Shown here: positions 1-64,000 of the stretch, in pieces
Position numbering within the stretch: the stretch's first letter is position 1
How the letters are laid out: each line of letters starts with the position of its first letter
Assembly: GCF_002215215.1 (NCBI RefSeq)
Contig: NZ_CP018632.1
Coordinates: 7,684,501 to 7,748,500, forward strand
DNA length: 64,000 nt
Reading direction: 5' to 3'
Origin: Granulosicoccus antarcticus IMCC3135
GTDB lineage: Bacteria > Pseudomonadota > Gammaproteobacteria > Granulosicoccales > Granulosicoccaceae
Notes under the pieces: model-generated
The model's input: the letters and a program-made list of their open reading frames with translations, nothing else
Databases searched by the model: none
What the model was told of the DNA's origin: nothing
Made by a program: the position numbers and the translations under genes

Positions 1-3000
1 TATCTGGATATCGATTCAGATAACGATGGCATTGTTGATAATATCGAAGGTCAGGCAGCGGTTGAGTACAGAGAACCGCTGAATATCGATTCAGATGGTG
101 ATGGGCTTGATGATGCCTACGACACCGACAATGGTGGTGTCGCCCCGGCTCTGAGTAATACAGACTCACTGGATGCACCCGACTATCTGGATACCGACAG
201 CGACAATGATGGCGTACCGGACTCCGTCGAAGCTTTTGATGATAACGGGGATGGTATTGCCGATGTATTACCGGCAGCCAACAACGCTGACAGTGATAAC
301 GATGGTCTCAACGACAATTACGATACTGTCGCCTCACCTGCCCTCAATAATGCCCTCGGATCCAACGCGCCATTATCGAATAGCGATGGCCAGGATAGTG
401 ATAACTGGCGTGACTCGGATGACGACAACGATGGTGTTCTGACTATTGATGAAGACACCAATGGTAATGGCAGTTTGCTGGATGATGATAGCGATGCCGA
501 TGGCAAGCCTGACTTTGCCGAATCATCAGCAGCCGATGCCGATGGTGATGGTATCAACGATCAGTTCGATCCAGCTGACGCCGATGTGTGCCTACCTTCA
601 ACCTTTGGTACTGGCTGCATAGCCGACACTGATGGTGATGGTATTTCTGATAATGAAGAAGGTGCAACGACTGACACAGACGGTGATGGCAACCTGGATT
701 TCGAAGAGTCTTCAATTGAAGATACCGATGGCGATGGGTCAGTTGATCAATCCGACTCCAATGATGCTGATAGTTGCCTGCCTTCTGTCTTCGGAATCAA
801 CTGTACGACTGACTCTGACGATGATGGCGTTCCTGATAGCCAGGAAGGCTCAATAACAGACACTGACGGCGACAGCATCAACGATTATGAGGAGTCATCA
901 ACCGATGATGCAGATGGTGATGGCATCAATGATCAGAACGATGCAAGCAACAATGATGCGTGTAATCCTTCGACATTCGGCAACAACTGCACCATTGACT
1001 CCGACTTTGATGGTACGCCTGATAGTGTCGAGTCTGAAACAGACGATACCGATGGAGATGGCATACCTGACTATCAGGAGTCTTCAACTGAGGATAGCGA
1101 TGCTGATGGAACGACAGATCAGAACGATGCGGATAACAGCAATGCATGCATACCATCCAGCAGTGACATTGCCTGTTCTACCGACATGGACAGCGACGGC
1201 ATTGCCGATCATCTCGATAGCGATACTGATGGAGATGGAATTCCTGATGTTGACGAGCAAGGTAGTGGCGATGAACCGCTGAATTCCGATGATGATGAAA
1301 TTCCTGACTTTCTGGATATCGATTCAGACAATGACGGCATTGTCGATAATGTAGAAGCCCAATCAACGAACAGCTATACCCCGCCATTGAACAGCGATCT
1401 TGATCAGGATGGACTTGACGATGCTTACGATCTGGACAACGGTGGTGTACCAGTCGACATGCCCAATACCGATGCCGATGATACGCCCGACTATCTGGAT
1501 ACCGATAGCGACAATGACAGCGTACCTGATGCGGTAGAAGGTTTTGATAGCGATGGGGATGGGATTGCAGATATTCTGCCGGCGCCTGATAACGCCGATG
1601 CAGATTCGGATGGTTTAAACGACAACTATGACACCGCTACAGACGTGGACAATTCAACTGGTTCGAATTCACCGTTACCCAACCGTGAACAGGATGCATC
1701 GCCGGACTGGCTGGATGAAGACGATGACAACGATGGCGTGCTAACTCTGTTTGAGGATACCAACGCAAACGGTACGCTACTTGACGACGACACTGACGCT
1801 GATGGAATACTTGACTATAGCGAAGCATCCAATGCTGATGCTGATGGCGACGGCGTTATGGACCAGGACGATCCGGCAAATAACGACGCCTGTATTCCGT
1901 CCACATTCTCTGCAAACTGCGATGCAGACTCGGATGGAGACGGGGTCACAGACTTCGTAGAAACCGCCAACGTCGATAGTGACCAGGATGGCACTCCAGA
2001 CTACCTGGATACTGATAGCGACAACGATCAGGTACCAGATAGTATTGAAGGCAACGTGGATACAGATGGGGATGGCGATCTGAACTTTCTGGATCTGGAT
2101 TCCGACAACGACGGGATATCGGACACAGTCGAGGCAGGCCAGAATCCTGCATCACCTCGTGATACAGACGGTGATGGCATTCTCAACATGCACGATCTGG
2201 ATAGCGACAACGATGGCTTGACGGATGAGTATGAAGCCCAGACCGTAGCTCTAAACAATGATTTTCTGGCCGGCCTTTTCAACGATCAGGAAAGCATTGA
2301 GACTCAGGATTCTGATGGTGACCGGATTCCGGACTATCTGGATAGAGACAGTGACAACGACAGCATCAGCGATCTGATAGAGACCCAGGGACTCTTTGCC
2401 GATGATGATTTCAATGGGGCTATTGATACATTCATCGATCAGAATGGCAATGGTCTGGATGATACGGTCGAGTCTGTTCCTGTCGTTGCCTCTGATATCG
2501 ATGCTGACGGCCTGCCCGACTATCTGGATATCGACTCTGACGGCGATGGAATACTTGACCTTGTTGAAGCGGGTGGAATCGACTTGAATGGCGATGGCGT
2601 TATCGACAGCATGGCAGATCAGGATGGAGATGGAATTCCGGATTCAGTTGATGTGGACATGACCGGTGGTAATGATGCCGATGGTGATGGCATTGACGAC
2701 TCGGCCGACATCGACTTTGTTTCCGGTGCTCTGGATACTGATGGAGACGGCATTATCGATAGCCGTGATCCGGACATTGATGGCGATGGCTTTGCCGATC
2801 AACATATCAATTCACAGATTCCTGACCGAGACAACAACGGTATTCCCGACTTCCAGGAAGCTCAACCTGCCGGTGTAGCCCGAACCGGACTGCAAGGCAA
2901 TGGCTGCTCTGCATCCGGCCCTTCAACAACGAGGGATCCTGTCTTTCTATTATTGATTTTCTTTGCCTTTTTGTTCAAGCGTCAACGTCGTCTGGCAGCA

Positions 3001-4170
3001 CCTCTGCTCACTTTAACAACGTTGACAGTGCTCATTGTGGCGCAGACGACAAGCCAGTCTGTTTATGCAGACTCAGGGAATCTGGATAAGCAACCGGGTA
3101 TCGAATTCAACTCACGCTTCTATGCAGGGGCAGGATTAGGCCTGAGCAGTCTGAAACCCGATACCCGGAATTTATTCAATACCGAGTCCGATGACAGCAG
3201 TAGTGTGGGAGCTCAGTTACTGGTCGGCATGGATATCAATAAGTGGGTTTCTGCGGAAATGCATTTCACGCAACTTGGCGCAGCCGGATTCACCAATGGT
3301 GCCGAGATTGACTACCAGCAGTTTGGTGCCAGCGCATTGCTCTACATGGGCAAGAATCGTCACCGATTCAACCGCCAAGGGCTCAATGCCTTTGCCCGGA
3401 TTGGCTTCGGCTCTTTAAAGAACAGCTCAAGCGGCGATATAGATTTTGAACAAGTCAATTCAACGCATATTCTCTATGGTGCGGGGCTGGAGTATTCCGG
3501 CGCTGGAAATCTTGCAGCACGATTGGAATTTTACAGCTTCGATGAAGACGTACGATACGGGCAAATCAGTCTGCTCTATCGTTTTGGCAAGACAAGACCT
3601 GCACCCATCAGCCAGGTGATTCAGCAGATGCCCCAACCTGAAGTTACTGAGGCGATCGTATTACCTGTATCGACACCGGCACCTATGTCCGAAGCGGAAG
3701 CCGCCCCCGTACTCGCATCCGCAACAAGTACAACACTGCAAGATACCGACGGTGATTCAGTTCCGGATGATCTGGATTATTGTCAGAATTCCGAACCCTC
3801 AGCTCCCGTCAATGACAGTGGCTGCGCCCTGATTTCAGGCCTGCTATCCAGTATTGCATTTCGTACCGGATCAGATGAGTTGGAGCAGTCTTCAAGAACC
3901 ATTCTGGATAACATCATAAACGGGATGAGAGCCACGCCTTCGCATCGCTTTATGATATCAGCGCATACGGATAATTCAGGCACCCTGGAATCCAATATTG
4001 CACTCTCGCAAAGCAGAGCTGAAGTGGTCATAAACTATTTGAGAGCCAGAGGGATAGCTCAATCCCGTCTTGAAGTCGTGGTTTATGGAGAGGATCGTCC
4101 AAAAAATTCAAATGAATCCAGTAAAGGCCGTTCAATGAACCGCTGCGTTGATATCACGGTGATTGAATAA
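1..4170 (+). CDS. Giant TSP3-repeat / OmpA-domain surface protein (5' end missing)
   Basis: The frame is open from the first base, so the protein starts upstream; 1389 residues are visible. Residues 1 to about 960 are acidic thrombospondin type 3 repeats (DxDxDGxxD units), which bind calcium in known families, with several paired-cysteine cassettes. At 965-997 comes Gly-Asn-Gly-Cys, a hydrophobic stretch and a KRQRR cluster, resembling C-terminal protein-sorting tripartite tails. A second hydrophobic stretch (about 998-1018) follows directly and ends in VYA-D (1021-1024), like a signal peptidase I site. Residues about 1040-1200 look like an outer-membrane beta-barrel, about 1247-1266 is one more TSP3 unit, and about 1280-1389 is an OmpA-like peptidoglycan-binding domain (HTDNSG, then LSQSR). 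The inferred role is a cell-surface or biofilm protein tethered to the outer membrane and murein. It may be a natural fusion of two genes. Domain calls are fairly sure; the processing is inference. Confidence 0.85.
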
Positions 4171-4214
4171 CCAGGCACAACACGACACGATAATTGGATA
4201 GTCAGTACCAGACG

Positions 4215-4244
4215 AAAAAAGGCCGACTCGTTCCCGAGCCGGCC
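4215..4244 (-). terminator. Rho-independent terminator for the CsbD gene
   Basis: A 10-base stem (4221-4230 with 4235-4244) closes a TTCC loop. It has one A/C mismatch on the plus strand, which becomes a G-U wobble on the minus strand. On the minus strand six T residues follow directly (4220-4215), the canonical layout. It therefore best serves the minus-strand CsbD gene, although it may also stop plus-strand transcripts from the repeat protein. Confidence 0.8.
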
Positions 4245-4343
4245 TCTGTCACTCACACTTCAACTAGCTCTTTCATTCACACTTTAAACCAGGTAGTGCG
4301 GAGCATACGCAGGCTATAAACACTCAAAGCCAGCGCAAGGATA

Positions 4344-4547
4344 TTACTCCTTGGTTTCAGCCAGCATCTTGTCGACTTCCTCGCGGGCCTCTTCCTTGGT
4401 CTTGCCATAGCGCTCTTGGATCTTGCCCTCGAGCTGCTCACGATTGCCATCAATCTGGTCAAGCTCATCGTTAGTGATCTCACCCCATTTGGATTGAACA
4501 CCGCCTTTGAATTGCTTCCAGTTACCTTCTACTTGATCCCAATTCAT
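4344..4547 (-). CDS. CsbD family stress-response protein
   Basis: This 67-residue hydrophilic protein begins MNWDQVEGNWKQFKG and continues with the charged, Gly-spaced pattern typical of CsbD (E. coli YjbJ) proteins. These are abundant small cytoplasmic proteins induced by general stress; their biochemical role is not established. A GAGGT ribosome-binding sequence lies shortly before the ATG. Length matches the family. It is a single-gene unit, convergent with the upstream repeat protein, with a terminator about 100 bases past its stop. Confidence 0.9.
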   Translation of the reverse strand: MNWDQVEGNWKQFKGGVQSKWGEITNDELDQIDGNREQLEGKIQERYGKTKEEAREEVDKMLAETKE

Positions 4548-4879
4548 ACTCGATACCTCGTTTGCTGTTTGGTCCGATCTGGACGAGAACTAAGTATGGG
4601 AGAACCTGAGAGGACTATTCGCCTGCTGCAACAACTGCTCATTGACCCTGTAAATAGTGCAGATATCCAACTGGAAACATGACTTGTCACACAAAACAGT
4701 GTTGCCGCCTTTCATTGACTCACTTTTCTGCGAGTAGAAATATTCATGCTAATCTATCTACCATCTGATAGGTAAATACATGCTGTACTTACCAGCTACA
4801 ACTATCAAGTACGTAGACTTTCATCTATTTCGACAACTCTTTGTATTCGATAAACCGCTAACAACGAGAATCACCCCAT
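4548..4879. other. Intergenic region between CsbD and cupin genes
   Basis: I see no supportable gene in these 332 bases. They hold the divergent promoters of the CsbD and cupin genes. The only clear structure is an imperfect inverted repeat at 4752-4774, listed separately. Confidence 0.6.
4752..4774. promoter_or_regulatory. Operator-like inverted repeat upstream of the cupin gene
   Basis: CTATC (4754-4758) and GATAGGTA (4767-4774) face each other, about 105 bases before the cupin start. The right half, read on the minus strand as TACCTATC, is identical to the left half of the palindrome in front of the TetR gene near 13.5 kb. The halves are spaced differently here (8 bases between CTATC and GATAG, against 4 there), so a common regulator is only a hypothesis. 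Confidence 0.35.
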
Positions 4880-5566
4880 ATGGAAATCAACGCAGACTTC
4901 TCACAACGATCTCTCCTGCACACACCCGATATCGAGTGGCAGGATTCACCGATGAAAGGCGTACGCAGAAGAGTGCTGGATCGAGTCGGCAACGAAGTTG
5001 CCCGTGCCACCACCGTGGTGAGTTATGCACCCAACAGCCATTTTTCATCGCATGTTCATACAGGCGGTGAGGAGTTTGTCGTGCTCGAAGGCATCTTTCA
5101 GGATGAGCATGGAGATTATCCGGCAGGCTCCTATATCCGCAACCCACCACAATCCAGCCATACACCACGTTCAGACGATGGCTGCATTATCTTCGTGAAA
5201 CTCTGGCAGTTCGATCTGGATGACCGACAGCACGTAGTTGCTGACATGAACACCGTGGAGCTGAACAATGATCCTGTACGCTCCGGTGTGCAGCTACATA
5301 CCTTGTTTGAAGACAGCCGAGAGACGGTACGTCTGGAGCAATGGGAGGCAGGTGCGACCGTCACGCTGGACACCAATGGTGGAGCCGAGCTGCTGGTACT
5401 CGACGGCAGCTTCACTCAAGAGGGAGAAACGGTCGATAAACTTTCATGGTTACGCATCCCTCTGCATGCCGATTTTCAGGCCACAGCCGGTGCCAGCGGC
5501 GCCCGTATCTGGGTCAAAACCGGACACCTGCGCTTCACAAAAGAAGAGAAACAAAGACTCGCCTGA
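4880..5566 (+). CDS. ChrR-like double-cupin protein
   Basis: This 228-residue cytoplasmic protein has two cupin modules. The first (about residues 45-120) has the typical metal-site layout: HVHTGGEEFVVLEG, then a Gly-Asp-Tyr-Pro-Gly turn, then Ser-His. The second (about 135-215) is more degenerate. The pattern matches the C-terminal cupin of ChrR anti-sigma factors and stand-alone ChrR-like cupins, linked in known cases to singlet-oxygen or peroxide responses. The zinc-binding anti-sigma N-terminal domain of ChrR is absent, so it is unlikely to be an anti-sigma factor itself. It is monocistronic, ends about 80 bases before the riboswitch, and has an operator-like palindrome upstream. Confidence 0.75.
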   Translation: MEINADFSQRSLLHTPDIEWQDSPMKGVRRRVLDRVGNEVARATTVVSYAPNSHFSSHVHTGGEEFVVLEGIFQDEHGDYPAGSYIRNPPQSSHTPRSDDGCIIFVKLWQFDLDDRQHVVADMNTVELNNDPVRSGVQLHTLFEDSRETVRLEQWEAGATVTLDTNGGAELLVLDGSFTQEGETVDKLSWLRIPLHADFQATAGASGARIWVKTGHLRFTKEEKQRLA

Positions 5567-5619
5567 GCCTGCTTGCATGAAGTAACCCCATCACTGCCAG
5601 AATTTTCAACAACTACATG

Positions 5620-5652
5620 TTGACAATTGATGGCCTCGTACCCCAACATAGT
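5620..5652 (+). promoter_or_regulatory. Possible promoter of the riboswitch-nrdHIEF transcript
   Basis: A perfect TTGACA lies at 5620-5625, just upstream of the riboswitch. The best -10-like sequence, CATAGT (5647-5652), is 21 bases further on, longer than the preferred spacing. Only the -35 element is convincing. Confidence 0.35.
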
Positions 5653-5822
5653 GTGGTTCTGGTTCCTGCGACACTTGTCGCAGGCTAAGAGGGAAACCGG
5701 TGAAATTCCGGCACTGCCCCCGCAACTGTAAGTGACAAGCAACAACCTATTGAACCACTGATGTTCGCATCGGGAAGGAGGGTTTGCGCGCTGGAGTCAC
5801 GAGTCAGGAGACCTGCCAGGCA
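5650..5822 (+). ncRNA. Cobalamin (adenosylcobalamin) riboswitch
   Basis: The conserved landmarks occur in order. A hairpin CCTGCGACACTTGTCGCAGG (5665-5684) is followed by the core AAGAGGGAAACCGGTGAAA (5687-5705), then CACTGCCCCCGCAACTGTAA (5712-5731), then GGGAAGGAGGGT, and finally the B12 box AGTCAGGAGACCTGCC (5802-5817). It sits about 105 bases before nrdH. By the usual logic, bound adenosylcobalamin lowers expression of the downstream gene, here a B12-independent ribonucleotide reductase. The switching element between the box and the start codon is not clear: a GCGGAG/CTCCGC pairing at 5838-5843 and 5883-5888 is possible. I see no U-tract terminator. Confidence 0.93.
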
Positions 5823-5926
5823 CAACGATGAAACCAAGGGCGGAGGGCTCTGGAGTTGCTGGTGCTGAATCCTCAGCGATGGCTCCGCATGGCCTTCCGT
5901 CCGTCACACTTCGGGGACGAAGAGCA

Positions 5927-6148
5927 ATGAGCATCACCGTATATTCCAAGCCTGCCTGTGTGCAATGCACAGCCACCACGCGCGCCTTGTCAGCCAAAGG
6001 TCTGAGCTTCCAGGTTGTCGATCTGACACTGGATGACGACGCTTTCAAGCTGGTCGAATCTCTGGGCTATCGACAAGCACCGGTTGTGGTCGCAGGTGAA
6101 CATCACTGGGCAGGCTTTCGCCCGGACATGATCAACTCCCTGGTGTGA
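5927..6148 (+). CDS. nrdH: NrdH glutaredoxin-like redoxin
   Basis: This 73-residue protein starts MSITVYSKPACVQC, with the thioredoxin-fold CxxC redox site (C-V-Q-C) and the WAGFRPDMI C-terminal signature of NrdH. It reduces the NrdE disulfide after each turnover, usually fed by thioredoxin reductase. I chose the ATG at 5927 because it gives the family length; the in-frame ATG at 5828 would add 33 unrelated residues overlapping the riboswitch tail. GGGGA and GAAGAG lie before the start. It is the first gene of nrdHIEF, controlled by the upstream cobalamin riboswitch. Confidence 0.93.
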   Translation: MSITVYSKPACVQCTATTRALSAKGLSFQVVDLTLDDDAFKLVESLGYRQAPVVVAGEHHWAGFRPDMINSLV

Positions 6149-6152
6149 GTGA

Positions 6153-6569
6153 TTGAGCTCACTGCTCTATTACTCCAGCGCATCGGGCAACACAGAACGC
6201 TTCATTCAAAAACTGGATCTGCCGGCTATTCGCCTGCCGATCCGGCTTGATGCGCCTGTCCCCATCATCGACCTACCTTTCGTCCTGATCTGCCCGACAT
6301 TTGCAGATGGCCAGGGGCGTGGGGCCGTACCCAAACCGGTGATACGGGCGTTGAACGATGTGCAACTACGTAACCAACTGCGCGGTGTGATCGCCGCAGG
6401 TAATCGCAATTTCGGAACAACCTTCGCCCTCGCTGGCGATGTGATTGCCCGTAAATGCCAGGTACCCGTGCTGTACCGCTTTGAACTGGCGGGCACGCAG
6501 AAGGACATCCAACTTGTCAGACAAGGACTAGAACTCTTTTGGACACAGCAACACTCGAACGAGCCGTGA
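6153..6569 (+). CDS. nrdI: NrdI flavodoxin-like protein of class Ib RNR
   Basis: This 138-residue protein shows the NrdI pattern [12 protein letters not shown] (flavin phosphate loop), [16 protein letters not shown], and [19 protein letters not shown]. NrdI supplies the oxidant that builds the dimanganese tyrosyl-radical cofactor of NrdF. The start is TTG at 6153: a TGA in the same frame immediately precedes it and no ATG or GTG is available near the conserved N terminus. GAGTGA lies four bases upstream. It follows nrdH after a four-base gap. Confidence 0.93.
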
Positions 6570-8692
6570 AGAACGAAGCCCAGCAGCTGGATTATCACGC
6601 ATTAAACGCCATGCTGAACCTCTATGATGCGCAGGGACATATACAGTTCGACGCCGATCGTCGTGCCGCTCGTCAGTATTTCCTCCAGCATGTCAACCAG
6701 AATACTGTCTTCTTCCATTCACTCGAAGAGAAGCTTCGCTACCTGGTGGATGAAGGCTATTACGAGGCGCAGGCTCTGGAACAGTACTCACCTGAGTTCC
6801 TCGCTAAAATCTGGAGCAAGGCCTTCGCCTTCAAATTCCGCTTTCCCACCTTTCTGGGTGCTTTCAAGTACTACACCTCCTACACACTGACCACTCGCGA
6901 TGGCGCACGTTATCTCGAACGTTATGAGGATCGTGTGGTCATGGTTGCATTATACCTGGCACGCAGTGACGAAGATTACGCCCTGACTCTGATGGAGGAA
7001 ATCCTCAGTGGTCGCTTCCAGCCGGCAACACCTACCTTTCTCAACGCCGGCAAGGCGCAGCGCGGGGAGCTGATCTCCTGCTTTCTTCTGCGACTCGAAG
7101 ACAATATGGAAAGCATTGGACGGGGTATCAATTCAGCCCTGCAACTCTCCAAGCGCGGTGGCGGAGTTGCTCTGATGCTGACCAATATTCGTGAGCAAGG
7201 CGCGCCTATCAAAGGCATCGAGAATCAATCCTCTGGTGTTATTCCGGTAATGAAATTGCTCGAAGACAGTTTCTCCTATGCCAACCAGCTGGGCGCCCGA
7301 CAAGGCGCCGGTGCGGTTTATCTGAACGCACATCATCCGGACATATTGCGCTTTCTGGATACCAAGCGCGAGAATGCTGACGAGAAGATTCGCATCAAGA
7401 CACTCTCGCTGGGTGTTGTCATACCGGATATCACTTTTGAGCTGGCACGCAAGAACGAGGACATGTATCTGTTCTCCCCGCATGATGTGGAACGCGTCTA
7501 TGGACAGGCGTTTGCCGACATTTCGGTCAGCGAGCGATATCACGATATGGTGGATGATCCACGTATCCGCAAAACCAAGATCAATGCGCGTCAGTTCTTT
7601 CAGAACATTGCCGAGATCCAGTTTGAAAGTGGCTATCCCTACATCCTGTTTGAAGACACCGCCAACCGGGCGAACCCGGTGGCCGGACGCATATCCATGT
7701 CCAACTTGTGTTCGGAAATTCTGCAGGTCAATGAGGCCTCCACCTTCAATGATGATCTGAGCTATCAGCATATGGGTACGGACATCTCCTGCAACCTGGG
7801 CAGCCTGAACATTGCCAAGGCCATGGATGGTGGCAACCTGGGTGCCACCGTTGCCATCGCGGTTCGTGCATTGAGCGCGGTGTCGGAGATGAGTGCTATA
7901 GACAGTGTGCCTTCGGTTCGTCGTGGCAATGATGTCAGTCATGCCATCGGTCTGGGACAGATGAATCTTCACGGCTATCTGGCACGCGAACGCATTCACT
8001 ATGGGAGTGCCGAAGGCATCGACTTCACCAATATCTACTTTTGCACGATCTTGTATCACTGCCTGCAGGCATCCAATACCCTGGCCTGCGAGAAAGGCGA
8101 AAGCTTCGCAAGCTTTGAGAACTCCACGTACGCCGATGGCTCTTTTTTCGATGATTACATCAACACAGGTTTTCAGCCAGCCACCGAACGAGTTCAACAA
8201 CTGTTCGATGCAGCTGGTGTTGAAGTTCCCAGTCAAGAGCAGTGGACATCACTGAGAGAAGCTGTCATGCAAGGCGGCCTTTATAACCGGAATCTGCAAG
8301 CGGTACCGCCCACCGGTTCCATCAGCTATATCAACAACTCCACCTCGTCCATACACCCGATTACTTCGCGCATCGAGATACGCAAGGAAGGCAAGATCGG
8401 CCGTGTCTATTACCCCGCTCCCTATATGAACAACGATAATCTCGAGTTCTATCGGGATGCCTATGACATTGGGCCCGAGGCTATCATCGACACCTATGCC
8501 GCGGCCACGCGTCATGTCGACCAGGGGCTGTCCCTAACGCTCTTCTTCAAGGATACCGCGACCACACGCGATATCAATCGTGCCCAGATTCATGCCTGGA
8601 AACAAGGCATCAAAACCATCTACTACATTCGCATACGCCAGCTGGCCCTTGAAGGGACAGAGGTACAGGGCTGTGTTTCCTGTGCGCTTTGA
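6539..8692 (+). CDS. nrdE: Class Ib ribonucleotide reductase alpha subunit NrdE
   Basis: This 717-residue catalytic subunit reduces ribonucleoside diphosphates. Cys181 (ISCFLL) and Cys418 (SCNLGS) are the expected active-site disulfide pair and Cys391 (NLCSEI) the thiyl-radical cysteine; the C-terminal CVSCAL relay cysteines are present. It lacks the long N-terminal ATP cone of class Ia enzymes, consistent with class Ib. The start is probably TTG at 6539, which gives an N terminus resembling enterobacterial NrdE and has AAGGA upstream. That overlaps nrdI by 31 bases. The alternative is GTG at 6566, giving a four-base GTGA overlap with the nrdI stop. Confidence 0.95.
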
Positions 8693-9679
<987 letters not shown>

Positions 9680-9710
9680 TTCTAGAGAGTGGAAGCTGCG
9701 AGACAGGCAA

Positions 9711-12077
9711 TCAGCTATTGAGCAGTTGTTCAATGGTCTCGAGGAATTCGGTTCTTTTGTAGGGCTTTCTGATAACCGGTTCCTTGAGACTTCCGCTCAC
9801 CTCTTCGGGTATATACCCGCTGACAAACAGGATCTTTACCTCGCTATCGACAAGTCGGACTTGTTCGACGACTTCCTGTCCGCCCATCTCTGGCATTACA
9901 AAATCAAGTACGATCAACGATATTTCGTGTCTGTGCAGATGAAACAACTCAAGGGCCTGCCTGCCACTTTCTGCCCCTAAAGTCTCGAATCCCAGTGATT
10001 GCAGACACAATCGAGTAAGCTTGAGTATTTCAACATTATCGTCAGCAACCAGGACCAGTTTGTTTCTGATTTTATCGGGTGTCTGGACAAGCAACTGAGG
10101 CTCTCGATGGGGCTCACCCTCAGCCTGCGACATGGGGAGAAATACAGAGAAACTGGATCCGGAACCGGGACTGGAATCAACCAGGATCATGCCCCTGCAT
10201 TGTTTGACGATGCTGTAACAGTTGGCCAGCCCAAGACCGGTTCCCGATCCTGACGCTTTAGTCGTATAAAACGGATCAAATATTCGCGGAAGAATTTTCG
10301 GTTCAATGCCGCAGCCGTCATCTACTATTTTTATGACGCAGTATTCACCGGGGTCAACATCATGCATTTGCTTCAGGAAATTTCTGTCAACCATCTCCCT
10401 GGACGTATTGATACTGATGTTTCCATTGGAATCAATTGCGTCTCGTGCATTAAAGAATATATTCAACAGAACCTGTTCGATCTGCGCCCTGTCGGCAACT
10501 ATGTGCAGAGGTTGCTCTGGCAAGAGCGAGGAAAGACAAACAGAGGCGGGCAAGGTACGTTCAAGCAAGACGACTAATTCCTCTACAAGCCGGTTCATAT
10601 CAAAAACTTCTTTGCGCGTTTTTTCCTGCCGGCTTAACGTGGAAAGTTTTTCGGTTAAATTCATGGCGCGCACGATAACGTCGCAGATCTGCTCCAGAGT
10701 TCGCTTCGTCACTTTGCTGTGAGTGTCGTCCAGCAACAGGCACTCGACGTTGCCAATGATGACTTGCAGCATATTATTGAAATCGTGTGTGATGCCTCCA
10801 GCCATTTCTCCGAGTGCTTTCATCTTTTGTGAATGAGCGATGTTCTCTTCAAGACTTCTGATCTCAGTGATATCCCGACCCACGGCGGTTATGGCTTCCA
10901 TTTGGCCCATTGAATCCAGCACAGCTGTGTTTGACCAGGCCAGCCAGCGCCAGCCATCTTTCGTCATTGCCCTTTGTCTGTGATAGGAGGTATGAGGGTG
11001 ATACTTCAGGCTTTCCAGCGACTTTTGAGTGAGCTCTCTGTCGTCTTCATGTACCAGCGGTAGGAATTGATGGTTCAAAAGCTCGCTTTCTGGCTTGCCA
11101 AAGGTTTTGCAATAACTGGGGCTGACATAGAGGAAATCCCCATCCAGATTCACCTTGACCACCATATCGGTCTGGTTCTCCACAAGAAGACGGTATTTTT
11201 CCTCCTTTTCTGTCAAATAACTCTGCTGTCTCAGCAGGGTACGACTAGCAATGGCCAGAAGAAGTGCGGTCAGAATTCCCAGCCCTATTCCAACTTCATC
11301 TACAACGCTGTTCGTGGCATACAGATAAGACTCTAATGGCGCAAAGGACAGTTGCCAGGGCCGCCCGACTATTTCAATTGGCAGGTTGACCAGATAGGGA
11401 CTCTGCAACAACATGTTCGATTGAGGCTGCGAATAGATGAGCTCATCGTTGTCAAAAACTCCCAATACAAATTGGTTTCGAAGCGGCTGTTCTGACAAGC
11501 AGGTGTCCATCAGGTCGTGCACTCGAAAGACACCATTGGCAAAGCCCAACAGCTGACCGGTTGGCGACAGAATTCTTTTGTAGAGTGCGAAACCTTTACC
11601 GGACTGGAGTAGTGAAACAATGTCGGTACGTGTCAACTGAGACGAGCTTTCCGCGGCAGCCAGGGCACGACGAACCGAGGCGTTGGTGTGTTTGTGCAGG
11701 TTGGCATTCAGAGCAGGTTTATTGCCGTCGAGTGGGTACACCACGCGAATGAATCCGTCCGGATCCATGTAGTTGAACGCATGTACACCGCTATAGATCG
11801 GTAGCAGGATGCTGGCAGATTTTGCCCACGTGTTGATTACGTTTTGACGAGTTTCCCAGGGAATACTGGCAAGTGCCGTCACCTGTTTTGCTCTTGAGTC
11901 GATGCAGGATTCAAGACGTATCTTGACTTGTTCGGCCGTGATACGAGTTTCCAGCAAAATTCTCTCCTCGTCTCTCTTGCTACTGACTACGCCAAACACC
12001 AGTACCAGCAAAAGTCCGAGAACAAAAACAGCCGTCGATATGAAGTTCTGCCGATATCTAACCGTATTCGAATTCAC
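9711..12077 (-). CDS. Hybrid sensor histidine kinase with CHASE-like sensor and receiver domain
   Basis: This protein has 788 residues. A membrane segment (about 10-32) precedes a periplasmic region of about 220 residues that resembles a CHASE-type sensor (GFIRVVYPLDGNKPALNANL, then ALYKRILSPTG). A second membrane segment lies at about 258-282. A PAS domain (about 295-405) follows, then HisKA with phospho-acceptor His431 in GITHDFNN, a HATPase domain with DDGCGIEP and GTGLGL, and a C-terminal receiver with phospho-acceptor Asp725 (VLDFVMPEMGG). No DNA-binding response regulator is adjacent, so the output partner is unknown. It is convergent with nrdF. Confidence 0.9.
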   Translation of the reverse strand: MNSNTVRYRQNFISTAVFVLGLLLVLVFGVVSSKRDEERILLETRITAEQVKIRLESCIDSRAKQVTALASIPWETRQNVINTWAKSASILLPIYSGVHAFNYMDPDGFIRVVYPLDGNKPALNANLHKHTNASVRRALAAAESSSQLTRTDIVSLLQSGKGFALYKRILSPTGQLLGFANGVFRVHDLMDTCLSEQPLRNQFVLGVFDNDELIYSQPQSNMLLQSPYLVNLPIEIVGRPWQLSFAPLESYLYATNSVVDEVGIGLGILTALLLAIASRTLLRQQSYLTEKEEKYRLLVENQTDMVVKVNLDGDFLYVSPSYCKTFGKPESELLNHQFLPLVHEDDRELTQKSLESLKYHPHTSYHRQRAMTKDGWRWLAWSNTAVLDSMGQMEAITAVGRDITEIRSLEENIAHSQKMKALGEMAGGITHDFNNMLQVIIGNVECLLLDDTHSKVTKRTLEQICDVIVRAMNLTEKLSTLSRQEKTRKEVFDMNRLVEELVVLLERTLPASVCLSSLLPEQPLHIVADRAQIEQVLLNIFFNARDAIDSNGNISINTSREMVDRNFLKQMHDVDPGEYCVIKIVDDGCGIEPKILPRIFDPFYTTKASGSGTGLGLANCYSIVKQCRGMILVDSSPGSGSSFSVFLPMSQAEGEPHREPQLLVQTPDKIRNKLVLVADDNVEILKLTRLCLQSLGFETLGAESGRQALELFHLHRHEISLIVLDFVMPEMGGQEVVEQVRLVDSEVKILFVSGYIPEEVSGSLKEPVIRKPYKRTEFLETIEQLLNS

Positions 12078-12338
12078 TTGCCAGCAAGCTCATCGATGTC
12101 ACTCAAAATATCGTGAAGCTTGCAATGGCAGAGGCTGGACATCATAAAATGGCTGCATCGACGATTAACGCTCATGACAGTGAGACTTGCGGCAGTGCTG
12201 ATCTATGGAGCCCGCAGCACAGCGGAGGAGGGTAACTTTGGCCGAAACAGTAGCATAAGCCAGAAAATAACTCTGAATCAGACTGTTTCATTCATGCATA
12301 GTGATATTGGTCCCTGCCCTGCACCGATAGAAAAACTA

Positions 12339-13427
12339 TTAGCCATCTGACATCAGCTTGATGATCAGTGCTGCTGCCCGGTTTCCCGATTCCACTGCGC
12401 CCTCCAGATAGCCATTGGAATGATCGGTAAGGCCTGCAGTCTCAGAGCCTGCCCAAATCAGCCGGTTGTCCCATTCACTCATCAGCGTAGGTCGACCATG
12501 TGATCTTGGCACTACCGGATCGCGGTCCAGGGCGGTTGCTGTTTGAGCATCAAATGCCCAGTCTTTCAGGTGCACAGCAATTGGCTGGCTTGCCGCTTCG
12601 CCGAACATACGGGCCAGCTGTGCAACGCCAGCCTGCTTCAAGGCCTGCTCTTGCCCTGGCCGCTGCTCGGCAGGAATGCCGACAAAGCCGAACAAGGCAG
12701 AATTGCCACCTGTTCGCGGCGAGGCATCATGAATTTCAGTCAATGGCCCCAATTGGCTGAAACCATCCCCCGACAAGCCTTGCTCCTGCCAGAACGGCTC
12801 GGAGTACTCCGCCACGAACTTGGCCTGGGCTGCCATCCACGTCGGTATCTTTGCAAGCAGCTGCCGATCCTTGCTGGGCAGACCGGGCTCGAACGTTATT
12901 GAATCAGCTACCACTCTAGGCGGTAGCGCAAGAATTAGATGAGCGGCCTGCATCTCCTGTTCGATACCAGATTGTTTGACACGTACGGTGACACCCTCTG
13001 GTGTCTGAACAAGATGCTGTACGTTTGAATTGATCTGCAAGCTGTCGCCGGGCAATACACTGACGAGTGAATCAATCAGCTGTTTCATGCCGCCATCAAT
13101 ACGATTTGATCCGGCCATGGACGCACCACCAAGGCTCTTTTGCAACGAGCCATCGCCGTACTCCATGATCGACAGACCTTCACTAACTTGTGGATAAATG
13201 CTCTGTTCCAGACCCAGCTCGGCGATCAGACTGGCGATCTGGCGCTGTCCTGGCCAGAACCAGGAAGGTCCCAGATCCAGTGCGCCAGTGGGCGCAGAGT
13301 GTATCCGGCCACCCAGACGATCTCTGGCTTCCAGCAATCGGAAAGGAATACCCTGCAAAGTCAGACGGTATGCTGCACACAGGCCACTCAAACCACCCCC
13401 TACGATCAAGACAACAGGCTTCATCAA
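12339..13427 (-). CDS. FAD-dependent amine oxidase / protoporphyrinogen-oxidase-like flavoprotein
   Basis: This 362-residue protein opens with an FAD-binding Rossmann motif, VLIVGGGLSGLCAAYRL, followed by the E.RDRLGGRI pattern of the monoamine oxidase family. The C-terminal LIWAGSETA..SNGYLEGAVESG motif closes the FAD site. There is no signal peptide or membrane anchor, so it is probably cytosolic. It is shorter than typical monoamine oxidases; the amine or other substrate cannot be read from sequence. It is divergent from a TetR regulator with a palindrome between the two genes, so that regulator probably controls it. MM at the start leaves a one-codon ambiguity. Confidence 0.8.
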   Translation of the reverse strand: MMKPVVLIVGGGLSGLCAAYRLTLQGIPFRLLEARDRLGGRIHSAPTGALDLGPSWFWPGQRQIASLIAELGLEQSIYPQVSEGLSIMEYGDGSLQKSLGGASMAGSNRIDGGMKQLIDSLVSVLPGDSLQINSNVQHLVQTPEGVTVRVKQSGIEQEMQAAHLILALPPRVVADSITFEPGLPSKDRQLLAKIPTWMAAQAKFVAEYSEPFWQEQGLSGDGFSQLGPLTEIHDASPRTGGNSALFGFVGIPAEQRPGQEQALKQAGVAQLARMFGEAASQPIAVHLKDWAFDAQTATALDRDPVVPRSHGRPTLMSEWDNRLIWAGSETAGLTDHSNGYLEGAVESGNRAAALIIKLMSDG

Positions 13428-13509
13428 ACACTCACGTGCTGGGATTGCATAGCTGGATTCTTCATGTTTTCTGACTTCATGTGTCGGAGATCAAGTAATC
13501 AACAGTGTA

Positions 13510-13535
13510 ATATACCTATCGGAAGATAGATATAT
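13510..13535. promoter_or_regulatory. TetR-type operator palindrome
   Basis: ATATACCTATC (13510-13520) and GATAGATATAT (13525-13535) form an inverted repeat with one mismatch around a GGAA centre. It lies between the divergent amine oxidase and TetR genes and ends just before the possible TetR starts. That is the usual place for an autoregulatory TetR operator. The sequence is seen directly; binding is inferred. Confidence 0.65.
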
Positions 13536-13564
13536 TCGCAATGCTACCGAAAGCGTACCCCGTC

Positions 13565-14122
13565 ATGACCGATAACCGCACAAAACTGGTAGATGCCGCT
13601 CAGGATCGCGTACAAAGCAGCGGCCTCAAGGCGCTCAGTTTTCGCACCCTGGCCGATCAGATAGGCATCAAATCATCGAGCGTGCATTACCACTTCCCTG
13701 AAAAAGCGGATCTGGCTCAAGCACTGATCGAACGCTACAGCCTTTCCATGTCCGACTCCCTGTCCGCAATTTCGAACAGTGATGCTGATCTGCGTGGCAA
13801 GCTTGAGGCCTTCATCGGCATTTTCGAAGCGGTGGCAAGGCGCGACAAAATCTGTCTTTGCGGCATGCTGACCGCTGAAGTCGAGTTACTCAGCGATACA
13901 AACAAACAGGCACTACAAGTCTTCTTTCATGATATGGAACACTGGCTGTGCTCACTTTTTGATGCACATCTTGCTGAAATGAAATCCCCGCTGTCGCACC
14001 TCAGTCTGGCCAAGGCGATGATATCCGGGTTGGAAGGTGCGCTGCTGGTAGACAGGGTTGCTGGCAACACACATTGCATGAATGCTCAGAAGAAACTATT
14101 TCTGTCCATGCTCATTGCCTGA
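13565..14122 (+). CDS. TetR family transcriptional regulator
   Basis: From the ATG at 13565 the protein has 185 residues. The N-terminal helix-turn-helix reads FRTLADQIGIKSSSVHYHFPEKADLAQALIERY, the standard TetR DNA-binding signature. The C-terminal ligand domain is unassigned. An earlier in-frame ATG at 13541 begins only five bases after the operator palindrome, so I prefer 13565; neither has a strong ribosome-binding site. It probably represses itself and the divergent amine oxidase. Confidence 0.85.
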   Translation: MTDNRTKLVDAAQDRVQSSGLKALSFRTLADQIGIKSSSVHYHFPEKADLAQALIERYSLSMSDSLSAISNSDADLRGKLEAFIGIFEAVARRDKICLCGMLTAEVELLSDTNKQALQVFFHDMEHWLCSLFDAHLAEMKSPLSHLSLAKAMISGLEGALLVDRVAGNTHCMNAQKKLFLSMLIA

Positions 14123-14357
14123 AAGCAAACCCTGCCTTCCAGTAATGTGTAGCCGATTTAAATTCATCATTCGTTCACACACTCAACGGCATTCTATACC
14201 CGTGGCAGGCAACGCCTCAATCGAGACACCCTCTGGGGGTCAAAGTTGATGTTATCTACACGGACAAAGCTTGCTGAAGTCTGTCTGTTCAGAATTCTTC
14301 AGTGGTTTGTACTTTGTTTTACGTTTTTTCATTTGAACTTCAATTCGGATAAAGACT

Positions 14358-14603
14358 ATGAAACGCTCTACAAGCAAACTCGCAAAATCTTTCGCACTTC
14401 CTTTGGTACTGGTAGCCGGCATCGCCGCTGCTCAGGAAGATCCAGCCGCCATTTTCGAATCACTCGATGCTGACGGTAACGGCTCTTTGTCAGAAGCTGA
14501 AGCTTCTGCCAATGAAATGGTCATGAGCAAATGGGAAACACTGGATGCCGATGGCAACAGTGAAATCTCTGTAGAAGAAATGGCAGCCTTCACTGCCGAG
14601 TAA
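14358..14603 (+). CDS. Small secreted EF-hand calcium-binding protein
   Basis: This protein has 81 residues. The N terminus is a signal peptide (MKRSTSKLAKSF, hydrophobic core, cleavage near AAAQ). Two EF-hand loops follow: DADGNGSLSEAE and DADGNSEISVEE, each with the acidic residues at loop positions 1, 3, 5 and 12. It is a periplasmic or secreted calcium-binding protein of unknown role. It stands alone on the plus strand and is followed by an 11-base-pair hairpin. Confidence 0.8.
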   Translation: MKRSTSKLAKSFALPLVLVAGIAAAQEDPAAIFESLDADGNGSLSEAEASANEMVMSKWETLDADGNSEISVEEMAAFTAE

Positions 14604-14636
14604 AGCATTGTCCTGATACGTCAGGGGTAGTCAGAC

Positions 14637-14671
14637 ACGGTGATGCGTGCCTATCAAGGGCGCATCACCGT
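14637..14671 (+). terminator. Perfect 11-bp hairpin downstream of the EF-hand gene
   Basis: ACGGTGATGCG (14637-14647) pairs perfectly with CGCATCACCGT (14661-14671) around a 13-base loop, 33 bases after the stop codon. Only three T residues follow, so it may be a weak terminator or an mRNA 3'-end stabiliser. It also sits at the far end of the convergent sugar operon. Confidence 0.6.
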
Positions 14672-14717
14672 TTGCAGTATTCAGAACAAGCTACGTTGAA
14701 GTCTTGCGTCCCATCGC

Positions 14718-15656
14718 TCAGGACTTTAGCTTTAGAAGCTGTTCTATCGATTCACTATCTGAATTACCTTCCATCGGCCCTCGGCGAGTCACCGCCAGAG
14801 CACCGGCTGCATTGGCATAACGTCCAGCTGACTCCGGCGAATGCCCTTGAGTGATCATCGCCAGGAAGGTTCCACAAAACGCGTCACCGGCACCCGTAGG
14901 GTCCACTTCCTGAACCTTGTGTCCACAAAATTCAAAACGATCCTCACCACTGATGATCAAAGCCCCTTGCGAACCACGCTTTAACGCAAGAATGTCTGCA
15001 CCGTAGGACCGCATCTGATCGATACTCTGCTCTTCGCTTTTACCTGGAAACAGAAATTCCAGATCGCTTGTACTGGGAAACAGATAACTACTGTGCTCCA
15101 TCATGCGAAAAAGCATATCTCGCCCTGCCTGATCACGCATCAGTTCGGCGCGAGCATTCGGGTCACAACTGATCTTCCCTCCTCGCGCCAGAACCTGCGA
15201 GGCTATGGATTCAATCGCCACTCGCAAGTTTGCATTCCCAAGTGAAGCACCTGAAACATGCAGCAGCAAAGCCCCTTCTGGCAATACAAACGGCGTTTCA
15301 GCAATGGCATCCGCAGCGGTATCATTCAGGTGGAATATGAATGTGCGAGTTCCATCATCAAAATAGGAAACAAAGGCGACCCCGGTGGTTTTGTCCTCAA
15401 GCCTTAGAACGGCTGAGGTATCCACCCCGCTGGCCTGCAAACGATCGGTCAGTACATTACCGAAGTTATCAGCTCCCAGCCCACCGAATATCTTTGTCCG
15501 CGCCCCCATACGGGCCGCCTGATCAATGCAGATAGCGGGGGCTCCACTGGCATAAGGGCCGGTGAACTCTGCCAGCTCACGCAGCGCACAGCCCTTGCGA
15601 TGAGAAACAAACTCAACCAGGAGTTCCCCTACGCTGATGATGGTCGTATCGTTCAT
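14718..15656 (-). CDS. PfkB family sugar kinase
   Basis: This 312-residue protein has the PfkB/ribokinase fold signatures: a glycine-rich N-terminal segment (GGLGADNFGNVL) and the C-terminal DPTGAGDAFCGTF motif, whose Asp is the catalytic base. It transfers phosphate from ATP to a sugar or sugar phosphate. As the last gene of a sugar operon containing a ROK kinase and an aldolase, it could add the second phosphate that makes a ketose bisphosphate. That ordering is inference; 2-keto-3-deoxygluconate kinase or fructokinase activity is also possible. It begins 87 bases after the aldolase. Confidence 0.85.
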   Translation of the reverse strand: MNDTTIISVGELLVEFVSHRKGCALRELAEFTGPYASGAPAICIDQAARMGARTKIFGGLGADNFGNVLTDRLQASGVDTSAVLRLEDKTTGVAFVSYFDDGTRTFIFHLNDTAADAIAETPFVLPEGALLLHVSGASLGNANLRVAIESIASQVLARGGKISCDPNARAELMRDQAGRDMLFRMMEHSSYLFPSTSDLEFLFPGKSEEQSIDQMRSYGADILALKRGSQGALIISGEDRFEFCGHKVQEVDPTGAGDAFCGTFLAMITQGHSPESAGRYANAAGALAVTRRGPMEGNSDSESIEQLLKLKS

Positions 15657-15743
15657 TGCCAGTCTGCCGTGTTCTAGCCGATGTTTGTCCGAAATAGCAG
15701 CATCGTGATATCTCGGACAAACTCCATTAGTCGCTGTGAGAAA

Positions 15744-16664
15744 TCAGGCTTTGCCAGATGATTGCAGCAGATTCATCTTGTTGATGATGACACGCCGCAT
15801 CTCGTTTCGTGCAGGTTCCAGTATCTTGCGAAGATCGATGATCTCAGGCTTGTCTCTGAGCAGTTCACGCACACCCGCTGTGCTGGCAATACGCAGATCG
15901 GTTCCCACATTCACCTTGCACATACCACTGGCGATTGCCTGGGTAATATCGTCATCATGTATGCCAACAGCATCCTTGAGTACGCCGCCTGCGTCAATAA
16001 CACGTGCTACAACATCTTGTGGAATGCTGCTGGCGCCATGCATGACCAGTGGCTGACTGACTCTGGCTGCAATTTCGGCAATCCGCTTGTGATTGATTTC
16101 TGGTCTTCCACGCCCTTTGTTAGGACCATGCGCAGTACCCACAGCGATTGCCAGTGTATCGGCGCCGGCTGCTGCCATGAACCTTTCGGCCTCCTCAGCC
16201 GTTGTCAGCGTTGCATTCTCCTCTGAAATGATCACCTCGGCACCCAGCTCAACCAGCCGACCTATTTCCGCCTCGACACTGACGCCAACAGCACTTGCCG
16301 CATCGACAACACGCCGGGTTTCTCGAATATTGGTTGCTTCATCCTCATGCGATTTATCAATCATGATTGAGGTAAAACCGTTTCTGATGCACCACATGCA
16401 TATCTCAAACGACTCACCATGATCCAGATGCACAGCAACAGGTACAGTCGCATTCCTCGCTTCAGCCAGGGCAATATCGACGATACGCTTGCTGCTGTAT
16501 TTCAAAGCCCCGGCAGTAATGGCCAGCAGAATCGGACTGCGCGTCTCTTCCGCCGCTTCCATGATTGCCAGTGTGGTTTCAAGATTATCGGTATTGAAAG
16601 CACCAACTCCATATTTTCCTGCCTGCGCTGCCTGCAGAATTTCCAAGCCTGTCTGTAATGCCAT
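15744..16664 (-). CDS. Class II (zinc) ketose-bisphosphate aldolase
   Basis: This 306-residue protein belongs to the fructose/tagatose-bisphosphate aldolase family. HLDHG carries the catalytic Asp and a zinc-ligand His, DKSHE and GTAHG supply further active-site residues, and HGASS and NVGTD form the phosphate and substrate loops. Reaction: reversible cleavage of a ketose 1,6-bisphosphate to dihydroxyacetone phosphate and an aldehyde. Fructose and tagatose specificities cannot be separated by eye. It follows the ROK kinase by 18 bases in the sugar operon. Confidence 0.9.
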   Translation of the reverse strand: MALQTGLEILQAAQAGKYGVGAFNTDNLETTLAIMEAAEETRSPILLAITAGALKYSSKRIVDIALAEARNATVPVAVHLDHGESFEICMWCIRNGFTSIMIDKSHEDEATNIRETRRVVDAASAVGVSVEAEIGRLVELGAEVIISEENATLTTAEEAERFMAAAGADTLAIAVGTAHGPNKGRGRPEINHKRIAEIAARVSQPLVMHGASSIPQDVVARVIDAGGVLKDAVGIHDDDITQAIASGMCKVNVGTDLRIASTAGVRELLRDKPEIIDLRKILEPARNEMRRVIINKMNLLQSSGKA

Positions 16665-16682
16665 GAGTGTCTCTCGTAAAAA

Positions 16683-17597
16683 TCAGTAAATAGGATCGTT
16701 CAGGTCCAGCAATGCAAGTGCGCCTTGCAAAGTAGAATGGTTACCCAGGCAGGCCCACTGTATTTTTATGGAATCCGCAGGGTATGGCTTTCGCAAGTGC
16801 TTGCGCACATTGCTGATCAATCTGTCTTGTGGGTAGCCGGCCATCTGCGGTATACCCCCACCAACCACGATCATGTCGGGAACAAACAGCGTTACCAATG
16901 TCGCAATCATGAAAGATTGATATAAGACGAAAGTCTCCAGCTCGGCACTTAGAGCCGGATTGTCTTTTTCAATAAACAGGTTCTCTACCGAACAAGAGTG
17001 TTTGAGTGCAAGTTCTAACAGCGTATGACCACACGCATAGGCTTCGATGCAATCGGTATTGCCACACACACAAGGCTTACCCTGAGCCATGATGGGTATA
17101 TGGCCAGCTTGCAAACCGGCAGCACTCTGCGCATAGGGATCACCATCGACCAGATACGCAGCACCTATACCGGTACCAAAATAGACACCAAACACCGCTG
17201 GACTACCTTGGGCCGAACCACCTCTCCACTCCCCCAGCAACTGCAACATGATGTCCTGCTCCAGAATCACGCGACACTGGAGCGCTGCGGACAGGCTTGC
17301 CTGCAGACCCTGGCCTTCAAGCTGTGGGATATTGTTGCAATGAGTGAAGGTATCCTGCTGTCGATCTATCATCCCGGGTAAACCCAGCACGACAACATCA
17401 AGCTTCAGTTCTAATTTCGTCGCATATTCGCGAATGATATCAACCAGCACCTGCTGAGCATTATCAACCCGTAGCCGATCGCTACTGATTCTCTGGAAGT
17501 CCGGGCAGGCAACTCCTTGGCGCATATGACCCAGCCGCAGACTGGTGCCGCCCAGATCAAGTACCACGACATTGCCGGTCTCATGTTCGGTGCTCAT
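16683..17597 (-). CDS. ROK family sugar kinase
   Basis: From the preferred start the protein has 304 residues. VVLDLGGTSLRLG is the ATP phosphate-binding loop, and CVCGNTDCIEAYACG is the ROK zinc-binding cysteine motif. No N-terminal helix-turn-helix is present, so this is a kinase and not a repressor. I chose the ATG at 17597 because it overlaps the TGA of the upstream P-loop kinase in an ATGA junction; an ATG at 17633 would lengthen the overlap. The likely role is phosphorylation of the sugar imported by the neighbouring ABC transporter. Confidence 0.88.
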   Translation of the reverse strand: MSTEHETGNVVVLDLGGTSLRLGHMRQGVACPDFQRISSDRLRVDNAQQVLVDIIREYATKLELKLDVVVLGLPGMIDRQQDTFTHCNNIPQLEGQGLQASLSAALQCRVILEQDIMLQLLGEWRGGSAQGSPAVFGVYFGTGIGAAYLVDGDPYAQSAAGLQAGHIPIMAQGKPCVCGNTDCIEAYACGHTLLELALKHSCSVENLFIEKDNPALSAELETFVLYQSFMIATLVTLFVPDMIVVGGGIPQMAGYPQDRLISNVRKHLRKPYPADSIKIQWACLGNHSTLQGALALLDLNDPIY

Positions 17598-18121
17598 GTG
17601 TGATTCACATAGTTCAGTGCTTGTTCCAGACACTGTTCCAGAGAACTCTTGTCCGTTTCGATAACAAGCTTCGGCTCTTCAATAGGTTCCGCTGCAGCCT
17701 TGCTTCTCTGATACAACGCAAAATCGCGATCCTTGGCAAGATGTACGTCCTGGTCATTGTGCAATCGCGCTTTGACTGATTCTTCCGAACAGATGCATTC
17801 AATGATGAGCAACTGTGCATTCGAGCGTTTTGCAGCCGTTTTCACAGCTTCAACCTGATAGCGCTTTGAATAGGTGCGACCATCAAGAATAACCACTGGT
17901 GGTGCGGCTGTAGTGAGCAGGTAATTGGCTACGTCATACATTACGCCCAGACAAAGATCATTCTGTTCGTTGCTGTAATCCACATGACTGGCAAACAGAA
18001 AATCTCTGACTCTGTCCTTATCCAGCAAGACCGCATTGAGCGCGCGCTGCAACTTTGCAGCTACAGCACTCTTGCCCGAGGCTGGTAAACCTGCCATCGC
18101 AATTATCAAAGTATCGTTCAT
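17594..18121 (-). CDS. P-loop (AAA_33-type) small-molecule kinase
   Basis: This 175-residue protein opens with the Walker A motif GLPASGKS, and VVILDGRTY is the likely Walker B-like strand. The fold resembles gluconokinase/shikimate-kinase-like and zeta-toxin-like ATPases annotated as AAA_33. No specific substrate can be assigned. It lies nine bases after the ABC ATPase and overlaps the ROK kinase by four bases, so it is co-translated with sugar-metabolism genes. It makes three unrelated kinases in one operon. Confidence 0.75.
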   Translation of the reverse strand: MNDTLIIAMAGLPASGKSAVAAKLQRALNAVLLDKDRVRDFLFASHVDYSNEQNDLCLGVMYDVANYLLTTAAPPVVILDGRTYSKRYQVEAVKTAAKRSNAQLLIIECICSEESVKARLHNDQDVHLAKDRDFALYQRSKAAAEPIEEPKLVIETDKSSLEQCLEQALNYVNHT

Positions 18122-18130
18122 TGCTTCGCG

Positions 18131-18883
18131 TCAGTCGTCCAGCACGCGGCCCATCATCATGGCGACCACTTCATCTTCATTGGTATCCGAGATAAGCCGC
18201 TCACCTGCTTTGCGTCCTCTTTCAAGTACAAAAATACGATCACTGACTTCAAAGATGTCGCTGAGGTTATGCGATATGAGAATGATGGCAACACCCTGGG
18301 ACTTGAGTTTTTTGATCAGAGCCTTGACTTCCCTTTGCTCCGGGACACCCAATGCTGCCGTCGGCTCGTCCATGATGATGACCTTGGCTTTCCAGTACAC
18401 AGCACGACTGATGGCAATGGCTTGCCTCTGTCCACCGGACAGAAATTGCACCGGCATGCTCAGATCATTAAGCCGAATACCCAGGTGTTTCAGTGCACCA
18501 CGAGCCTCTTCACGCATGTGTTTGCGATCCAGTACCGGCAGGCCCAGGACGCGCTTCATTTTCTCTCGGCCCAGAAATATATTGATACCGACATCAAGAT
18601 TATCCGCCAGCGCAAGATCCTGATAGATAGTCTCGATACCCAGATCACGAACTTCTTGAGGGCTGCGTTTGCTGATGGTTTGACCGGCAAATCGTATCTC
18701 GCCCTCATCCGGCGGATGCACACCGGCAATCATCTTGATCAAAGTGCTCTTGCCAGCACCATTATCACCGGCAAGTGCCAGTACTTCTCCAGCATGTAGT
18801 TCCAGAGAAATATTACTAGACGCTTTTGTGCCTCCAAAGCGCTTGCTGACATTGTCTACCGACAATATGACTTCAGCCGTCAT
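18131..18883 (-). CDS. Sugar ABC transporter ATP-binding protein (single domain)
   Basis: This 250-residue protein shows Walker A (GDNGAGKST), the ABC signature (LSGGQRQAIAI) and Walker B (VIIMDEPTAAL) followed by the H-loop (ILISHNL). It has one nucleotide-binding domain, like FrcA-type ATPases and unlike RbsA/MglA, which carry two. The first four bases overlap the permease stop in an ATGA junction. It powers uptake of the sugar captured by the operon's binding protein. Confidence 0.93.
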   Translation of the reverse strand: MTAEVILSVDNVSKRFGGTKASSNISLELHAGEVLALAGDNGAGKSTLIKMIAGVHPPDEGEIRFAGQTISKRSPQEVRDLGIETIYQDLALADNLDVGINIFLGREKMKRVLGLPVLDRKHMREEARGALKHLGIRLNDLSMPVQFLSGGQRQAIAISRAVYWKAKVIIMDEPTAALGVPEQREVKALIKKLKSQGVAIILISHNLSDIFEVSDRIFVLERGRKAGERLISDTNEDEVVAMMMGRVLDD

Positions 18884-19923
18884 GACGCCGCTCCTGCAGA
18901 GGTAGCTCGAGCAAGACTAGCTCGTGACTGATCTATCAGGACCGCAATTATGATGACAAGACCAACGGTGATGAACTGCCAGAAAGGCGGCATGCCAATG
19001 AAGACCAGTCCGAACTGTATGATGGCAATAATCAGTGAACCGATAACGGTACCGGCAATCGTGCCACTGCCACCGGTCAGACTTGCCCCACCGATAAATA
19101 CGGCGGCAACGGCGTTCAAAAGAATTGGCTCTCCCGCATCGGCGGCACCGGCAGAAAAACGTGCGGTATAAAAGATACCTGCCAAAGCGGCGGTGAACGC
19201 ACTCATCAGATAGATCATGAAAGTGATTCTGGTGGTATTGACGCCAGCTCTGATAGCAGACTGAATATTGCCACCCATAGCGTAGGTATACAGACCGAAT
19301 CGTGTATGGGAAAGCAGGTAGTGAAAGATCAGAGTAACGATCACCGCGACCAATACGGGAATAGGAACAATATCGAATACGCGTCCGTTGCCAAACTCCC
19401 GAGCTGTACTATTACGGATGCTCACGGTTGCACCGCCTGCAATCAGAAAGGCCACACCACGCGTCACACCGAACATACCCAGCGTACCGATGAATGAGGG
19501 TACTTTCAGGCGTGCGATCAACCATCCGTTGATCATGCCCGGAACCAGTGCAATACCAATACCGGCACTGATACCCAGCGTAAAAGACAAGACGGGTGGC
19601 AGCTCAGGCAGTGCTCGTATGACCACGGCCATGGTAACGGCAGCCAAACCAGCAATGAAGCCGATAGACAAGTCGATACCGGCAGAGATGATGACGAGAG
19701 TGAGGCCCAAGGCCATCATGAGTATCTGAGTGGCGGTCAGCAACACACTTTGAAGATTGTACAGATTGCCGAAAAATGTCCTGCCATACGTGATCCAGGA
19801 CCAGGATTCGAAAAAGGCAATAATGATGATCAGGAACAACCATGACCAGGCGTTGGTCAGTATTTGCAATAGTCGAAGCCCGGTTGGTACTTCGTACTTT
19901 TCTGTAGTCACTTTGTTATCCAC
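18880..19923 (-). CDS. Sugar ABC transporter permease (RbsC/FrcC family)
   Basis: This 347-residue inner-membrane protein has about ten hydrophobic segments. It carries the family motif GIDLSIGFIAGLAAV near residues 85-100 and NTTRITFMIYLMSAFTAALAG further on, typical of ribose/xylose/fructose-class permeases. It is the only permease gene, so it probably forms a homodimer. It lies 169 bases downstream of the binding-protein gene, separated by strong RNA hairpins. Confidence 0.92.
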   Translation of the reverse strand: MDNKVTTEKYEVPTGLRLLQILTNAWSWLFLIIIIAFFESWSWITYGRTFFGNLYNLQSVLLTATQILMMALGLTLVIISAGIDLSIGFIAGLAAVTMAVVIRALPELPPVLSFTLGISAGIGIALVPGMINGWLIARLKVPSFIGTLGMFGVTRGVAFLIAGGATVSIRNSTAREFGNGRVFDIVPIPVLVAVIVTLIFHYLLSHTRFGLYTYAMGGNIQSAIRAGVNTTRITFMIYLMSAFTAALAGIFYTARFSAGAADAGEPILLNAVAAVFIGGASLTGGSGTIAGTVIGSLIIAIIQFGLVFIGMPPFWQFITVGLVIIIAVLIDQSRASLARATSAGAAS

Positions 19924-20021
19924 GGCTGGCTACTGTGTTGATAAAACAAGGATTGAGGGCGCAGGAGTACACGGCCCTTAAGGGTTGTGAAATGGATCGC
20001 TATTTGTTTCACGCCTTCTCA

Positions 20022-20076
20022 GGCCAGTCCTTTGCAGGACTGGCCACGGAACTAGTGGCCGATCAGGCTGCCACTA
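20022..20076 (-). promoter_or_regulatory. Intercistronic RNA hairpins between binding protein and permease
   Basis: A perfect 10-base stem (20022-20031 with 20036-20045) closes a four-base loop. Alternative stems follow: 20042-20047 with 20055-20060, and 20053-20059 with 20070-20076. None is followed by a T-tract on the minus strand. In binding-protein ABC operons such structures commonly stabilise the upstream mRNA so that the binding protein is made in excess. I infer that function here. Confidence 0.6.
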
Positions 20077-20092
20077 GGGGTCATCGTTAAAA

Positions 20093-21058
20093 TCAATCAG
20101 AGTAGATGTAGCGTGCCACTTCAGGCTCATCAACATTCTCGGCAGTGATGACAGTGAAACCCGTACCAATCATGGGCGGCACTGACTGACCCGTCAGATG
20201 TGCATAGGCTGTCATCACACCGTAGTAGCCTATTTCAGCAGGATGCTGTGCGATAGCCATATCAACAACACCATCTTTCAGTTGCTCGACAATCGATTGA
20301 GGCGCATCGAATGCGACAACGGTTATTTCATCCAGTTTGTTGGCCGATTCAACGCCATTCGCAGCACCGATGGCTGAGAACAGGTTGGCACCGAAGACAC
20401 CACCCAGATTGGGCTCACGTGCCAGTACGGCTTGTAGTTGTCCGGCCGCGGTGGATGCATCATTTTCGTTGTACTGAGTATCGAGCACCTGGATGTCGGG
20501 AAAACGCTCAGCCATCTCCAGCTTGAATCCTTCTTCACGCTGATCGGTTGTAGAAATACCGGGACGTACGTTGGATACGTAGACCGAGCCCTTGCCACCC
20601 ATGCTTTCAGCCATGGCTGCAGCGGCCATACGGCCACCAGCAACATTATCAGAGGCTATATAGGACATCGGGAAGTCACCATCACCGGCGCCGTCCTGAT
20701 ATTTACCATCGTCAATGAATGTATCCACAGTGATGACTGCCACGCCGCGTTCACTCGCTCTTCTGAGTGGTTCGATAAGCTGCGTTGTATCTGTCGGTGC
20801 GATAACAATGGCATCGGGTTGTCGGGCAATGACGGCATCCAGTACAGGAACCTGAAGTGTCGGATTGAAATCTTCGGCACCCTGAAAATCAACCTTGATT
20901 CCCAATGCCTTGGCGGCAGCCTGTGCCCCCTTGTTCATGGTGATGTAGAAAGCATCGGTTGTCAGGCCCGGCACCAGCACAATGGAAATATCATCCTGTG
21001 CCTGGACCGTTCCCATAAAGGAACTTGCGACGATCGCTGCTGCTAGAATTTTCTTCAT
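20093..21058 (-). CDS. Periplasmic sugar-binding protein of ABC transporter
   Basis: This 321-residue protein has a signal peptide (MKKILAAAIVASSFMGTVQAQ) and a type I periplasmic-binding-protein fold of the ribose/galactose class, including DAVIARQPDAIVIAPTDTTQ and NDASTAAGQLQAVLAREPNL. A strong AGGAGG ribosome-binding site precedes the start, consistent with high expression. The ligand is a monosaccharide; which one cannot be read by eye. It is the first structural gene after the ROK repressor. Confidence 0.92.
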   Translation of the reverse strand: MKKILAAAIVASSFMGTVQAQDDISIVLVPGLTTDAFYITMNKGAQAAAKALGIKVDFQGAEDFNPTLQVPVLDAVIARQPDAIVIAPTDTTQLIEPLRRASERGVAVITVDTFIDDGKYQDGAGDGDFPMSYIASDNVAGGRMAAAAMAESMGGKGSVYVSNVRPGISTTDQREEGFKLEMAERFPDIQVLDTQYNENDASTAAGQLQAVLAREPNLGGVFGANLFSAIGAANGVESANKLDEITVVAFDAPQSIVEQLKDGVVDMAIAQHPAEIGYYGVMTAYAHLTGQSVPPMIGTGFTVITAENVDEPEVARYIYSD

Positions 21059-21198
21059 GATGTTTGAATCCTCCTGTTGAATTCGTGGTTTTTACTTTAT
21101 TGAGACTTATAGAAACCCTTGACCTTTGAATGGCCCAGTGGTGAACAACTTCTTTTGGTGTATTGGAAATATGAAAAGCCTGGATCAATAAAACCGAC

Positions 21199-22386
21199 TC
21201 ACTGCATAAGACCTCCTTCTGCATCAGACTTGTATAGATTCGAGCCGGTACCCGTACCGTGTGCTGTCAGTGCTAGCACATCGTAGATAGGCAATGTCGC
21301 CGCCCCCAGCACCGCGTTATCGTCACCATTACTGCATTGGCGCAACTTGGCGCGTTCAGACCAACCGGGCATGTAATAGTCATCCAGGCGCGTGGAAACC
21401 CCTTGTAACAATGCACGAATGAATTCGGGAGGTAGTTGACCACCAACAATGATCGCATCCAGATTCAACATATGATCCACGGAAACAAGCGCTTTTGCGA
21501 ACAGATCACTGGCCATATCCAACCAGGCCATGAGCGTTTTTTCTCCGGTATTTATACGCTCGGATATCTCAGCAAGAATATTAGCCCCCAGATCTCGTTG
21601 CAGGGCATAGCCCGATACGTAGTTCTCAAGATAGGGCACGACACCTTTGACAGGTTTTTGCGGATGTATCAGCAAATGTCCGAATTCAGCAGCATTGAGA
21701 CCAGCACCGCGATAGACGCGACGGTCCAGGAACAAACCACCACCCAGCCCGTTACCAAAAAACGTTATGTGCAAGAAGTTGCGGTAATCACGCCCCATGC
21801 CATACCAAAACTCTCCGATGGCAGCAACGGTTGCATTGTTGTCCATATAGACCGGCAGATTCAGTGCTTCTGCCAGCGGTTGGCGTAGTTGTACATTATC
21901 CCAATCGGTCGTAAAAGCGGTCTGGGTGACGCTGCCCTGCACAAGGTCAATCGGGCCTACTGATGCCAGACCCGCGGCCAGCGGCTTTCCATTAGGCACT
22001 TCCTGCTTGAGTAATTTGCCAATGCGTATCAGCGATTTCATGACAGCAGCAGGTGTCGGTGGTCTGGGCAGGTCTTCAACGATATCGAAGATGATATTGC
22101 CTTTCAGATCGACTACAGCGCCACGAATTCTTTCATGACTGAAGTGAAGTCCCAGTGTGTAGGCTGAGTTGGCAGCCACCCCCATTTCTATGGCGGGTTG
22201 ACCTCTAGAACTGGTTCGGCGACCCAGTTCGATGACATAGCCCAACTCAAGTAATTCAGCGACGATATAGGAAATCGAGGCGGTGGTCAGACCCACATGC
22301 TGTGCAATTTCTGACCGGGATACAGGCTCGAACAGATGTATGACTTCGAATACACGTGCACGATTGAAGTCTCGCGAATTAGACAT
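21199..22386 (-). CDS. ROK family transcriptional repressor (NagC/XylR type)
   Basis: This 395-residue protein begins with a winged helix-turn-helix (FEPVSRSEIAQHVGLTTASISYIVAELLELGYV) fused to a ROK sugar-kinase-like domain (about residues 85-380). The sugar-binding domain acts as the inducer sensor in this family. It is the promoter-proximal gene of the sugar operon, with AT-rich palindromes just upstream that are good candidates for its own operator. It therefore probably represses its own gene and the transport/kinase genes until the sugar is present. Confidence 0.9.
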   Translation of the reverse strand: MSNSRDFNRARVFEVIHLFEPVSRSEIAQHVGLTTASISYIVAELLELGYVIELGRRTSSRGQPAIEMGVAANSAYTLGLHFSHERIRGAVVDLKGNIIFDIVEDLPRPPTPAAVMKSLIRIGKLLKQEVPNGKPLAAGLASVGPIDLVQGSVTQTAFTTDWDNVQLRQPLAEALNLPVYMDNNATVAAIGEFWYGMGRDYRNFLHITFFGNGLGGGLFLDRRVYRGAGLNAAEFGHLLIHPQKPVKGVVPYLENYVSGYALQRDLGANILAEISERINTGEKTLMAWLDMASDLFAKALVSVDHMLNLDAIIVGGQLPPEFIRALLQGVSTRLDDYYMPGWSERAKLRQCSNGDDNAVLGAATLPIYDVLALTAHGTGTGSNLYKSDAEGGLMQ

Positions 22387-22430
22387 GGGACGTACCGAAT
22401 AAGACTGTCCTTCTGCCTCGCGACGCGCTC

Positions 22431-22454
22431 ATTTAATTAAATTAAATTGTTTAA
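22431..22454. promoter_or_regulatory. AT-rich palindromes, candidate ROK repressor operator
   Basis: ATTTAATTAAAT (22431-22442) is a perfect palindrome. It abuts TTAAATTGTTTAA (22442-22454), a TTAAA/TTTAA inverted repeat. They lie 45-70 bases upstream of the ROK repressor start, in the promoter region. ROK repressors such as NagC bind AT-rich inverted repeats. Binding is inferred. Confidence 0.5.
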
Positions 22455-22541
22455 CTTAATAGGAATATAGAACGCCTGTCATTGCTGTGTCAACCAAAAT
22501 CCACGAATCAACGGACTTCGGTTGACACCACAACTGTCCAT

Positions 22542-23768
22542 TCAGCCCGGGCGCACCACTGCCGATCGCCCAAGCCTGGCCACTGGTGACTCATTGATTG
22601 GCAGATGCAACAGCGCTGCAATCAGGCCCAGGACGATGCCGGCAACCCACATGCTGTCGTAGCTACCGCTGCTGTCATAAAGCCTGCCCCCAAGCCATAC
22701 GCCCAGGAAACTACCAATCTGGTGGCTCAGAAAGACGATGCCGAACAAGGTCCCCATATAGCGTGTGCCAAAGACCTGAGCCACGATACCCGTGGTCAGC
22801 GGCACCGTTGAGAGCCACAACAACCCCATGACAGCGGCAAATCCCAGCACCACCAAGGGTGTTTTGGGAAGTAGCAACAAGGCGGTGATAGCGACGGCTC
22901 GGGCCGTGTAGATAAAGCTCAGGGACATTCTCATGCTGTAGCGTTGCCCTGCAACACCCGACAACAAGGATCCGGCAATATTGAAAAGCCCTATCAAGGC
23001 CAGACTGTAAGCACCAATGTTCGGATTCAACCCGATGTCTCGAACATAGGCCGGGAAGTGAACCGTGATGAAGGCGACATGGAAACCGCAGACAAAAAAG
23101 CCCAGTGTCAGCAAAATGAATCCGCGGTGTGTGAGTGCTTCGTTCAGCGCAGCTCGCAGGCTCTGCTCCTCCTCAAGCTGATTGCCAGAGCTGCCGTGCG
23201 GTAGCATCCAGGCCAGCGGTATCAGCACCAGCGCGCAGCCGGATAGAATAATCAGAGCCTGTTGCCAACCGAAACTACTGATAAAGCCTTGACCGATAGG
23301 CGAAAACAGCACTTGCCCCAGAGAACCAGCGGCCGTCCCGATGCCCAGTACAAATGAGCGTTTTTCCGGCCCGACGACTCTGACCATGGCAGCCATTGCC
23401 AGCGTAAATGCGGAGAAGGCAATACCCAGACCGGACAACACACCTCCGAACAAGTAAAGCAAGGCGTGGGAATCGGCAAACGCCATGCCGTAAACCCCGA
23501 TAAAATAAGTAATGGCGCCCGCCATGATGATTCGGCTGGAACCCCATTTATCCGCAAGAATACCGGCGATCGGCAAGCCCAGTCCCCAGAAAAGATTCTG
23601 CAAGGCCAGCGCCAGGCCGAAGGTCTCCCGACTCCAGCCTCGAGTCACCGTCATGGGCTCGAGAAACAAACCGAATGAGGAGCGAATACCAAATCCGATA
23701 ACCGAGATAAGGCAACCTGCAACAATAACGATGACCGGCGTTCGCCATTGGCTCTTTAATGTACTCAC
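22542..23768 (-). CDS. MFS transporter (monocarboxylate/OFA-like)
   Basis: This 408-residue inner-membrane protein has about twelve hydrophobic segments. The loop 2-3 motif GILADKWGSSR is typical of the major facilitator superfamily, and SSFGLFLEPMTVTRGWSRE recalls the oxalate/monocarboxylate branch. Translation starts at GTG 23768, directly abutting the stop of the TRAP large permease, so it is translationally coupled to it. The context suggests transport of an organic or aromatic acid. The substrate is not identified. Confidence 0.85.
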   Translation of the reverse strand: MSTLKSQWRTPVIVIVAGCLISVIGFGIRSSFGLFLEPMTVTRGWSRETFGLALALQNLFWGLGLPIAGILADKWGSSRIIMAGAITYFIGVYGMAFADSHALLYLFGGVLSGLGIAFSAFTLAMAAMVRVVGPEKRSFVLGIGTAAGSLGQVLFSPIGQGFISSFGWQQALIILSGCALVLIPLAWMLPHGSSGNQLEEEQSLRAALNEALTHRGFILLTLGFFVCGFHVAFITVHFPAYVRDIGLNPNIGAYSLALIGLFNIAGSLLSGVAGQRYSMRMSLSFIYTARAVAITALLLLPKTPLVVLGFAAVMGLLWLSTVPLTTGIVAQVFGTRYMGTLFGIVFLSHQIGSFLGVWLGGRLYDSSGSYDSMWVAGIVLGLIAALLHLPINESPVARLGRSAVVRPG

Positions 23769-25079
23769 CTACTTCATGACCGACGGCAACCATAACGACA
23801 AGGCCGGTATCATGACCAGCACCGCCAGCCTGACCACATCGGCAATGACAAACGGTGTGACGCCACGAAAAATGGTGCTCAACTTGACATCACTCAGAAC
23901 GCCTCGTAGCACATAGACGTTCAAACCCACCGGCGGTGTGATCAAACTGATTTCCGTCACCACCACCACAATGATGGCAAACCAGATCAGCACCACATCA
24001 GGTCCCATTCCAAAATCAAGATTCATGATAATCGGATAGAACACGGGTACGGTCAGCAGAATCATCGACAGACTTTCCAGCACACAGCCCAAGATGATGT
24101 AGATCACCAGCATGGCGGCCAATACCACGAACGCATTCAACTCCAGATCTTCTATCAGCCAGCCAAGCTCATCGGGCAACCCTGCCAGATTGATGAAGTT
24201 GGTGAAGATCAATGCCCCGATGAGCACCGCAAAAATCATGGCCGTGGTACGAACGCAATCCAGCAAGGACTCAAACAAGGTCTTGATGGTCAGGCTGCGC
24301 TTGGCAATGGCGATGATAAACGCAACCCCGGCCCCAATACCAGCCGCCTCGGTCGGTGTAAAAATACCGCCGTAGATGCCGCCGATTATAATCAGGAAAA
24401 GCAGTAACACTTCCCAGACACCCAGCACCGCTTTGCCTCTTTGTGCCCAGGTTGAGCGCTCACCACGCGGGCCCAGATCTGGCCAGATGCGGGTCATGAC
24501 ATTGATCGCGATCGCATAACCGATAACACCCAGCAGCCCCGGGATCACCCCGGCCATGAACAGGGCACCAATATTGGTTTCGGTCATGATGCCGAAAATA
24601 ACCAGAATGACACTGGGGGGAATCAATATGCCCAGCGTTCCTCCGGCTGCAATGGCACCGGTGGCCAGACTATCGGCATAACCAAAACGACGCATGGGTG
24701 GCATGGCCACCTTGCTCATGGTCGCCGCCGTGGCCAGACTGGAACCGCAGACAGCACTGAACCCGCCGCAGGCGCCAATGGTGGCAATGGCCAATCCACC
24801 ACGCCAATGACCGACAAATGAATAGGCGGCGTCATAGAGTTTGTGGGACAGCCCCGAACGGGTGATCAGATTTCCCATGAAAATGAACAGAGGAATGATC
24901 GACAGTGTGTAGGACAAGCCACCGTCAAAGGCCATCTGGCCAACCATCGACAAAGAGGCAGACCAGCTGGTCTGCAAGGCAAAGCCGACAAAACCAATAA
25001 GCCCCATTGCAAAGGCAATAGGCATGCGCAACAGTATCAGTACCATCAGTACTGCAAATCCGATAAGCGAGGCCGTCAT
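23769..25079 (-). CDS. TRAP transporter large permease (DctM family)
   Basis: This 436-residue polytopic inner-membrane protein has the DctM hallmarks: PLFIFMGNLITRSGLS near the N terminus, SSLATAATMSKVAMPPM, and GTLGILIPPSVILVIFGI. It couples sodium or proton gradients to uptake of a carboxylate delivered by the periplasmic binding protein. It follows the small permease by 34 bases and abuts the MFS gene. Confidence 0.93.
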   Translation of the reverse strand: MTASLIGFAVLMVLILLRMPIAFAMGLIGFVGFALQTSWSASLSMVGQMAFDGGLSYTLSIIPLFIFMGNLITRSGLSHKLYDAAYSFVGHWRGGLAIATIGACGGFSAVCGSSLATAATMSKVAMPPMRRFGYADSLATGAIAAGGTLGILIPPSVILVIFGIMTETNIGALFMAGVIPGLLGVIGYAIAINVMTRIWPDLGPRGERSTWAQRGKAVLGVWEVLLLFLIIIGGIYGGIFTPTEAAGIGAGVAFIIAIAKRSLTIKTLFESLLDCVRTTAMIFAVLIGALIFTNFINLAGLPDELGWLIEDLELNAFVVLAAMLVIYIILGCVLESLSMILLTVPVFYPIIMNLDFGMGPDVVLIWFAIIVVVVTEISLITPPVGLNVYVLRGVLSDVKLSTIFRGVTPFVIADVVRLAVLVMIPALSLWLPSVMK

Positions 25080-25113
25080 GAGTGCAGGTTTCTGATGGTG
25101 TAGGCAGACTTGA

Positions 25114-25575
25114 TCATGAGCGCTTCATCGCCTCTAGGCCCTTGAGTACCAGTACCAGAGCACTGATGGCACACGATGCCGTCATGAGATAGCCGATCGG
25201 TGTCAAGGGTATTTCCAGGGTATTGGTCACATGACCGTCAGCAGCAATGCTTTGTGTCTTGTGCCATAACTGCCAGGCAAGCACCGCCAGCACCAGAGCG
25301 CTGAGCCAGTCCATGACCAACGTCAGGAACCTGCGAAAACCATCGGGCATGAAAGCATCAAGCAAGTCGACACGGATGTGTTCATCCGTGTCGGTGGCTA
25401 ACGGCAAACCGATGAAGATCATGGCGGCCAGGGCAAGTTCGGTAATCTCGAACGCCCCCGTCAGAGGGTTGTTGAACAGGTAGCGACCCACCACATCAAT
25501 GCAGGTCACTACCATCATCAACAGCACCATGAATGAGGCAAGGCCACCCATGCCATAACGCAGAACATTACTCAT
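25114..25575 (-). CDS. TRAP transporter small permease (DctQ family)
   Basis: This 153-residue protein has four predicted membrane helices and the DctQ pattern FEITELALAAMIFIGLPLATDTDEHIRVDLL. It pairs with the DctM-type permease just downstream. It begins 31 bases after the binding-protein gene. Confidence 0.88.
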   Translation of the reverse strand: MSNVLRYGMGGLASFMVLLMMVVTCIDVVGRYLFNNPLTGAFEITELALAAMIFIGLPLATDTDEHIRVDLLDAFMPDGFRRFLTLVMDWLSALVLAVLAWQLWHKTQSIAADGHVTNTLEIPLTPIGYLMTASCAISALVLVLKGLEAMKRS

Positions 25576-25606
25576 GCGAGGCAGACCTTCATCACACGGC
25601 TAAGCA

Positions 25607-26665
25607 TCATTTTTGCTGTGCTTTGGCCCGCAGACTGGCAAGCAAGGCCTCGCCGTCAACACCTTTTTTCGCAGCTTTTTCGAGCCACTCGGCTTCGATA
25701 GGCTCAAGAGCTGCGTTGATTTCGGCAATGAAAGCATCATCAGCAACCGTTACGGGAATGTCGGCCTCTTTAATGGCTTCCCAGGCCGCTGCATCGGCAA
25801 CATCCCAGGCTTGACCTTGCAAGCGGGCAAACGCTTCACCGGATACGCTCATGATGGCTTTCTGATCATCCTCGGACAGGCTATCCCAACGCCCCTGATT
25901 CATGCTCATGAACCAGGTGGTGTTGTACAGACCACCGGGAATCTGCGTGATATTGTCTACTGCATCGATGAACTTGTATGAAACCATCGTCTCGGCCGGC
26001 ATGGTCAGAGCATCGATAACACCACGAGACATGGTCTCGTAGATTTCCGAGGGTGATACCAGCATCTGCTCCGCACCCAGTGCTGCAATCAGATCATTGG
26101 CGACACCACCTGGTACACGAACTTTCAGACCTTCCAGGTCAGCCGCTTTTTCGATCTTGTTCTCTGTGCGGTTCTGGATAATGCCGGGACCATGTGTGAA
26201 CAGGCTCAGGACATGAGTTCCCTCGTGCTCTGCAAAAATCTCTGGCGTCTCTTCTGCGACCTGCCAGTAAGCGGCAGACACCGCTTCGGCGCTCTCACCC
26301 AGGAAGGGGAACTGGGCCACATTACTGACTTCGAAGCGCGTGCCTTTTGTATAGCTCTGCAGACCGTAGCTGATATCGGCAATACCATCTTTGGCCAGAT
26401 CAAAATGTATCAGCGGCGAGCCCAGTGGCTTGGCCAGTATGCGTATCCGTACATTTCCATTGGTTGCTTCGCGCACCTGATCGGCCCATGGCTTCAGGGC
26501 GTTGACGACAAAGGGATGAGTCGGTGGCAACCAGGAGGATAGTGTCAGTGTTTCTGCCGCCACCACGGTTGTCACAGGTGCTGCAGACAGCAGCAGCGCG
26601 ACAGCGGTCAACGTGCCTTTGAATACAGTTTTAAGCTTTGTGGAAGCTGTGTACTTAGGTGTCAT
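25607..26665 (-). CDS. TRAP transporter substrate-binding protein (DctP family)
   Basis: From the ATG at 26665 the protein has 352 residues. It has a signal peptide ending near VVAAETLTL and a DctP fold, including GLKVRVPGGVANDLIAALGA, which carries the conserved Arg that contacts the substrate carboxylate, and MSRGVIDALTMPAE. AAGGAA precedes this start; the earlier in-frame ATG at 26722 would add 19 non-signal residues. It lies 31 bases after paaY, so phenylacetate or a related aromatic acid is a reasonable but untested ligand. Confidence 0.9.
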   Translation of the reverse strand: MTPKYTASTKLKTVFKGTLTAVALLLSAAPVTTVVAAETLTLSSWLPPTHPFVVNALKPWADQVREATNGNVRIRILAKPLGSPLIHFDLAKDGIADISYGLQSYTKGTRFEVSNVAQFPFLGESAEAVSAAYWQVAEETPEIFAEHEGTHVLSLFTHGPGIIQNRTENKIEKAADLEGLKVRVPGGVANDLIAALGAEQMLVSPSEIYETMSRGVIDALTMPAETMVSYKFIDAVDNITQIPGGLYNTTWFMSMNQGRWDSLSEDDQKAIMSVSGEAFARLQGQAWDVADAAAWEAIKEADIPVTVADDAFIAEINAALEPIEAEWLEKAAKKGVDGEALLASLRAKAQQK

Positions 26666-26696
26666 GAAAATTCCTTGTGGTATCAAGTGGTGGACT

Positions 26697-27311
26697 TCAG
26701 TCGTCAAATTTCTTGCGAGCATTGACTAGCGGCTCGAATGCACCCATGGGGATGCGAGCTCTGTTTTCTTCTACTTGCTGCAATGGTTCTGCAGGTTTCA
26801 TACTTTGGTGACAACGAATACTCAACGCCTGGTAGGTGCGAGTACCTTCACTCTTCCAACTGATTTCCTCATCAGTTAACTGCCGAATGATCTTGGCTGG
26901 CAGACCCGCTACCAGAGATCGGGGTGGGATGATGATACCTGCCTTGACGAATGCCATCGCTGCCACAATGCTGGACTCTCCAATCACAGCCTTGTCCATC
27001 ACGACTGCATTCATGCCGACCATGGCGTTCTTGCCGATATGACAGCCGTGCAAAACGGCACCATGACCTATATGCCCATCTTCTTCAACGATGGTGTCAG
27101 TGTTCGGGAACCCATGCATGACACAGGTGTCTTGCAAGTTGGCGCCACGTTCCAGAACCAGTCGCCCAAAGTCGCCTCGCAGACAGGCAGCCGGACCCAC
27201 ATAACAATCAGGACCGACAATCACATCACCAATAAGAATAGCATCTGGATGCACAAAAGCACTGGGGTCTATAACCGGGACTATCCCATCTATCTCATAT
27301 ACACGTGCCAT
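26697..27311 (-). CDS. paaY: PaaY hexapeptide-repeat thioesterase/carbonic-anhydrase-like protein
   Basis: This 204-residue protein has the left-handed beta-helix hexapeptide repeats of gamma-carbonic anhydrase-like proteins. The sequence closely follows known Paa[44 protein letters not shown] with metal-binding His residues, and [13 protein letters not shown]. PaaY is reported to hydrolyse dead-end CoA adducts formed during phenylacetate degradation. It lies between the hydratase/dehydrogenase fusion and the TRAP genes. Confidence 0.92.
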
Positions 27312-27424
27312 GGAAGCAGACTCAATTAGTGGTCAGGCAGCTCGGAACTGCCAATACATTAAGGCAAGAATGCGAATGCCCGTCAAGCGGGCAAACGTTC
27401 TGTTTTTCATCAGTGACGATCGAA

Positions 27425-29533
27425 TCACTTGGCAAAACTTTCCACCTTGGCGGCGTCCCGTGCGGTGTCCCGTGCGGTGTCCCAGGCGGCGTCCCGGGCT
27501 GCATCTAGCAAATAAGTGCAGGGCTCGTCACACATTCGGAGTGCAGCCATTGCCTGCAGCTTTGCCACGATGCCAGCTAATCCCACTGTCTGGGCATGAT
27601 GCATGAGGCCGCCCCTCCAGCGTGGAAAGCCATAACCATGAATCTCGACCAGATCAATGTCCTGGGCACCACTGGCAAGACCTTCCTCCAGAATTCGAGC
27701 GCCCTCGTTGATCATGGGCAGGACAATATGGTCAACGATGTCCAAATCGGAGTAGTTGGTGACGGACAAGCCAGCACTGGTCGACTGCTCACTGATAATT
27801 GCGGCAACCGTTTCAGAGGGCTGCGATGTTCTGTCTCCAGGTACGTAGTCATACCAACCCGCCGAGCTTTTCTGGCCCAGACGATTCATGGCAACCAGTT
27901 TGTCGGCGACGGGGGCGAAAGGGCTGTCGCCACGTCCGCGAGCGGCACTACGCTGGAATGCTGCGATGTCCAGCCCACCCAGATCTTGTGCTTCGAACGG
28001 TCCCATGGGCATTCCGAATGCACGCATGGCACGATCCACCTCTGCCGGCGTGGCACCACTAAGCAGCAATCTCTCTGCCTGCGCGCGCGTTACCTTGAGA
28101 ATACGATTGCCGATGAAACCATCACAGATACCGGCCTGTACCGGAATTTTACGCAGCGTTCTTGCCAGAGCAAATGCGGTTGCCAATACCTCTGTCTGGG
28201 TGGTTTGTGTGGGAATGATTTCCAGCAGCTTCATGACATTGGCAGGACTGAAAAAATGCAAGCCAAGCACCCTGCCCGGATGACGGCTGCGTGATGCAAT
28301 GGCATCCGGATCCAGATAGGAGGTGTTGGTTGCCAGGATGGTGTCACTACGACATACAGCATCAAGCTGGTCAAAGACAGCACGTTTGACGTCAAGATCT
28401 TCAAACACAGCTTCTATCACCACATCGATGTCAGCCAGAGCGGCATAGTCGACAGAGTAGGTGATGGCCTCAAGGCGGGCTTTGCACTGTGCCTCATTCA
28501 AGCGTCCACGCTTGAGCGCGCTGTTGAATATCCTGGCCACGTTTTCACGCCCTCGTTGCAGGGCAGCCTCGTCGCGTTCAATCAAGACAACTGGCAGATT
28601 TGCATCGCGCAAGGCGGCCGCAATGCCTGCGCCCATGGTGCCACCGCCAATGACCGCCACCGAACGCACAGCCCGGACAGCGATGTCCTTTAATTCCGGT
28701 GGTCGGGGAGCGGCACGCTCAGCGAAGAACACATGCCTCAATGCGGCCGCCTGATCGCTGGCTCGCAACTCCAGAAACGTTTTACGCTCATGCGCCAGCG
28801 CCTCTTCGACACTCAGTTCTATCCCCTGACGAACGCAATCCAGGGCTCGTAGAGGTGATACTTGCCCACGGGCTCGGCGTGCAATCTGCTGGGTTTGTGC
28901 TTCCCAGAATCCAGTATCCGGAGACTCCAGTGGCTCTCTATAACGCAAGCCTGTCGGTAGTGCCTTGCCAATGATCTGGCCGGCAAAGTCCAGTGCGGTG
29001 CGTCGCAGATCCTCATCGGCTGTAACCAGATCTATCAAGCCGTTCTCCAGAGCCTCTGTCGCTGTCACCGGCTTGCCGCTTGTTACCATGGCAACCGCAT
29101 TTTCGGCACTGAGCAGGCGTGACAGTCGTACCGAGCCGCCGGCTCCGGGCACCAGACCCAGCGTCACTTCCGGCAAGCCCAATCGTGCTGAGTGCGCCGC
29201 TATCCGGTAGTGACAACCCAGCGCGATCTCAAGCCCGCCACCCAGAGCCGAACCATGAATGGCCGCAACCCAGGGCTTGTCAGCCTGCTCAATCGAGGCG
29301 ATCACATCGGGCAGATGCGGCGGTTCTGGCGGCTTGCCAAACTCTGTGATATCCGCACCGGCAATAAAAGTACGTCCTGCAGCAATCAGGACAACAGCCT
29401 GCACTGACTCCTGACTGTCGATGAAGGCCACTGCCTGCTGCAGCTCCTGACGCATGGCCTGGCCAATAGCGTTAACCGGAGGGTTGTCCAGCGTCACGAT
29501 AGCCACATGGCCTTCTTGCTCGATGTTCAACAT
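27425..29533 (-). CDS. Enoyl-CoA hydratase / 3-hydroxyacyl-CoA dehydrogenase fusion
   Basis: From the ATG at 29533 the protein has 702 residues. An N-terminal crotonase domain (about 1-180; oxyanion-hole HGSALGGGLE) is followed by the NAD-binding domain (VIGGGTMGAGIAAALRDANL, about 295-320) and 3-hydroxyacyl-CoA dehydrogenase helical domains (GFIGNRIL, HFFSPANVMKLLEIIP). This is the FadB/FadJ multifunctional architecture. No separate paaF or paaH occurs in the cluster, so it probably supplies both steps for dehydroadipyl-CoA. The last residues are a tandem RDAA/RDTA tail unlike the family. An earlier ATG at 29551 is possible. Confidence 0.9.
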   Translation of the reverse strand: MLNIEQEGHVAIVTLDNPPVNAIGQAMRQELQQAVAFIDSQESVQAVVLIAAGRTFIAGADITEFGKPPEPPHLPDVIASIEQADKPWVAAIHGSALGGGLEIALGCHYRIAAHSARLGLPEVTLGLVPGAGGSVRLSRLLSAENAVAMVTSGKPVTATEALENGLIDLVTADEDLRRTALDFAGQIIGKALPTGLRYREPLESPDTGFWEAQTQQIARRARGQVSPLRALDCVRQGIELSVEEALAHERKTFLELRASDQAAALRHVFFAERAAPRPPELKDIAVRAVRSVAVIGGGTMGAGIAAALRDANLPVVLIERDEAALQRGRENVARIFNSALKRGRLNEAQCKARLEAITYSVDYAALADIDVVIEAVFEDLDVKRAVFDQLDAVCRSDTILATNTSYLDPDAIASRSRHPGRVLGLHFFSPANVMKLLEIIPTQTTQTEVLATAFALARTLRKIPVQAGICDGFIGNRILKVTRAQAERLLLSGATPAEVDRAMRAFGMPMGPFEAQDLGGLDIAAFQRSAARGRGDSPFAPVADKLVAMNRLGQKSSAGWYDYVPGDRTSQPSETVAAIISEQSTSAGLSVTNYSDLDIVDHIVLPMINEGARILEEGLASGAQDIDLVEIHGYGFPRWRGGLMHHAQTVGLAGIVAKLQAMAALRMCDEPCTYLLDAARDAAWDTARDTARDAAKVESFAK
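27450..27497. repeat. Four tandem 12-base repeats in the dehydrogenase 3' end
   Basis: Four head-to-tail copies of a 12-base unit, GCGGYGTCCCRK, occupy 27450-27497. A degenerate fifth follows. On the minus strand they encode RDAA-WDTA-RDTA-RDAA at the C terminus of the hydratase/dehydrogenase. Because 12 is a multiple of three, copy-number change would not shift the frame. Confidence 0.85.
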
Positions 29534-29657
29534 CAAACGGACGCTCCGCATGGAAGCACAAGAGTGTGCTGCGGCCGAGACTTTCTGTCGTTTTCCATCG
29601 CTATATTCATGGGAGAGTTTTATTGCCTGCCAGAAGCCTTACTGCAGATACTATATA

Positions 29658-29682
29658 ATTGACTGACTGGCCGGTCAATGTT
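29658..29682 (+). promoter_or_regulatory. PaaR-type operator, left site
   Basis: The core TGACTGGCCGGTCA (29664-29677) is a near-perfect palindrome. It lies between the divergent hydratase/dehydrogenase fusion and the TetR gene. A 25-base stretch around it matches a site upstream of paaG at 21 of 25 positions, in inverted orientation. TetR-type PaaR proteins are the known repressors of such clusters. Binding is inferred. Confidence 0.7.
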
Positions 29683-29775
29683 AAAACAGAGGCAACAGTT
29701 GAAGTTCTTGAGATTCATACTTCAACCGGAACCTTATTGCCAGCACCCTGAACACGGCAGCAACAGACTAGAGAG

Positions 29776-30369
29776 ATGGCCCGAAAACAAGCCGACAATT
29801 ACGAAAACAAACAACGCAGCATTCTGACCAGCGCCGCCGCTGTCATCGCGGAAGCCGGGATGGAAAATGCGTCAATGTCGCAGATTGCCGTCCGGGGCAA
29901 TGTCTCCAAAGCACTGCTCTATCACTACTACCCCAGCAAGGCGGCGTTGATTTTCGACATCGTACAGACTCATCTGGCCGAGCTCGATGAGACACTGGCA
30001 GCGGCTGACAAGCCCGATGCGCCCGCCGAGGAACGTCTTGGCTTGTTGGTACTGGCCGTGATCAAGAACTATCAGCACTCCAACGATCAGCACAAAGTGC
30101 AACTCAACTGCGTTGGCACACTCAACGCCGAGCAAATGGAGACACTGCATGCCATCGAACGCAGCATCACTCGTCGTTTCTCCGGCGTCCTGCGTACCAT
30201 CGCTCCTGAGCTGGAGAAGGACCGTTCCTATCTGATGCCAACAACCATGTCCCTGTTCGGCATGCTGAACTGGATGTATCTGTGGTTCAGAGACGATGGC
30301 TCAATCAGTCGTGAAGAATATGCCAAGCTGGTCACCAACCTCATGCTCAATGGCATGAAGGGTATCTAA
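29776..30369 (+). CDS. paaR: TetR family regulator of phenylacetate catabolism (PaaR-like)
   Basis: This 197-residue protein has an N-terminal helix-turn-helix (MSQIAVRGNVSKALLYHYYPSKAALIFDIV) and a TetR ligand domain. It is the only regulator inside the cluster, transcribed opposite to it, with a palindromic operator about 95 bases upstream. In known systems PaaR-type repressors are relieved by phenylacetyl-CoA. The assignment rests on fold, position and the shared operator. Confidence 0.82.
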   Translation: MARKQADNYENKQRSILTSAAAVIAEAGMENASMSQIAVRGNVSKALLYHYYPSKAALIFDIVQTHLAELDETLAAADKPDAPAEERLGLLVLAVIKNYQHSNDQHKVQLNCVGTLNAEQMETLHAIERSITRRFSGVLRTIAPELEKDRSYLMPTTMSLFGMLNWMYLWFRDDGSISREEYAKLVTNLMLNGMKGI

Positions 30370-30442
30370 TTGCTTTGCAAATCCTGAACAGGGCCTGCTA
30401 ACGACAGACCCTGGACAGACCTCTTGGTTACTGGCCCTCGAC

Positions 30443-32494
30443 TCAGGTTTTCGCAACCATTGTCAGCACATCGTATTGTGCAACCACCGCCGCCTCCTGA
30501 TTGATCACGGTGCAATCCCAGCGCACCTCTCCATAGTCATCGGTTTCGCGTGGATTGATCTCCTTGCACGTCAGAGACAGTTGCAAGGCATCCTCAGGAT
30601 ACACCGGCGTCAGAAATCGCAGATTATCGACGCCATAGTTGGCCAGAACCGGACCCGGTGCCGGATCAACAAACAGGCCTGCGGCAAACGAGACAATCAG
30701 ATAACCGTGGGCAACCCGTCCATCAAAGAAAGGGTTTTCCTTCGCTGCCGCCTCATCCATATGGGCGTAGAAAGTATCACCGGTGAACTCGGCAAAGTGC
30801 TCGATATCTTCCAGAGTAATCTTGCGGGCAGCGGTTACTACGGTGTCGCCTATCTCCAGTGTCGCCAGTGATTTGCGGAATGGATGCACATCTCCGACCT
30901 TCACCGGAGCACCGGTTGTCCAGCGTCCGGTCACTGCCGTCAGCAGCGTTGGCGTTCCCTGCACCGCCGAACGTTGCATATAGTGTTTGACGGCACGTAT
31001 GCCACCCAGCTCTTCCCCACCGCCTGCTCGACCCGGCCCTCCGTGTGTCAGCATAGGCAATGGTGAACCATGCCCGGTTGAGGATTTTGCACTCTGACGA
31101 TTGCCCAGCATGATACGTCCGTGCCACGGGGCCAAGCCTGCAACAACCTCATGTGCGAAGTCACCACTATCGGTAAAGACTGATGCAACCAGACTTCCGC
31201 CACCCAGACTGGTCAGATGAATGGCCTCTTCTATCGTGTCATAGGCAATGACGGTAGCAACCGGACCGAAGGCTTCCACTTCATGAATCGCCTTGCATCC
31301 CTCTGGCTGCTCGCAATACAACAAGATGGGATTGATGAATGCACCTTTTTGCGCATCGCCAGAGACAATAGTCGGACTCTCAGGATTGCCCGCAACGATT
31401 TTTGCTTCAACACTGAGCTCCTGAATGCGTTCTTGCACTTCACGCCGCTGATCAAGACTGGCCAGTGGCCCCATTCGCACCGCCTCATCAGCCGGATTAC
31501 CCACAGTGATCTTGTTCAATCGGGCCGACAGCGCTGAAATAACTGCATCCGCATAGGGCCTTGGAACCAGGGCTCTACGAATAGCTGTACATTTCTGACC
31601 CGCCTTGGCTGTCATTTCACGAGCAACTTCCCGCACGAACAGATCGAACTCTGGTGTATCCGGACCTGCATCCAATCCCAGGATGGCAGCGTTGAGACTA
31701 TCCGCCTCCATCGTGAAACGAGTGGAATGACTGATGATTGCCGGATGTACGCGAAGCATCTGTCCGGTGCTGGCTGAACCTGTGAAAGTCACGACATCCT
31801 GAGCTGTCACATGATCCAGCATATCGCCGACCGATCCGGACACCAGCTGCAAGGCTCCTTCTGGCAAAACCCCGGTATCAATGATCATTCGTACCACCCG
31901 CTCTGTCAGGTAGGCGGTCTGGCTGGCAGGTTTGATAATGGCAGGCATCCCCGCCAGCAGCGTAGGTGCCAGCTTTTCCAGCATGCCCCAGCAGGGAAAG
32001 TTGAAGGCATTGATGTGGATGGCGACCCCTTCCAGTGGCGTCAGGATGTGCTGGGCAGAAAACGAGGAATCCTTGGACAAGGGTTCAGGGGCTCCGTCCA
32101 GCAAAACCCGTGTGTTGGGCAGCTCACGACGACCCTTGGAACCATAGGACAGCATCGTTGATATGCCACCATCGATATCTATCCAGCTATCTGTGCGGGT
32201 TGCACCGGTAGCAGTCGAGAATTCATAGAGTGATTCCTTATCTGCCATCAATGCCTGGCCCAGGGCCTTGAGCATCAGTGCACGCTGATGAAAGCTCATG
32301 GCACGCAAAGCAGGGCCACCGTGCGCACGACCGTATTCCAGCATGGCTTTGAAGTTCAGGCCGGTCGAATCAATCGTGGCAACGGGCTCGCCACTGGAGG
32401 CATCGAGCAGCACCTTGCCCTTGCCTGTGCCCTGGATCCACTCGCCACAGGCATAGCTTTCTATTCGGTGTGACTCCGATAATGGCGTATTCAT
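30443..32494 (-). CDS. paaZ: PaaZ bifunctional oxepin-CoA hydrolase / aldehyde dehydrogenase
   Basis: This protein has 683 residues. The N-terminal aldehyde dehydrogenase domain (about 1-520) carries [13 protein letters not shown] with the catalytic Cys and FTGSASTGQ for NADP binding. The C-terminal MaoC-like hotdog domain (about 540-680; [33 protein letters not shown]) opens the oxepin-CoA ring. Together they give 3-oxo-5,6-dehydrosuberyl-CoA. Length matches E. coli PaaZ. It is the last gene of the main paa operon and convergent with paaR. Confidence 0.95.
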
Positions 32495-32516
32495 TGGGTA
32501 TTTCCGGTGTAAATAT

Positions 32517-33287
32517 TCAGGATGAAAGATTCAGCTCTGCCAGCAAGGCAGAAATCTGCTCTTCCCACTGCAGGTGAAGTTTCTCATTAGGCGTGTGTCG
32601 CAAACCAAAACGCTGCAACAGCTCGAAGCGACTGGAACTTGCAGAACCAAAGCTTGCCGCCACGCGTGGATGCCAATAAGCCAGACTGGATTTGACCGCC
32701 TCTGTGGCATTGTCTGATTCCAGAATCTTGCGCAGACCTTCCACACCCAGTTCAGCATGTCGGCGCTCACGTGGCAGGATTTCGCGAAAGGCTGCGGCCA
32801 GTGGTTCATAAGAGACCTTCAAATACTCACCCAGCTGCAAACTGACAGCCTTGCCCATCAGTACATTCATGACCACCGCATCGGTCCAGCCTTCGACAGG
32901 ATAATGAAAGACATTCAAACGCATATCCTGGCCGTGCCGACTAGTGCCGATATCAGACTCTCTGGGCAAGCGTTCGGTCCAGGGGTGATGATTGAAATAG
33001 CGTTCGGTATTGGCACCAAACTGGCCCATCAGCACCAGCACTCGCTCAGCATGGTCCAGTTTTTCCAGCGTGATACGAGAAGCTGCAATACGCTCCTTGA
33101 TACCCGGCCCGGCGTTGACACTATCTGCAAACCCCGCTGAACCTGCCAGCTCGCTGTCGATGAAACTGGCCATCAGTCGCATGATTTCGGCGCGATAGCG
33201 TGGAAATGCATTCTCTGGCGAGCTCAGTTTTCCACCTTGCTCCAGATAGCTTTCCAGCGACATTGTTTCTGTATTCGATTCGCTCAT
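32517..33287 (-). CDS. Extra PaaA/PaaC-like ferritin-fold protein
   Basis: From the ATG at 33287 (GAGGAG just upstream) the protein has 256 residues. The mostly helical sequence resembles the phenylacetic acid catabolic (PaaA/PaaC) ferritin-like family, for example MNVLMGKAVSLQLGEYLK and ILPRERRHAELGVEGL. The second metal-type motif ExxH is present (ERRH). At the first position the sequence reads LEKLDHAE, not a clean ExxH, so di-iron binding is uncertain. It is not one of the canonical E. coli paa genes, yet it sits inside the operon between paaE and paaZ. Its role is unknown: perhaps an accessory or alternative oxygenase subunit. Confidence 0.65.
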   Translation of the reverse strand: MSESNTETMSLESYLEQGGKLSSPENAFPRYRAEIMRLMASFIDSELAGSAGFADSVNAGPGIKERIAASRITLEKLDHAERVLVLMGQFGANTERYFNHHPWTERLPRESDIGTSRHGQDMRLNVFHYPVEGWTDAVVMNVLMGKAVSLQLGEYLKVSYEPLAAAFREILPRERRHAELGVEGLRKILESDNATEAVKSSLAYWHPRVAASFGSASSSRFELLQRFGLRHTPNEKLHLQWEEQISALLAELNLSS

Positions 33288-33297
33288 CAGGCGCTCC

Positions 33298-34377
33298 TCA
33301 TAGGTCATAGGACACAACAACACTGTCCGAAAGTGGGTAGCACTGGCACGTCAGCACATAGCCTCGATTCACTTCGTAATCTTCCAGCGCATGGTTCTTT
33401 TCCATCTCCACTTCACCCTCGAGCACCATGGCCCGGCAGGTAGAGCACACACCCGCCTTGCAGGCATAAGGCGCATCCATGCTGGCCCCCAGGGCCGCCT
33501 CCAGCACACTCTGACCTTGCTTCGGCATTTCAATGACGCGGGTCGTACCGTCTATCGTGACTGTTGCCTTGCAAACCGCACCAGTGCCAGAGTTGCTTTT
33601 TGATACGCTCTTGTGCGCTGCACGCCCTGGCTGAGATGAGGCAAACAATTCGAACTTGATCTGCTCATCACGTAAACCGTGCTCTCGCAACGATTGGGCA
33701 ATCGCCAGCATCATGGGTTCGGGACCACAGATAAAGGCCATGTCTATCGATTCGATATCAATCCAGCTTTTGAACAGCAGCTTGCATTTGTGCGCATCGA
33801 TTCGCCCGGAGAACAGATCGATATCCTGCGCCTCACTTTCCAGTACATGCACAACGCTAAAGCGCCCCATATACATATTCTTCAAATCATCAAGCTCCTC
33901 CCGGAACATGATCGAATTACTGGAACGATTACCATAAACCAGCGTCATGTTCGAAGCAGGCTCAGCAGCCAGAGTCGTCTTGATCAGACTCAGCACTGGC
34001 GTGATGCCACTGCCTCCAGCAAAGAGCACATAGCTGCGTCTTTCCTGCGGCTTGATGGCAGCATGGAAGCTGCCCATCGGCGGCATCGCCTCAATGGTCT
34101 CACCAACCTTCAGCTCTTCATTGGCCCAGGTAGAAAAACAGCCTCCCTCAACGCGCTTGATACCAACACGCAAAGCCCCTTCGTTGCGCCCCGCGCAGAT
34201 AGAGTAGGAACGACGTAACTCTTCACCGTCGAATTCACGACGAAATGTGAGGTATTGGCCCTGGATGAAATCAAACTTCTCCTCATCGCCGGCCTGCGGT
34301 TTGAGTGTCACGACGACTGCGTCGCGAGTTTCACGGCGAACGTCCGACACTTCCAGAGGTAAAAAGCGCGCCATCAA
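33298..34377 (-). CDS. paaE: PaaE phenylacetyl-CoA epoxidase reductase
   Basis: This 359-residue iron-sulfur flavoprotein has an N-terminal FAD domain (RRSYSICAG), an NAD(P)-binding domain (FAGGSGITPVLSLI) and a C-terminal plant-type 2Fe-2S ferredoxin domain with CKAGVCSTCRAM and a distal LTCQCYP cysteine. It passes electrons from NADPH to the PaaABC oxygenase. It begins 13 bases after paaD. Confidence 0.95.
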   Translation of the reverse strand: MMARFLPLEVSDVRRETRDAVVVTLKPQAGDEEKFDFIQGQYLTFRREFDGEELRRSYSICAGRNEGALRVGIKRVEGGCFSTWANEELKVGETIEAMPPMGSFHAAIKPQERRSYVLFAGGSGITPVLSLIKTTLAAEPASNMTLVYGNRSSNSIMFREELDDLKNMYMGRFSVVHVLESEAQDIDLFSGRIDAHKCKLLFKSWIDIESIDMAFICGPEPMMLAIAQSLREHGLRDEQIKFELFASSQPGRAAHKSVSKSNSGTGAVCKATVTIDGTTRVIEMPKQGQSVLEAALGASMDAPYACKAGVCSTCRAMVLEGEVEMEKNHALEDYEVNRGYVLTCQCYPLSDSVVVSYDL

Positions 34378-34390
34378 ATTGCTCCTGAAA

Positions 34391-34918
34391 CTATATGCAC
34401 TTGAAATAATCGAACGGCTCGAGACAATCCTTGCAGCGATAAGTCGCCTTGCAAGGGGTTGAGCCGAATTGACTGACGTTTTCGGTATTGACTGATCGAC
34501 ACCGAGGGCAACAGACAGTTACCTGAGGTCGCCCAAGTCCACACGCACCGGTACCTTCTACAGGTGGTGCAATACCATAATCGAGCAACTTCTCTCGTCC
34601 TTCTTCACTGATCCATGCCGTATTCCACGCTGGTGAAAGCCGTCTTTCCAGCCGGATATTCTCGACACCTTCGGCACGCAGTTTTGTTTCGATATCCTCA
34701 TTGATCACGGCAGTGGCAGGACATCCCGAATAGGTAGGCGTCACACTGATAACCAGCGTGTCCTGCTCCCAGACAACCTCACGCACGATACCCAGATCCA
34801 CAATCGAGATAACCGGAATTTCAGGATCGGGCACTTCGTGCAGCCATACCCACACCTTATCCACAGAAGGCTTGAGTTTATCCACAGGTAATGTGTTGAG
34901 TTCATTCACGCCAGGCAT
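34391..34918 (-). CDS. paaD: PaaD iron-sulfur assembly factor for the epoxidase
   Basis: This 175-residue protein has a DUF59/MIP18-type N-terminal domain (DPEIPVISIVDLGIVR, then TPTYSGCPA) and a C-terminal zinc-ribbon-like segment with CCPRC and CKDC. PaaD is required for maturation of the epoxidase, probably of PaaE's cluster. It abuts the paaC stop codon. Confidence 0.93.
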   Translation of the reverse strand: MPGVNELNTLPVDKLKPSVDKVWVWLHEVPDPEIPVISIVDLGIVREVVWEQDTLVISVTPTYSGCPATAVINEDIETKLRAEGVENIRLERRLSPAWNTAWISEEGREKLLDYGIAPPVEGTGACGLGRPQVTVCCPRCRSVNTENVSQFGSTPCKATYRCKDCLEPFDYFKCI

Positions 34919-35692
34919 CTACCAACTGGCGCCAGGATAAGCCCGTTGCAGAAACTGCATTTCTGCCAACAGAAACCCCAGATGCTCACTGTGAATGCCA
35001 TCTTTGCCACCACGACGGATGAAACCGGTCTCAGGCAGGCTCAGCGTCGCCGCCTTCAATGCCGCTGTTACATGCTGCTTCCAGGCATCTGCCACCTCTG
35101 CGGCAGCTGGCACCAGCCCCTCAGCAACCAGCGAGGGATTCAGATCATCAAATTCGAACATCTCACCCGTGTAGGACCACAGCTCATTCAAGGAATCCTG
35201 CATACGCCGGTGACTCTCGGCACTGCCATCGCCGAGTCGAATGATCAGATCAGTGCTGCGCTCTAGATGATAGGCAACTTCCTTGACACTCTTTTCTGCA
35301 ATATCAGCGATGCGCTTGTCAGTGGAATTCATCAAGCCCCTCAACATCGGCAGATGCCAGGCATCGAACAGAAACTGGCGAACCAGGGTCAGACCAAAAT
35401 CAGTGTTCGGACGCTCGAGCAGCAGCAGGTTGCGAAAATCAAAAGCATCACGCAGATAAGCCAGATCGTCTGCTGAACGGCCAGCGCCTTCAACCTCACC
35501 AGCCAGCTCCAGCCACATCTGTGTCTGACCGATCAGGTCAAGCGATACATTCGCCACCGCGATATCTTCTTCCAGAGCCGGTGCATGACCGCACCACTCT
35601 GAATTTCGATGCCCCAGAATCAGGCAGTTATCGCCCATTTGCAGGAGAAATTCGAACAGGCCATTATCGGCTTTGCCTTTATATGCCATCAC
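34919..35692 (-). CDS. paaC: PaaC structural subunit of phenylacetyl-CoA epoxidase
   Basis: This 257-residue ferritin-fold protein has the PaaC pattern (MGDNCLILGHRNSEWCGHAPALEEDIAVANVSLDLIGQ). PaaC lacks a working di-iron site and stabilises catalytic PaaA. It overlaps paaB by four bases in an ATGA junction. Confidence 0.94.
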   Translation of the reverse strand: MMAYKGKADNGLFEFLLQMGDNCLILGHRNSEWCGHAPALEEDIAVANVSLDLIGQTQMWLELAGEVEGAGRSADDLAYLRDAFDFRNLLLLERPNTDFGLTLVRQFLFDAWHLPMLRGLMNSTDKRIADIAEKSVKEVAYHLERSTDLIIRLGDGSAESHRRMQDSLNELWSYTGEMFEFDDLNPSLVAEGLVPAAAEVADAWKQHVTAALKAATLSLPETGFIRRGGKDGIHSEHLGFLLAEMQFLQRAYPGASW

Positions 35693-36033
35693 ATATGCCC
35701 CACTTCCTCGGGAATCTCGAAGAAGGTGGGATGCCTGTACACCTTCGAGTTGGCCGGATCAAACAAAGGTTCCTTGTCAGAAGGGGCGCTGGCGACAATA
35801 CTCGTGGACTTAACGGCCCAGATACTGACGCCTTCATTGCGTCGCGTGTAGACATCACGTGCATTGTTGATAGCCATCTCGGCATCTGCGGCATGCAGAC
35901 TGCCGACGTGGCGATGACTCATGCCATGCTGCCCGCGGATGAATATTTCCCACAACGGCCATTCAGGCTTGCGCTTGTCGCTCTTGTCCGAACCTTCAAC
36001 ATCCGGGTACGACGATGTAGTCACTGAGCTCAT
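35689..36033 (-). CDS. paaB: PaaB subunit of phenylacetyl-CoA epoxidase
   Basis: This 114-residue protein contains the PaaB signature [40 protein letters not shown] and ends in a conserved acidic tail. It bridges PaaAC units in the known complex. It overlaps both paaA and paaC by four bases, indicating translational coupling. Confidence 0.95.
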
Positions 36034-37022
36034 GCGGCCTCCTCTGAAGTATTCTTGTTTTTAGCGGCGTTGGCCATCAGACCATCACGAAACCATTCAC
36101 CCCCATCCCAGGCATCCACGCGTGCCTGCAGTCGTTCCTTGTTACAAGGACCATTGCCTGCCAGTACGGAGAAAAACTCATCCCAATCGGGTTCCGAGAA
36201 ATCGTGACCGCCTTTCTCTTCGTTCCACTGCACCGCTTCATCAGGCACTGTCAGGCCCAGATATTTTGCTTGTGGAACAGTCTGGTCGACAAATTTCTGC
36301 CGTAGTTCATCGTTTGTATTGATCTTGATTTTCCACGCCATCGACTGGGCCGAGTGCACGGAGTCCTTATCGGAGGGACCAAACATCATCAGTGAGGGAT
36401 ACCAGAAGCGATTCAATGCATCCTGCGCCATGCGTTTCTGTGCCTCACTGCCACTGGCCATCTTCATCATGATATGAAAGCCCTGGCGTTGATGAAAACT
36501 TTCTTCCTTGCAGATTCGCACCATCGCTCGGGCGTAGGGGCCGTAGGAGGTTCGTTGCAATGGCACCTGATTCATGATGGCCGCGCCATCCACCAGCCAA
36601 CCTACGGCACCGATATCCGCCCAGGTCAACGTGGGATAGTTGAAGATGGATGAATACTTGGCCTTGCCCGAATGCAGTTGCTCGAACATTTCATCGCGAC
36701 TGATGCCCAGCGTTTCTGCTGCACAATAAAGGTAGAGTCCGTGTCCGGCCTCATCCTGCACCTTGGCCAGCAGAATAGCCTTGCGCTCCAGTGTAGGGGC
36801 ACGGGTTATCCAGTTGCCTTCAGGCAATTGCCCTACCAGTTCAGAATGCGCATGCTGGCTGATCTGCCGAACCAGTGTCTTGCGATAGCCTTCAGGCATC
36901 CACTCTTTGGGCTCGATTTTCTGATCGGCATCGATGCGCTCCTGAAAGGCACGCTCTTCTGGCGTCATCTCTTCCAGAGCCTTAACGCCGGTACCATCGG
37001 TTTTCACAATTTGTGCGTACAC
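36030..37022 (-). CDS. paaA: PaaA catalytic di-iron subunit of phenylacetyl-CoA epoxidase
   Basis: This 330-residue protein carries the di-iron ExxH motifs in [13 protein letters not shown] and [12 protein letters not shown]. It inserts one oxygen atom into the aromatic ring of phenylacetyl-CoA. The start is GTG at 37022 with GGAG nearby. It follows paaK by 41 bases. Confidence 0.96.
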
Positions 37023-37063
37023 GATCGTCTCCTGTTAACTTAAAGCTTGTTATCGACTTGTAT

Positions 37064-38371
37064 TCAAGGGTTTGACGGACGCTTGTCAATCACCCGCTTG
37101 GCCTTGCCTTCGGATCGTTCGACATCACCTGGTGGCACCACATCAACCACCATGTTCAATCCGATCAATGACTTTATCTGATGTTGCAGCTCTGACCCCA
37201 GCTTTGCAATACTGCCAGCATCCAGTGATTCTCGAGCTTCCACACGCACCGACAGACTATCCATATGACCGTCGCGCTCTACTGTCAGTTGATAGTGCGG
37301 GGAGAGCCCGTCAATCTTCAACGCAATTTCCTCAACCTGGCTGGGGAAAATATTGACACCACGAATGATCAGCATATCGTCCGAGCGACCCGTGATCTTG
37401 TCCATACGCCGCATGGATCGTGACGTTGGCGGCAACAATCTTGTCAAATCACGTGTGCGATAACGAATCATCGGCATGGCTTCTTTAGTCAGCGTGGTAA
37501 ACACCAGCTCGCCATACTCTCCCTCAGGCAACACCTCACCGGTTTCCGGGTTGATGATCTCGGGATAGAAATGATCCTCCCAGATTGTCGGACCATCCTT
37601 GGTTTCTATGCACTCGTTGGCAACACCCGGCCCACCCACTTCTGAAAGACCATAGATATCGATGGCATCGATACCCAATCTGTTTTCAATTTCTGTGCGC
37701 ATGCTGCCGGTCCAGGGCTCGGCACCGAAGATCCCGATTTTCAGCGAGCTCTCTCTCGGATCCATGCCCTGACGTTCCATCTCGTCAATCACGTTCAGCA
37801 TATAGGAGGGTGTGATCATGATGATGCGCGGCTTGAAGTCACGAATCAGCTGCACCTGTTTGGAGGTCTGCCCACCACCCATCGGAATAACGGCACAACC
37901 CATACGCTCAGCACCGTAATGCGCACCCAGGCCGCCGGTAAACAGACCATAACCGTAGGCCACATGCAGCAGATCCTTGCGTTGTCCGCCACTGGCACGA
38001 ATGCAACGCGCCACCAGATCAGCCCAGTTATGGATATCGTTCTGTGTATAGGTGACAACCGTGGGTTTACCCGTTGTGCCGCTGGAGGCATGGATTCTCA
38101 CCACATCATCCATAGGGACTGCCGTCAGACCAAACGGATAGTTTTCGCGCAGATCTGCCTTGTAGGTAAACGGAAACTTGGAAATGTCCGACAAGGATTG
38201 CAAGTCATCGGGAGTGACACCAGTTGCCTCACATTTCTTGCGATAGGGGGCTACATTGTCGTAGGTGTGACGCACGCTCTGCCGCATTCGCTCCAGCTGC
38301 AGACTCTGCAACTCATCCGCGCTGGCGGTCTCGATCGGATCAAGGCCCGCTGTTCTACCCTCGGTGTTCAT
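37064..38371 (-). CDS. paaK: PaaK phenylacetate-CoA ligase
   Basis: From the ATG at 38371 the protein has 435 residues. ASSGTTGKPTVV is the ATP-binding loop of the adenylate-forming family, and DIYGLSEVGGPG and RYRTRDLTRLLPP are further conserved motifs. It activates phenylacetate to phenylacetyl-CoA. A perfect AGGAGG lies four bases before this ATG, which settles the start over the ATG at 38401. Confidence 0.95.
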   Translation of the reverse strand: MNTEGRTAGLDPIETASADELQSLQLERMRQSVRHTYDNVAPYRKKCEATGVTPDDLQSLSDISKFPFTYKADLRENYPFGLTAVPMDDVVRIHASSGTTGKPTVVTYTQNDIHNWADLVARCIRASGGQRKDLLHVAYGYGLFTGGLGAHYGAERMGCAVIPMGGGQTSKQVQLIRDFKPRIIMITPSYMLNVIDEMERQGMDPRESSLKIGIFGAEPWTGSMRTEIENRLGIDAIDIYGLSEVGGPGVANECIETKDGPTIWEDHFYPEIINPETGEVLPEGEYGELVFTTLTKEAMPMIRYRTRDLTRLLPPTSRSMRRMDKITGRSDDMLIIRGVNIFPSQVEEIALKIDGLSPHYQLTVERDGHMDSLSVRVEARESLDAGSIAKLGSELQHQIKSLIGLNMVVDVVPPGDVERSEGKAKRVIDKRPSNP

Positions 38372-38410
38372 AGTGCCTCCTGTGATGGTTTTGTGCCGCA
38401 CCCATATCTA

Positions 38411-39616
38411 CTACACACGTTCGATGATCATGGCAATACCCTGACCAACACCCACACACATGGTGCACAGTGCATAACGCGACTGACGGCGCTGCAGCTG
38501 CCTCATCGCCGTCGTTACCAGCCGGGCACCACTCATGCCCAGGGGATGACCCATGGCAATCGCGCCACCTTGCGGGTTCACATGCTCAGCATCGTCCTCT
38601 ACTCCCAGGTCACGCAAGACTGCCAAACCCTGGGCAGCAAAGGCTTCGTTGAGTTCAATCAGATCCATATCCTTGATCGTCAGACCGGCACGCGCCAATA
38701 CCTGCTGACTGGCCGGTGCCGGCCCCATGCCCATGATGCGTGGTGAGACGCCGGCACTACCCATTGACACGACTCGGGCTCTGGGTGTCAAGCCATATTG
38801 CTTGACGGCTTTCTCAGAGGCGATCAGCAACGCACAGGCACCATCATTCACACCGGAGGCATTACCTGCTGTCACGCTCAGCTGGGCGCCATTGATGCCA
38901 CGCAATTTTGCCAGGGTCTCGATACTGGTTCCGGGCCGTGGGTGTTCATCCGTATCAAACACAAGGGGGTCACCTTTGCGTTGTTTGATACTCACTGACA
39001 TGATCTCATCCTTGAAATAGCCTGCCTCATTGGCACTTGCCCAGCGCTGCTGACTACGGGCAGCGAATGCATCCTGATCCTCACGACTGACACCATAGTC
39101 AGCGGCAACATTGTCTGCAGTCTGTGGCATTGAATCAGTACCGTATTGTTCCTGCATCCGCGGATTGATGAAGCGCCAGCCAATGGTCGTATCGTACATA
39201 GAGGCATTTCTGCCGAATGCCGTGTCGTTCTTGCCCATGACAAACGGTGCTCTTGACATGCTTTCAACACCACCGGCAATCATCAGATCCGCATCACCAG
39301 CCTTGATGGTTCGCGCCGCCAGACCAACAGCATCCATGCCAGAACCACACAGCCGGTTAACGGTCGTACCCGCAACCGACACCGGCAGTCCCGCCAGCAA
39401 ACCTGACATACGTGCCACATTGCGATTGTCTTCGCCTGCCTGATTGGCACAGCCGTAGATCAGATCATCAACCGCTTCCCAATCGACACCCGGATTTCTG
39501 GCGATCAGCTCTGCGATAGGCAGCGCACCCAGGTCGTCTGCCCGAACCGATGAGAGTGAGCCACCGTAACGTCCGATAGGAGTCCGTATTGCATCGCAAA
39601 TAAATGCATCACTCAT
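38411..39616 (-). CDS. paaJ: PaaJ 3-oxoadipyl-CoA/3-oxo-5,6-dehydrosuberyl-CoA thiolase
   Basis: From the ATG at 39616 the protein has 401 residues, the length of E. coli Paa[13 protein letters not shown] has the acyl-accepting Cys, and the C terminus has [12 protein letters not shown] with the His and [10 protein letters not shown] with the second Cys. It cleaves acetyl-CoA from both beta-keto intermediates of the pathway. GGAGA lies upstream of this start; an ATG at 39652 is less likely. Confidence 0.94.
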
Positions 39617-39682
39617 GGTTCTGTTCTCCATAGGCCATCCCGCAGATGGCAATTTTGTATGGTTTGATGTCGAAGCTCACGA

Positions 39683-40126
39683 TCAAGCCTCTGCATTTTC
39701 GTCGAACAACGGCTTTCCGATACGGTGCGAGCGTCCGCGAAACAAGGCAATTCGCTGTTGCTTCTGATTGCTGACAATCACATCGTACAAACCCGTGCGC
39801 CGCCCTTGGGATTGCAAGCTGGCTTCCGCGGTCAGCACATCACCCGCGTAGGCAGGGGCCATGAATTCAATGGACGCACTGGATGCGACTGCCACCTGAT
39901 TGAAGGTATTACAGGCCACGGCAAAAGCCGAATCGGCCAGCGTGAACAGATAACCACCGTGGCACGTTGAGTGCCCATTCAACATCTGATCACCGACGCA
40001 CATGCGAAGCTGGGCAGTACCGGGCCCTACGGCCTCCAGCTCCATGCCAAGCCCTTGCGTCGCGGTGTCATTGGCAAGCATTGCCTGTGCTGATCGTTCT
40101 GCACGATCCTGATCACTGATGTCCAT
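39683..40126 (-). CDS. paaI: PaaI hotdog thioesterase
   Basis: This 147-residue protein has the PaaI hotdog pattern: MLNGHSTCHGGYLFTLADSAFAVACNT, where the Asp and surrounding residues form the catalytic site. PaaI hydrolyses phenylacetyl-CoA-type thioesters and is thought to rescue CoA. It starts three bases after the paaG stop. Confidence 0.93.
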   Translation of the reverse strand: MDISDQDRAERSAQAMLANDTATQGLGMELEAVGPGTAQLRMCVGDQMLNGHSTCHGGYLFTLADSAFAVACNTFNQVAVASSASIEFMAPAYAGDVLTAEASLQSQGRRTGLYDVIVSNQKQQRIALFRGRSHRIGKPLFDENAEA

Positions 40127-40129
40127 GAT

Positions 40130-40921
40130 TCAATACCCCTTGTATACAGGTTTACGCTTTTCCATGAAAGCTGCAACCCCTTCACGATAATCCTCTGCCT
40201 GACCAGCCTGGCGCTGCAGGTCACGCTCGAGGGTGAGCTGCTCATCGAGTGTATTGTCTGCGGCAGCATGAATAGCGCGCTTGATCAGCGCCAGCCCGGC
40301 TGTGGGTTGTATCGCCAGATGCGCAACCAGTGCGTTAGCCTCTTCCAACAGTTTGTCGTCATCGATGACTTGCCAGATCATGCCCCATCGTTCGGCCTGC
40401 TCTGCACTAACCTTGTCGCCCAATAGAGACAAACCCATGGCGCGTTGGGTTCCCACAGCTCGTTGTAGAAACCAGGTGCCGCCAGAATCCGGGACCAGTC
40501 CCAGCTTGCAAAACACCTGAACAAAACTTGCCGAGCGCGCCGCAAGAACAAGATCACAAGCCAGAGCAATATTGGCACCTGCGCCCGCAGCCACACCATT
40601 GACTGCACACACCACCGGCATGGGCAAGTTCTGTAAACGGCGAACCAGCGGGTTGTACCAGGTATCCACCGACGCTCCCAGGTCGGGAACCTCAACATCT
40701 GCACTGACGTTTCGATCAGCCAGATCCTGTCCGGCACAGAAGCCACGTCCGGCACCGGTAATCAATAGTGCCCGTACAGCACTTTCGGGGCTTTCCACCA
40801 CATCCAGGGCATCCTTCAATGCCTGATGCATGGCTGAGTTGAAGCTGTTGAGCCGATCGGGACGGTTCAACGTTATCGTCGCTACCTGCGCCGCGATACT
40901 CAACTGTATGGATTCGGACAT
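40130..40921 (-). CDS. paaG: PaaG ring-1,2-epoxyphenylacetyl-CoA isomerase
   Basis: From the ATG at 40921 (GGGGTG upstream) the protein has 263 residues. It is a crotonase-fold protein with the oxyanion-hole segment GAGRGFCAGQDL, then GVAAGAGANIALACD and GLVPDSGGTWFL. PaaG isomerises the epoxide to oxepin-CoA and has a double-bond isomerase role later. It is the first gene of the operon, with an operator-like site about 100 bases upstream. Confidence 0.93.
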   Translation of the reverse strand: MSESIQLSIAAQVATITLNRPDRLNSFNSAMHQALKDALDVVESPESAVRALLITGAGRGFCAGQDLADRNVSADVEVPDLGASVDTWYNPLVRRLQNLPMPVVCAVNGVAAGAGANIALACDLVLAARSASFVQVFCKLGLVPDSGGTWFLQRAVGTQRAMGLSLLGDKVSAEQAERWGMIWQVIDDDKLLEEANALVAHLAIQPTAGLALIKRAIHAAADNTLDEQLTLERDLQRQAGQAEDYREGVAAFMEKRKPVYKGY

Positions 40922-41019
40922 ACAACACCCCATGAAAACTGACATTCAATCGCTGTCACTGACTGATCACTGATACGGGATCAACAAGCCATCCATCTGG
41001 CTCTCGAAATCGCACCAAC

Positions 41020-41044
41020 AAAATTAACCGTCCGGTCAGTCAAT
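41020..41044 (-). promoter_or_regulatory. PaaR-type operator, right site, in the 349-base region upstream of paaG
   Basis: Read on the minus strand, this stretch matches the site beside paaR at 21 of 25 positions. The core read on that strand is TGACCGGACGGTTA. It lies 99-123 bases before the paaG start, in the main paa promoter region. Nothing else in 40922-41270 looks like a gene. Confidence 0.7.
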
Positions 41045-41270
41045 TAACCTTGCAGCGAAGATAACGAAGTCCATGTGAAGTTGCAACTGGAATTTTCAAT
41101 CCGCAACGATCTATCGCGAACCTGGCTTTCACGCCCGTTCGAGCAAGCGATTCTCAATATAGCGATATGTTGCCGAATGAACGACAAGGCAGGTCGGTAG
41201 ACGAGAAGGAATACCTGCCAGAAGCCAACAAGGTAAACACGCAATGTGAATACCTGTACTTGCCGAGCTT

Positions 41271-42488
41271 CTAAGGGTTGCCTTTGAGCACAGCGCGCTG
41301 TTCAAGCCTGTGACTTTTTAGCTGCATCCAGCAATGGTATAGCAAGGCTGTAATTGCCAGAGCACCGCCGAAGAGTGCAAGACCGTGCCAGCCTGCCAGA
41401 CTCATGACTTTCACGCCAGCAGCTGAGCCGATAGCCGCGCCGATGTAATAGCACAGCATATACACAGCGTTCATACGACTCTGTGCGGCAGGGTCGATCG
41501 AAAATACCCGAATCTGGTTGGGAATCTGTGCACCGAACACACCCAGATCCAGCAACACGATGCCGACAATGAGTCCGGTCAGGCTCTCTCCCCAGATTGC
41601 CAACACAACAAATGCCGACAGAACCAGCAACAGTGCAGCAGTGATAAGTCGTCCAGGCCCAACGGTATTGACAAGCCTGCCCGCAGCTTTGGCACCAAAG
41701 ATCCCCGCCAGTCCAACGATGCCGAACATACCCGCCTGTTGCACCGTATAGGACAAAGGCTCAGCAACAACATGAATCGCCAGAGTCGCCCATGCCGCAT
41801 TGAATGCTGCAAACCATAATGCACCGGTGATTGCCGATTCACGCAACAGAGAGTGGCGCTTCACCAACGTGAACATGGAAGCAATCAACCTGGGATAGGA
41901 CATTTGCACCGACGGTGTACTGCGTGGCAGATAGGCATTCAGCAATAGCCCGATGACAATGGCAATAAAGGCGGCGACCAGGAAAACACTACGCCATCCG
42001 AAATATTCCGCAATGCTGCCGCTCACGGTACGCGACAACAGAATGCCAATTGTCAGACCCGTCATCAGAGTGCCGATCACTTTTCCGCGATTTTCCGGCG
42101 CTGACAAGGAGGCTGCAAATGGCAGCAATTGCTGAACAATGTTCGAGCCCAAGCCAACGATGAAACTGGCCGCCACCAGCACCCAGAAGCTGGAAGACAG
42201 AAACACGGCAAAAAGAGCCAATGAGAGGATTATCGACAGATAGCGGATCAGTTGTCGTCGATCAACCGTGTCACCCAGAGGCGAGATCAGCAATATCGAG
42301 GCGGCGTATCCAAATTGCGTAGCGGCCGGTACAAAACCAATGTCGCCGGGTTCAAGCCCGAATGTCTTCGCTATCGAGGGCAACAAAGGCTGATTGTAGA
42401 ACTGATTAGCAGCTGTAGCCGATATCGCCACAGCCATCAGCAGCAACAGGGTCCGCCCCAGCGATCGGTTTTCCGTTGTATCAGTCAT
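41271..42488 (-). CDS. MFS transporter (drug/arabinose-efflux-like)
   Basis: This 405-residue protein has about twelve membrane helices and the motif SPLGDTVDRRQLIRYLS, the loop 2-3 signature of MFS proton antiporters. It resembles the YnfM/AraJ-like efflux group. The substrate is unknown. It stands alone, divergent from phaC, with an inverted repeat between the two genes. Confidence 0.85.
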   Translation of the reverse strand: MTDTTENRSLGRTLLLLMAVAISATAANQFYNQPLLPSIAKTFGLEPGDIGFVPAATQFGYAASILLISPLGDTVDRRQLIRYLSIILSLALFAVFLSSSFWVLVAASFIVGLGSNIVQQLLPFAASLSAPENRGKVIGTLMTGLTIGILLSRTVSGSIAEYFGWRSVFLVAAFIAIVIGLLLNAYLPRSTPSVQMSYPRLIASMFTLVKRHSLLRESAITGALWFAAFNAAWATLAIHVVAEPLSYTVQQAGMFGIVGLAGIFGAKAAGRLVNTVGPGRLITAALLLVLSAFVVLAIWGESLTGLIVGIVLLDLGVFGAQIPNQIRVFSIDPAAQSRMNAVYMLCYYIGAAIGSAAGVKVMSLAGWHGLALFGGALAITALLYHCWMQLKSHRLEQRAVLKGNP

Positions 42489-42820
42489 TTCGGAGTTATA
42501 CCCGTAGATCCTGAGCTTGACTTAGCTCGGCCATCTCTATGCAAAGTGTTGAGTGTCTTGGGTTACAGACACCGTAGAGAGCCACGATAAAGCTGAGCGG
42601 GCTGCAAGTAAAACGCTTATTCTTGATAGATTCCATAATAAAAGGTATTAATGGAATACAGGAATGACACCTTTTCGAAACCTTCATGGCAGTGGCTATT
42701 ACGCAGTGCTATTACAAAGAACTGTCCTGTGCCCACTCCCAGGCTTCACATCATGCTCACCGACTTTCCTCTGACTCGATAAGCAGACAACTACTAAAGT
42801 CACCTACAGGAACTGCCGAA
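42489..42820. promoter_or_regulatory. Divergent promoter region of MFS and phaC with an inverted repeat
   Basis: No gene is supportable here; an in-frame ATG at 42686 would extend PhaC by 45 residues without family resemblance. ATTCCAT (42630-42636) and ATGGAAT (42651-42657) form a 7-base inverted repeat separated by 14 bases, extendable by AATA/TATT. It is a candidate operator for an unidentified regulator. Confidence 0.45.
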
Positions 42821-44632
42821 ATGACCAACAGCCCAGAAAGCCCAAATAATCAACCAAAACCTGAAGCCGTACTTCAGCAGATGAGCGAGGTTGCTCAGCA
42901 GACTCAACGGGTCCTGGAGGCATTCTGGAAACAACAGGCAGAGGAATCTGCCTCGGGTGGATTTTCAGTATCCGACACCAGTTCGATCAACACCGCGTTT
43001 CTCGATTGGTCGACAAAGTTGATGCAGGACCCTGGCAAGCTGATGGAATCACAATTCCAGTTCTGGCAAGAACAAATGAATGTCTGGCAAAGCTTTGCCA
43101 CTCGTGCCGCCGGCGGCGAATCGCAGACCGCGGTACAACCAGAACCAGGCGATCGACGATTCAAGGATCCGGCCTGGAGCGAGGATGTGGTTTGCGATTA
43201 CCTGAAGCAGTCCTATCTGGTGTCAGCCAAGTGGCTGCAAGGCATGGCTAACGAGGCAGATGATCTTGATCCGAAGGAACAGGAACGGGTGGATTTCTAC
43301 ACACGGCAATTCATCTCGGCAGTGTCGCCTTCGAATTTTGCACTGACCAACCCTGCTGCGTTGAAAAAGGCCAAGGAGACCGGTGGCCAGAGCCTGGTAG
43401 ATGGACTCAAGCATATGCTGGGTGATCTGGAAAAAGGCCGGGGAAAGCTGAAGATCAGCATGACGGATGAAGCCGCATTCGAGGTTGGAAAAAACGTGGC
43501 CACCACGCCTGGCCAGGTGGTCTACCAGAATGATCTGATGCAATTGATCCAGTACACCCCGACCACCGAAAAGGTATTCAAGAAGCCATTGCTTCTGGTG
43601 CCACCCTGGATCAACAAGTTCTACATTCTGGATCTGCAGCCAAAGAACAGCTTTATCAAGCATGCCGTTGATCAGGGCCATACGGTGTTCATTGTTTCCT
43701 GGGTCAACCCGGATGAGTCACTGGCACACAAGAGCTTCGACGACTACATGATGGATGGTCCACTGGCGGCCCTTGAGGCGATCAAGCAGGCCACCGGTGA
43801 GGAATCTGTCAACATGCTGGGATTCTGCATCGGTGGCATATTGGTCAGCTCCACGCTGGCCTACCTGGCTGCCAATGGCCAGGCAAAACGCGTCACTTCG
43901 GCCACTTTTCTTACCTCCCTGTTCGACTTCAAGGAAACCGGTGAGGTATCGGTATTCATCGATGACGAACAGGTTGCACAGATAGAGAAACACGTTTCTG
44001 AGAAAGGCTATCTGGAAGGTAGCCACATGGCCAATATGTTCTCGATGATGCGCGAGAATGATCTGATCTGGTCATTTGTGGTCAGCAACTATCTGCTGGG
44101 ACGCGAGCCCATGGCTTTCGATCTGTTGTACTGGAACGGTGACTCCACCCGATTACCTGCAACCATGCTGCTGTTCTACCTCAAGGAAGTCTATCAACAG
44201 AACCTTCTGCGCGAACCCGGCGGTATCAGCATGGCCGGTACACCGATCGATCTTCGATTGATAAAAACACCCACGTATTTTCTGGCAGCCAAGGACGACC
44301 ATATCGCACCGTGGCAGAGTTGTTACCCAGGCTCGCAGTTGCTCTCCGGCAAGAACCGTTTTGTTCTTGCAGCGTCGGGGCATATTGCAGGTGTGGTCAA
44401 CCCACCTGCTGCTAATAAATACGGACACTGGACCAATTCAAAACTACCCGAGGACTCCACCGAATGGCTGGAGCACGCCGACTGGCATGAAGGCTCCTGG
44501 TGGACGGACTGGTACGCCTGGTTGGCACGTCGTAGTGGCACACAGGTTGCAGCTCGCACGCCTGGCTCCGGAAAACTGAAGCCCATCGAAGATGCTCCGG
44601 GAAGCTATGTCCGGGTTAGAGTCAGCGATTAG
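42821..44632 (+). CDS. phaC: Class I poly(3-hydroxyalkanoate) synthase PhaC
   Basis: From the ATG at 42821 (AGGA upstream) the protein has 603 residues, usual for class I. The N-terminal PhaC domain is followed by an alpha/beta hydrolase domain with the lipase-like box LGFCIGG (nucleophile Cys336), then AAKDDHIAPW with the catalytic Asp and SGHIAGVVNPP with the His. It polymerises 3-hydroxyacyl-CoA into carbon-storage granules. No phaA, phaB or phasin gene is adjacent. Confidence 0.94.
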   Translation: MTNSPESPNNQPKPEAVLQQMSEVAQQTQRVLEAFWKQQAEESASGGFSVSDTSSINTAFLDWSTKLMQDPGKLMESQFQFWQEQMNVWQSFATRAAGGESQTAVQPEPGDRRFKDPAWSEDVVCDYLKQSYLVSAKWLQGMANEADDLDPKEQERVDFYTRQFISAVSPSNFALTNPAALKKAKETGGQSLVDGLKHMLGDLEKGRGKLKISMTDEAAFEVGKNVATTPGQVVYQNDLMQLIQYTPTTEKVFKKPLLLVPPWINKFYILDLQPKNSFIKHAVDQGHTVFIVSWVNPDESLAHKSFDDYMMDGPLAALEAIKQATGEESVNMLGFCIGGILVSSTLAYLAANGQAKRVTSATFLTSLFDFKETGEVSVFIDDEQVAQIEKHVSEKGYLEGSHMANMFSMMRENDLIWSFVVSNYLLGREPMAFDLLYWNGDSTRLPATMLLFYLKEVYQQNLLREPGGISMAGTPIDLRLIKTPTYFLAAKDDHIAPWQSCYPGSQLLSGKNRFVLAASGHIAGVVNPPAANKYGHWTNSKLPEDSTEWLEHADWHEGSWWTDWYAWLARRSGTQVAARTPGSGKLKPIEDAPGSYVRVRVSD

Positions 44633-44699
44633 TGCTCATAAGATTTAATGTAATGAGCGCGTGACGTTGAACCCATACTGCCTGGCAAGTGCAAGCAAT

Positions 44700-44966
44700 T
44701 CAGCGCTGCTTGTACTGTGTCGGGCAGTAGGCACGTACTACCCCCGCAGGACGCTTTGCGACATGCTTGGTCGAGCGACTTGACACACGCGCACGCCACG
44801 ACCTGAATGAGCCTGCCTTCAGGTGGCTGCGCATCAGGCTAATCACCTGCTGCTCGCTGATACCGTGACTGAGGGCAATGGCATCAAACGGTGTGCGATC
44901 CTCCCAGGCCATCTCAATGATGCGGGACAACTCGGCTTCCGAAAAAAGTGGCATTTTTTGTTTCAT
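44700..44966 (-). CDS. DUF2805 (TIGR03643) family protein
   Basis: This 88-residue basic protein has the conserved segment SRIIEMAWEDRTPFDAIALSHGISEQQVISLMR, resembling a helix-turn-helix, then SFRSWRARVSSRSTKH. This matches the DUF2805 family of unknown function. It is monocistronic and convergent with phaC. The helix-turn-helix shape suggests nucleic-acid binding, as inference only. Confidence 0.8.
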   Translation of the reverse strand: MKQKMPLFSEAELSRIIEMAWEDRTPFDAIALSHGISEQQVISLMRSHLKAGSFRSWRARVSSRSTKHVAKRPAGVVRAYCPTQYKQR

Positions 44967-45493
44967 CGAATGATGAATACTCTCAGTTTGACAAGTGATT
45001 TGCAGATCACGATCAGCGTTGAAACAGCGTATTTCGTAAACGATCTTCGAAAGATACGTATCTTCTCAACTAACAGACCAACGGCTGCCAAAAAGTCGGT
45101 GGCGAGTATATTACTCGCTACACTTTTGCAGGAACACATCCAGCACCATGACGACTCATTGGGAGTGATAAGGACTTGCGCATACCTGCCGAGTGTTACT
45201 TTTCCTCCGTACCGATCGAAGAAAGTGGGCTGACCGGGCTCATCAGCTATCAACCCCTTTTGAGACAATCCATTATCAAGCGTAGTATTCTGGCAACCAG
45301 TCTTCTATCAATGGTCATGTCTGGCTTTAACGAGACCTTCATGTTCGACATTTCCAATTTTTCCACGCCCCTTTTCAGGAATGGATGCTTAATCTGTTAC
45401 CTGGTGGATGCCATAGCCCACTAAGGCTCTTGCTTTACACATAGGTGCAGCTGCTGATAGTCGGTCTATCACAGATAATATGATTCAGAGAGC
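44967..45493. other. 527-base stretch without a supportable gene
   Basis: Open frames of about 80-100 codons exist on both strands, but none resembles a known family or has a good start signal. The base composition is more AT-rich than the neighbouring genes. It holds the promoters of the DUF2805 gene and of the histidine kinase. I see no hairpin or repeat worth naming. Confidence 0.5.
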
Positions 45494-48151
45494 ATGTCGA
45501 TCGTGAAAGGCAAGTCATCCATCAGCACCTTCATTTCATTACTGGTTCTTGGTGCAGGTTTTTTCCTTCTGGCTGTGTATCTGACTCTTTCCTACGGCTA
45601 TCAGAAGGCACAATTTCGCCAGTCGTCAGAAAATCGACTCAATTTCATCGGGCCCCGGATAATTCAGGTTACTCAACAACTGATAACTCTGGATGCCCGA
45701 GACGGTCTGGATCAGGAAATGCAGTCGATGCAAAAACTGCCGGGTGTTGGATTGATTGCCATCGTCGATCAAAACAACAAGATCCTCTATTCAACGGACA
45801 CCAGCTTACGCGGCCAGAGCCTCGACTCTACCGATCTGGCCATCGCAGCAGATCTCATTGCGAAGCCCGAAGATGGTATCAACCAGACTGTGTATCAGCG
45901 TGGTGCCCTTCAGCAGATGCTGGGGGTTTTCGGTTACAGCAAACCTGATGCGCGTTCGTCGAATATCTCCCATCTCGTGATCAGCCTCAATATGCAGCGA
46001 ACCTACCAGTCCTTACGACTGGCATTGCTGTCTCAGGCCCTGATTATTGGTTTGTTACTGATCGTTGTTGCAAGCATCGTCTGGTATCTGCTGCAGCGAG
46101 TCGTCATCAAGCCATTGCAAGAGATCATCGCGACGACACGGGCCATTGCAGAGGGTGATTTCACGGTGCGCAGCCACTTGTCGGTGAATAACGAGCTGGG
46201 GGAGATATCTGCAACCCTGGACTCACTGGCACAGTCCAGCCTGGAACAAGTCGATGCCCAGAATACCCAGAGACGCCTGTCTCAGGTGGTCAACAGTATG
46301 GTTGACGAGGTGATTGTCTGCGATGCTGAAACGTTCGAGGTCATTAATACCAATAAGGCCGCCCAGACTAATCTTCGTTACAGCGACGCAGAATTAGTCG
46401 GCATGAAACCATGGCAGTTTGTAGAAAACCATTCTTATGCCAGCATGAGTAATTTTCTGGATCCATTGCTGGATGGCCTTATTGACCACATCAGTTGCGA
46501 GTCACTGCATATACGCAAGGATGGAACAACCTATCCGGTCAGAGCCAGCATGCAGTACATGGAACATCAAACGCCGCCGGTGCTGGTTGCCATCTCTCAG
46601 GATCTCTCAGAGCTGCGCACTCAGGAGCTGCACGCGCAGCTGTGCGAAAGAGCCATGGATGCGGTAAGCGAGGGCATCATCATTACCGATGCGGGACAGT
46701 CCACCCGAACAATGGTCTATGTGAATCAGGCTGTTTGTGATATGTCGGGGTTTAGTCTGGACGAGCTTCTGGGAAAAAGCACGCAGATGCTGCGCACGAG
46801 TAACGGAAATCAAATCGCCTTCTCGAAGATCGCCGATGCGATCAAGAAGGCTGAGTCAATCGAGGTTCAGATTGATGCCCTGAAAAAAGACGGCAGCGCC
46901 TATGTGACTGAAGTTTCCATGTCGCCGGTGTTCAACACATTGGGCGAGCTGACTAATTACATTGGCATTCACCGCGATGTGACGCAGAAATTACTGACTG
47001 AAGAAAAACTGAACCAGGCTCAGAAGATCAAGGCAATCGGTCATTTGTCGGGCGGAGTGGCCCATGATTTCAACAACCTGCTGAGCGTTATCGTCGGCAA
47101 TCTTGAACTGCTCAAAACAGGAGCACTGGACAAGGCCCAGCTAGCCAGAATAGAAGGCGCAGAGGTCGCAGCCCATATGGGCGCGCACCTGACGCGCAGA
47201 CTCTTGTCGTTTGCCAGCCAGCAAAAACTTGCACCTATTGTGACGAACGTGAATGACCATGTCCGTAATGCTGCCGCCTTGCTGGCCCCAACCATTGGCG
47301 AGACCATTACGCTGACAGAAAATCTGGCTACCGATCTCTGGAGCACCCTCTCGGATCCCGGAGAGGTTGAAACAGCCGTCATCAACTTGACTATCAATGC
47401 TCGGGATGCAATGTCTCAGGGCGGAACCATCACCTTCATAACTGCCAATATAACTCTCGATGCTCAGAGCATGGATGGGGCGCTGGATATCGAACCGGGT
47501 GAGTACGTCCGATTGTGTGTCATGGATAATGGCCCGGGAATCAGCGAGGCGGTAAAGGCAAGAATCTTTGAACCTTTCTTTACCACCAAGCAAGATAGTG
47601 AAGGCAGCGGACTGGGCCTGGCATCGGTATTCGGTTTTGCAAAACAATCCGGCGGCTGTGTCGAAGTATCCTCTTCTGTCGGCGAAGGAACCGTTGTCAG
47701 TATCTATCTTCCCAGACATTTGTCAGAGGATGCCGGCTTGCATAAAAGCCCTGGAACTCTGGATGAACCCTATCACTCCTTCAGCGACTCAACGGTACTG
47801 GTGGTCGAAGACAAGGCCATGGTACGAGAACTGACCGTGCACCAACTTCAGTCTCTCGGATTTACGACTCTTGAAGTAGAAAATGGTGTCAAAGCCATCG
47901 AGCTACTCGAATCGGGTGTAGAGGTCAGCATTGTGTTCTCGGACATCATCATGCCTGGAGGCATGGATGGCTATGATGTTGCCCAATGGGTGAAAGAGAA
48001 CCGACCACAGTGCCGCATGCTCCTGACCTCGGGATTTAACGGACCTGCTGACTGGCAGGAAGGCAACACCGAAGTCACCGATCTTCATGTACTGCAAAAA
48101 CCGTATCGTCTGGATGATTTGCGCAATGCCTTACATGAAACTCTGAAGTGA
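45494..48151 (+). CDS. Hybrid histidine kinase with HAMP, PAS and degenerate LOV-like domain
   Basis: This protein has 885 residues. A membrane helix (about 10-35), a periplasmic sensor of about 135 residues, a second helix (about 178-200) and a HAMP segment are followed by a PAS domain (about 260-375). A second PAS domain (about 390-500) resembles LOV domains, but the cysteine position of GRNCRFL reads GKSTQML (Thr430). HisKA has phospho-acceptor His524 (GGVAHDFNN), then HATPase (DNGPGI, GSGLGL) and a receiver domain with Asp817 (SDIIMPGG). No DNA-binding partner is adjacent. Confidence 0.9.
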   Translation: MSIVKGKSSISTFISLLVLGAGFFLLAVYLTLSYGYQKAQFRQSSENRLNFIGPRIIQVTQQLITLDARDGLDQEMQSMQKLPGVGLIAIVDQNNKILYSTDTSLRGQSLDSTDLAIAADLIAKPEDGINQTVYQRGALQQMLGVFGYSKPDARSSNISHLVISLNMQRTYQSLRLALLSQALIIGLLLIVVASIVWYLLQRVVIKPLQEIIATTRAIAEGDFTVRSHLSVNNELGEISATLDSLAQSSLEQVDAQNTQRRLSQVVNSMVDEVIVCDAETFEVINTNKAAQTNLRYSDAELVGMKPWQFVENHSYASMSNFLDPLLDGLIDHISCESLHIRKDGTTYPVRASMQYMEHQTPPVLVAISQDLSELRTQELHAQLCERAMDAVSEGIIITDAGQSTRTMVYVNQAVCDMSGFSLDELLGKSTQMLRTSNGNQIAFSKIADAIKKAESIEVQIDALKKDGSAYVTEVSMSPVFNTLGELTNYIGIHRDVTQKLLTEEKLNQAQKIKAIGHLSGGVAHDFNNLLSVIVGNLELLKTGALDKAQLARIEGAEVAAHMGAHLTRRLLSFASQQKLAPIVTNVNDHVRNAAALLAPTIGETITLTENLATDLWSTLSDPGEVETAVINLTINARDAMSQGGTITFITANITLDAQSMDGALDIEPGEYVRLCVMDNGPGISEAVKARIFEPFFTTKQDSEGSGLGLASVFGFAKQSGGCVEVSSSVGEGTVVSIYLPRHLSEDAGLHKSPGTLDEPYHSFSDSTVLVVEDKAMVRELTVHQLQSLGFTTLEVENGVKAIELLESGVEVSIVFSDIIMPGGMDGYDVAQWVKENRPQCRMLLTSGFNGPADWQEGNTEVTDLHVLQKPYRLDDLRNALHETLK

Positions 48152-48165
48152 GTTGTGAGCCGAGC

Positions 48166-48510
48166 TCAGCTCTCCAGAATTGTCTCAAAACCACCATAGA
48201 TCAAACGTTTACCGTCAAAGGGCATCTCCCCAGCCATATCCGGATCCTCCATGACGGCCTGCATCCCGGCATTGCGCACCTCCTTGGAAGGCCACAGGAT
48301 CCAGGAGCAGACAACCGTTTCATCCGGTTTGCACTTGACCGCCATGGGTAGTGAGGTAACTTCACCCTCTGGAATATCATCTCCCCAGTTCTCTACCAGT
48401 TGCAATGCGCCGTGCTTCTTGAAGACGGTGGCGGCCATGCGAGCGTGATCAATATAGGTTTGCTTGTTGGCCGTTGGAACGGCGGCAATCATGCAGTCAA
48501 CATAGGTCAT
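48166..48510 (-). CDS. DUF1428 family protein
   Basis: This 114-residue cytoplasmic protein has the typical beginning MTYVDCMIAAVPTANKQTYIDHA and the segment WILWPSKEVRNAGMQAVMEDP of the DUF1428 family, a ferredoxin-like alpha/beta-barrel dimer fold. Its biochemical function is unknown. It stands alone, convergent with the kinase. Confidence 0.9.
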   Translation of the reverse strand: MTYVDCMIAAVPTANKQTYIDHARMAATVFKKHGALQLVENWGDDIPEGEVTSLPMAVKCKPDETVVCSWILWPSKEVRNAGMQAVMEDPDMAGEMPFDGKRLIYGGFETILES

Positions 48511-48590
48511 GAAGCTACTCCTGTATTTTCTGGCGACAGATTCAAAGGATCGTTGATGGGTTCACGAGCTTTGAGCATACACCGACATTG

Positions 48591-50144
48591 TCAGCCAAAT
48601 AACGCACTGTAAAGTACAACCCATGCAGACAGCACCAAGGCGGCCACCACAGTGTAGACACCGTTCCATTTCAAGCCGACATGGCTGGCACTGACATTGG
48701 CAAATGAACCTATCAACATGGTGGTGGCAGTAAACGGCGAACAGGCACCGCTGAGCGACCAGCCCGCGGTAATAGCGACCATAATGGCGGTCGGTTCGAC
48801 ACCTAATGCGGCAGCTCCCGGTAAAATAGGTGCAAAGAGCGAAACGGCCAGTATCGGGTTCATGCCAACCTGGCCCGTCAGTGGAATGAGCCAGACGAGC
48901 GATACGAGAATTATCCAGGTGGGAACACTGGACAGGTCGATACCTGCCGAGCTCACAACAGGGGCCAGCAACATACCGCCCATCGTGCCGATATACCCCG
49001 CCATCATCAGCAAAGTAAGCTCATTGCGGAAAGCGGGAAGATCCACGTTGATATACAGCTGAGCCCGCTTTACTAACGCACGCACAGGCCTGTCATGACG
49101 TGACTGCCAGGCAATCCAGCCCAAGGCAATCAGGGGCACGACCGTCAGCACAATGCCAGCAACCCGCACGCCACTGAGCCAGTGCAGTATTGCGGCAACG
49201 CTGCCCAGAATGCCAAGTAGCAGCAATAGTGGAAACACACTGAACCACGAACCTTCTATTTTTCCGCGCACAGGTACCGGTGCCGACGCCGATAACCGAG
49301 GCTTGAACAGACTATCCATGGCCCAACCGATGCCGGAGACAATGATGCCTGTAAGCATGCAGGGCCAGAACCCCTTCGCCCAGGTGGCACCGGGAATGAC
49401 CGTCGTGGTAATGACGACGGCAAATGATAATGGCGACCACGGCAAGGTGGCTATGAAGCCGCGCTGAATAGCCAGCAACATCCTGCGCGTGCGATGCAGC
49501 CGGATTTCCTCATTGGGCTCCTTGTTGGCACTAGCCATCGCAAGGCTGCCCAGTAACGCGATAGCACCATAGTTGAGGAGCAGTGCAAATGCCTGGGCCC
49601 CCACGGTCAGTGCCGCATAGCGTCTGCCAGGAGGTTGTTGCGCGAGAAAAACGCCACATTGTTCAATGGCCTTCGAGCTGCCAGCCGCATTGCGCAAGGT
49701 ATTGAGTGCACAGAAAAAAGCGCCAATGAAAGCGGCAGTACCCAAGCCTTTTTCGATTCTGTCGGACCAGTCCGGCATCGTATTGATGGTCATCAGTGTC
49801 AATACAACAGCCACGATGATGAACGCCAGGCGGGTCCCTCTGACACGAGTCGCAAACAAAGCACTTACCAGCACAACCAGAACAGAATTGGCAATCGCGA
49901 ACGGCAGCTCGGGTTGCCACTCGTGCAGGACTGCCAGAACAGTGATGCCGACCAACAGCCAGCCATTGACTCGTTCCGAAAGCGGATACGGCCGAATTGA
50001 ATGTGTGCTCAAGTCGATAATTACAGTCGGTTGGTTGCTCGCCCCGATCAGAGGAACCGAACGCTCCTCGTCGAGCGCCTCTGAGCGGATATCTTGCGGC
50101 CGATTACATGGATTTTGCCGGTGACCCGGCATTATTGGCTGCAC
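48591..50144 (-). CDS. Polytopic inner-membrane transporter, ion-transporter-like
   Basis: Up to 517 residues with about twelve hydrophobic segments beginning near residue 63. Motifs such as PLTGQVGMNPILAVSLFAPILP and SLSGACSPFTATTMLIG suggest an anion or carboxylate permease with two inverted halves, like the ion-transporter superfamily. I do not recognise the subfamily and cannot name the substrate. The first 60 residues are hydrophilic and look unlike the rest, so the true start may lie further in than 50144. Confidence 0.6.
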   Translation of the reverse strand: MQPIMPGHRQNPCNRPQDIRSEALDEERSVPLIGASNQPTVIIDLSTHSIRPYPLSERVNGWLLVGITVLAVLHEWQPELPFAIANSVLVVLVSALFATRVRGTRLAFIIVAVVLTLMTINTMPDWSDRIEKGLGTAAFIGAFFCALNTLRNAAGSSKAIEQCGVFLAQQPPGRRYAALTVGAQAFALLLNYGAIALLGSLAMASANKEPNEEIRLHRTRRMLLAIQRGFIATLPWSPLSFAVVITTTVIPGATWAKGFWPCMLTGIIVSGIGWAMDSLFKPRLSASAPVPVRGKIEGSWFSVFPLLLLLGILGSVAAILHWLSGVRVAGIVLTVVPLIALGWIAWQSRHDRPVRALVKRAQLYINVDLPAFRNELTLLMMAGYIGTMGGMLLAPVVSSAGIDLSSVPTWIILVSLVWLIPLTGQVGMNPILAVSLFAPILPGAAALGVEPTAIMVAITAGWSLSGACSPFTATTMLIGSFANVSASHVGLKWNGVYTVVAALVLSAWVVLYSALFG

Positions 50145-50256
50145 TGTCGGCGTAGTGTGTCACGACTCAGAGCCTGCTGCACGATCCTGCATCAGCCTGG
50201 AATACGATTCTCGACTAGCTCAACGATAAATTCAAACTGGAACGCCTCAGGCTTCG

Positions 50257-51099
50257 TTATTGCCCACTGCCGGTATCCAGACTCGGATCAAATCCAGTTT
50301 CGAATACGATCTTGTGCGCCTGCAACAACGGATATTCATCATTTTCAGTGGCAAACATGCGTTGCCCCGAGCCGATGTAGAAGCGTTCACCGATATCGGT
50401 CCAGTCAGTTTTTCTGGCTAACGCACTCTGCGGATCACTCACTGTTGCCAGGCCCGGGTATCGCGTCGGCATGAACCCGGCTGAACTACTTTTGTTGACC
50501 CATCGCACCTGTATTGGCAGCCAGACAAGATCACGTAAACACTGCGGCTCGGAAAACGAAATTTCAGCGATATTGTCGAAGGGAACCCAGCAGTATTTGC
50601 AATCGAGAATGATCTCGAAAATCGGGCCAAGCCGCATGTCTGCATCACTTATCCATGAAAAAGACTGACCATCGATCGTGCCGGAGCGTGGCGCGGCCTG
50701 CTCCATCGCTTTCATGTCCCGTTCATTAGCCAGCGAACCGTTGCCATTTTCGGCCAGTTGCAGTGATTGTATGAGCGTAGCCAGCCAGCTATCGGGCTCG
50801 CCAAAGATCAGGGGCGCACGCTCACCAATGAAAACCTCATCACGAAAGACTTCGCATTGCAGCAGTTTTCGATAGGTTTGAGCCATCAGAAAGGCCCCCT
50901 TGTTCATACCTGCAGCCGTTTCCAACTGATTCAACGCCAGATCCCAGTTGCCCATGACACTGAGCAACTCGAATAACAATGTCTGCATTTCAGAATTGGC
51001 AGGCTCATCACTCAGCCCGTCTCGCAGTGCCTCAAGCGCCGCTTCAAGCTGTCCTGCGTCAATGCATTCTTCAACGTTCACGATGGCCTGCATCTCCAT
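50257..51099 (-). CDS. tagJ: TagJ/ImpE type VI secretion accessory protein
   Basis: This protein has 280 residues. The N-terminal half is helical and TPR-like (CIDAGQLEAALEALRDGLSDEPAN). The C-terminal half carries the ImpE signature SWISDADMRLGPIFEIILDCKYCWVPF, then LRDLVWLPIQVRW, PTRYPG and SGQRMFATENDEYPLL. TagJ binds the sheath protein TssB in some type VI systems. No other type VI gene is visible here, so it is an orphan or belongs to a distant locus. Confidence 0.88.
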   Translation of the reverse strand: MEMQAIVNVEECIDAGQLEAALEALRDGLSDEPANSEMQTLLFELLSVMGNWDLALNQLETAAGMNKGAFLMAQTYRKLLQCEVFRDEVFIGERAPLIFGEPDSWLATLIQSLQLAENGNGSLANERDMKAMEQAAPRSGTIDGQSFSWISDADMRLGPIFEIILDCKYCWVPFDNIAEISFSEPQCLRDLVWLPIQVRWVNKSSSAGFMPTRYPGLATVSDPQSALARKTDWTDIGERFYIGSGQRMFATENDEYPLLQAHKIVFETGFDPSLDTGSGQ

Positions 51100-51381
51100 G
51101 ACGATTTGAACTCAACATGAATTATTTGCAAACAATACAGTCCAATTGCCGAGTGCGCTCTGATTCGTAGCTGGTCAAATTATCAGGAACCGCCGAACCT
51201 GGCGGTAAGAGTGTGAGCAGGTATTGATATTTTTTTGCCCCTGGCAAGTATTATTTCGATCCCGGACGGCACGACTCTCGGTGTTTGTAGTTCTTCGAAT
51301 GACACAGCTACACTACTCCGCTAACCTGATGATTCGACGCCACACGGCGCAAGGGGCTCAGGCCAGTCGGAGTTATTGTTT

Positions 51382-52074
51382 ATGTTGACAGGATCGTCTA
51401 CAAATCACGCCAATGGAGAGTCGCTCTATGCCAGCCTGGTCATGGAAAACTGGCTGGGTTGGTCAGAAGATGGTGACAGTAGTATCGCTGTGCCCCAACA
51501 TTACTTGTTGCCGCAACGTGATAGCGTTCCCGCCTCGTTAAGACGTCGTCTCAGCCCTGTCGGTCTGGCTACCTGCAGTATTCTGTCGAGCCTGGCCGGT
51601 GATTCCGATATTCCCGTGATTTACGTCTCACGGCACGGTCGAGCTGGCAATACGCTGCTACTGCTACGAGAACTAGCCAACGAAGGCAGTATATCTCCCA
51701 GCCGCTTTTCCTTATCGGTACATAATGCGGTGGCAGGTATCTACAGCATTGCGAATAAGCACCTTAACTCCATACAGGCAATCTCGGCCAGTGGTGACGA
51801 GCTGCAAGCACTGGCACTGGAAGCCATCGCCTACCTGCGAACAGGTACAACCGCGGTTGTTGCCGTTTTCGCAGAAGAAGCCTTTCCGGATCATTACAAA
51901 GCCTACACCAGTGGCCCGAACCAGGGCTGTGTCGTAGGCATGCGCCTGTCCTTGAACCCGGACCTGCAACTGTACCCCGACATGCCACCGCTGCCGGACA
52001 AGCACGGCAGCAACCCACTGGATGTGCTGCAGTGGCTGGGAAGCTACAAACAGTGTAAAGAACGGACGCTCTGA
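51382..52074 (+). CDS. Beta-ketoacyl synthase chain-length-factor-like protein (ApeC type)
   Basis: From the ATG at 51382 (GGAG upstream) the protein has 230 residues. It resembles only the N-terminal half of a ketosynthase; where the catalytic cysteine would be, it reads SLSVHNAVAGIYSI. That is typical of the chain-length-factor partners in aryl polyene and related clusters, where they pair with an active ketosynthase. It is the first gene of the operon, and its stop overlaps the next start (TGATG). Confidence 0.82.
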   Translation: MLTGSSTNHANGESLYASLVMENWLGWSEDGDSSIAVPQHYLLPQRDSVPASLRRRLSPVGLATCSILSSLAGDSDIPVIYVSRHGRAGNTLLLLRELANEGSISPSRFSLSVHNAVAGIYSIANKHLNSIQAISASGDELQALALEAIAYLRTGTTAVVAVFAEEAFPDHYKAYTSGPNQGCVVGMRLSLNPDLQLYPDMPPLPDKHGSNPLDVLQWLGSYKQCKERTL

Positions 52075-52886
52075 TGCACCTACCTGATCCATGGCCCAGG
52101 CGCCTGAACCGACTCAGGCGTGCAATCGGAACTTACCTGTCCTTCACCGTTTTCGGAATCGGTGGCCTGTTCATCGGTCTGCTGGCCTCACCTGTACTCA
52201 CGCTGATGGAACGCGACGTCGGGCGGCGTCAGAAAAAAGCCCGTGCCATGATTCGCTGGTGTTTCTGCCGATTCATCGACGTCATGGAAGGCCTGGGCGT
52301 CATGCAACACGACTTTGAACATGTGGAGCGGCTACAACGCCCCGGCTTGCTGATTCTGGCTAACCACCCGACCCTGGTCGATGTCATCTATCTGGTGGCC
52401 CACGTTCCGCACGCCGTTTGCATCATCAAGGAAAAACTCACCACTAACATCTTTACCCGTGGGCCAGTTCTGGCCGCCGGTTATATTACCAATTCAGACC
52501 CTGAGCGAGTAATGGCCGAGGCTGCTCGACGCATGGCTGAGGGTGAATCCCTGATTCTGTTCCCGGAAGGCACTCGCAGCACACCTGGTGAGCAACTGGT
52601 CATGCAACGCGGGGCTGCCAATATTGCGCTGCATACCGGAGCGACAATAACGCCTGTTCTGATAGACTGCCGCCCCTCCGCGCTGAATAATGTAGATCGT
52701 TGGTACCAGATTCCAGCCGAGAAAGTTCAACTGACGCTGCAGGTGCAGGATGACCTGCCGCTGAAGGTGGACAGTACGCTTCCGAGACGCCTGGCGTCGA
52801 GACAATTGACAGACAGTCTCAGCCGCTACTTCAATACAAACATGAGCCGATTTCTGGATGAACACATCGACCGACCTGACGCTTGA
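52074..52886 (+). CDS. 1-acyl-glycerol-3-phosphate acyltransferase-like protein
   Basis: This 270-residue protein has a membrane segment near residues 20-45, the NHPTLVDV motif (Hx4D catalytic pair) and FPEGTRS. It belongs to the PlsC family. In aryl polyene loci such enzymes are thought to build the lipid anchor of the pigment. It overlaps its neighbours by one base upstream and 29 bases downstream. Confidence 0.88.
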   Translation: MHLPDPWPRRLNRLRRAIGTYLSFTVFGIGGLFIGLLASPVLTLMERDVGRRQKKARAMIRWCFCRFIDVMEGLGVMQHDFEHVERLQRPGLLILANHPTLVDVIYLVAHVPHAVCIIKEKLTTNIFTRGPVLAAGYITNSDPERVMAEAARRMAEGESLILFPEGTRSTPGEQLVMQRGAANIALHTGATITPVLIDCRPSALNNVDRWYQIPAEKVQLTLQVQDDLPLKVDSTLPRRLASRQLTDSLSRYFNTNMSRFLDEHIDRPDA

Positions 52887-53127
52887 GCTAAAGCGCGTCA
52901 TCATCGAGACATTGGAACTCGAAGATATTACGCCAGAAGATATCAATGCGGATGAGCCCCTTTTCGGAGAAGGACTCGGCCTGGACTCCATTGACGCTCT
53001 AGAATTGGGTCTGATGCTGCAGAAACGCTACGGCATTAAACTGAACGCCGAGTCGGATGATACCCATCGTCATTTTTCCAGCCTGAACGCATTGCGAGCG
53101 CTGGTGGAGTCACAGCGTGAAAAATAG
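52858..53127 (+). CDS. Acyl carrier protein, first copy
   Basis: This 89-residue acidic helical protein has the phosphopantetheine site GLGLDSIDALELG (Ser is the attachment point). It carries growing polyene intermediates. The ATG at 52858 lies inside the acyltransferase gene. Confidence 0.92.
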   Translation: MNTSTDLTLELKRVIIETLELEDITPEDINADEPLFGEGLGLDSIDALELGLMLQKRYGIKLNAESDDTHRHFSSLNALRALVESQREK

Positions 53128-53398
53128 TAATTCAACGCCAGAAACGGAAAACGGTATGGATACCAAAGTGTTCGATCATATTCGCGACACATTGAACAGC
53201 ATGTTCGATATCGACAAGAACAAGATCACACCTGAAGCACGTCTTTATGAAGATCTGGATATCGACAGCATCGATGCCGTCGATCTGGTCGTGGAGTTGA
53301 AGAGCTTCACTGGCAGCCGCATCAATCCGGATGATTTTAAATCGGTGCGAACCATTCAGGATGTGGTGTCTGCCGTCGAACGGCTCATGAAGCCCTGA
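53117..53398 (+). CDS. Acyl carrier protein, second copy
   Basis: This 93-residue protein has the attachment motif DLDIDSIDAVDLVVEL. It starts with GTG at 53117 (GGTGGAG upstream), overlapping the first acyl carrier gene by 11 bases; an ATG at 53156 is an alternative. Two different carrier proteins in tandem are characteristic of aryl polyene clusters. Confidence 0.9.
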   Translation: MKNSNSTPETENGMDTKVFDHIRDTLNSMFDIDKNKITPEARLYEDLDIDSIDAVDLVVELKSFTGSRINPDDFKSVRTIQDVVSAVERLMKP

Positions 53399-53412
53399 CC
53401 GGAGACGTATTC

Positions 53413-53931
53413 GTGCTGGAAAGACTAGGCACGGGGATCGCCTTATTGTGGCCAGCGATGGTGTACCTGTTGCATCAGCAACTGGGTGCATGGCCATTAT
53501 TGCTGGTCGGCTCAATGCTGCTGGCCTGGCGCATGCCGCGTGCGCGCGGTATTGCGCTGGCAGTGGCTGCGATGCTTTTGCTGCCCGGCCTGTTTGGCCA
53601 ACCCGAACTGGGTATGCGCTTTTACCCCGTAGGAGTCAGCCTTGCCATGTTGTTGCTCTTTGGCAGCAGCCTGATCTCAGGCATGCCAATGGTAGAGCAG
53701 ATCGCCCGCTTGAAGGACCCACAATTGCCCGCTGCCGCTATTCCCTATACCCGTAAAGTCACCTGGGCATGGTGCCTGTTCTTTGTAGTGAACGGCAGCA
53801 TTGCCGCATGGACCGCAGTCTATGGCAGCATGCAGCAATGGCTGAGCTACAACGGACTCATCAGTTATTGCCTGATGGGACTGATGTTTGCCGTCGAGTG
53901 GTGCTTACGTCCCCGCCAGCAAACTCACTGA
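53413..53931 (+). CDS. Small integral membrane protein of the aryl polyene cluster
   Basis: This 172-residue protein has about five hydrophobic segments and a GTG start with GGAGA seven bases upstream. It resembles the COG4648-type membrane proteins found at the same position in aryl polyene clusters. Its function is unknown; scaffolding or transport at the inner membrane is possible. Confidence 0.75.
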   Translation: MLERLGTGIALLWPAMVYLLHQQLGAWPLLLVGSMLLAWRMPRARGIALAVAAMLLLPGLFGQPELGMRFYPVGVSLAMLLLFGSSLISGMPMVEQIARLKDPQLPAAAIPYTRKVTWAWCLFFVVNGSIAAWTAVYGSMQQWLSYNGLISYCLMGLMFAVEWCLRPRQQTH

Positions 53932-53932
53932 C

Positions 53933-55654
53933 ATGTACTACTCACTGTGTTCACAACCCTGGCTGATGCCCGATGATGCCAGCTGGCATTGGCAGGAATC
54001 ATTGTCTGAGCATTGGGTCACACCAGCGCGCCTGTCAGCCTTGCTGCCAGATGCTCGCGACTGGTTGTCCAGGCATCCCGGTCAACGCTACCTGCTTCAC
54101 AGCGACAGTGCCCTGCATTTCAGTGCAGCATTGCTGGCTTGCTGGGAACAGGGAAAAATCGTGGTCTTGTCACCGGATGAGCACCCCGCCACCTTGGCAG
54201 CACTTCAATCCAGCACCGATCAGACAATACCGACCCGCCTACCGGCACGCGAGTCCCACGAAAGTGCATTGGTCAGCCAACCTCAGGCTCGTACCATGGA
54301 TGCATCTGCCATTGCCGTGGAACTGCACACCTCGGGCACCAGCGGGCAACCCCTGAAGGTCGTAAAGCACTTCTCGCAGCTGGACAACGAGCTGGGCGTG
54401 CACGCCGCCCTGTGGCCGCTGACGAACGCCTGTGTGATCTCTCAGGTCAGCCATCTGCATATCTACGGGCTGCTGACAGCCATTCTGCGTCCAATATGCG
54501 AAAAAGTACCGTTCAGCAACTCCCAGACTCGATTTCCGGAGGTGTTGCTTCAGCACCTGATCGAGGTTCAGCAGCATGCCATGCCGGCCACCATCATCAG
54601 TTCGCCAGCACAGCTGTCTCGCATGCCCGATGAGGTGCTGGGCACGGATGTACCGCCCGTCACCAGTCCGCAACGCCTGTTTTCCTCGGGTGCCCCCTTG
54701 TCCCAGCAGGATGCAATCCGCAGCGAGTCCTTATTTGGCTGTGAAGTGATCGAAATCTATGGCAGTACAGAAACAGGCGGTATTGCCACACGCCGACAAT
54801 CGCAAGCAGCAGCATGGGACCCCTTGCCGGGTGTCACCATCAGCAATGTCGATGACTGCCTGTGTGTACATTCCCAATTTCTCGAAAATCCGTCTCAGCC
54901 CTGGATGCAGGCGGACAGAATTCAGTTGCAGGGGCAAACGTTTACCTTGTTGGGGCGTCAGGACAGAATCGCCAAGATTGCTGGCAAGCGTGTGTCACTG
55001 GGTCGTGTCGAACGCCTGCTCGAAGACTTTGACAAGGTGACTCAGTTACGCTGTATTGATCTGAACCCTCAACATGATCGACTCGGCATGGTGGTCGCCA
55101 TGTCGCCAGATGCCCTGCCACAGACACACGCTGAACGACAGGCATTGCAACAGCAAATGCAAGCTCACCTGGCCCGCGAACTTGATCCGATCTCCATTCC
55201 ACGCTATTGGCGTCTGGTTGACAGCATTCCTCTCAATTCGCAGGGCAAGCCTGATCGAATAGCCATTTCGCGCCTGTTCGCCGACTTGTACGACCGGAGT
55301 CTGCCACGCTGGCTGGGCCAGAGTCGGCCCGATGCAAACACCGCAATCTGCCAGCTTGAAGTGCCCTTCAGGCTAGCCAGTCTTGAGGGTCATTTTGAAG
55401 GCTTGCCGCTTGTCCCTGGCATGGTCATGGTCCAGTGGGGCTGTGATCTGGCCGCAGAAGCATTCGCCCCTCTGGGAGACTTTCGCGGTCTGAGCAGGCT
55501 CAAGTTTCAGCAAATTCTGCAACCCGGCCAACGGCTCACCCTGCGCGTTGAACGAAAGCCTCACTGTATTGCCTTTTCAGTGACATCAGCACTAGGCAGA
55601 CACTGTATGGGTCAGCTGGATTTCTCCGGCCTTGCGGAAAAAACAATCCCATGA
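53933..55654 (+). CDS. Acyl-ACP ligase fused to a 3-hydroxyacyl-ACP dehydratase
   Basis: From the ATG at 53933 the protein has 573 residues. The adenylating domain (about 1-460) has VELHTSGTSGQPLKV and EIYGSTETGGIATR. A C-terminal FabZ-like hotdog domain (about 475-573) has LEGHFEGLPLVPGM with catalytic-type His487. The first half probably loads the aromatic starter acid on an acyl carrier protein (ApeH role) and the second dehydrates 3-hydroxyacyl intermediates (ApeI role). These are separate genes in E. coli. Its stop overlaps the next start. Confidence 0.88.
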   Translation: MYYSLCSQPWLMPDDASWHWQESLSEHWVTPARLSALLPDARDWLSRHPGQRYLLHSDSALHFSAALLACWEQGKIVVLSPDEHPATLAALQSSTDQTIPTRLPARESHESALVSQPQARTMDASAIAVELHTSGTSGQPLKVVKHFSQLDNELGVHAALWPLTNACVISQVSHLHIYGLLTAILRPICEKVPFSNSQTRFPEVLLQHLIEVQQHAMPATIISSPAQLSRMPDEVLGTDVPPVTSPQRLFSSGAPLSQQDAIRSESLFGCEVIEIYGSTETGGIATRRQSQAAAWDPLPGVTISNVDDCLCVHSQFLENPSQPWMQADRIQLQGQTFTLLGRQDRIAKIAGKRVSLGRVERLLEDFDKVTQLRCIDLNPQHDRLGMVVAMSPDALPQTHAERQALQQQMQAHLARELDPISIPRYWRLVDSIPLNSQGKPDRIAISRLFADLYDRSLPRWLGQSRPDANTAICQLEVPFRLASLEGHFEGLPLVPGMVMVQWGCDLAAEAFAPLGDFRGLSRLKFQQILQPGQRLTLRVERKPHCIAFSVTSALGRHCMGQLDFSGLAEKTIP

Positions 55655-56412
55655 CTGACTTTCGAGTCTGCGCCCTGGTTCCGGTATACAACCACCCCGG
55701 CACCATTACCAAGGTCTGTCGTGAACTCAGTGACATGGGCATGCCCGTGTTGCTGGTCGATGATGGTTGCAGTGCCCCTAATGCAAAGGAGCTGGACCAG
55801 CTGAGCACTGGACAAGATGTTCACTTGCTACGACTCGAAGACAATCATGGCAAAGGCTATGCGGTTCGCGCAGGACTGGTAAAGGCCGAATCTCTGGGCT
55901 TCACTCATGCTCTGCAACTGGATGCGGATGCCCAGCACGCTCAATCCAGCCTGTCAGCTTTCCTGCAACAGGGTGAAAGTCACCCACAGACGCTGTTTGC
56001 AGGTTATGCCTGTTATGACGACAGCGTGCCCAAGAGCCGCTTTTACGGACGCTACCTGACGCATGTATGGGTGTGGATAAATACCCTGTCGCTGAGCATT
56101 CGCGATTCCATGTGTGGCGTCAGGCTCTATCCGCTGACAGAGATCAATTGCCTGCTAGCGCATCACGACTGCACCGATCGCATGGCATTTGATACCGAGG
56201 TGCTGGTGCGCTGGTACTGGTCAGGTCGTCCGTTAAGCAATCTACCGGTTGAAGTCCATTATCCCGTCGGAGGCGTCAGTCATTTTTCCCTGTTCCGAGA
56301 CAATCGTGATATCACCATGATGCATACACGCTTGTTTTTCGGCATGTTATTGCGCTTGCCGGTTTTATCATGGCGCAAGCTCAGGACGGCAACAAACACT
56401 GGAAGGCAGTAG
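55651..56412 (+). CDS. Family 2 glycosyltransferase
   Basis: This 253-residue protein has the GT2 pattern: VPVYNHPGTI, VLLVDDG and the nucleotide/metal-binding ALQLDADAQH. A C-terminal hydrophobic segment may touch the membrane. Its start overlaps the previous stop (ATGA), and its end overlaps the next open frame. It may glycosylate the lipid anchor of the pigment; the acceptor is unknown. Confidence 0.87.
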   Translation: MTDFRVCALVPVYNHPGTITKVCRELSDMGMPVLLVDDGCSAPNAKELDQLSTGQDVHLLRLEDNHGKGYAVRAGLVKAESLGFTHALQLDADAQHAQSSLSAFLQQGESHPQTLFAGYACYDDSVPKSRFYGRYLTHVWVWINTLSLSIRDSMCGVRLYPLTEINCLLAHHDCTDRMAFDTEVLVRWYWSGRPLSNLPVEVHYPVGGVSHFSLFRDNRDITMMHTRLFFGMLLRLPVLSWRKLRTATNTGRQ

Positions 56413-56414
56413 CA

Positions 56415-57347
56415 ATGCATTGGGCAAGCATTAACGAAAGAGGCTCTATTTTCGGTATGCAGCTGATCTTGTGGATCCAGAGGCATTTGGGTCCCTGGCC
56501 GTTGCGATTATGCCTGTGGCTGCTCATTTTCTGGTATTTCATACTGCACAAAACTGCCAGGCTTGCATCACAGGACTTTCTTGTGAGAGTCGATCCCACC
56601 TTGCGTGCGCGCCCCTGGGCTCTGTTAGTACGCTCCTATCGACATCTGCTCAGCTTTGCAGAAACGCTACTGGACAAGGTTGCTGCCTGGAGCGGACTCA
56701 TCGCTGATGAGCGCCTGGTTGGAATAGGGCGGGAGAACTTTCGCAAAGTTCAGGAAGCGGGACGCGGGGGCGTGATCATAGTGGCTCATCACGGCAATCT
56801 GGATGTCATCAATGCGATGGCAGAAAACTATCCGGGCCTGGAGCTGGTCGTACTGATGCACACCAGAAATGCTGACAAATTCAATCGTATTATTGAGCAG
56901 GCCAGTCAGCGAAAACGACCACGAATCATTGAAACCTCGGATATAACACCGGGCACGGCACAGTCGCTGGCAACATTGCTGAACAAGGGCGGATTTGTGC
57001 TCATTGCCGCCGATCGTGTGCCGATCAATAGCGATCGTTCGCAGAACGTCGAATTTCTCGGCCATTTGGCACCCTTTCCGCAAGGACCTTTCCTGCTTGC
57101 AGCGTTGCTACGCTGTCCGATCTATCTTGCAGGCTGTATCAAGCAGGGACAACAATTTCTAATTGATTTCGAGCCGCTGGGCGATTCGACGCAATTGTCT
57201 CGCCGCGATCGTGAACAATGGATTGAAGATACAACCCGACGTTTCGTCAAACAACTGGATACACGGGTTCGCGAATATCCTTTGCAATGGTTCAACTTCT
57301 TCTTTTTCTGGCGCGCACCCGTCGTGCACGATGACACCCAAGATTGA
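56415..57347 (+). CDS. LpxL/HtrB-like lipid acyltransferase
   Basis: The start is placed at the ATG 56415, giving 310 residues; an earlier in-frame ATG at 56370 is possible. It has an N-terminal membrane helix (about 20-45) and the motif AHHGNLDVIN, containing the Hx4D pair of the lauroyl-acyltransferase family. It probably transfers an acyl or aryl polyenoyl group to a lipid or glycolipid. Confidence 0.85.
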   Translation: MHWASINERGSIFGMQLILWIQRHLGPWPLRLCLWLLIFWYFILHKTARLASQDFLVRVDPTLRARPWALLVRSYRHLLSFAETLLDKVAAWSGLIADERLVGIGRENFRKVQEAGRGGVIIVAHHGNLDVINAMAENYPGLELVVLMHTRNADKFNRIIEQASQRKRPRIIETSDITPGTAQSLATLLNKGGFVLIAADRVPINSDRSQNVEFLGHLAPFPQGPFLLAALLRCPIYLAGCIKQGQQFLIDFEPLGDSTQLSRRDREQWIEDTTRRFVKQLDTRVREYPLQWFNFFFFWRAPVVHDDTQD

Positions 57348-57350
57348 ATT

Positions 57351-57788
57351 ATGAGTCCTGATGATTTCGCTCTACCCCGGGTTGAAACGGTTATCAAAAT
57401 CCCGTTTCATGATGTCGACAGCATGGATCTGGTCTGGCATGGCAACTACGCACGCTACCTTGAAATCGCTCGCTGTGAGTTGCTCGATTGCATCGACTAC
57501 AACTACCTGCAGATGCGTGATTCGGGCTATGCCTGGCCTGTCATAGACATGCGCCTGCGCTACGCCGGCCCTGCAACCTTTGGTCAACAAATCATCGTGA
57601 AGGCTGAATTGAAGGAATGGGAACATCGTTTGAAGGTGGGCTACACAATTGTGGATGCGACCAGTGGCAAACGCCTGACGCGAGCCTCGACGGTACAAGT
57701 TGCGGTCTGCATGAAAGCCGAGGAAATGTGCCTGGCATCACCGCCCGTATTCGTTGAACGCCTGCTTGCGTGGCAGCAAAAACAATGA
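57351..57788 (+). CDS. 4HBT-type acyl-CoA/ACP thioesterase
   Basis: This 145-residue protein has the hotdog active-site pattern HDVDSMDLVWHGNYARYLEIAR of YbgC-like thioesterases, including the catalytic Asp (first D of DSMD). In aryl polyene clusters such an enzyme may release or proofread polyene chains. The stop overlaps the next start (ATGA). Confidence 0.9.
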   Translation: MSPDDFALPRVETVIKIPFHDVDSMDLVWHGNYARYLEIARCELLDCIDYNYLQMRDSGYAWPVIDMRLRYAGPATFGQQIIVKAELKEWEHRLKVGYTIVDATSGKRLTRASTVQVAVCMKAEEMCLASPPVFVERLLAWQQKQ

Positions 57789-58345
57789 TCGAAACCAGCC
57801 GATACCTGGCTCTGGTCTTGTCGCTGTGTACCGCTTTGACGGCACAGAGCATAATGGCGCAGCAAACTGAACCCTCTGTGTCGACAACCGGACTGTCACT
57901 GGCAAGCTTCAATTGTGCCCGTTTTACCCAGGAACGTTATCTGGCCGATTTTGAAGCCAGCATCCACAGCAGTGGCTATCTGCGCAAGGACGATGAGAGT
58001 ATCGAGTGGCATATCCTCGAACCCATTGAAGATACGACCATCATTGGACCTGATGCAGATAATCTGTCACCGGCATTAAGTGCCATGGCACCGTTGCTGC
58101 GCAGTTTGCTATCAGGCGATTGGCAACAACTGGAACAGTTCTTTGCCATTGAGCTAAACAGTGCAGAAGGGGCATGGCAGGCAACATTGCAACCGCGCCA
58201 GGAGTCTCTTGCCGAGCATTTGAATTCGCTCCTGCTCAGCGGCGACGAAGCGGTGGACAAGATCGAATTGTATTTCGCCAACCAGGATCATCTGGCTATC
58301 CAGCTACAGATCGTGGAGTGTGCAAGCCTTGAGGCAAGTCGCTAG
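57785..58345 (+). CDS. LolA-like periplasmic lipoprotein-carrier protein
   Basis: From the ATG at 57785 the protein has 186 residues. It has a signal peptide (hydrophobic core, ending near SIMAQQ) and the LolA-like segment FTQERYLADFEASIHSSGYLRKDDESIEWHI. It probably shuttles the aryl polyene lipid across the periplasm. It lies just before the exporter gene, matching the usual order. Confidence 0.85.
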   Translation: MIETSRYLALVLSLCTALTAQSIMAQQTEPSVSTTGLSLASFNCARFTQERYLADFEASIHSSGYLRKDDESIEWHILEPIEDTTIIGPDADNLSPALSAMAPLLRSLLSGDWQQLEQFFAIELNSAEGAWQATLQPRQESLAEHLNSLLLSGDEAVDKIELYFANQDHLAIQLQIVECASLEASR

Positions 58346-58376
58346 TGATCAGTATCTTATGGGTTGATCATCAGGC

Positions 58377-60770
58377 ATGACGTCACGGCATTTCACTACC
58401 CAGCTCTCTGCCATTGCAGCCATTGCCTGGCTGCTGGTGATTCTGACATGTCTGGTCACGACAGTCAGATTGCTGGCGAGCGGTGATGCACCCATCGAAA
58501 CCCGCATTACTGCCCTGTTGCCGCAAACGCATCAGAGTGAATTGCTGGATGAAAGTCTGGCCTTGCTGGATGAGCGGGTACAGCAGAGCGTGCTCTTGCT
58601 CGTGGCCGGGGATTCACCCGCAGCACTTGTCAGCGATTTGCAAGCAGAGCTACAAACAAGTGCAGGAGTTGCATTTACAAATGCCGATGCATTCAGTGAA
58701 CTCAAACGGCAGCTGCTACCGTTCAGGAACTCGTTACTGAGCCCACAGCTTCGTGCCCTGACGCAAGAGCAATGGCAGCAACGTGCCTTGCAAGGTCTCT
58801 TTACGCCCGGTATGCAATCGGATTTTGCCAACGATCCGTTCGCCCTGCTCGACACCTGGCTACTGAATTCCATTGATACCTCGATCACACTTCAGAACGG
58901 TGTGCCGATGATCAAGACAGAAACAAAGACCTGGGCCCTGCTTTCCGGACAGCTTGAAAAAAGCCCCTTCGATATGCAGCAGCAGACAACCATCGTCAAG
59001 GCGCTGCAAGACTTCCATGATAGCCACCCGGAGGCGCAGCTGTTGCGTAGCGGGGTTGTATTTCATGCCGCAGCAGCTACCCAGCAAGCACAGTTTGAAG
59101 TAAGCACCATCGGTCTGGGCTCTCTGCTGGGCGTTATACTCATTGCTTATCTGATCTTTCGGCGTCTGCAGGTACTGCTCAGCCTGTTACTACCCGTTGC
59201 CTGCGGACTGTTGTTCGCGCTCTCAGGCAGCATGTGGATATACGGCAGTATCAATCTGCTAACGCTCACCTTTGGTGCCAGCCTGGTCGGACTATCAGTT
59301 GACTACGCCCTGCACTTGCAATGTTTTCGACTACTGCACCCCGAACGAAATCTTCGCCTTATCTGGCCAGCCTTGATACTGGCTCTGATCTCCAGTCTGG
59401 CAGCCTATCTGGTGCAGCTGGCAACGCCCTTGCCCGGCTTGCGTCAAATGGCCACTTTTACCTCATTGGGATTGATTGGCGCCTGGCTTAGCGTCTGTCT
59501 CTGGCTGCCCTATATGCCGGTCAAGCCCCACCCCTTCACGGCACAAGCGGCCAGTACTTTGTCTCGATTCAGCATACCCGACGGGCGTCGCTGGCCCTGG
59601 CTTTTGCTGATTCTAGTGATGGCATCCAGCTTACTGACCATAGCGCTACGAATGCACAGTAACGATGACTTGCGGCAGATCAACCCTGCCAGCGAATCAC
59701 TGATGGCTGAACAACGGCAGGTACAGTCACTGTTTTCCAGTGCCAGCAGCAACCGCTTCCTGCTGGTGAACGCCGCTGACGATGAACAACTTCTACAGCG
59801 CCTGGAGGGTCTGCAGACGCAGCTATCAGCCCTGCAGCAGGCGGCTCATCTGCAAGCGTTTGAACATCTGGCCAGTTGGGTACCTTCGGCGCAACGCCAG
59901 CAACTAAATGCAGCGATTGTCGATGAGGCCTATCGCAGCGCCTTGCCCAAAGCGTTGCAACAAGCTGGACTCCCATCCAGTATGCTGGCGCGCTTTACTA
60001 ACGGTGAACGCAAGCCTGTTAACCACGGCAAGAATTTGTCTGAGCAGGAGCAGGAGCAGGAGCAGGAACAGGAACAGGAACAGGAACAGGAACAGGAACA
60101 AAGCCTGGCACCAGCTCTCACTCCTCAAGAATGGCTCACGATGGCCCATAACCATCCATCCACAGCCCTGTGGATAGAATCCAATAGTGCACATGGACCT
60201 GCCGCTCTGGTCTTGCTTGGAGAGATGGATGCACAGGCTGAGACCACGTTGCAGCAACTCGCCAAGGCATCCGACATTCAATATATCGATCGCGTCAACA
60301 TTATCTCAAACGCTCTGTCAGCCTTGCGCAAGCAGATAGCAATCTGGATGCTGGTTGCAATCGTAATATTATCTGTGATTCTTACCCTGCGATACCGACA
60401 GAATTTCTGGCGGGCTCTGCTACCGTCAATTGGAGCTATAGTGCTGACATTGGCGTTGATCAGCGCTGCGGGCACCGCCATTACCCTGTTTCACCTGCTA
60501 GCTCTGTTGCTGGTTATCGGGATCGGTCTGGATGCCGGCATATTCAGTGCCGAGCATCAGGACAGTCACGGAGCCTGGCTGGCTTCAAGCCTGTCTTGCC
60601 TCACCAGCTTGCTGGCATTTGGCTTGTTGGCATTGAGCAGTACGCCTGCCTTGTCCATACTGGGAACGACTTGCCTGTTTGGCTTGATCTGCACCTGGCT
60701 ACTGGTACCCTTCGCACGGGCCAGAAGCATACCTTCACTCTCCTCTTTGCTGAGGCTCAGTCAAACCTGA
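58377..60770 (+). CDS. MMPL/RND-family exporter
   Basis: This 797-residue inner-membrane protein has the two-fold RND layout. A first helix (about 12-32), a large periplasmic domain, five helices (about 240-385), a second helix/periplasmic domain (about 400-630), and five more helices follow. A glutamate-glutamine dipeptide run, nine copies, sits at residues 556-573 in the second periplasmic domain. MMPL proteins move lipids to the periplasm; this one probably exports the aryl polyene lipid. Confidence 0.88.
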   Translation: MTSRHFTTQLSAIAAIAWLLVILTCLVTTVRLLASGDAPIETRITALLPQTHQSELLDESLALLDERVQQSVLLLVAGDSPAALVSDLQAELQTSAGVAFTNADAFSELKRQLLPFRNSLLSPQLRALTQEQWQQRALQGLFTPGMQSDFANDPFALLDTWLLNSIDTSITLQNGVPMIKTETKTWALLSGQLEKSPFDMQQQTTIVKALQDFHDSHPEAQLLRSGVVFHAAAATQQAQFEVSTIGLGSLLGVILIAYLIFRRLQVLLSLLLPVACGLLFALSGSMWIYGSINLLTLTFGASLVGLSVDYALHLQCFRLLHPERNLRLIWPALILALISSLAAYLVQLATPLPGLRQMATFTSLGLIGAWLSVCLWLPYMPVKPHPFTAQAASTLSRFSIPDGRRWPWLLLILVMASSLLTIALRMHSNDDLRQINPASESLMAEQRQVQSLFSSASSNRFLLVNAADDEQLLQRLEGLQTQLSALQQAAHLQAFEHLASWVPSAQRQQLNAAIVDEAYRSALPKALQQAGLPSSMLARFTNGERKPVNHGKNLSEQEQEQEQEQEQEQEQEQEQSLAPALTPQEWLTMAHNHPSTALWIESNSAHGPAALVLLGEMDAQAETTLQQLAKASDIQYIDRVNIISNALSALRKQIAIWMLVAIVILSVILTLRYRQNFWRALLPSIGAIVLTLALISAAGTAITLFHLLALLLVIGIGLDAGIFSAEHQDSHGAWLASSLSCLTSLLAFGLLALSSTPALSILGTTCLFGLICTWLLVPFARARSIPSLSSLLRLSQT
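60042..60095 (+). repeat. Nine-copy hexanucleotide repeat encoding (Glu-Gln)9
   Basis: Four GAGCAG units are followed by four GAACAG and one GAACAA, without interruption. All lie in frame in the exporter gene. The 6-base unit permits length variation by replication slippage without frameshift. Confidence 0.95.
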
Positions 60771-60792
60771 ATGCGAACGGACTCCTTATAGA

Positions 60793-62028
60793 ATGCAAGC
60801 TGAATTCGAACAAACAGATGTAGCGATAATCGGAGCTGGCCCCTCAGGTGCAGCCGCCGCTAACTGGCTGGCGCAGCAAGGGTTGCAGGTCAAGGTCCTG
60901 GAAAGAAGTCACTTCCCCCGTTTTTCCATTGGCGAAAGCCTCCTGCCGCAGTGCATGGAGTATCTGGATTTTTGTGGTTTGCTGGAAACGGCAACAACCG
61001 GTAACTTCCAACGGAAGAACGGTGCTGCCTTTAGCTGGGGTGAACAATATCGCGATATTGATTTCAGCGACAAGTTCTCTCCCGGTCCGGCTACAACCTG
61101 GCAAGTAGAGCGCTCGGAGTTTGATCATCAGCTGATTCGTGGTGCTCAGGCATCCGGTGTTGATGTTGAATTTGGCAGTCAGGTTGTCGGTTTTGAACCT
61201 GATGCCACTGAGCCGGTACTACAGGTCCAGCCAGAAAACGGTGATGCCTATGCACTGAAAAGCCGGTTCGTTCTGGATGCCAGTGGTTACGGACGAGTAT
61301 TGGCCAGATTATGCAACCTGGAAAAAGCCTCCAGACTGGAAAGTCGCTGCGCCCTGTTTACACACATGCGTAGTGTTGTGGATGATGAGAACTATGACCG
61401 CAAAAAAATACTGATTTGCATACATCCGAGCATCAAAGGCATCTGGTACTGGTTTATCCCTTTTCCAGAAAACCGATTTTCAGTGGGTGTGGTCGGCACA
61501 CCTGATCAGCTGGCCTTGTTCGGCGACGACGATACGCAGCGTTTGCAAAACACCTTGCTTGATGAGCCTCGCCTTGCCAAATACCTCAAGGGGGCAACCT
61601 CCCTGCGTGATACCAGCAAGCTGGCAGGCTATTCGGCGGATGTTTCGGCATTGCATGGGCCCGGTTATGCATTATTGGGCAATGCTGGCGAGTTTCTGGA
61701 TCCGGTTTTCTCTTCCGGTGTGACCATTGCACTCAAATCTGCCGTACTTGCAGCCCCCTTGGTACACAGACAACTACAGGGAGAGACTATCGACTGGCCA
61801 TCGGAGTTCGAGCAACCTTTACGCGCTGGCGTCAATACCTTCAAGGCCTTTGTCAACGCCTGGTATACGAACGAGCTGCCAGACATCATCTTCTCCGATC
61901 AGGATTCGGTCCGAATCCGTCAGATGATCAGTGCAGTACTGGCAGGCTATGCCTGGGACAGCACCAATCCTCTGGTCAGTGCATCTGAGCGCCGTCTTAC
62001 CAAGCTGGCAGAATTGTGCAGGGCATGA
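60793..62028 (+). CDS. Flavin-dependent halogenase-like / FAD-dependent oxidoreductase
   Basis: This 411-residue protein begins with the FAD-binding motif VAIIGAGPSGAAAANWL, then LERSHFPRFSIGESLLP, typical of the tryptophan-halogenase/geranylgeranyl-reductase superfamily. Residues 218-223 read WYWFIP, matching the WxWxIP motif used to recognise flavin-dependent halogenases. The C-terminal GPGYALLGNAGEFLDPVFSSGV closes the FAD site. It is embedded in the aryl polyene operon and overlaps the next gene (ATGA). Halogenation of the aryl end group is plausible; a plain oxidoreductase role cannot be excluded. Confidence 0.82.
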   Translation: MQAEFEQTDVAIIGAGPSGAAAANWLAQQGLQVKVLERSHFPRFSIGESLLPQCMEYLDFCGLLETATTGNFQRKNGAAFSWGEQYRDIDFSDKFSPGPATTWQVERSEFDHQLIRGAQASGVDVEFGSQVVGFEPDATEPVLQVQPENGDAYALKSRFVLDASGYGRVLARLCNLEKASRLESRCALFTHMRSVVDDENYDRKKILICIHPSIKGIWYWFIPFPENRFSVGVVGTPDQLALFGDDDTQRLQNTLLDEPRLAKYLKGATSLRDTSKLAGYSADVSALHGPGYALLGNAGEFLDPVFSSGVTIALKSAVLAAPLVHRQLQGETIDWPSEFEQPLRAGVNTFKAFVNAWYTNELPDIIFSDQDSVRIRQMISAVLAGYAWDSTNPLVSASERRLTKLAELCRA

Positions 62029-62573
62029 TCCGTGGGCGTATGACGTTTTTGAGCGGATTACTGGCATTCGCACTGAGCTCTTGCGCCATTACCCCATCAG
62101 CGCCACCGATCCCCCGGTTGACTGAACTGGCACCCACGGCTCCCAGAGTCCAACGTCTGCAAATTTTCTCTGCAGAGTCTGAGTTTCAACTCACAGCCGT
62201 ACTTGCGCATACCCACGATCGACTGCAACTGGCTGTTCTGAGTCCCAATGGACAGCGATTATTTACCTTGTTGCATGATCACGATGGAACGCGATATCTG
62301 CCCGACAGCACGATCTCTCCACCGGTGACGGCGCCTTGGTTAGCCAGCCGCCTGGGGTGGGCACTGTGGCCGAAAGAATCTCTGGAATCGGCATTTGCCA
62401 ACACCCCATGGAGTCTGCACAGCGTGGCAAATCGACGAGAAGTATTATTTCGTCACAGGATACAAGCTAGCATTCTGCTATCAGATGCGTGCACAGTGAT
62501 AGAAGATTTCCAGATGAAGGTCAGTATGTCCATATCTCCGCTCGATTCAAGCAAACCCTGTGCCCCCCTATGA
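62025..62573 (+). CDS. DUF3261 family outer-membrane lipoprotein
   Basis: From the ATG at 62025 the protein has 182 residues. A lipoprotein signal peptide with lipobox LSSC places the acylated Cys near residue 19. The rest matches the DUF3261 proteins regularly found in aryl polyene clusters; it resembles LolB in role and may receive the pigment lipid at the outer membrane. Both ends overlap neighbours by four bases. Confidence 0.82.
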   Translation: MIRGRMTFLSGLLAFALSSCAITPSAPPIPRLTELAPTAPRVQRLQIFSAESEFQLTAVLAHTHDRLQLAVLSPNGQRLFTLLHDHDGTRYLPDSTISPPVTAPWLASRLGWALWPKESLESAFANTPWSLHSVANRREVLFRHRIQASILLSDACTVIEDFQMKVSMSISPLDSSKPCAPL

Positions 62574-63748
62574 GCGTGCCAGCACCCTCCTTCTGTCGCC
62601 TGCATCCGCCAGCTATTGTCTGCCCGCTGGGTAGCGAGCTGCCGCAGATCAGAGATGCCTTGTTTTCAGGTCGAGATGGTTTGCAGCAGAGTGATCGTTT
62701 CACTCCTGACATGCCGCAAATGCTGGGCTATGTGGATTCAGCCCTGCCTGATATCACGCTCTGGCCCGTCCACGAACGCTCCCGCAACAATGCTTTACTG
62801 TCCCTGGCACTGGACCGATTGATGCCGCAGATAGACCAATACCGGGATAGTCACCCGGAGGCACGAATTGCCGTGGTCATGGGTACCAGTACCTCAGGCA
62901 TCGGAGAAGCCGAACAAGCAATCAATCAGCTGGACAAGAACGGTGACTGGCCTGAAGAGTTTCATTATTCCAATCAGGAACTGGGAGCTCCGGCCCTCTT
63001 CATCAAGAAGCGCGCAAATCTACAGGGTCCTGCCTACACGATCAGTACGGCCTGTACCTCCAGTGCCAGAGCCCTGGCCAGTGCGCAGCGGCTGTTACAG
63101 GCCAATTTGTGCGATGCCGTCATAACCGGCGGTGCAGACAGCTTGTGTGGCTTGACCATTCAGGGGTTCAGATCGCTCGAGGCCGTCAGTGACAGCCAGT
63201 GCCGCCCTTTCGGTCAGGATCGCAACGGCATCAACCTGGGTGAGGCCGCTGTGCTGTTTCTGATGACCGCTGAACCAGGTGGCATGCAACTTCTCGGTTA
63301 TGGCGAAAGCAGTGATGCACATCACATCAGTGCCCCTGCACCCGATGGACACGGCGCCAGTGCAGCCATGCAGGCAGCCATAGACATGGCAGGTCTCAAG
63401 CCCGAAGATGTCGGCTATGTCAATTTGCACGGTACGGCCACTCGTTTGAACGACTCCATGGAAGCAACGGCCATGCAGCGTATCTTCGGCTCGTCAGTGC
63501 TCTGCAGTTCAACCAAAACACTGACCGGGCATACCCTGGGTGCCTGTGGTGCTCTGGAGGCCGCTTTTTGCTGGTTGGCACTGGAGAGCGGGCAGCTACC
63601 CGCACAACAGGCAGACTACAAGATAGATCCCAAGCTGCCGTCCCTGAATCTGACCCGAGGTGGCAAGTGGGAAGGGGATACCGCCATGAGCAATTCATAT
63701 GCCTTCGGCGGCAATAACATCGCATTGCTGATAAAACGCAGCTCATGA
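62570..63748 (+). CDS. Beta-ketoacyl-ACP synthase (ApeO-like)
   Basis: From the ATG at 62570 the protein has 392 residues. The nucleophile Cys162 lies in STACTSSARA, and the two histidines are in LHGTATRLND and TLTGHTLGACGALEAA, giving a complete Cys-His-His triad. It is the active elongating ketosynthase expected to pair with the chain-length-factor-like protein that opens the operon. The ATGA overlap with the lipoprotein gene settles the start. Confidence 0.92.
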   Translation: MSVPAPSFCRLHPPAIVCPLGSELPQIRDALFSGRDGLQQSDRFTPDMPQMLGYVDSALPDITLWPVHERSRNNALLSLALDRLMPQIDQYRDSHPEARIAVVMGTSTSGIGEAEQAINQLDKNGDWPEEFHYSNQELGAPALFIKKRANLQGPAYTISTACTSSARALASAQRLLQANLCDAVITGGADSLCGLTIQGFRSLEAVSDSQCRPFGQDRNGINLGEAAVLFLMTAEPGGMQLLGYGESSDAHHISAPAPDGHGASAAMQAAIDMAGLKPEDVGYVNLHGTATRLNDSMEATAMQRIFGSSVLCSSTKTLTGHTLGACGALEAAFCWLALESGQLPAQQADYKIDPKLPSLNLTRGGKWEGDTAMSNSYAFGGNNIALLIKRSS

Positions 63749-64000
63749 CAATCATCGATTCTAGCGCCACTATCAAGATGCCTTGCTGCATCAAGCCCTA
63801 CGTGCCGCACTCGGGCAGAATGTGCTTGCTCGACACTTTGTTGAAGACAAATGGCGAAGTTCTTGAAGCCGGCGTCGTACCCACCCTGCAAAGTCAGTTT
63901 GCCACGGATCAGGGAGTCCCGGGCTGGATCGGTCTTGAGTGGATGGCACAGGCCATCGCGGCCTGGTCAGGCGTACAGGCTCGTGCTGCAGGCAGAGCGC
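63745..64000 (+). CDS. Aryl polyene hotdog dehydratase (ApeP-like), 3' end missing
   Basis: Eighty-five codons are visible before the window ends. The N terminus reads MTIIDSSATIKM, then YVPHSGRMCLLD with the catalytic-type His, and later GWIGLEWMAQAIAAWSG. This matches the ApeP-type 3-hydroxyacyl-ACP dehydratases. It overlaps the ketosynthase stop by four bases (ATGA). It would be the second dehydratase in the operon, beside the one fused to the ligase. Confidence 0.85.
   Translation, partial: MTIIDSSATIKMPCCIKPYVPHSGRMCLLDTLLKTNGEVLEAGVVPTLQSQFATDQGVPGWIGLEWMAQAIAAWSGVQARAAGRA

Follow-up and report, generated by a model that had tools for sequence, protein, structure and literature searches.

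Few bacterial biosynthetic gene clusters are as widespread as those for aryl polyenes (APE), and to our knowledge the finished outer-membrane APE lipid has been described only in part. Genes of the halogenase type have been found in such clusters before. A 2013 study on Lysobacter reported halogenase genes to be conserved near the ketosynthase pair that is also present here (PMC3691225), and Xanthomonas clusters combine halogenase genes with a brominated product (PMC3691225; PMC3838355). In Azoarcus a gene for a 'halogenase' lies beside a chorismatase gene (arcA-arcB), yet arcuflavin, the product of this cluster, is not brominated (PMC3949708); XanB1-XanB2 of Xanthomonas show the same arrangement as arcA-arcB (PMC3838355). 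E. coli CFT073 does without such a gene between the exporter and the LolB-like protein, ApeM being directly joined to ApeN (gene table in PMC8253772). As to the scaffold, QhpG is built like the halogenase CmlS (Dali Z 34) and yet is a monooxygenase that hydroxylates its substrate (PMC7876137).

A halogenase-like gene in a canonical APE cluster

In the window analysed here, 64,000 nucleotides of Granulosicoccus antarcticus IMCC3135, a gene for a flavin-halogenase-like protein sits between ApeM and ApeN of a complete canonical APE cluster (Table 1). The cluster continues beyond the window end, where ApeP is followed by ApeQ, ApeR, a lipoprotein-like ORF and a PPTase, and further on by genes that read from the ORFs as a P-type metal ATPase, ATP synthase genes and parAB. 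The window cluster and its continuation showed no ApeB methyltransferase, no aromatic ammonia lyase and no chorismatase. Within ApeM, positions 60045-60100 consist of 9.3 copies of CAGGAA that encode a Gln-Glu run; as the unit has 6 bases, a change in copy number keeps the frame. Directly upstream of the cluster an ORF on the reverse strand (50257-51099) resembles, by eye, an ImpE-type type VI secretion protein.

Table 1. The APE cluster, the halogenase-like gene and its motifs (positions in the window), and two related loci elsewhere.
Feature	Position	Strand	Basis or remark
ApeC-type chain length factor (PF13723)	51376..52074	+	domain match
ApeD-like lysophospholipid acyltransferase	52074..52886	+	
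Acyl carrier protein 1	52858..53127	+	
Acyl carrier protein 2	53117..53398	+	
ApeG-like membrane protein	53413..53931	+	
ApeH-like aryl-ACP/CoA ligase, C-terminal dehydratase-like part	53888..55654	+	
ApeJ-like glycosyltransferase	55651..56412	+	
LpxL-like acyltransferase	56370..57347	+	
ApeK-like thioesterase	57351..57788	+	
ApeL (LolA-like, PF19574)	57770..58345	+	domain match
ApeM MMPL/RND exporter	58377..60770	+	
Flavin-halogenase-like FAD enzyme, 411 aa	60793..62028	+	ORF, Pfam, PDB, AF2
GAGPSG nucleotide-binding motif, residues 14-19	60832..60849	+	invariant G14, G16, P17, G19
SIGESLLP, residues 45-52	60925..60948	+	sequence, family alignment
K75 codon	61015..61017	+	aligns with catalytic lysine of CmlS, CndH, Mpy16, ChlB4
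WYWFIP (WxWxIP motif), residues 218-223	61444..61461	+	W, W, I, P invariant in 95/95
N297-G309, NAGEFLDPVFSSG	61681..61719	+	GN replaces GD of known halogenases
ApeN (LolB-like, DUF3261)	62016..62573	+	domain match; start overlaps end of halogenase-like gene
ApeO ketosynthase	62489..63748	+	
ApeP dehydratase	63745..63999	+	runs past window end
Chorismatase-adjacent halogenase-like proteins	L147:7395-10061 and L148:9528-11961		other APE-like clusters

The gene begins with ATG, 22 bases past ApeM, and its length includes the stop codon; the reverse strand over the same interval is interrupted by stops and has no open frame. The encoded protein matches the Pfam families Trp_halogenase (1.7e-19) and FAD_binding_3 (6.8e-17), and the best NCBIfam model is the CmlS equivalog NF033113, whose score of 146 bits lies far below the curated cut-off of 900 bits. 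The preliminary description of this DNA had recognised a halogenase-like gene within an aryl polyene operon, and with ORF, Pfam and PDB matches and the APE neighbours in agreement this observation is confirmed: the gene is genuine and intact, and it is related to halogenases. Also borne out were the motifs named there. The FAD motif (GAGPSG, corresponding to the GxGxxG of halogenases of the PltA/CmlS kind) and SIGESLLP are intact, and WYWFIP is the halogenase motif WxWxIP. The catalytic lysine that the preliminary description had proposed to look for was found as K75, which is the same in all 95 relatives of the family alignment, a set chosen without use of K75 or WxWxIP. The stretch N297-G309 shares DP.FSSG with known halogenases.

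Structural relatives and position in the family

The best match in the PDB (1.8e-93) is 3nix, an uncharacterised 'flavoprotein/dehydrogenase' of Cytophaga hutchinsonii that is not a proven halogenase, followed by the halogenases Mpy16 (1.7e-39), CndH (7.5e-37) and CmlS (8e-36) and by ChlB4, Bmp2 and PltA, a likeness to halogenases at the sequence level that is far beyond chance. The AF2 model (pLDDT 91.8) superimposes on 3nix with a Z score of 56.7 and an rmsd of 1.5 Å across 402 residues, on PltA with Z 45.6 (399 residues, 2.4 Å) and on ChlB4, Mpy16 and Bmp2 with Z scores of 45.4, 45.1 and 44.5-45; hydroxylases of the PHBH type reach about 36, some 9 Z units below the halogenases. With GxGxxG, WxWxIP, the lysine and the predicted fold the protein has the sequence and fold hallmarks of a flavin halogenase. 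Full-length identity to 3nix is 39%, and 3nix belongs to the same clade and has GN, the lysine and WxWxIP as in our protein, but it comes from a member of the Bacteroidota and is known from its structure only. PltA, Mpy16, Bmp2, ChlB4, CndH and CmlS share the fold, GxGxxG, the lysine, WxWxIP and DP.FS.G, but are only 27-30% identical, belong to another clade and have GD instead of GN.

In a midpoint-rooted tree that included few biochemically proven halogenases, the clade of our protein and 3nix is split with 100/100 support from a group formed by four characterised halogenases and a further APE-associated clade. Fixed in the clade are, among others, N297, which replaces the Asp of the GD motif of the others, and A15, R185, H211, E300, W357 and W388. 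Two members of the further APE-associated clade adjoin a PF21168 chorismatase (XanB2 type, FkbO/Hyg5-type; Table 1), and judging by these neighbours rather than by any named Xanthomonas sequence, the xanthomonadin-type XanB1/ArcA-like enzymes probably sit in that other clade. The analogy to brominated xanthomonadins drawn in the preliminary description is indirect: on both sides a halogenase-like gene with the lysine and WxWxIP lies in an aryl-polyene-type cluster, but the XanB2-adjacent 'halogenase' is about 30% identical, groups with the characterised halogenases and has a chorismatase neighbour. Our protein might still be a xanthomonadin-type brominase, an orthologue of XanB1/ArcA that makes a xanthomonadin-like pigment, as both are halogenase-like flavoproteins of APE-type clusters and the Xanthomonas genes go with a brominated product. 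We consider this very improbable because the tree separates the two clades, which contradicts orthology as far as XanB1/ArcA are rightly placed by their neighbours, and the window cluster has no chorismatase.

A common component of APE clusters

How widespread is the gene? Among 26 congeneric genomes no full-length match exceeded 31% identity, so that its distribution in the genus is patchy. In a first sample of 369 genomes drawn evenly from the class, a group with 41-52% identity was found in 16 other genomes, in 14 of them with MMPL and/or ketosynthase genes inside a 1.5 kb flank. This sample contained 20 APE clusters on contigs that were not truncated, 15 of them with a gene of this clade (14 in the cluster, one 64 kb away), two with a gene of a different clade and three with none; three gene-less APE matches (G139, G255 and G098), whose contigs measure about 10 kb at most, were left out of this count. 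In a second sample the gene was present in 25 of 42 further ApeC-bearing genomes, always within 13 kb of ApeC, so that in both samples pooled about 65% of the sampled canonical APE clusters have it. Searching viral contigs with the protein gave no match, nor did scanning genome contigs with the single sequence; scanning the genome contigs with an alignment profile yielded at least 593 relatives. The best 80 of these come from Halomonadaceae, Shewanella, Pseudomonas, Acinetobacter, Snodgrassella, Vibrio, Pseudoalteromonas, burkholderias, Nitrosomonas and others, and most of them, across many families, occupy the slot ApeM-gene-(ApeN)-ApeO.

Orthologues in Acinetobacter baumannii (CP035931) and Pseudoalteromonas shioyasakiensis (CP076682), about 47-61% identical, have the same slot and the same neighbours, and these clusters differ from that of the window in detail only, for example by a gene for an aromatic ammonia lyase, which is absent from the window. 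In public records orthologues are called 'NAD(P)/FAD-dependent oxidoreductase' or 'tryptophan 7-halogenase'. This wide occurrence in the same slot, together with the Lysobacter report, means that the gene is an already known and common component of the APE clusters of hundreds of bacteria, from soil and the sea as well as from hosts. Nor does it support a special status of this locus or of a marine habitat, whose bromide and chloride the preliminary description had brought up, as same-slot orthologues occur in soil, clinical and insect-gut bacteria and the gene is common among non-marine genera. The marine-halide argument was therefore rejected.

Relation to the head-group methyltransferase ApeB

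In the first sample none of the 15 genomes with the gene had ApeB nearby, and all three genomes without the gene had ApeB. Strict exclusivity of the two genes was dropped, since a Vibrio-like genus has both and several clusters have neither: in the second sample gene and ApeB occurred together in one genus only, where they are arranged as in Vibrio, and neither was present in 11 genomes. Counted by genera, ApeB is present in 1 of 28 gene-bearing and 9 of 17 gene-lacking genera (Fisher p = 2e-4, uncorrected for phylogeny), whereas at the genome level the second sample alone gives no significant anti-correlation (p = 0.30). Gene and ApeB are thus anti-correlated as a genus-level tendency only. 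In Vibrio the gene directly adjoins ApeB, and genomes that we take to be V. fischeri-like, given 99% identity to a LuxI probe, have an intact orthologue that neighbours ApeB and the APE operon. The genus-level tendency fits, and weakly backs, a ring-tailoring role on the same ring.

Halogenase or another flavoenzyme?

How could such an enzyme act on an aryl polyene? As a conserved APE-cluster enzyme with the architecture of flavin halogenases acting on carrier-protein-bound substrates or phenols (PltA, Mpy16, Bmp2, CmlS), it would take FADH2 from a general flavin reductase and form a flavin hydroperoxide, with which halide might be oxidised to HOX. K75 would then pass the halogen to an electron-rich ring, presumably that of the 4-hydroxyphenyl head group and probably while the aryl chain sits on an Ape ACP. 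An APE-dedicated enzyme of the flavin-halogenase type that acts on the aryl head group is the reading we put forward from sequence and model, giving it an even chance. In its favour are the invariant K75 and WxWxIP, the four solved halogenases in which a lysine aligns with K75, the better match of the model to halogenases than to hydroxylases such as PHBH, the fixed ApeM-[gene]-ApeN/ApeO slot and the proximity to ApeC in all gene-bearing genomes of the second sample. The adjacency to ApeB in Vibrio, and the rarity of ApeB together with the gene elsewhere, point in the same direction.

Against halogenation speak the lack of a known activity for 3nix, the nearest solved relative, the full separation of the clade from the tested halogenases, and the replacement of the usually conserved GD of the FAD site by GN throughout the clade. 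The lack of a significant anti-correlation with ApeB at the genome level in the second sample alone and the clusters with neither gene likewise weaken the case. We know of no report that APE_Vf is halogenated, and the V. fischeri-like clusters carry the gene. The non-brominated arcuflavin, made by a cluster with a 'halogenase', argues in the same sense, and a literature search found no halogenated APE from this clade. Several of these points would suit a flavoenzyme that has kept the scaffold of a halogenase but does not halogenate, such as a hydroxylase of the ring or an oxidase/isomerase with the aryl polyene as substrate, to which we assign a probability somewhat short of even. Such an enzyme would be in keeping with the separate clade shared with 3nix, with the numerous residues peculiar to this clade, among them N297 for D, H211 and W357, and with the precedent of QhpG; moreover, a gene in about two thirds of the APE clusters is widely distributed for a halogenation that went undetected. 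However, plain monooxygenases need neither the lysine in the catalytic position nor WxWxIP, both of which are perfectly conserved, and hydroxylase structures fall clearly behind the halogenases in the comparison with the model. That the gene is decaying or silent and has no present function is hardly credible: the lack of close congeneric matches would allow for a recent gain or patchy retention, but the gene is full length and free of stops, has all motifs intact and is tightly packed in an intact operon.

The sequence does not decide on the activity, and assignment as a halogenase is plausible, with the odds about balanced. Accordingly, of the halogenated APE lipid that the preliminary description had envisaged for this locus, the halogenase character of the enzyme stands as plausible to that same degree and the special status of the locus does not. 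The locus itself is ordinary; what is of interest is the question of halogenation for the whole clade. Should the halogenase signature be functional, halogenation could extend to a large part of the APE pigments and so far have been missed; if it is not, an abundant APE enzyme is built on a halogenase scaffold. More speculatively, the clade including 3nix might, in the majority of proteobacterial APE clusters, provide halogenation of the aryl head group as an alternative to methylation by ApeB, so that halogenated outer-membrane APE lipids would be widespread and overlooked, a proposal that we regard as possible but rather doubtful.

Further relatives

Three other loci deserve mention. In Neisseria gonorrhoeae (NZ_CP119140.1) a homologue of 50% identity aligns as two separate segments and may be frameshifted; the record is labelled a plasmid, but with 2.17 Mb is probably the chromosome. 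At G799:C1:4136000-4155900 an ApeC gene is interrupted by a stop and stands without further APE genes nearby, indicating a decayed cluster. On plasmid pAUEa of Aureispira anguillae a 39% identical homologue lies near an MMPL/acyltransferase/methyltransferase fusion, a C45 peptidase and an AMP-binding protein, surroundings that resemble a flexirubin-type cluster of Bacteroidota.
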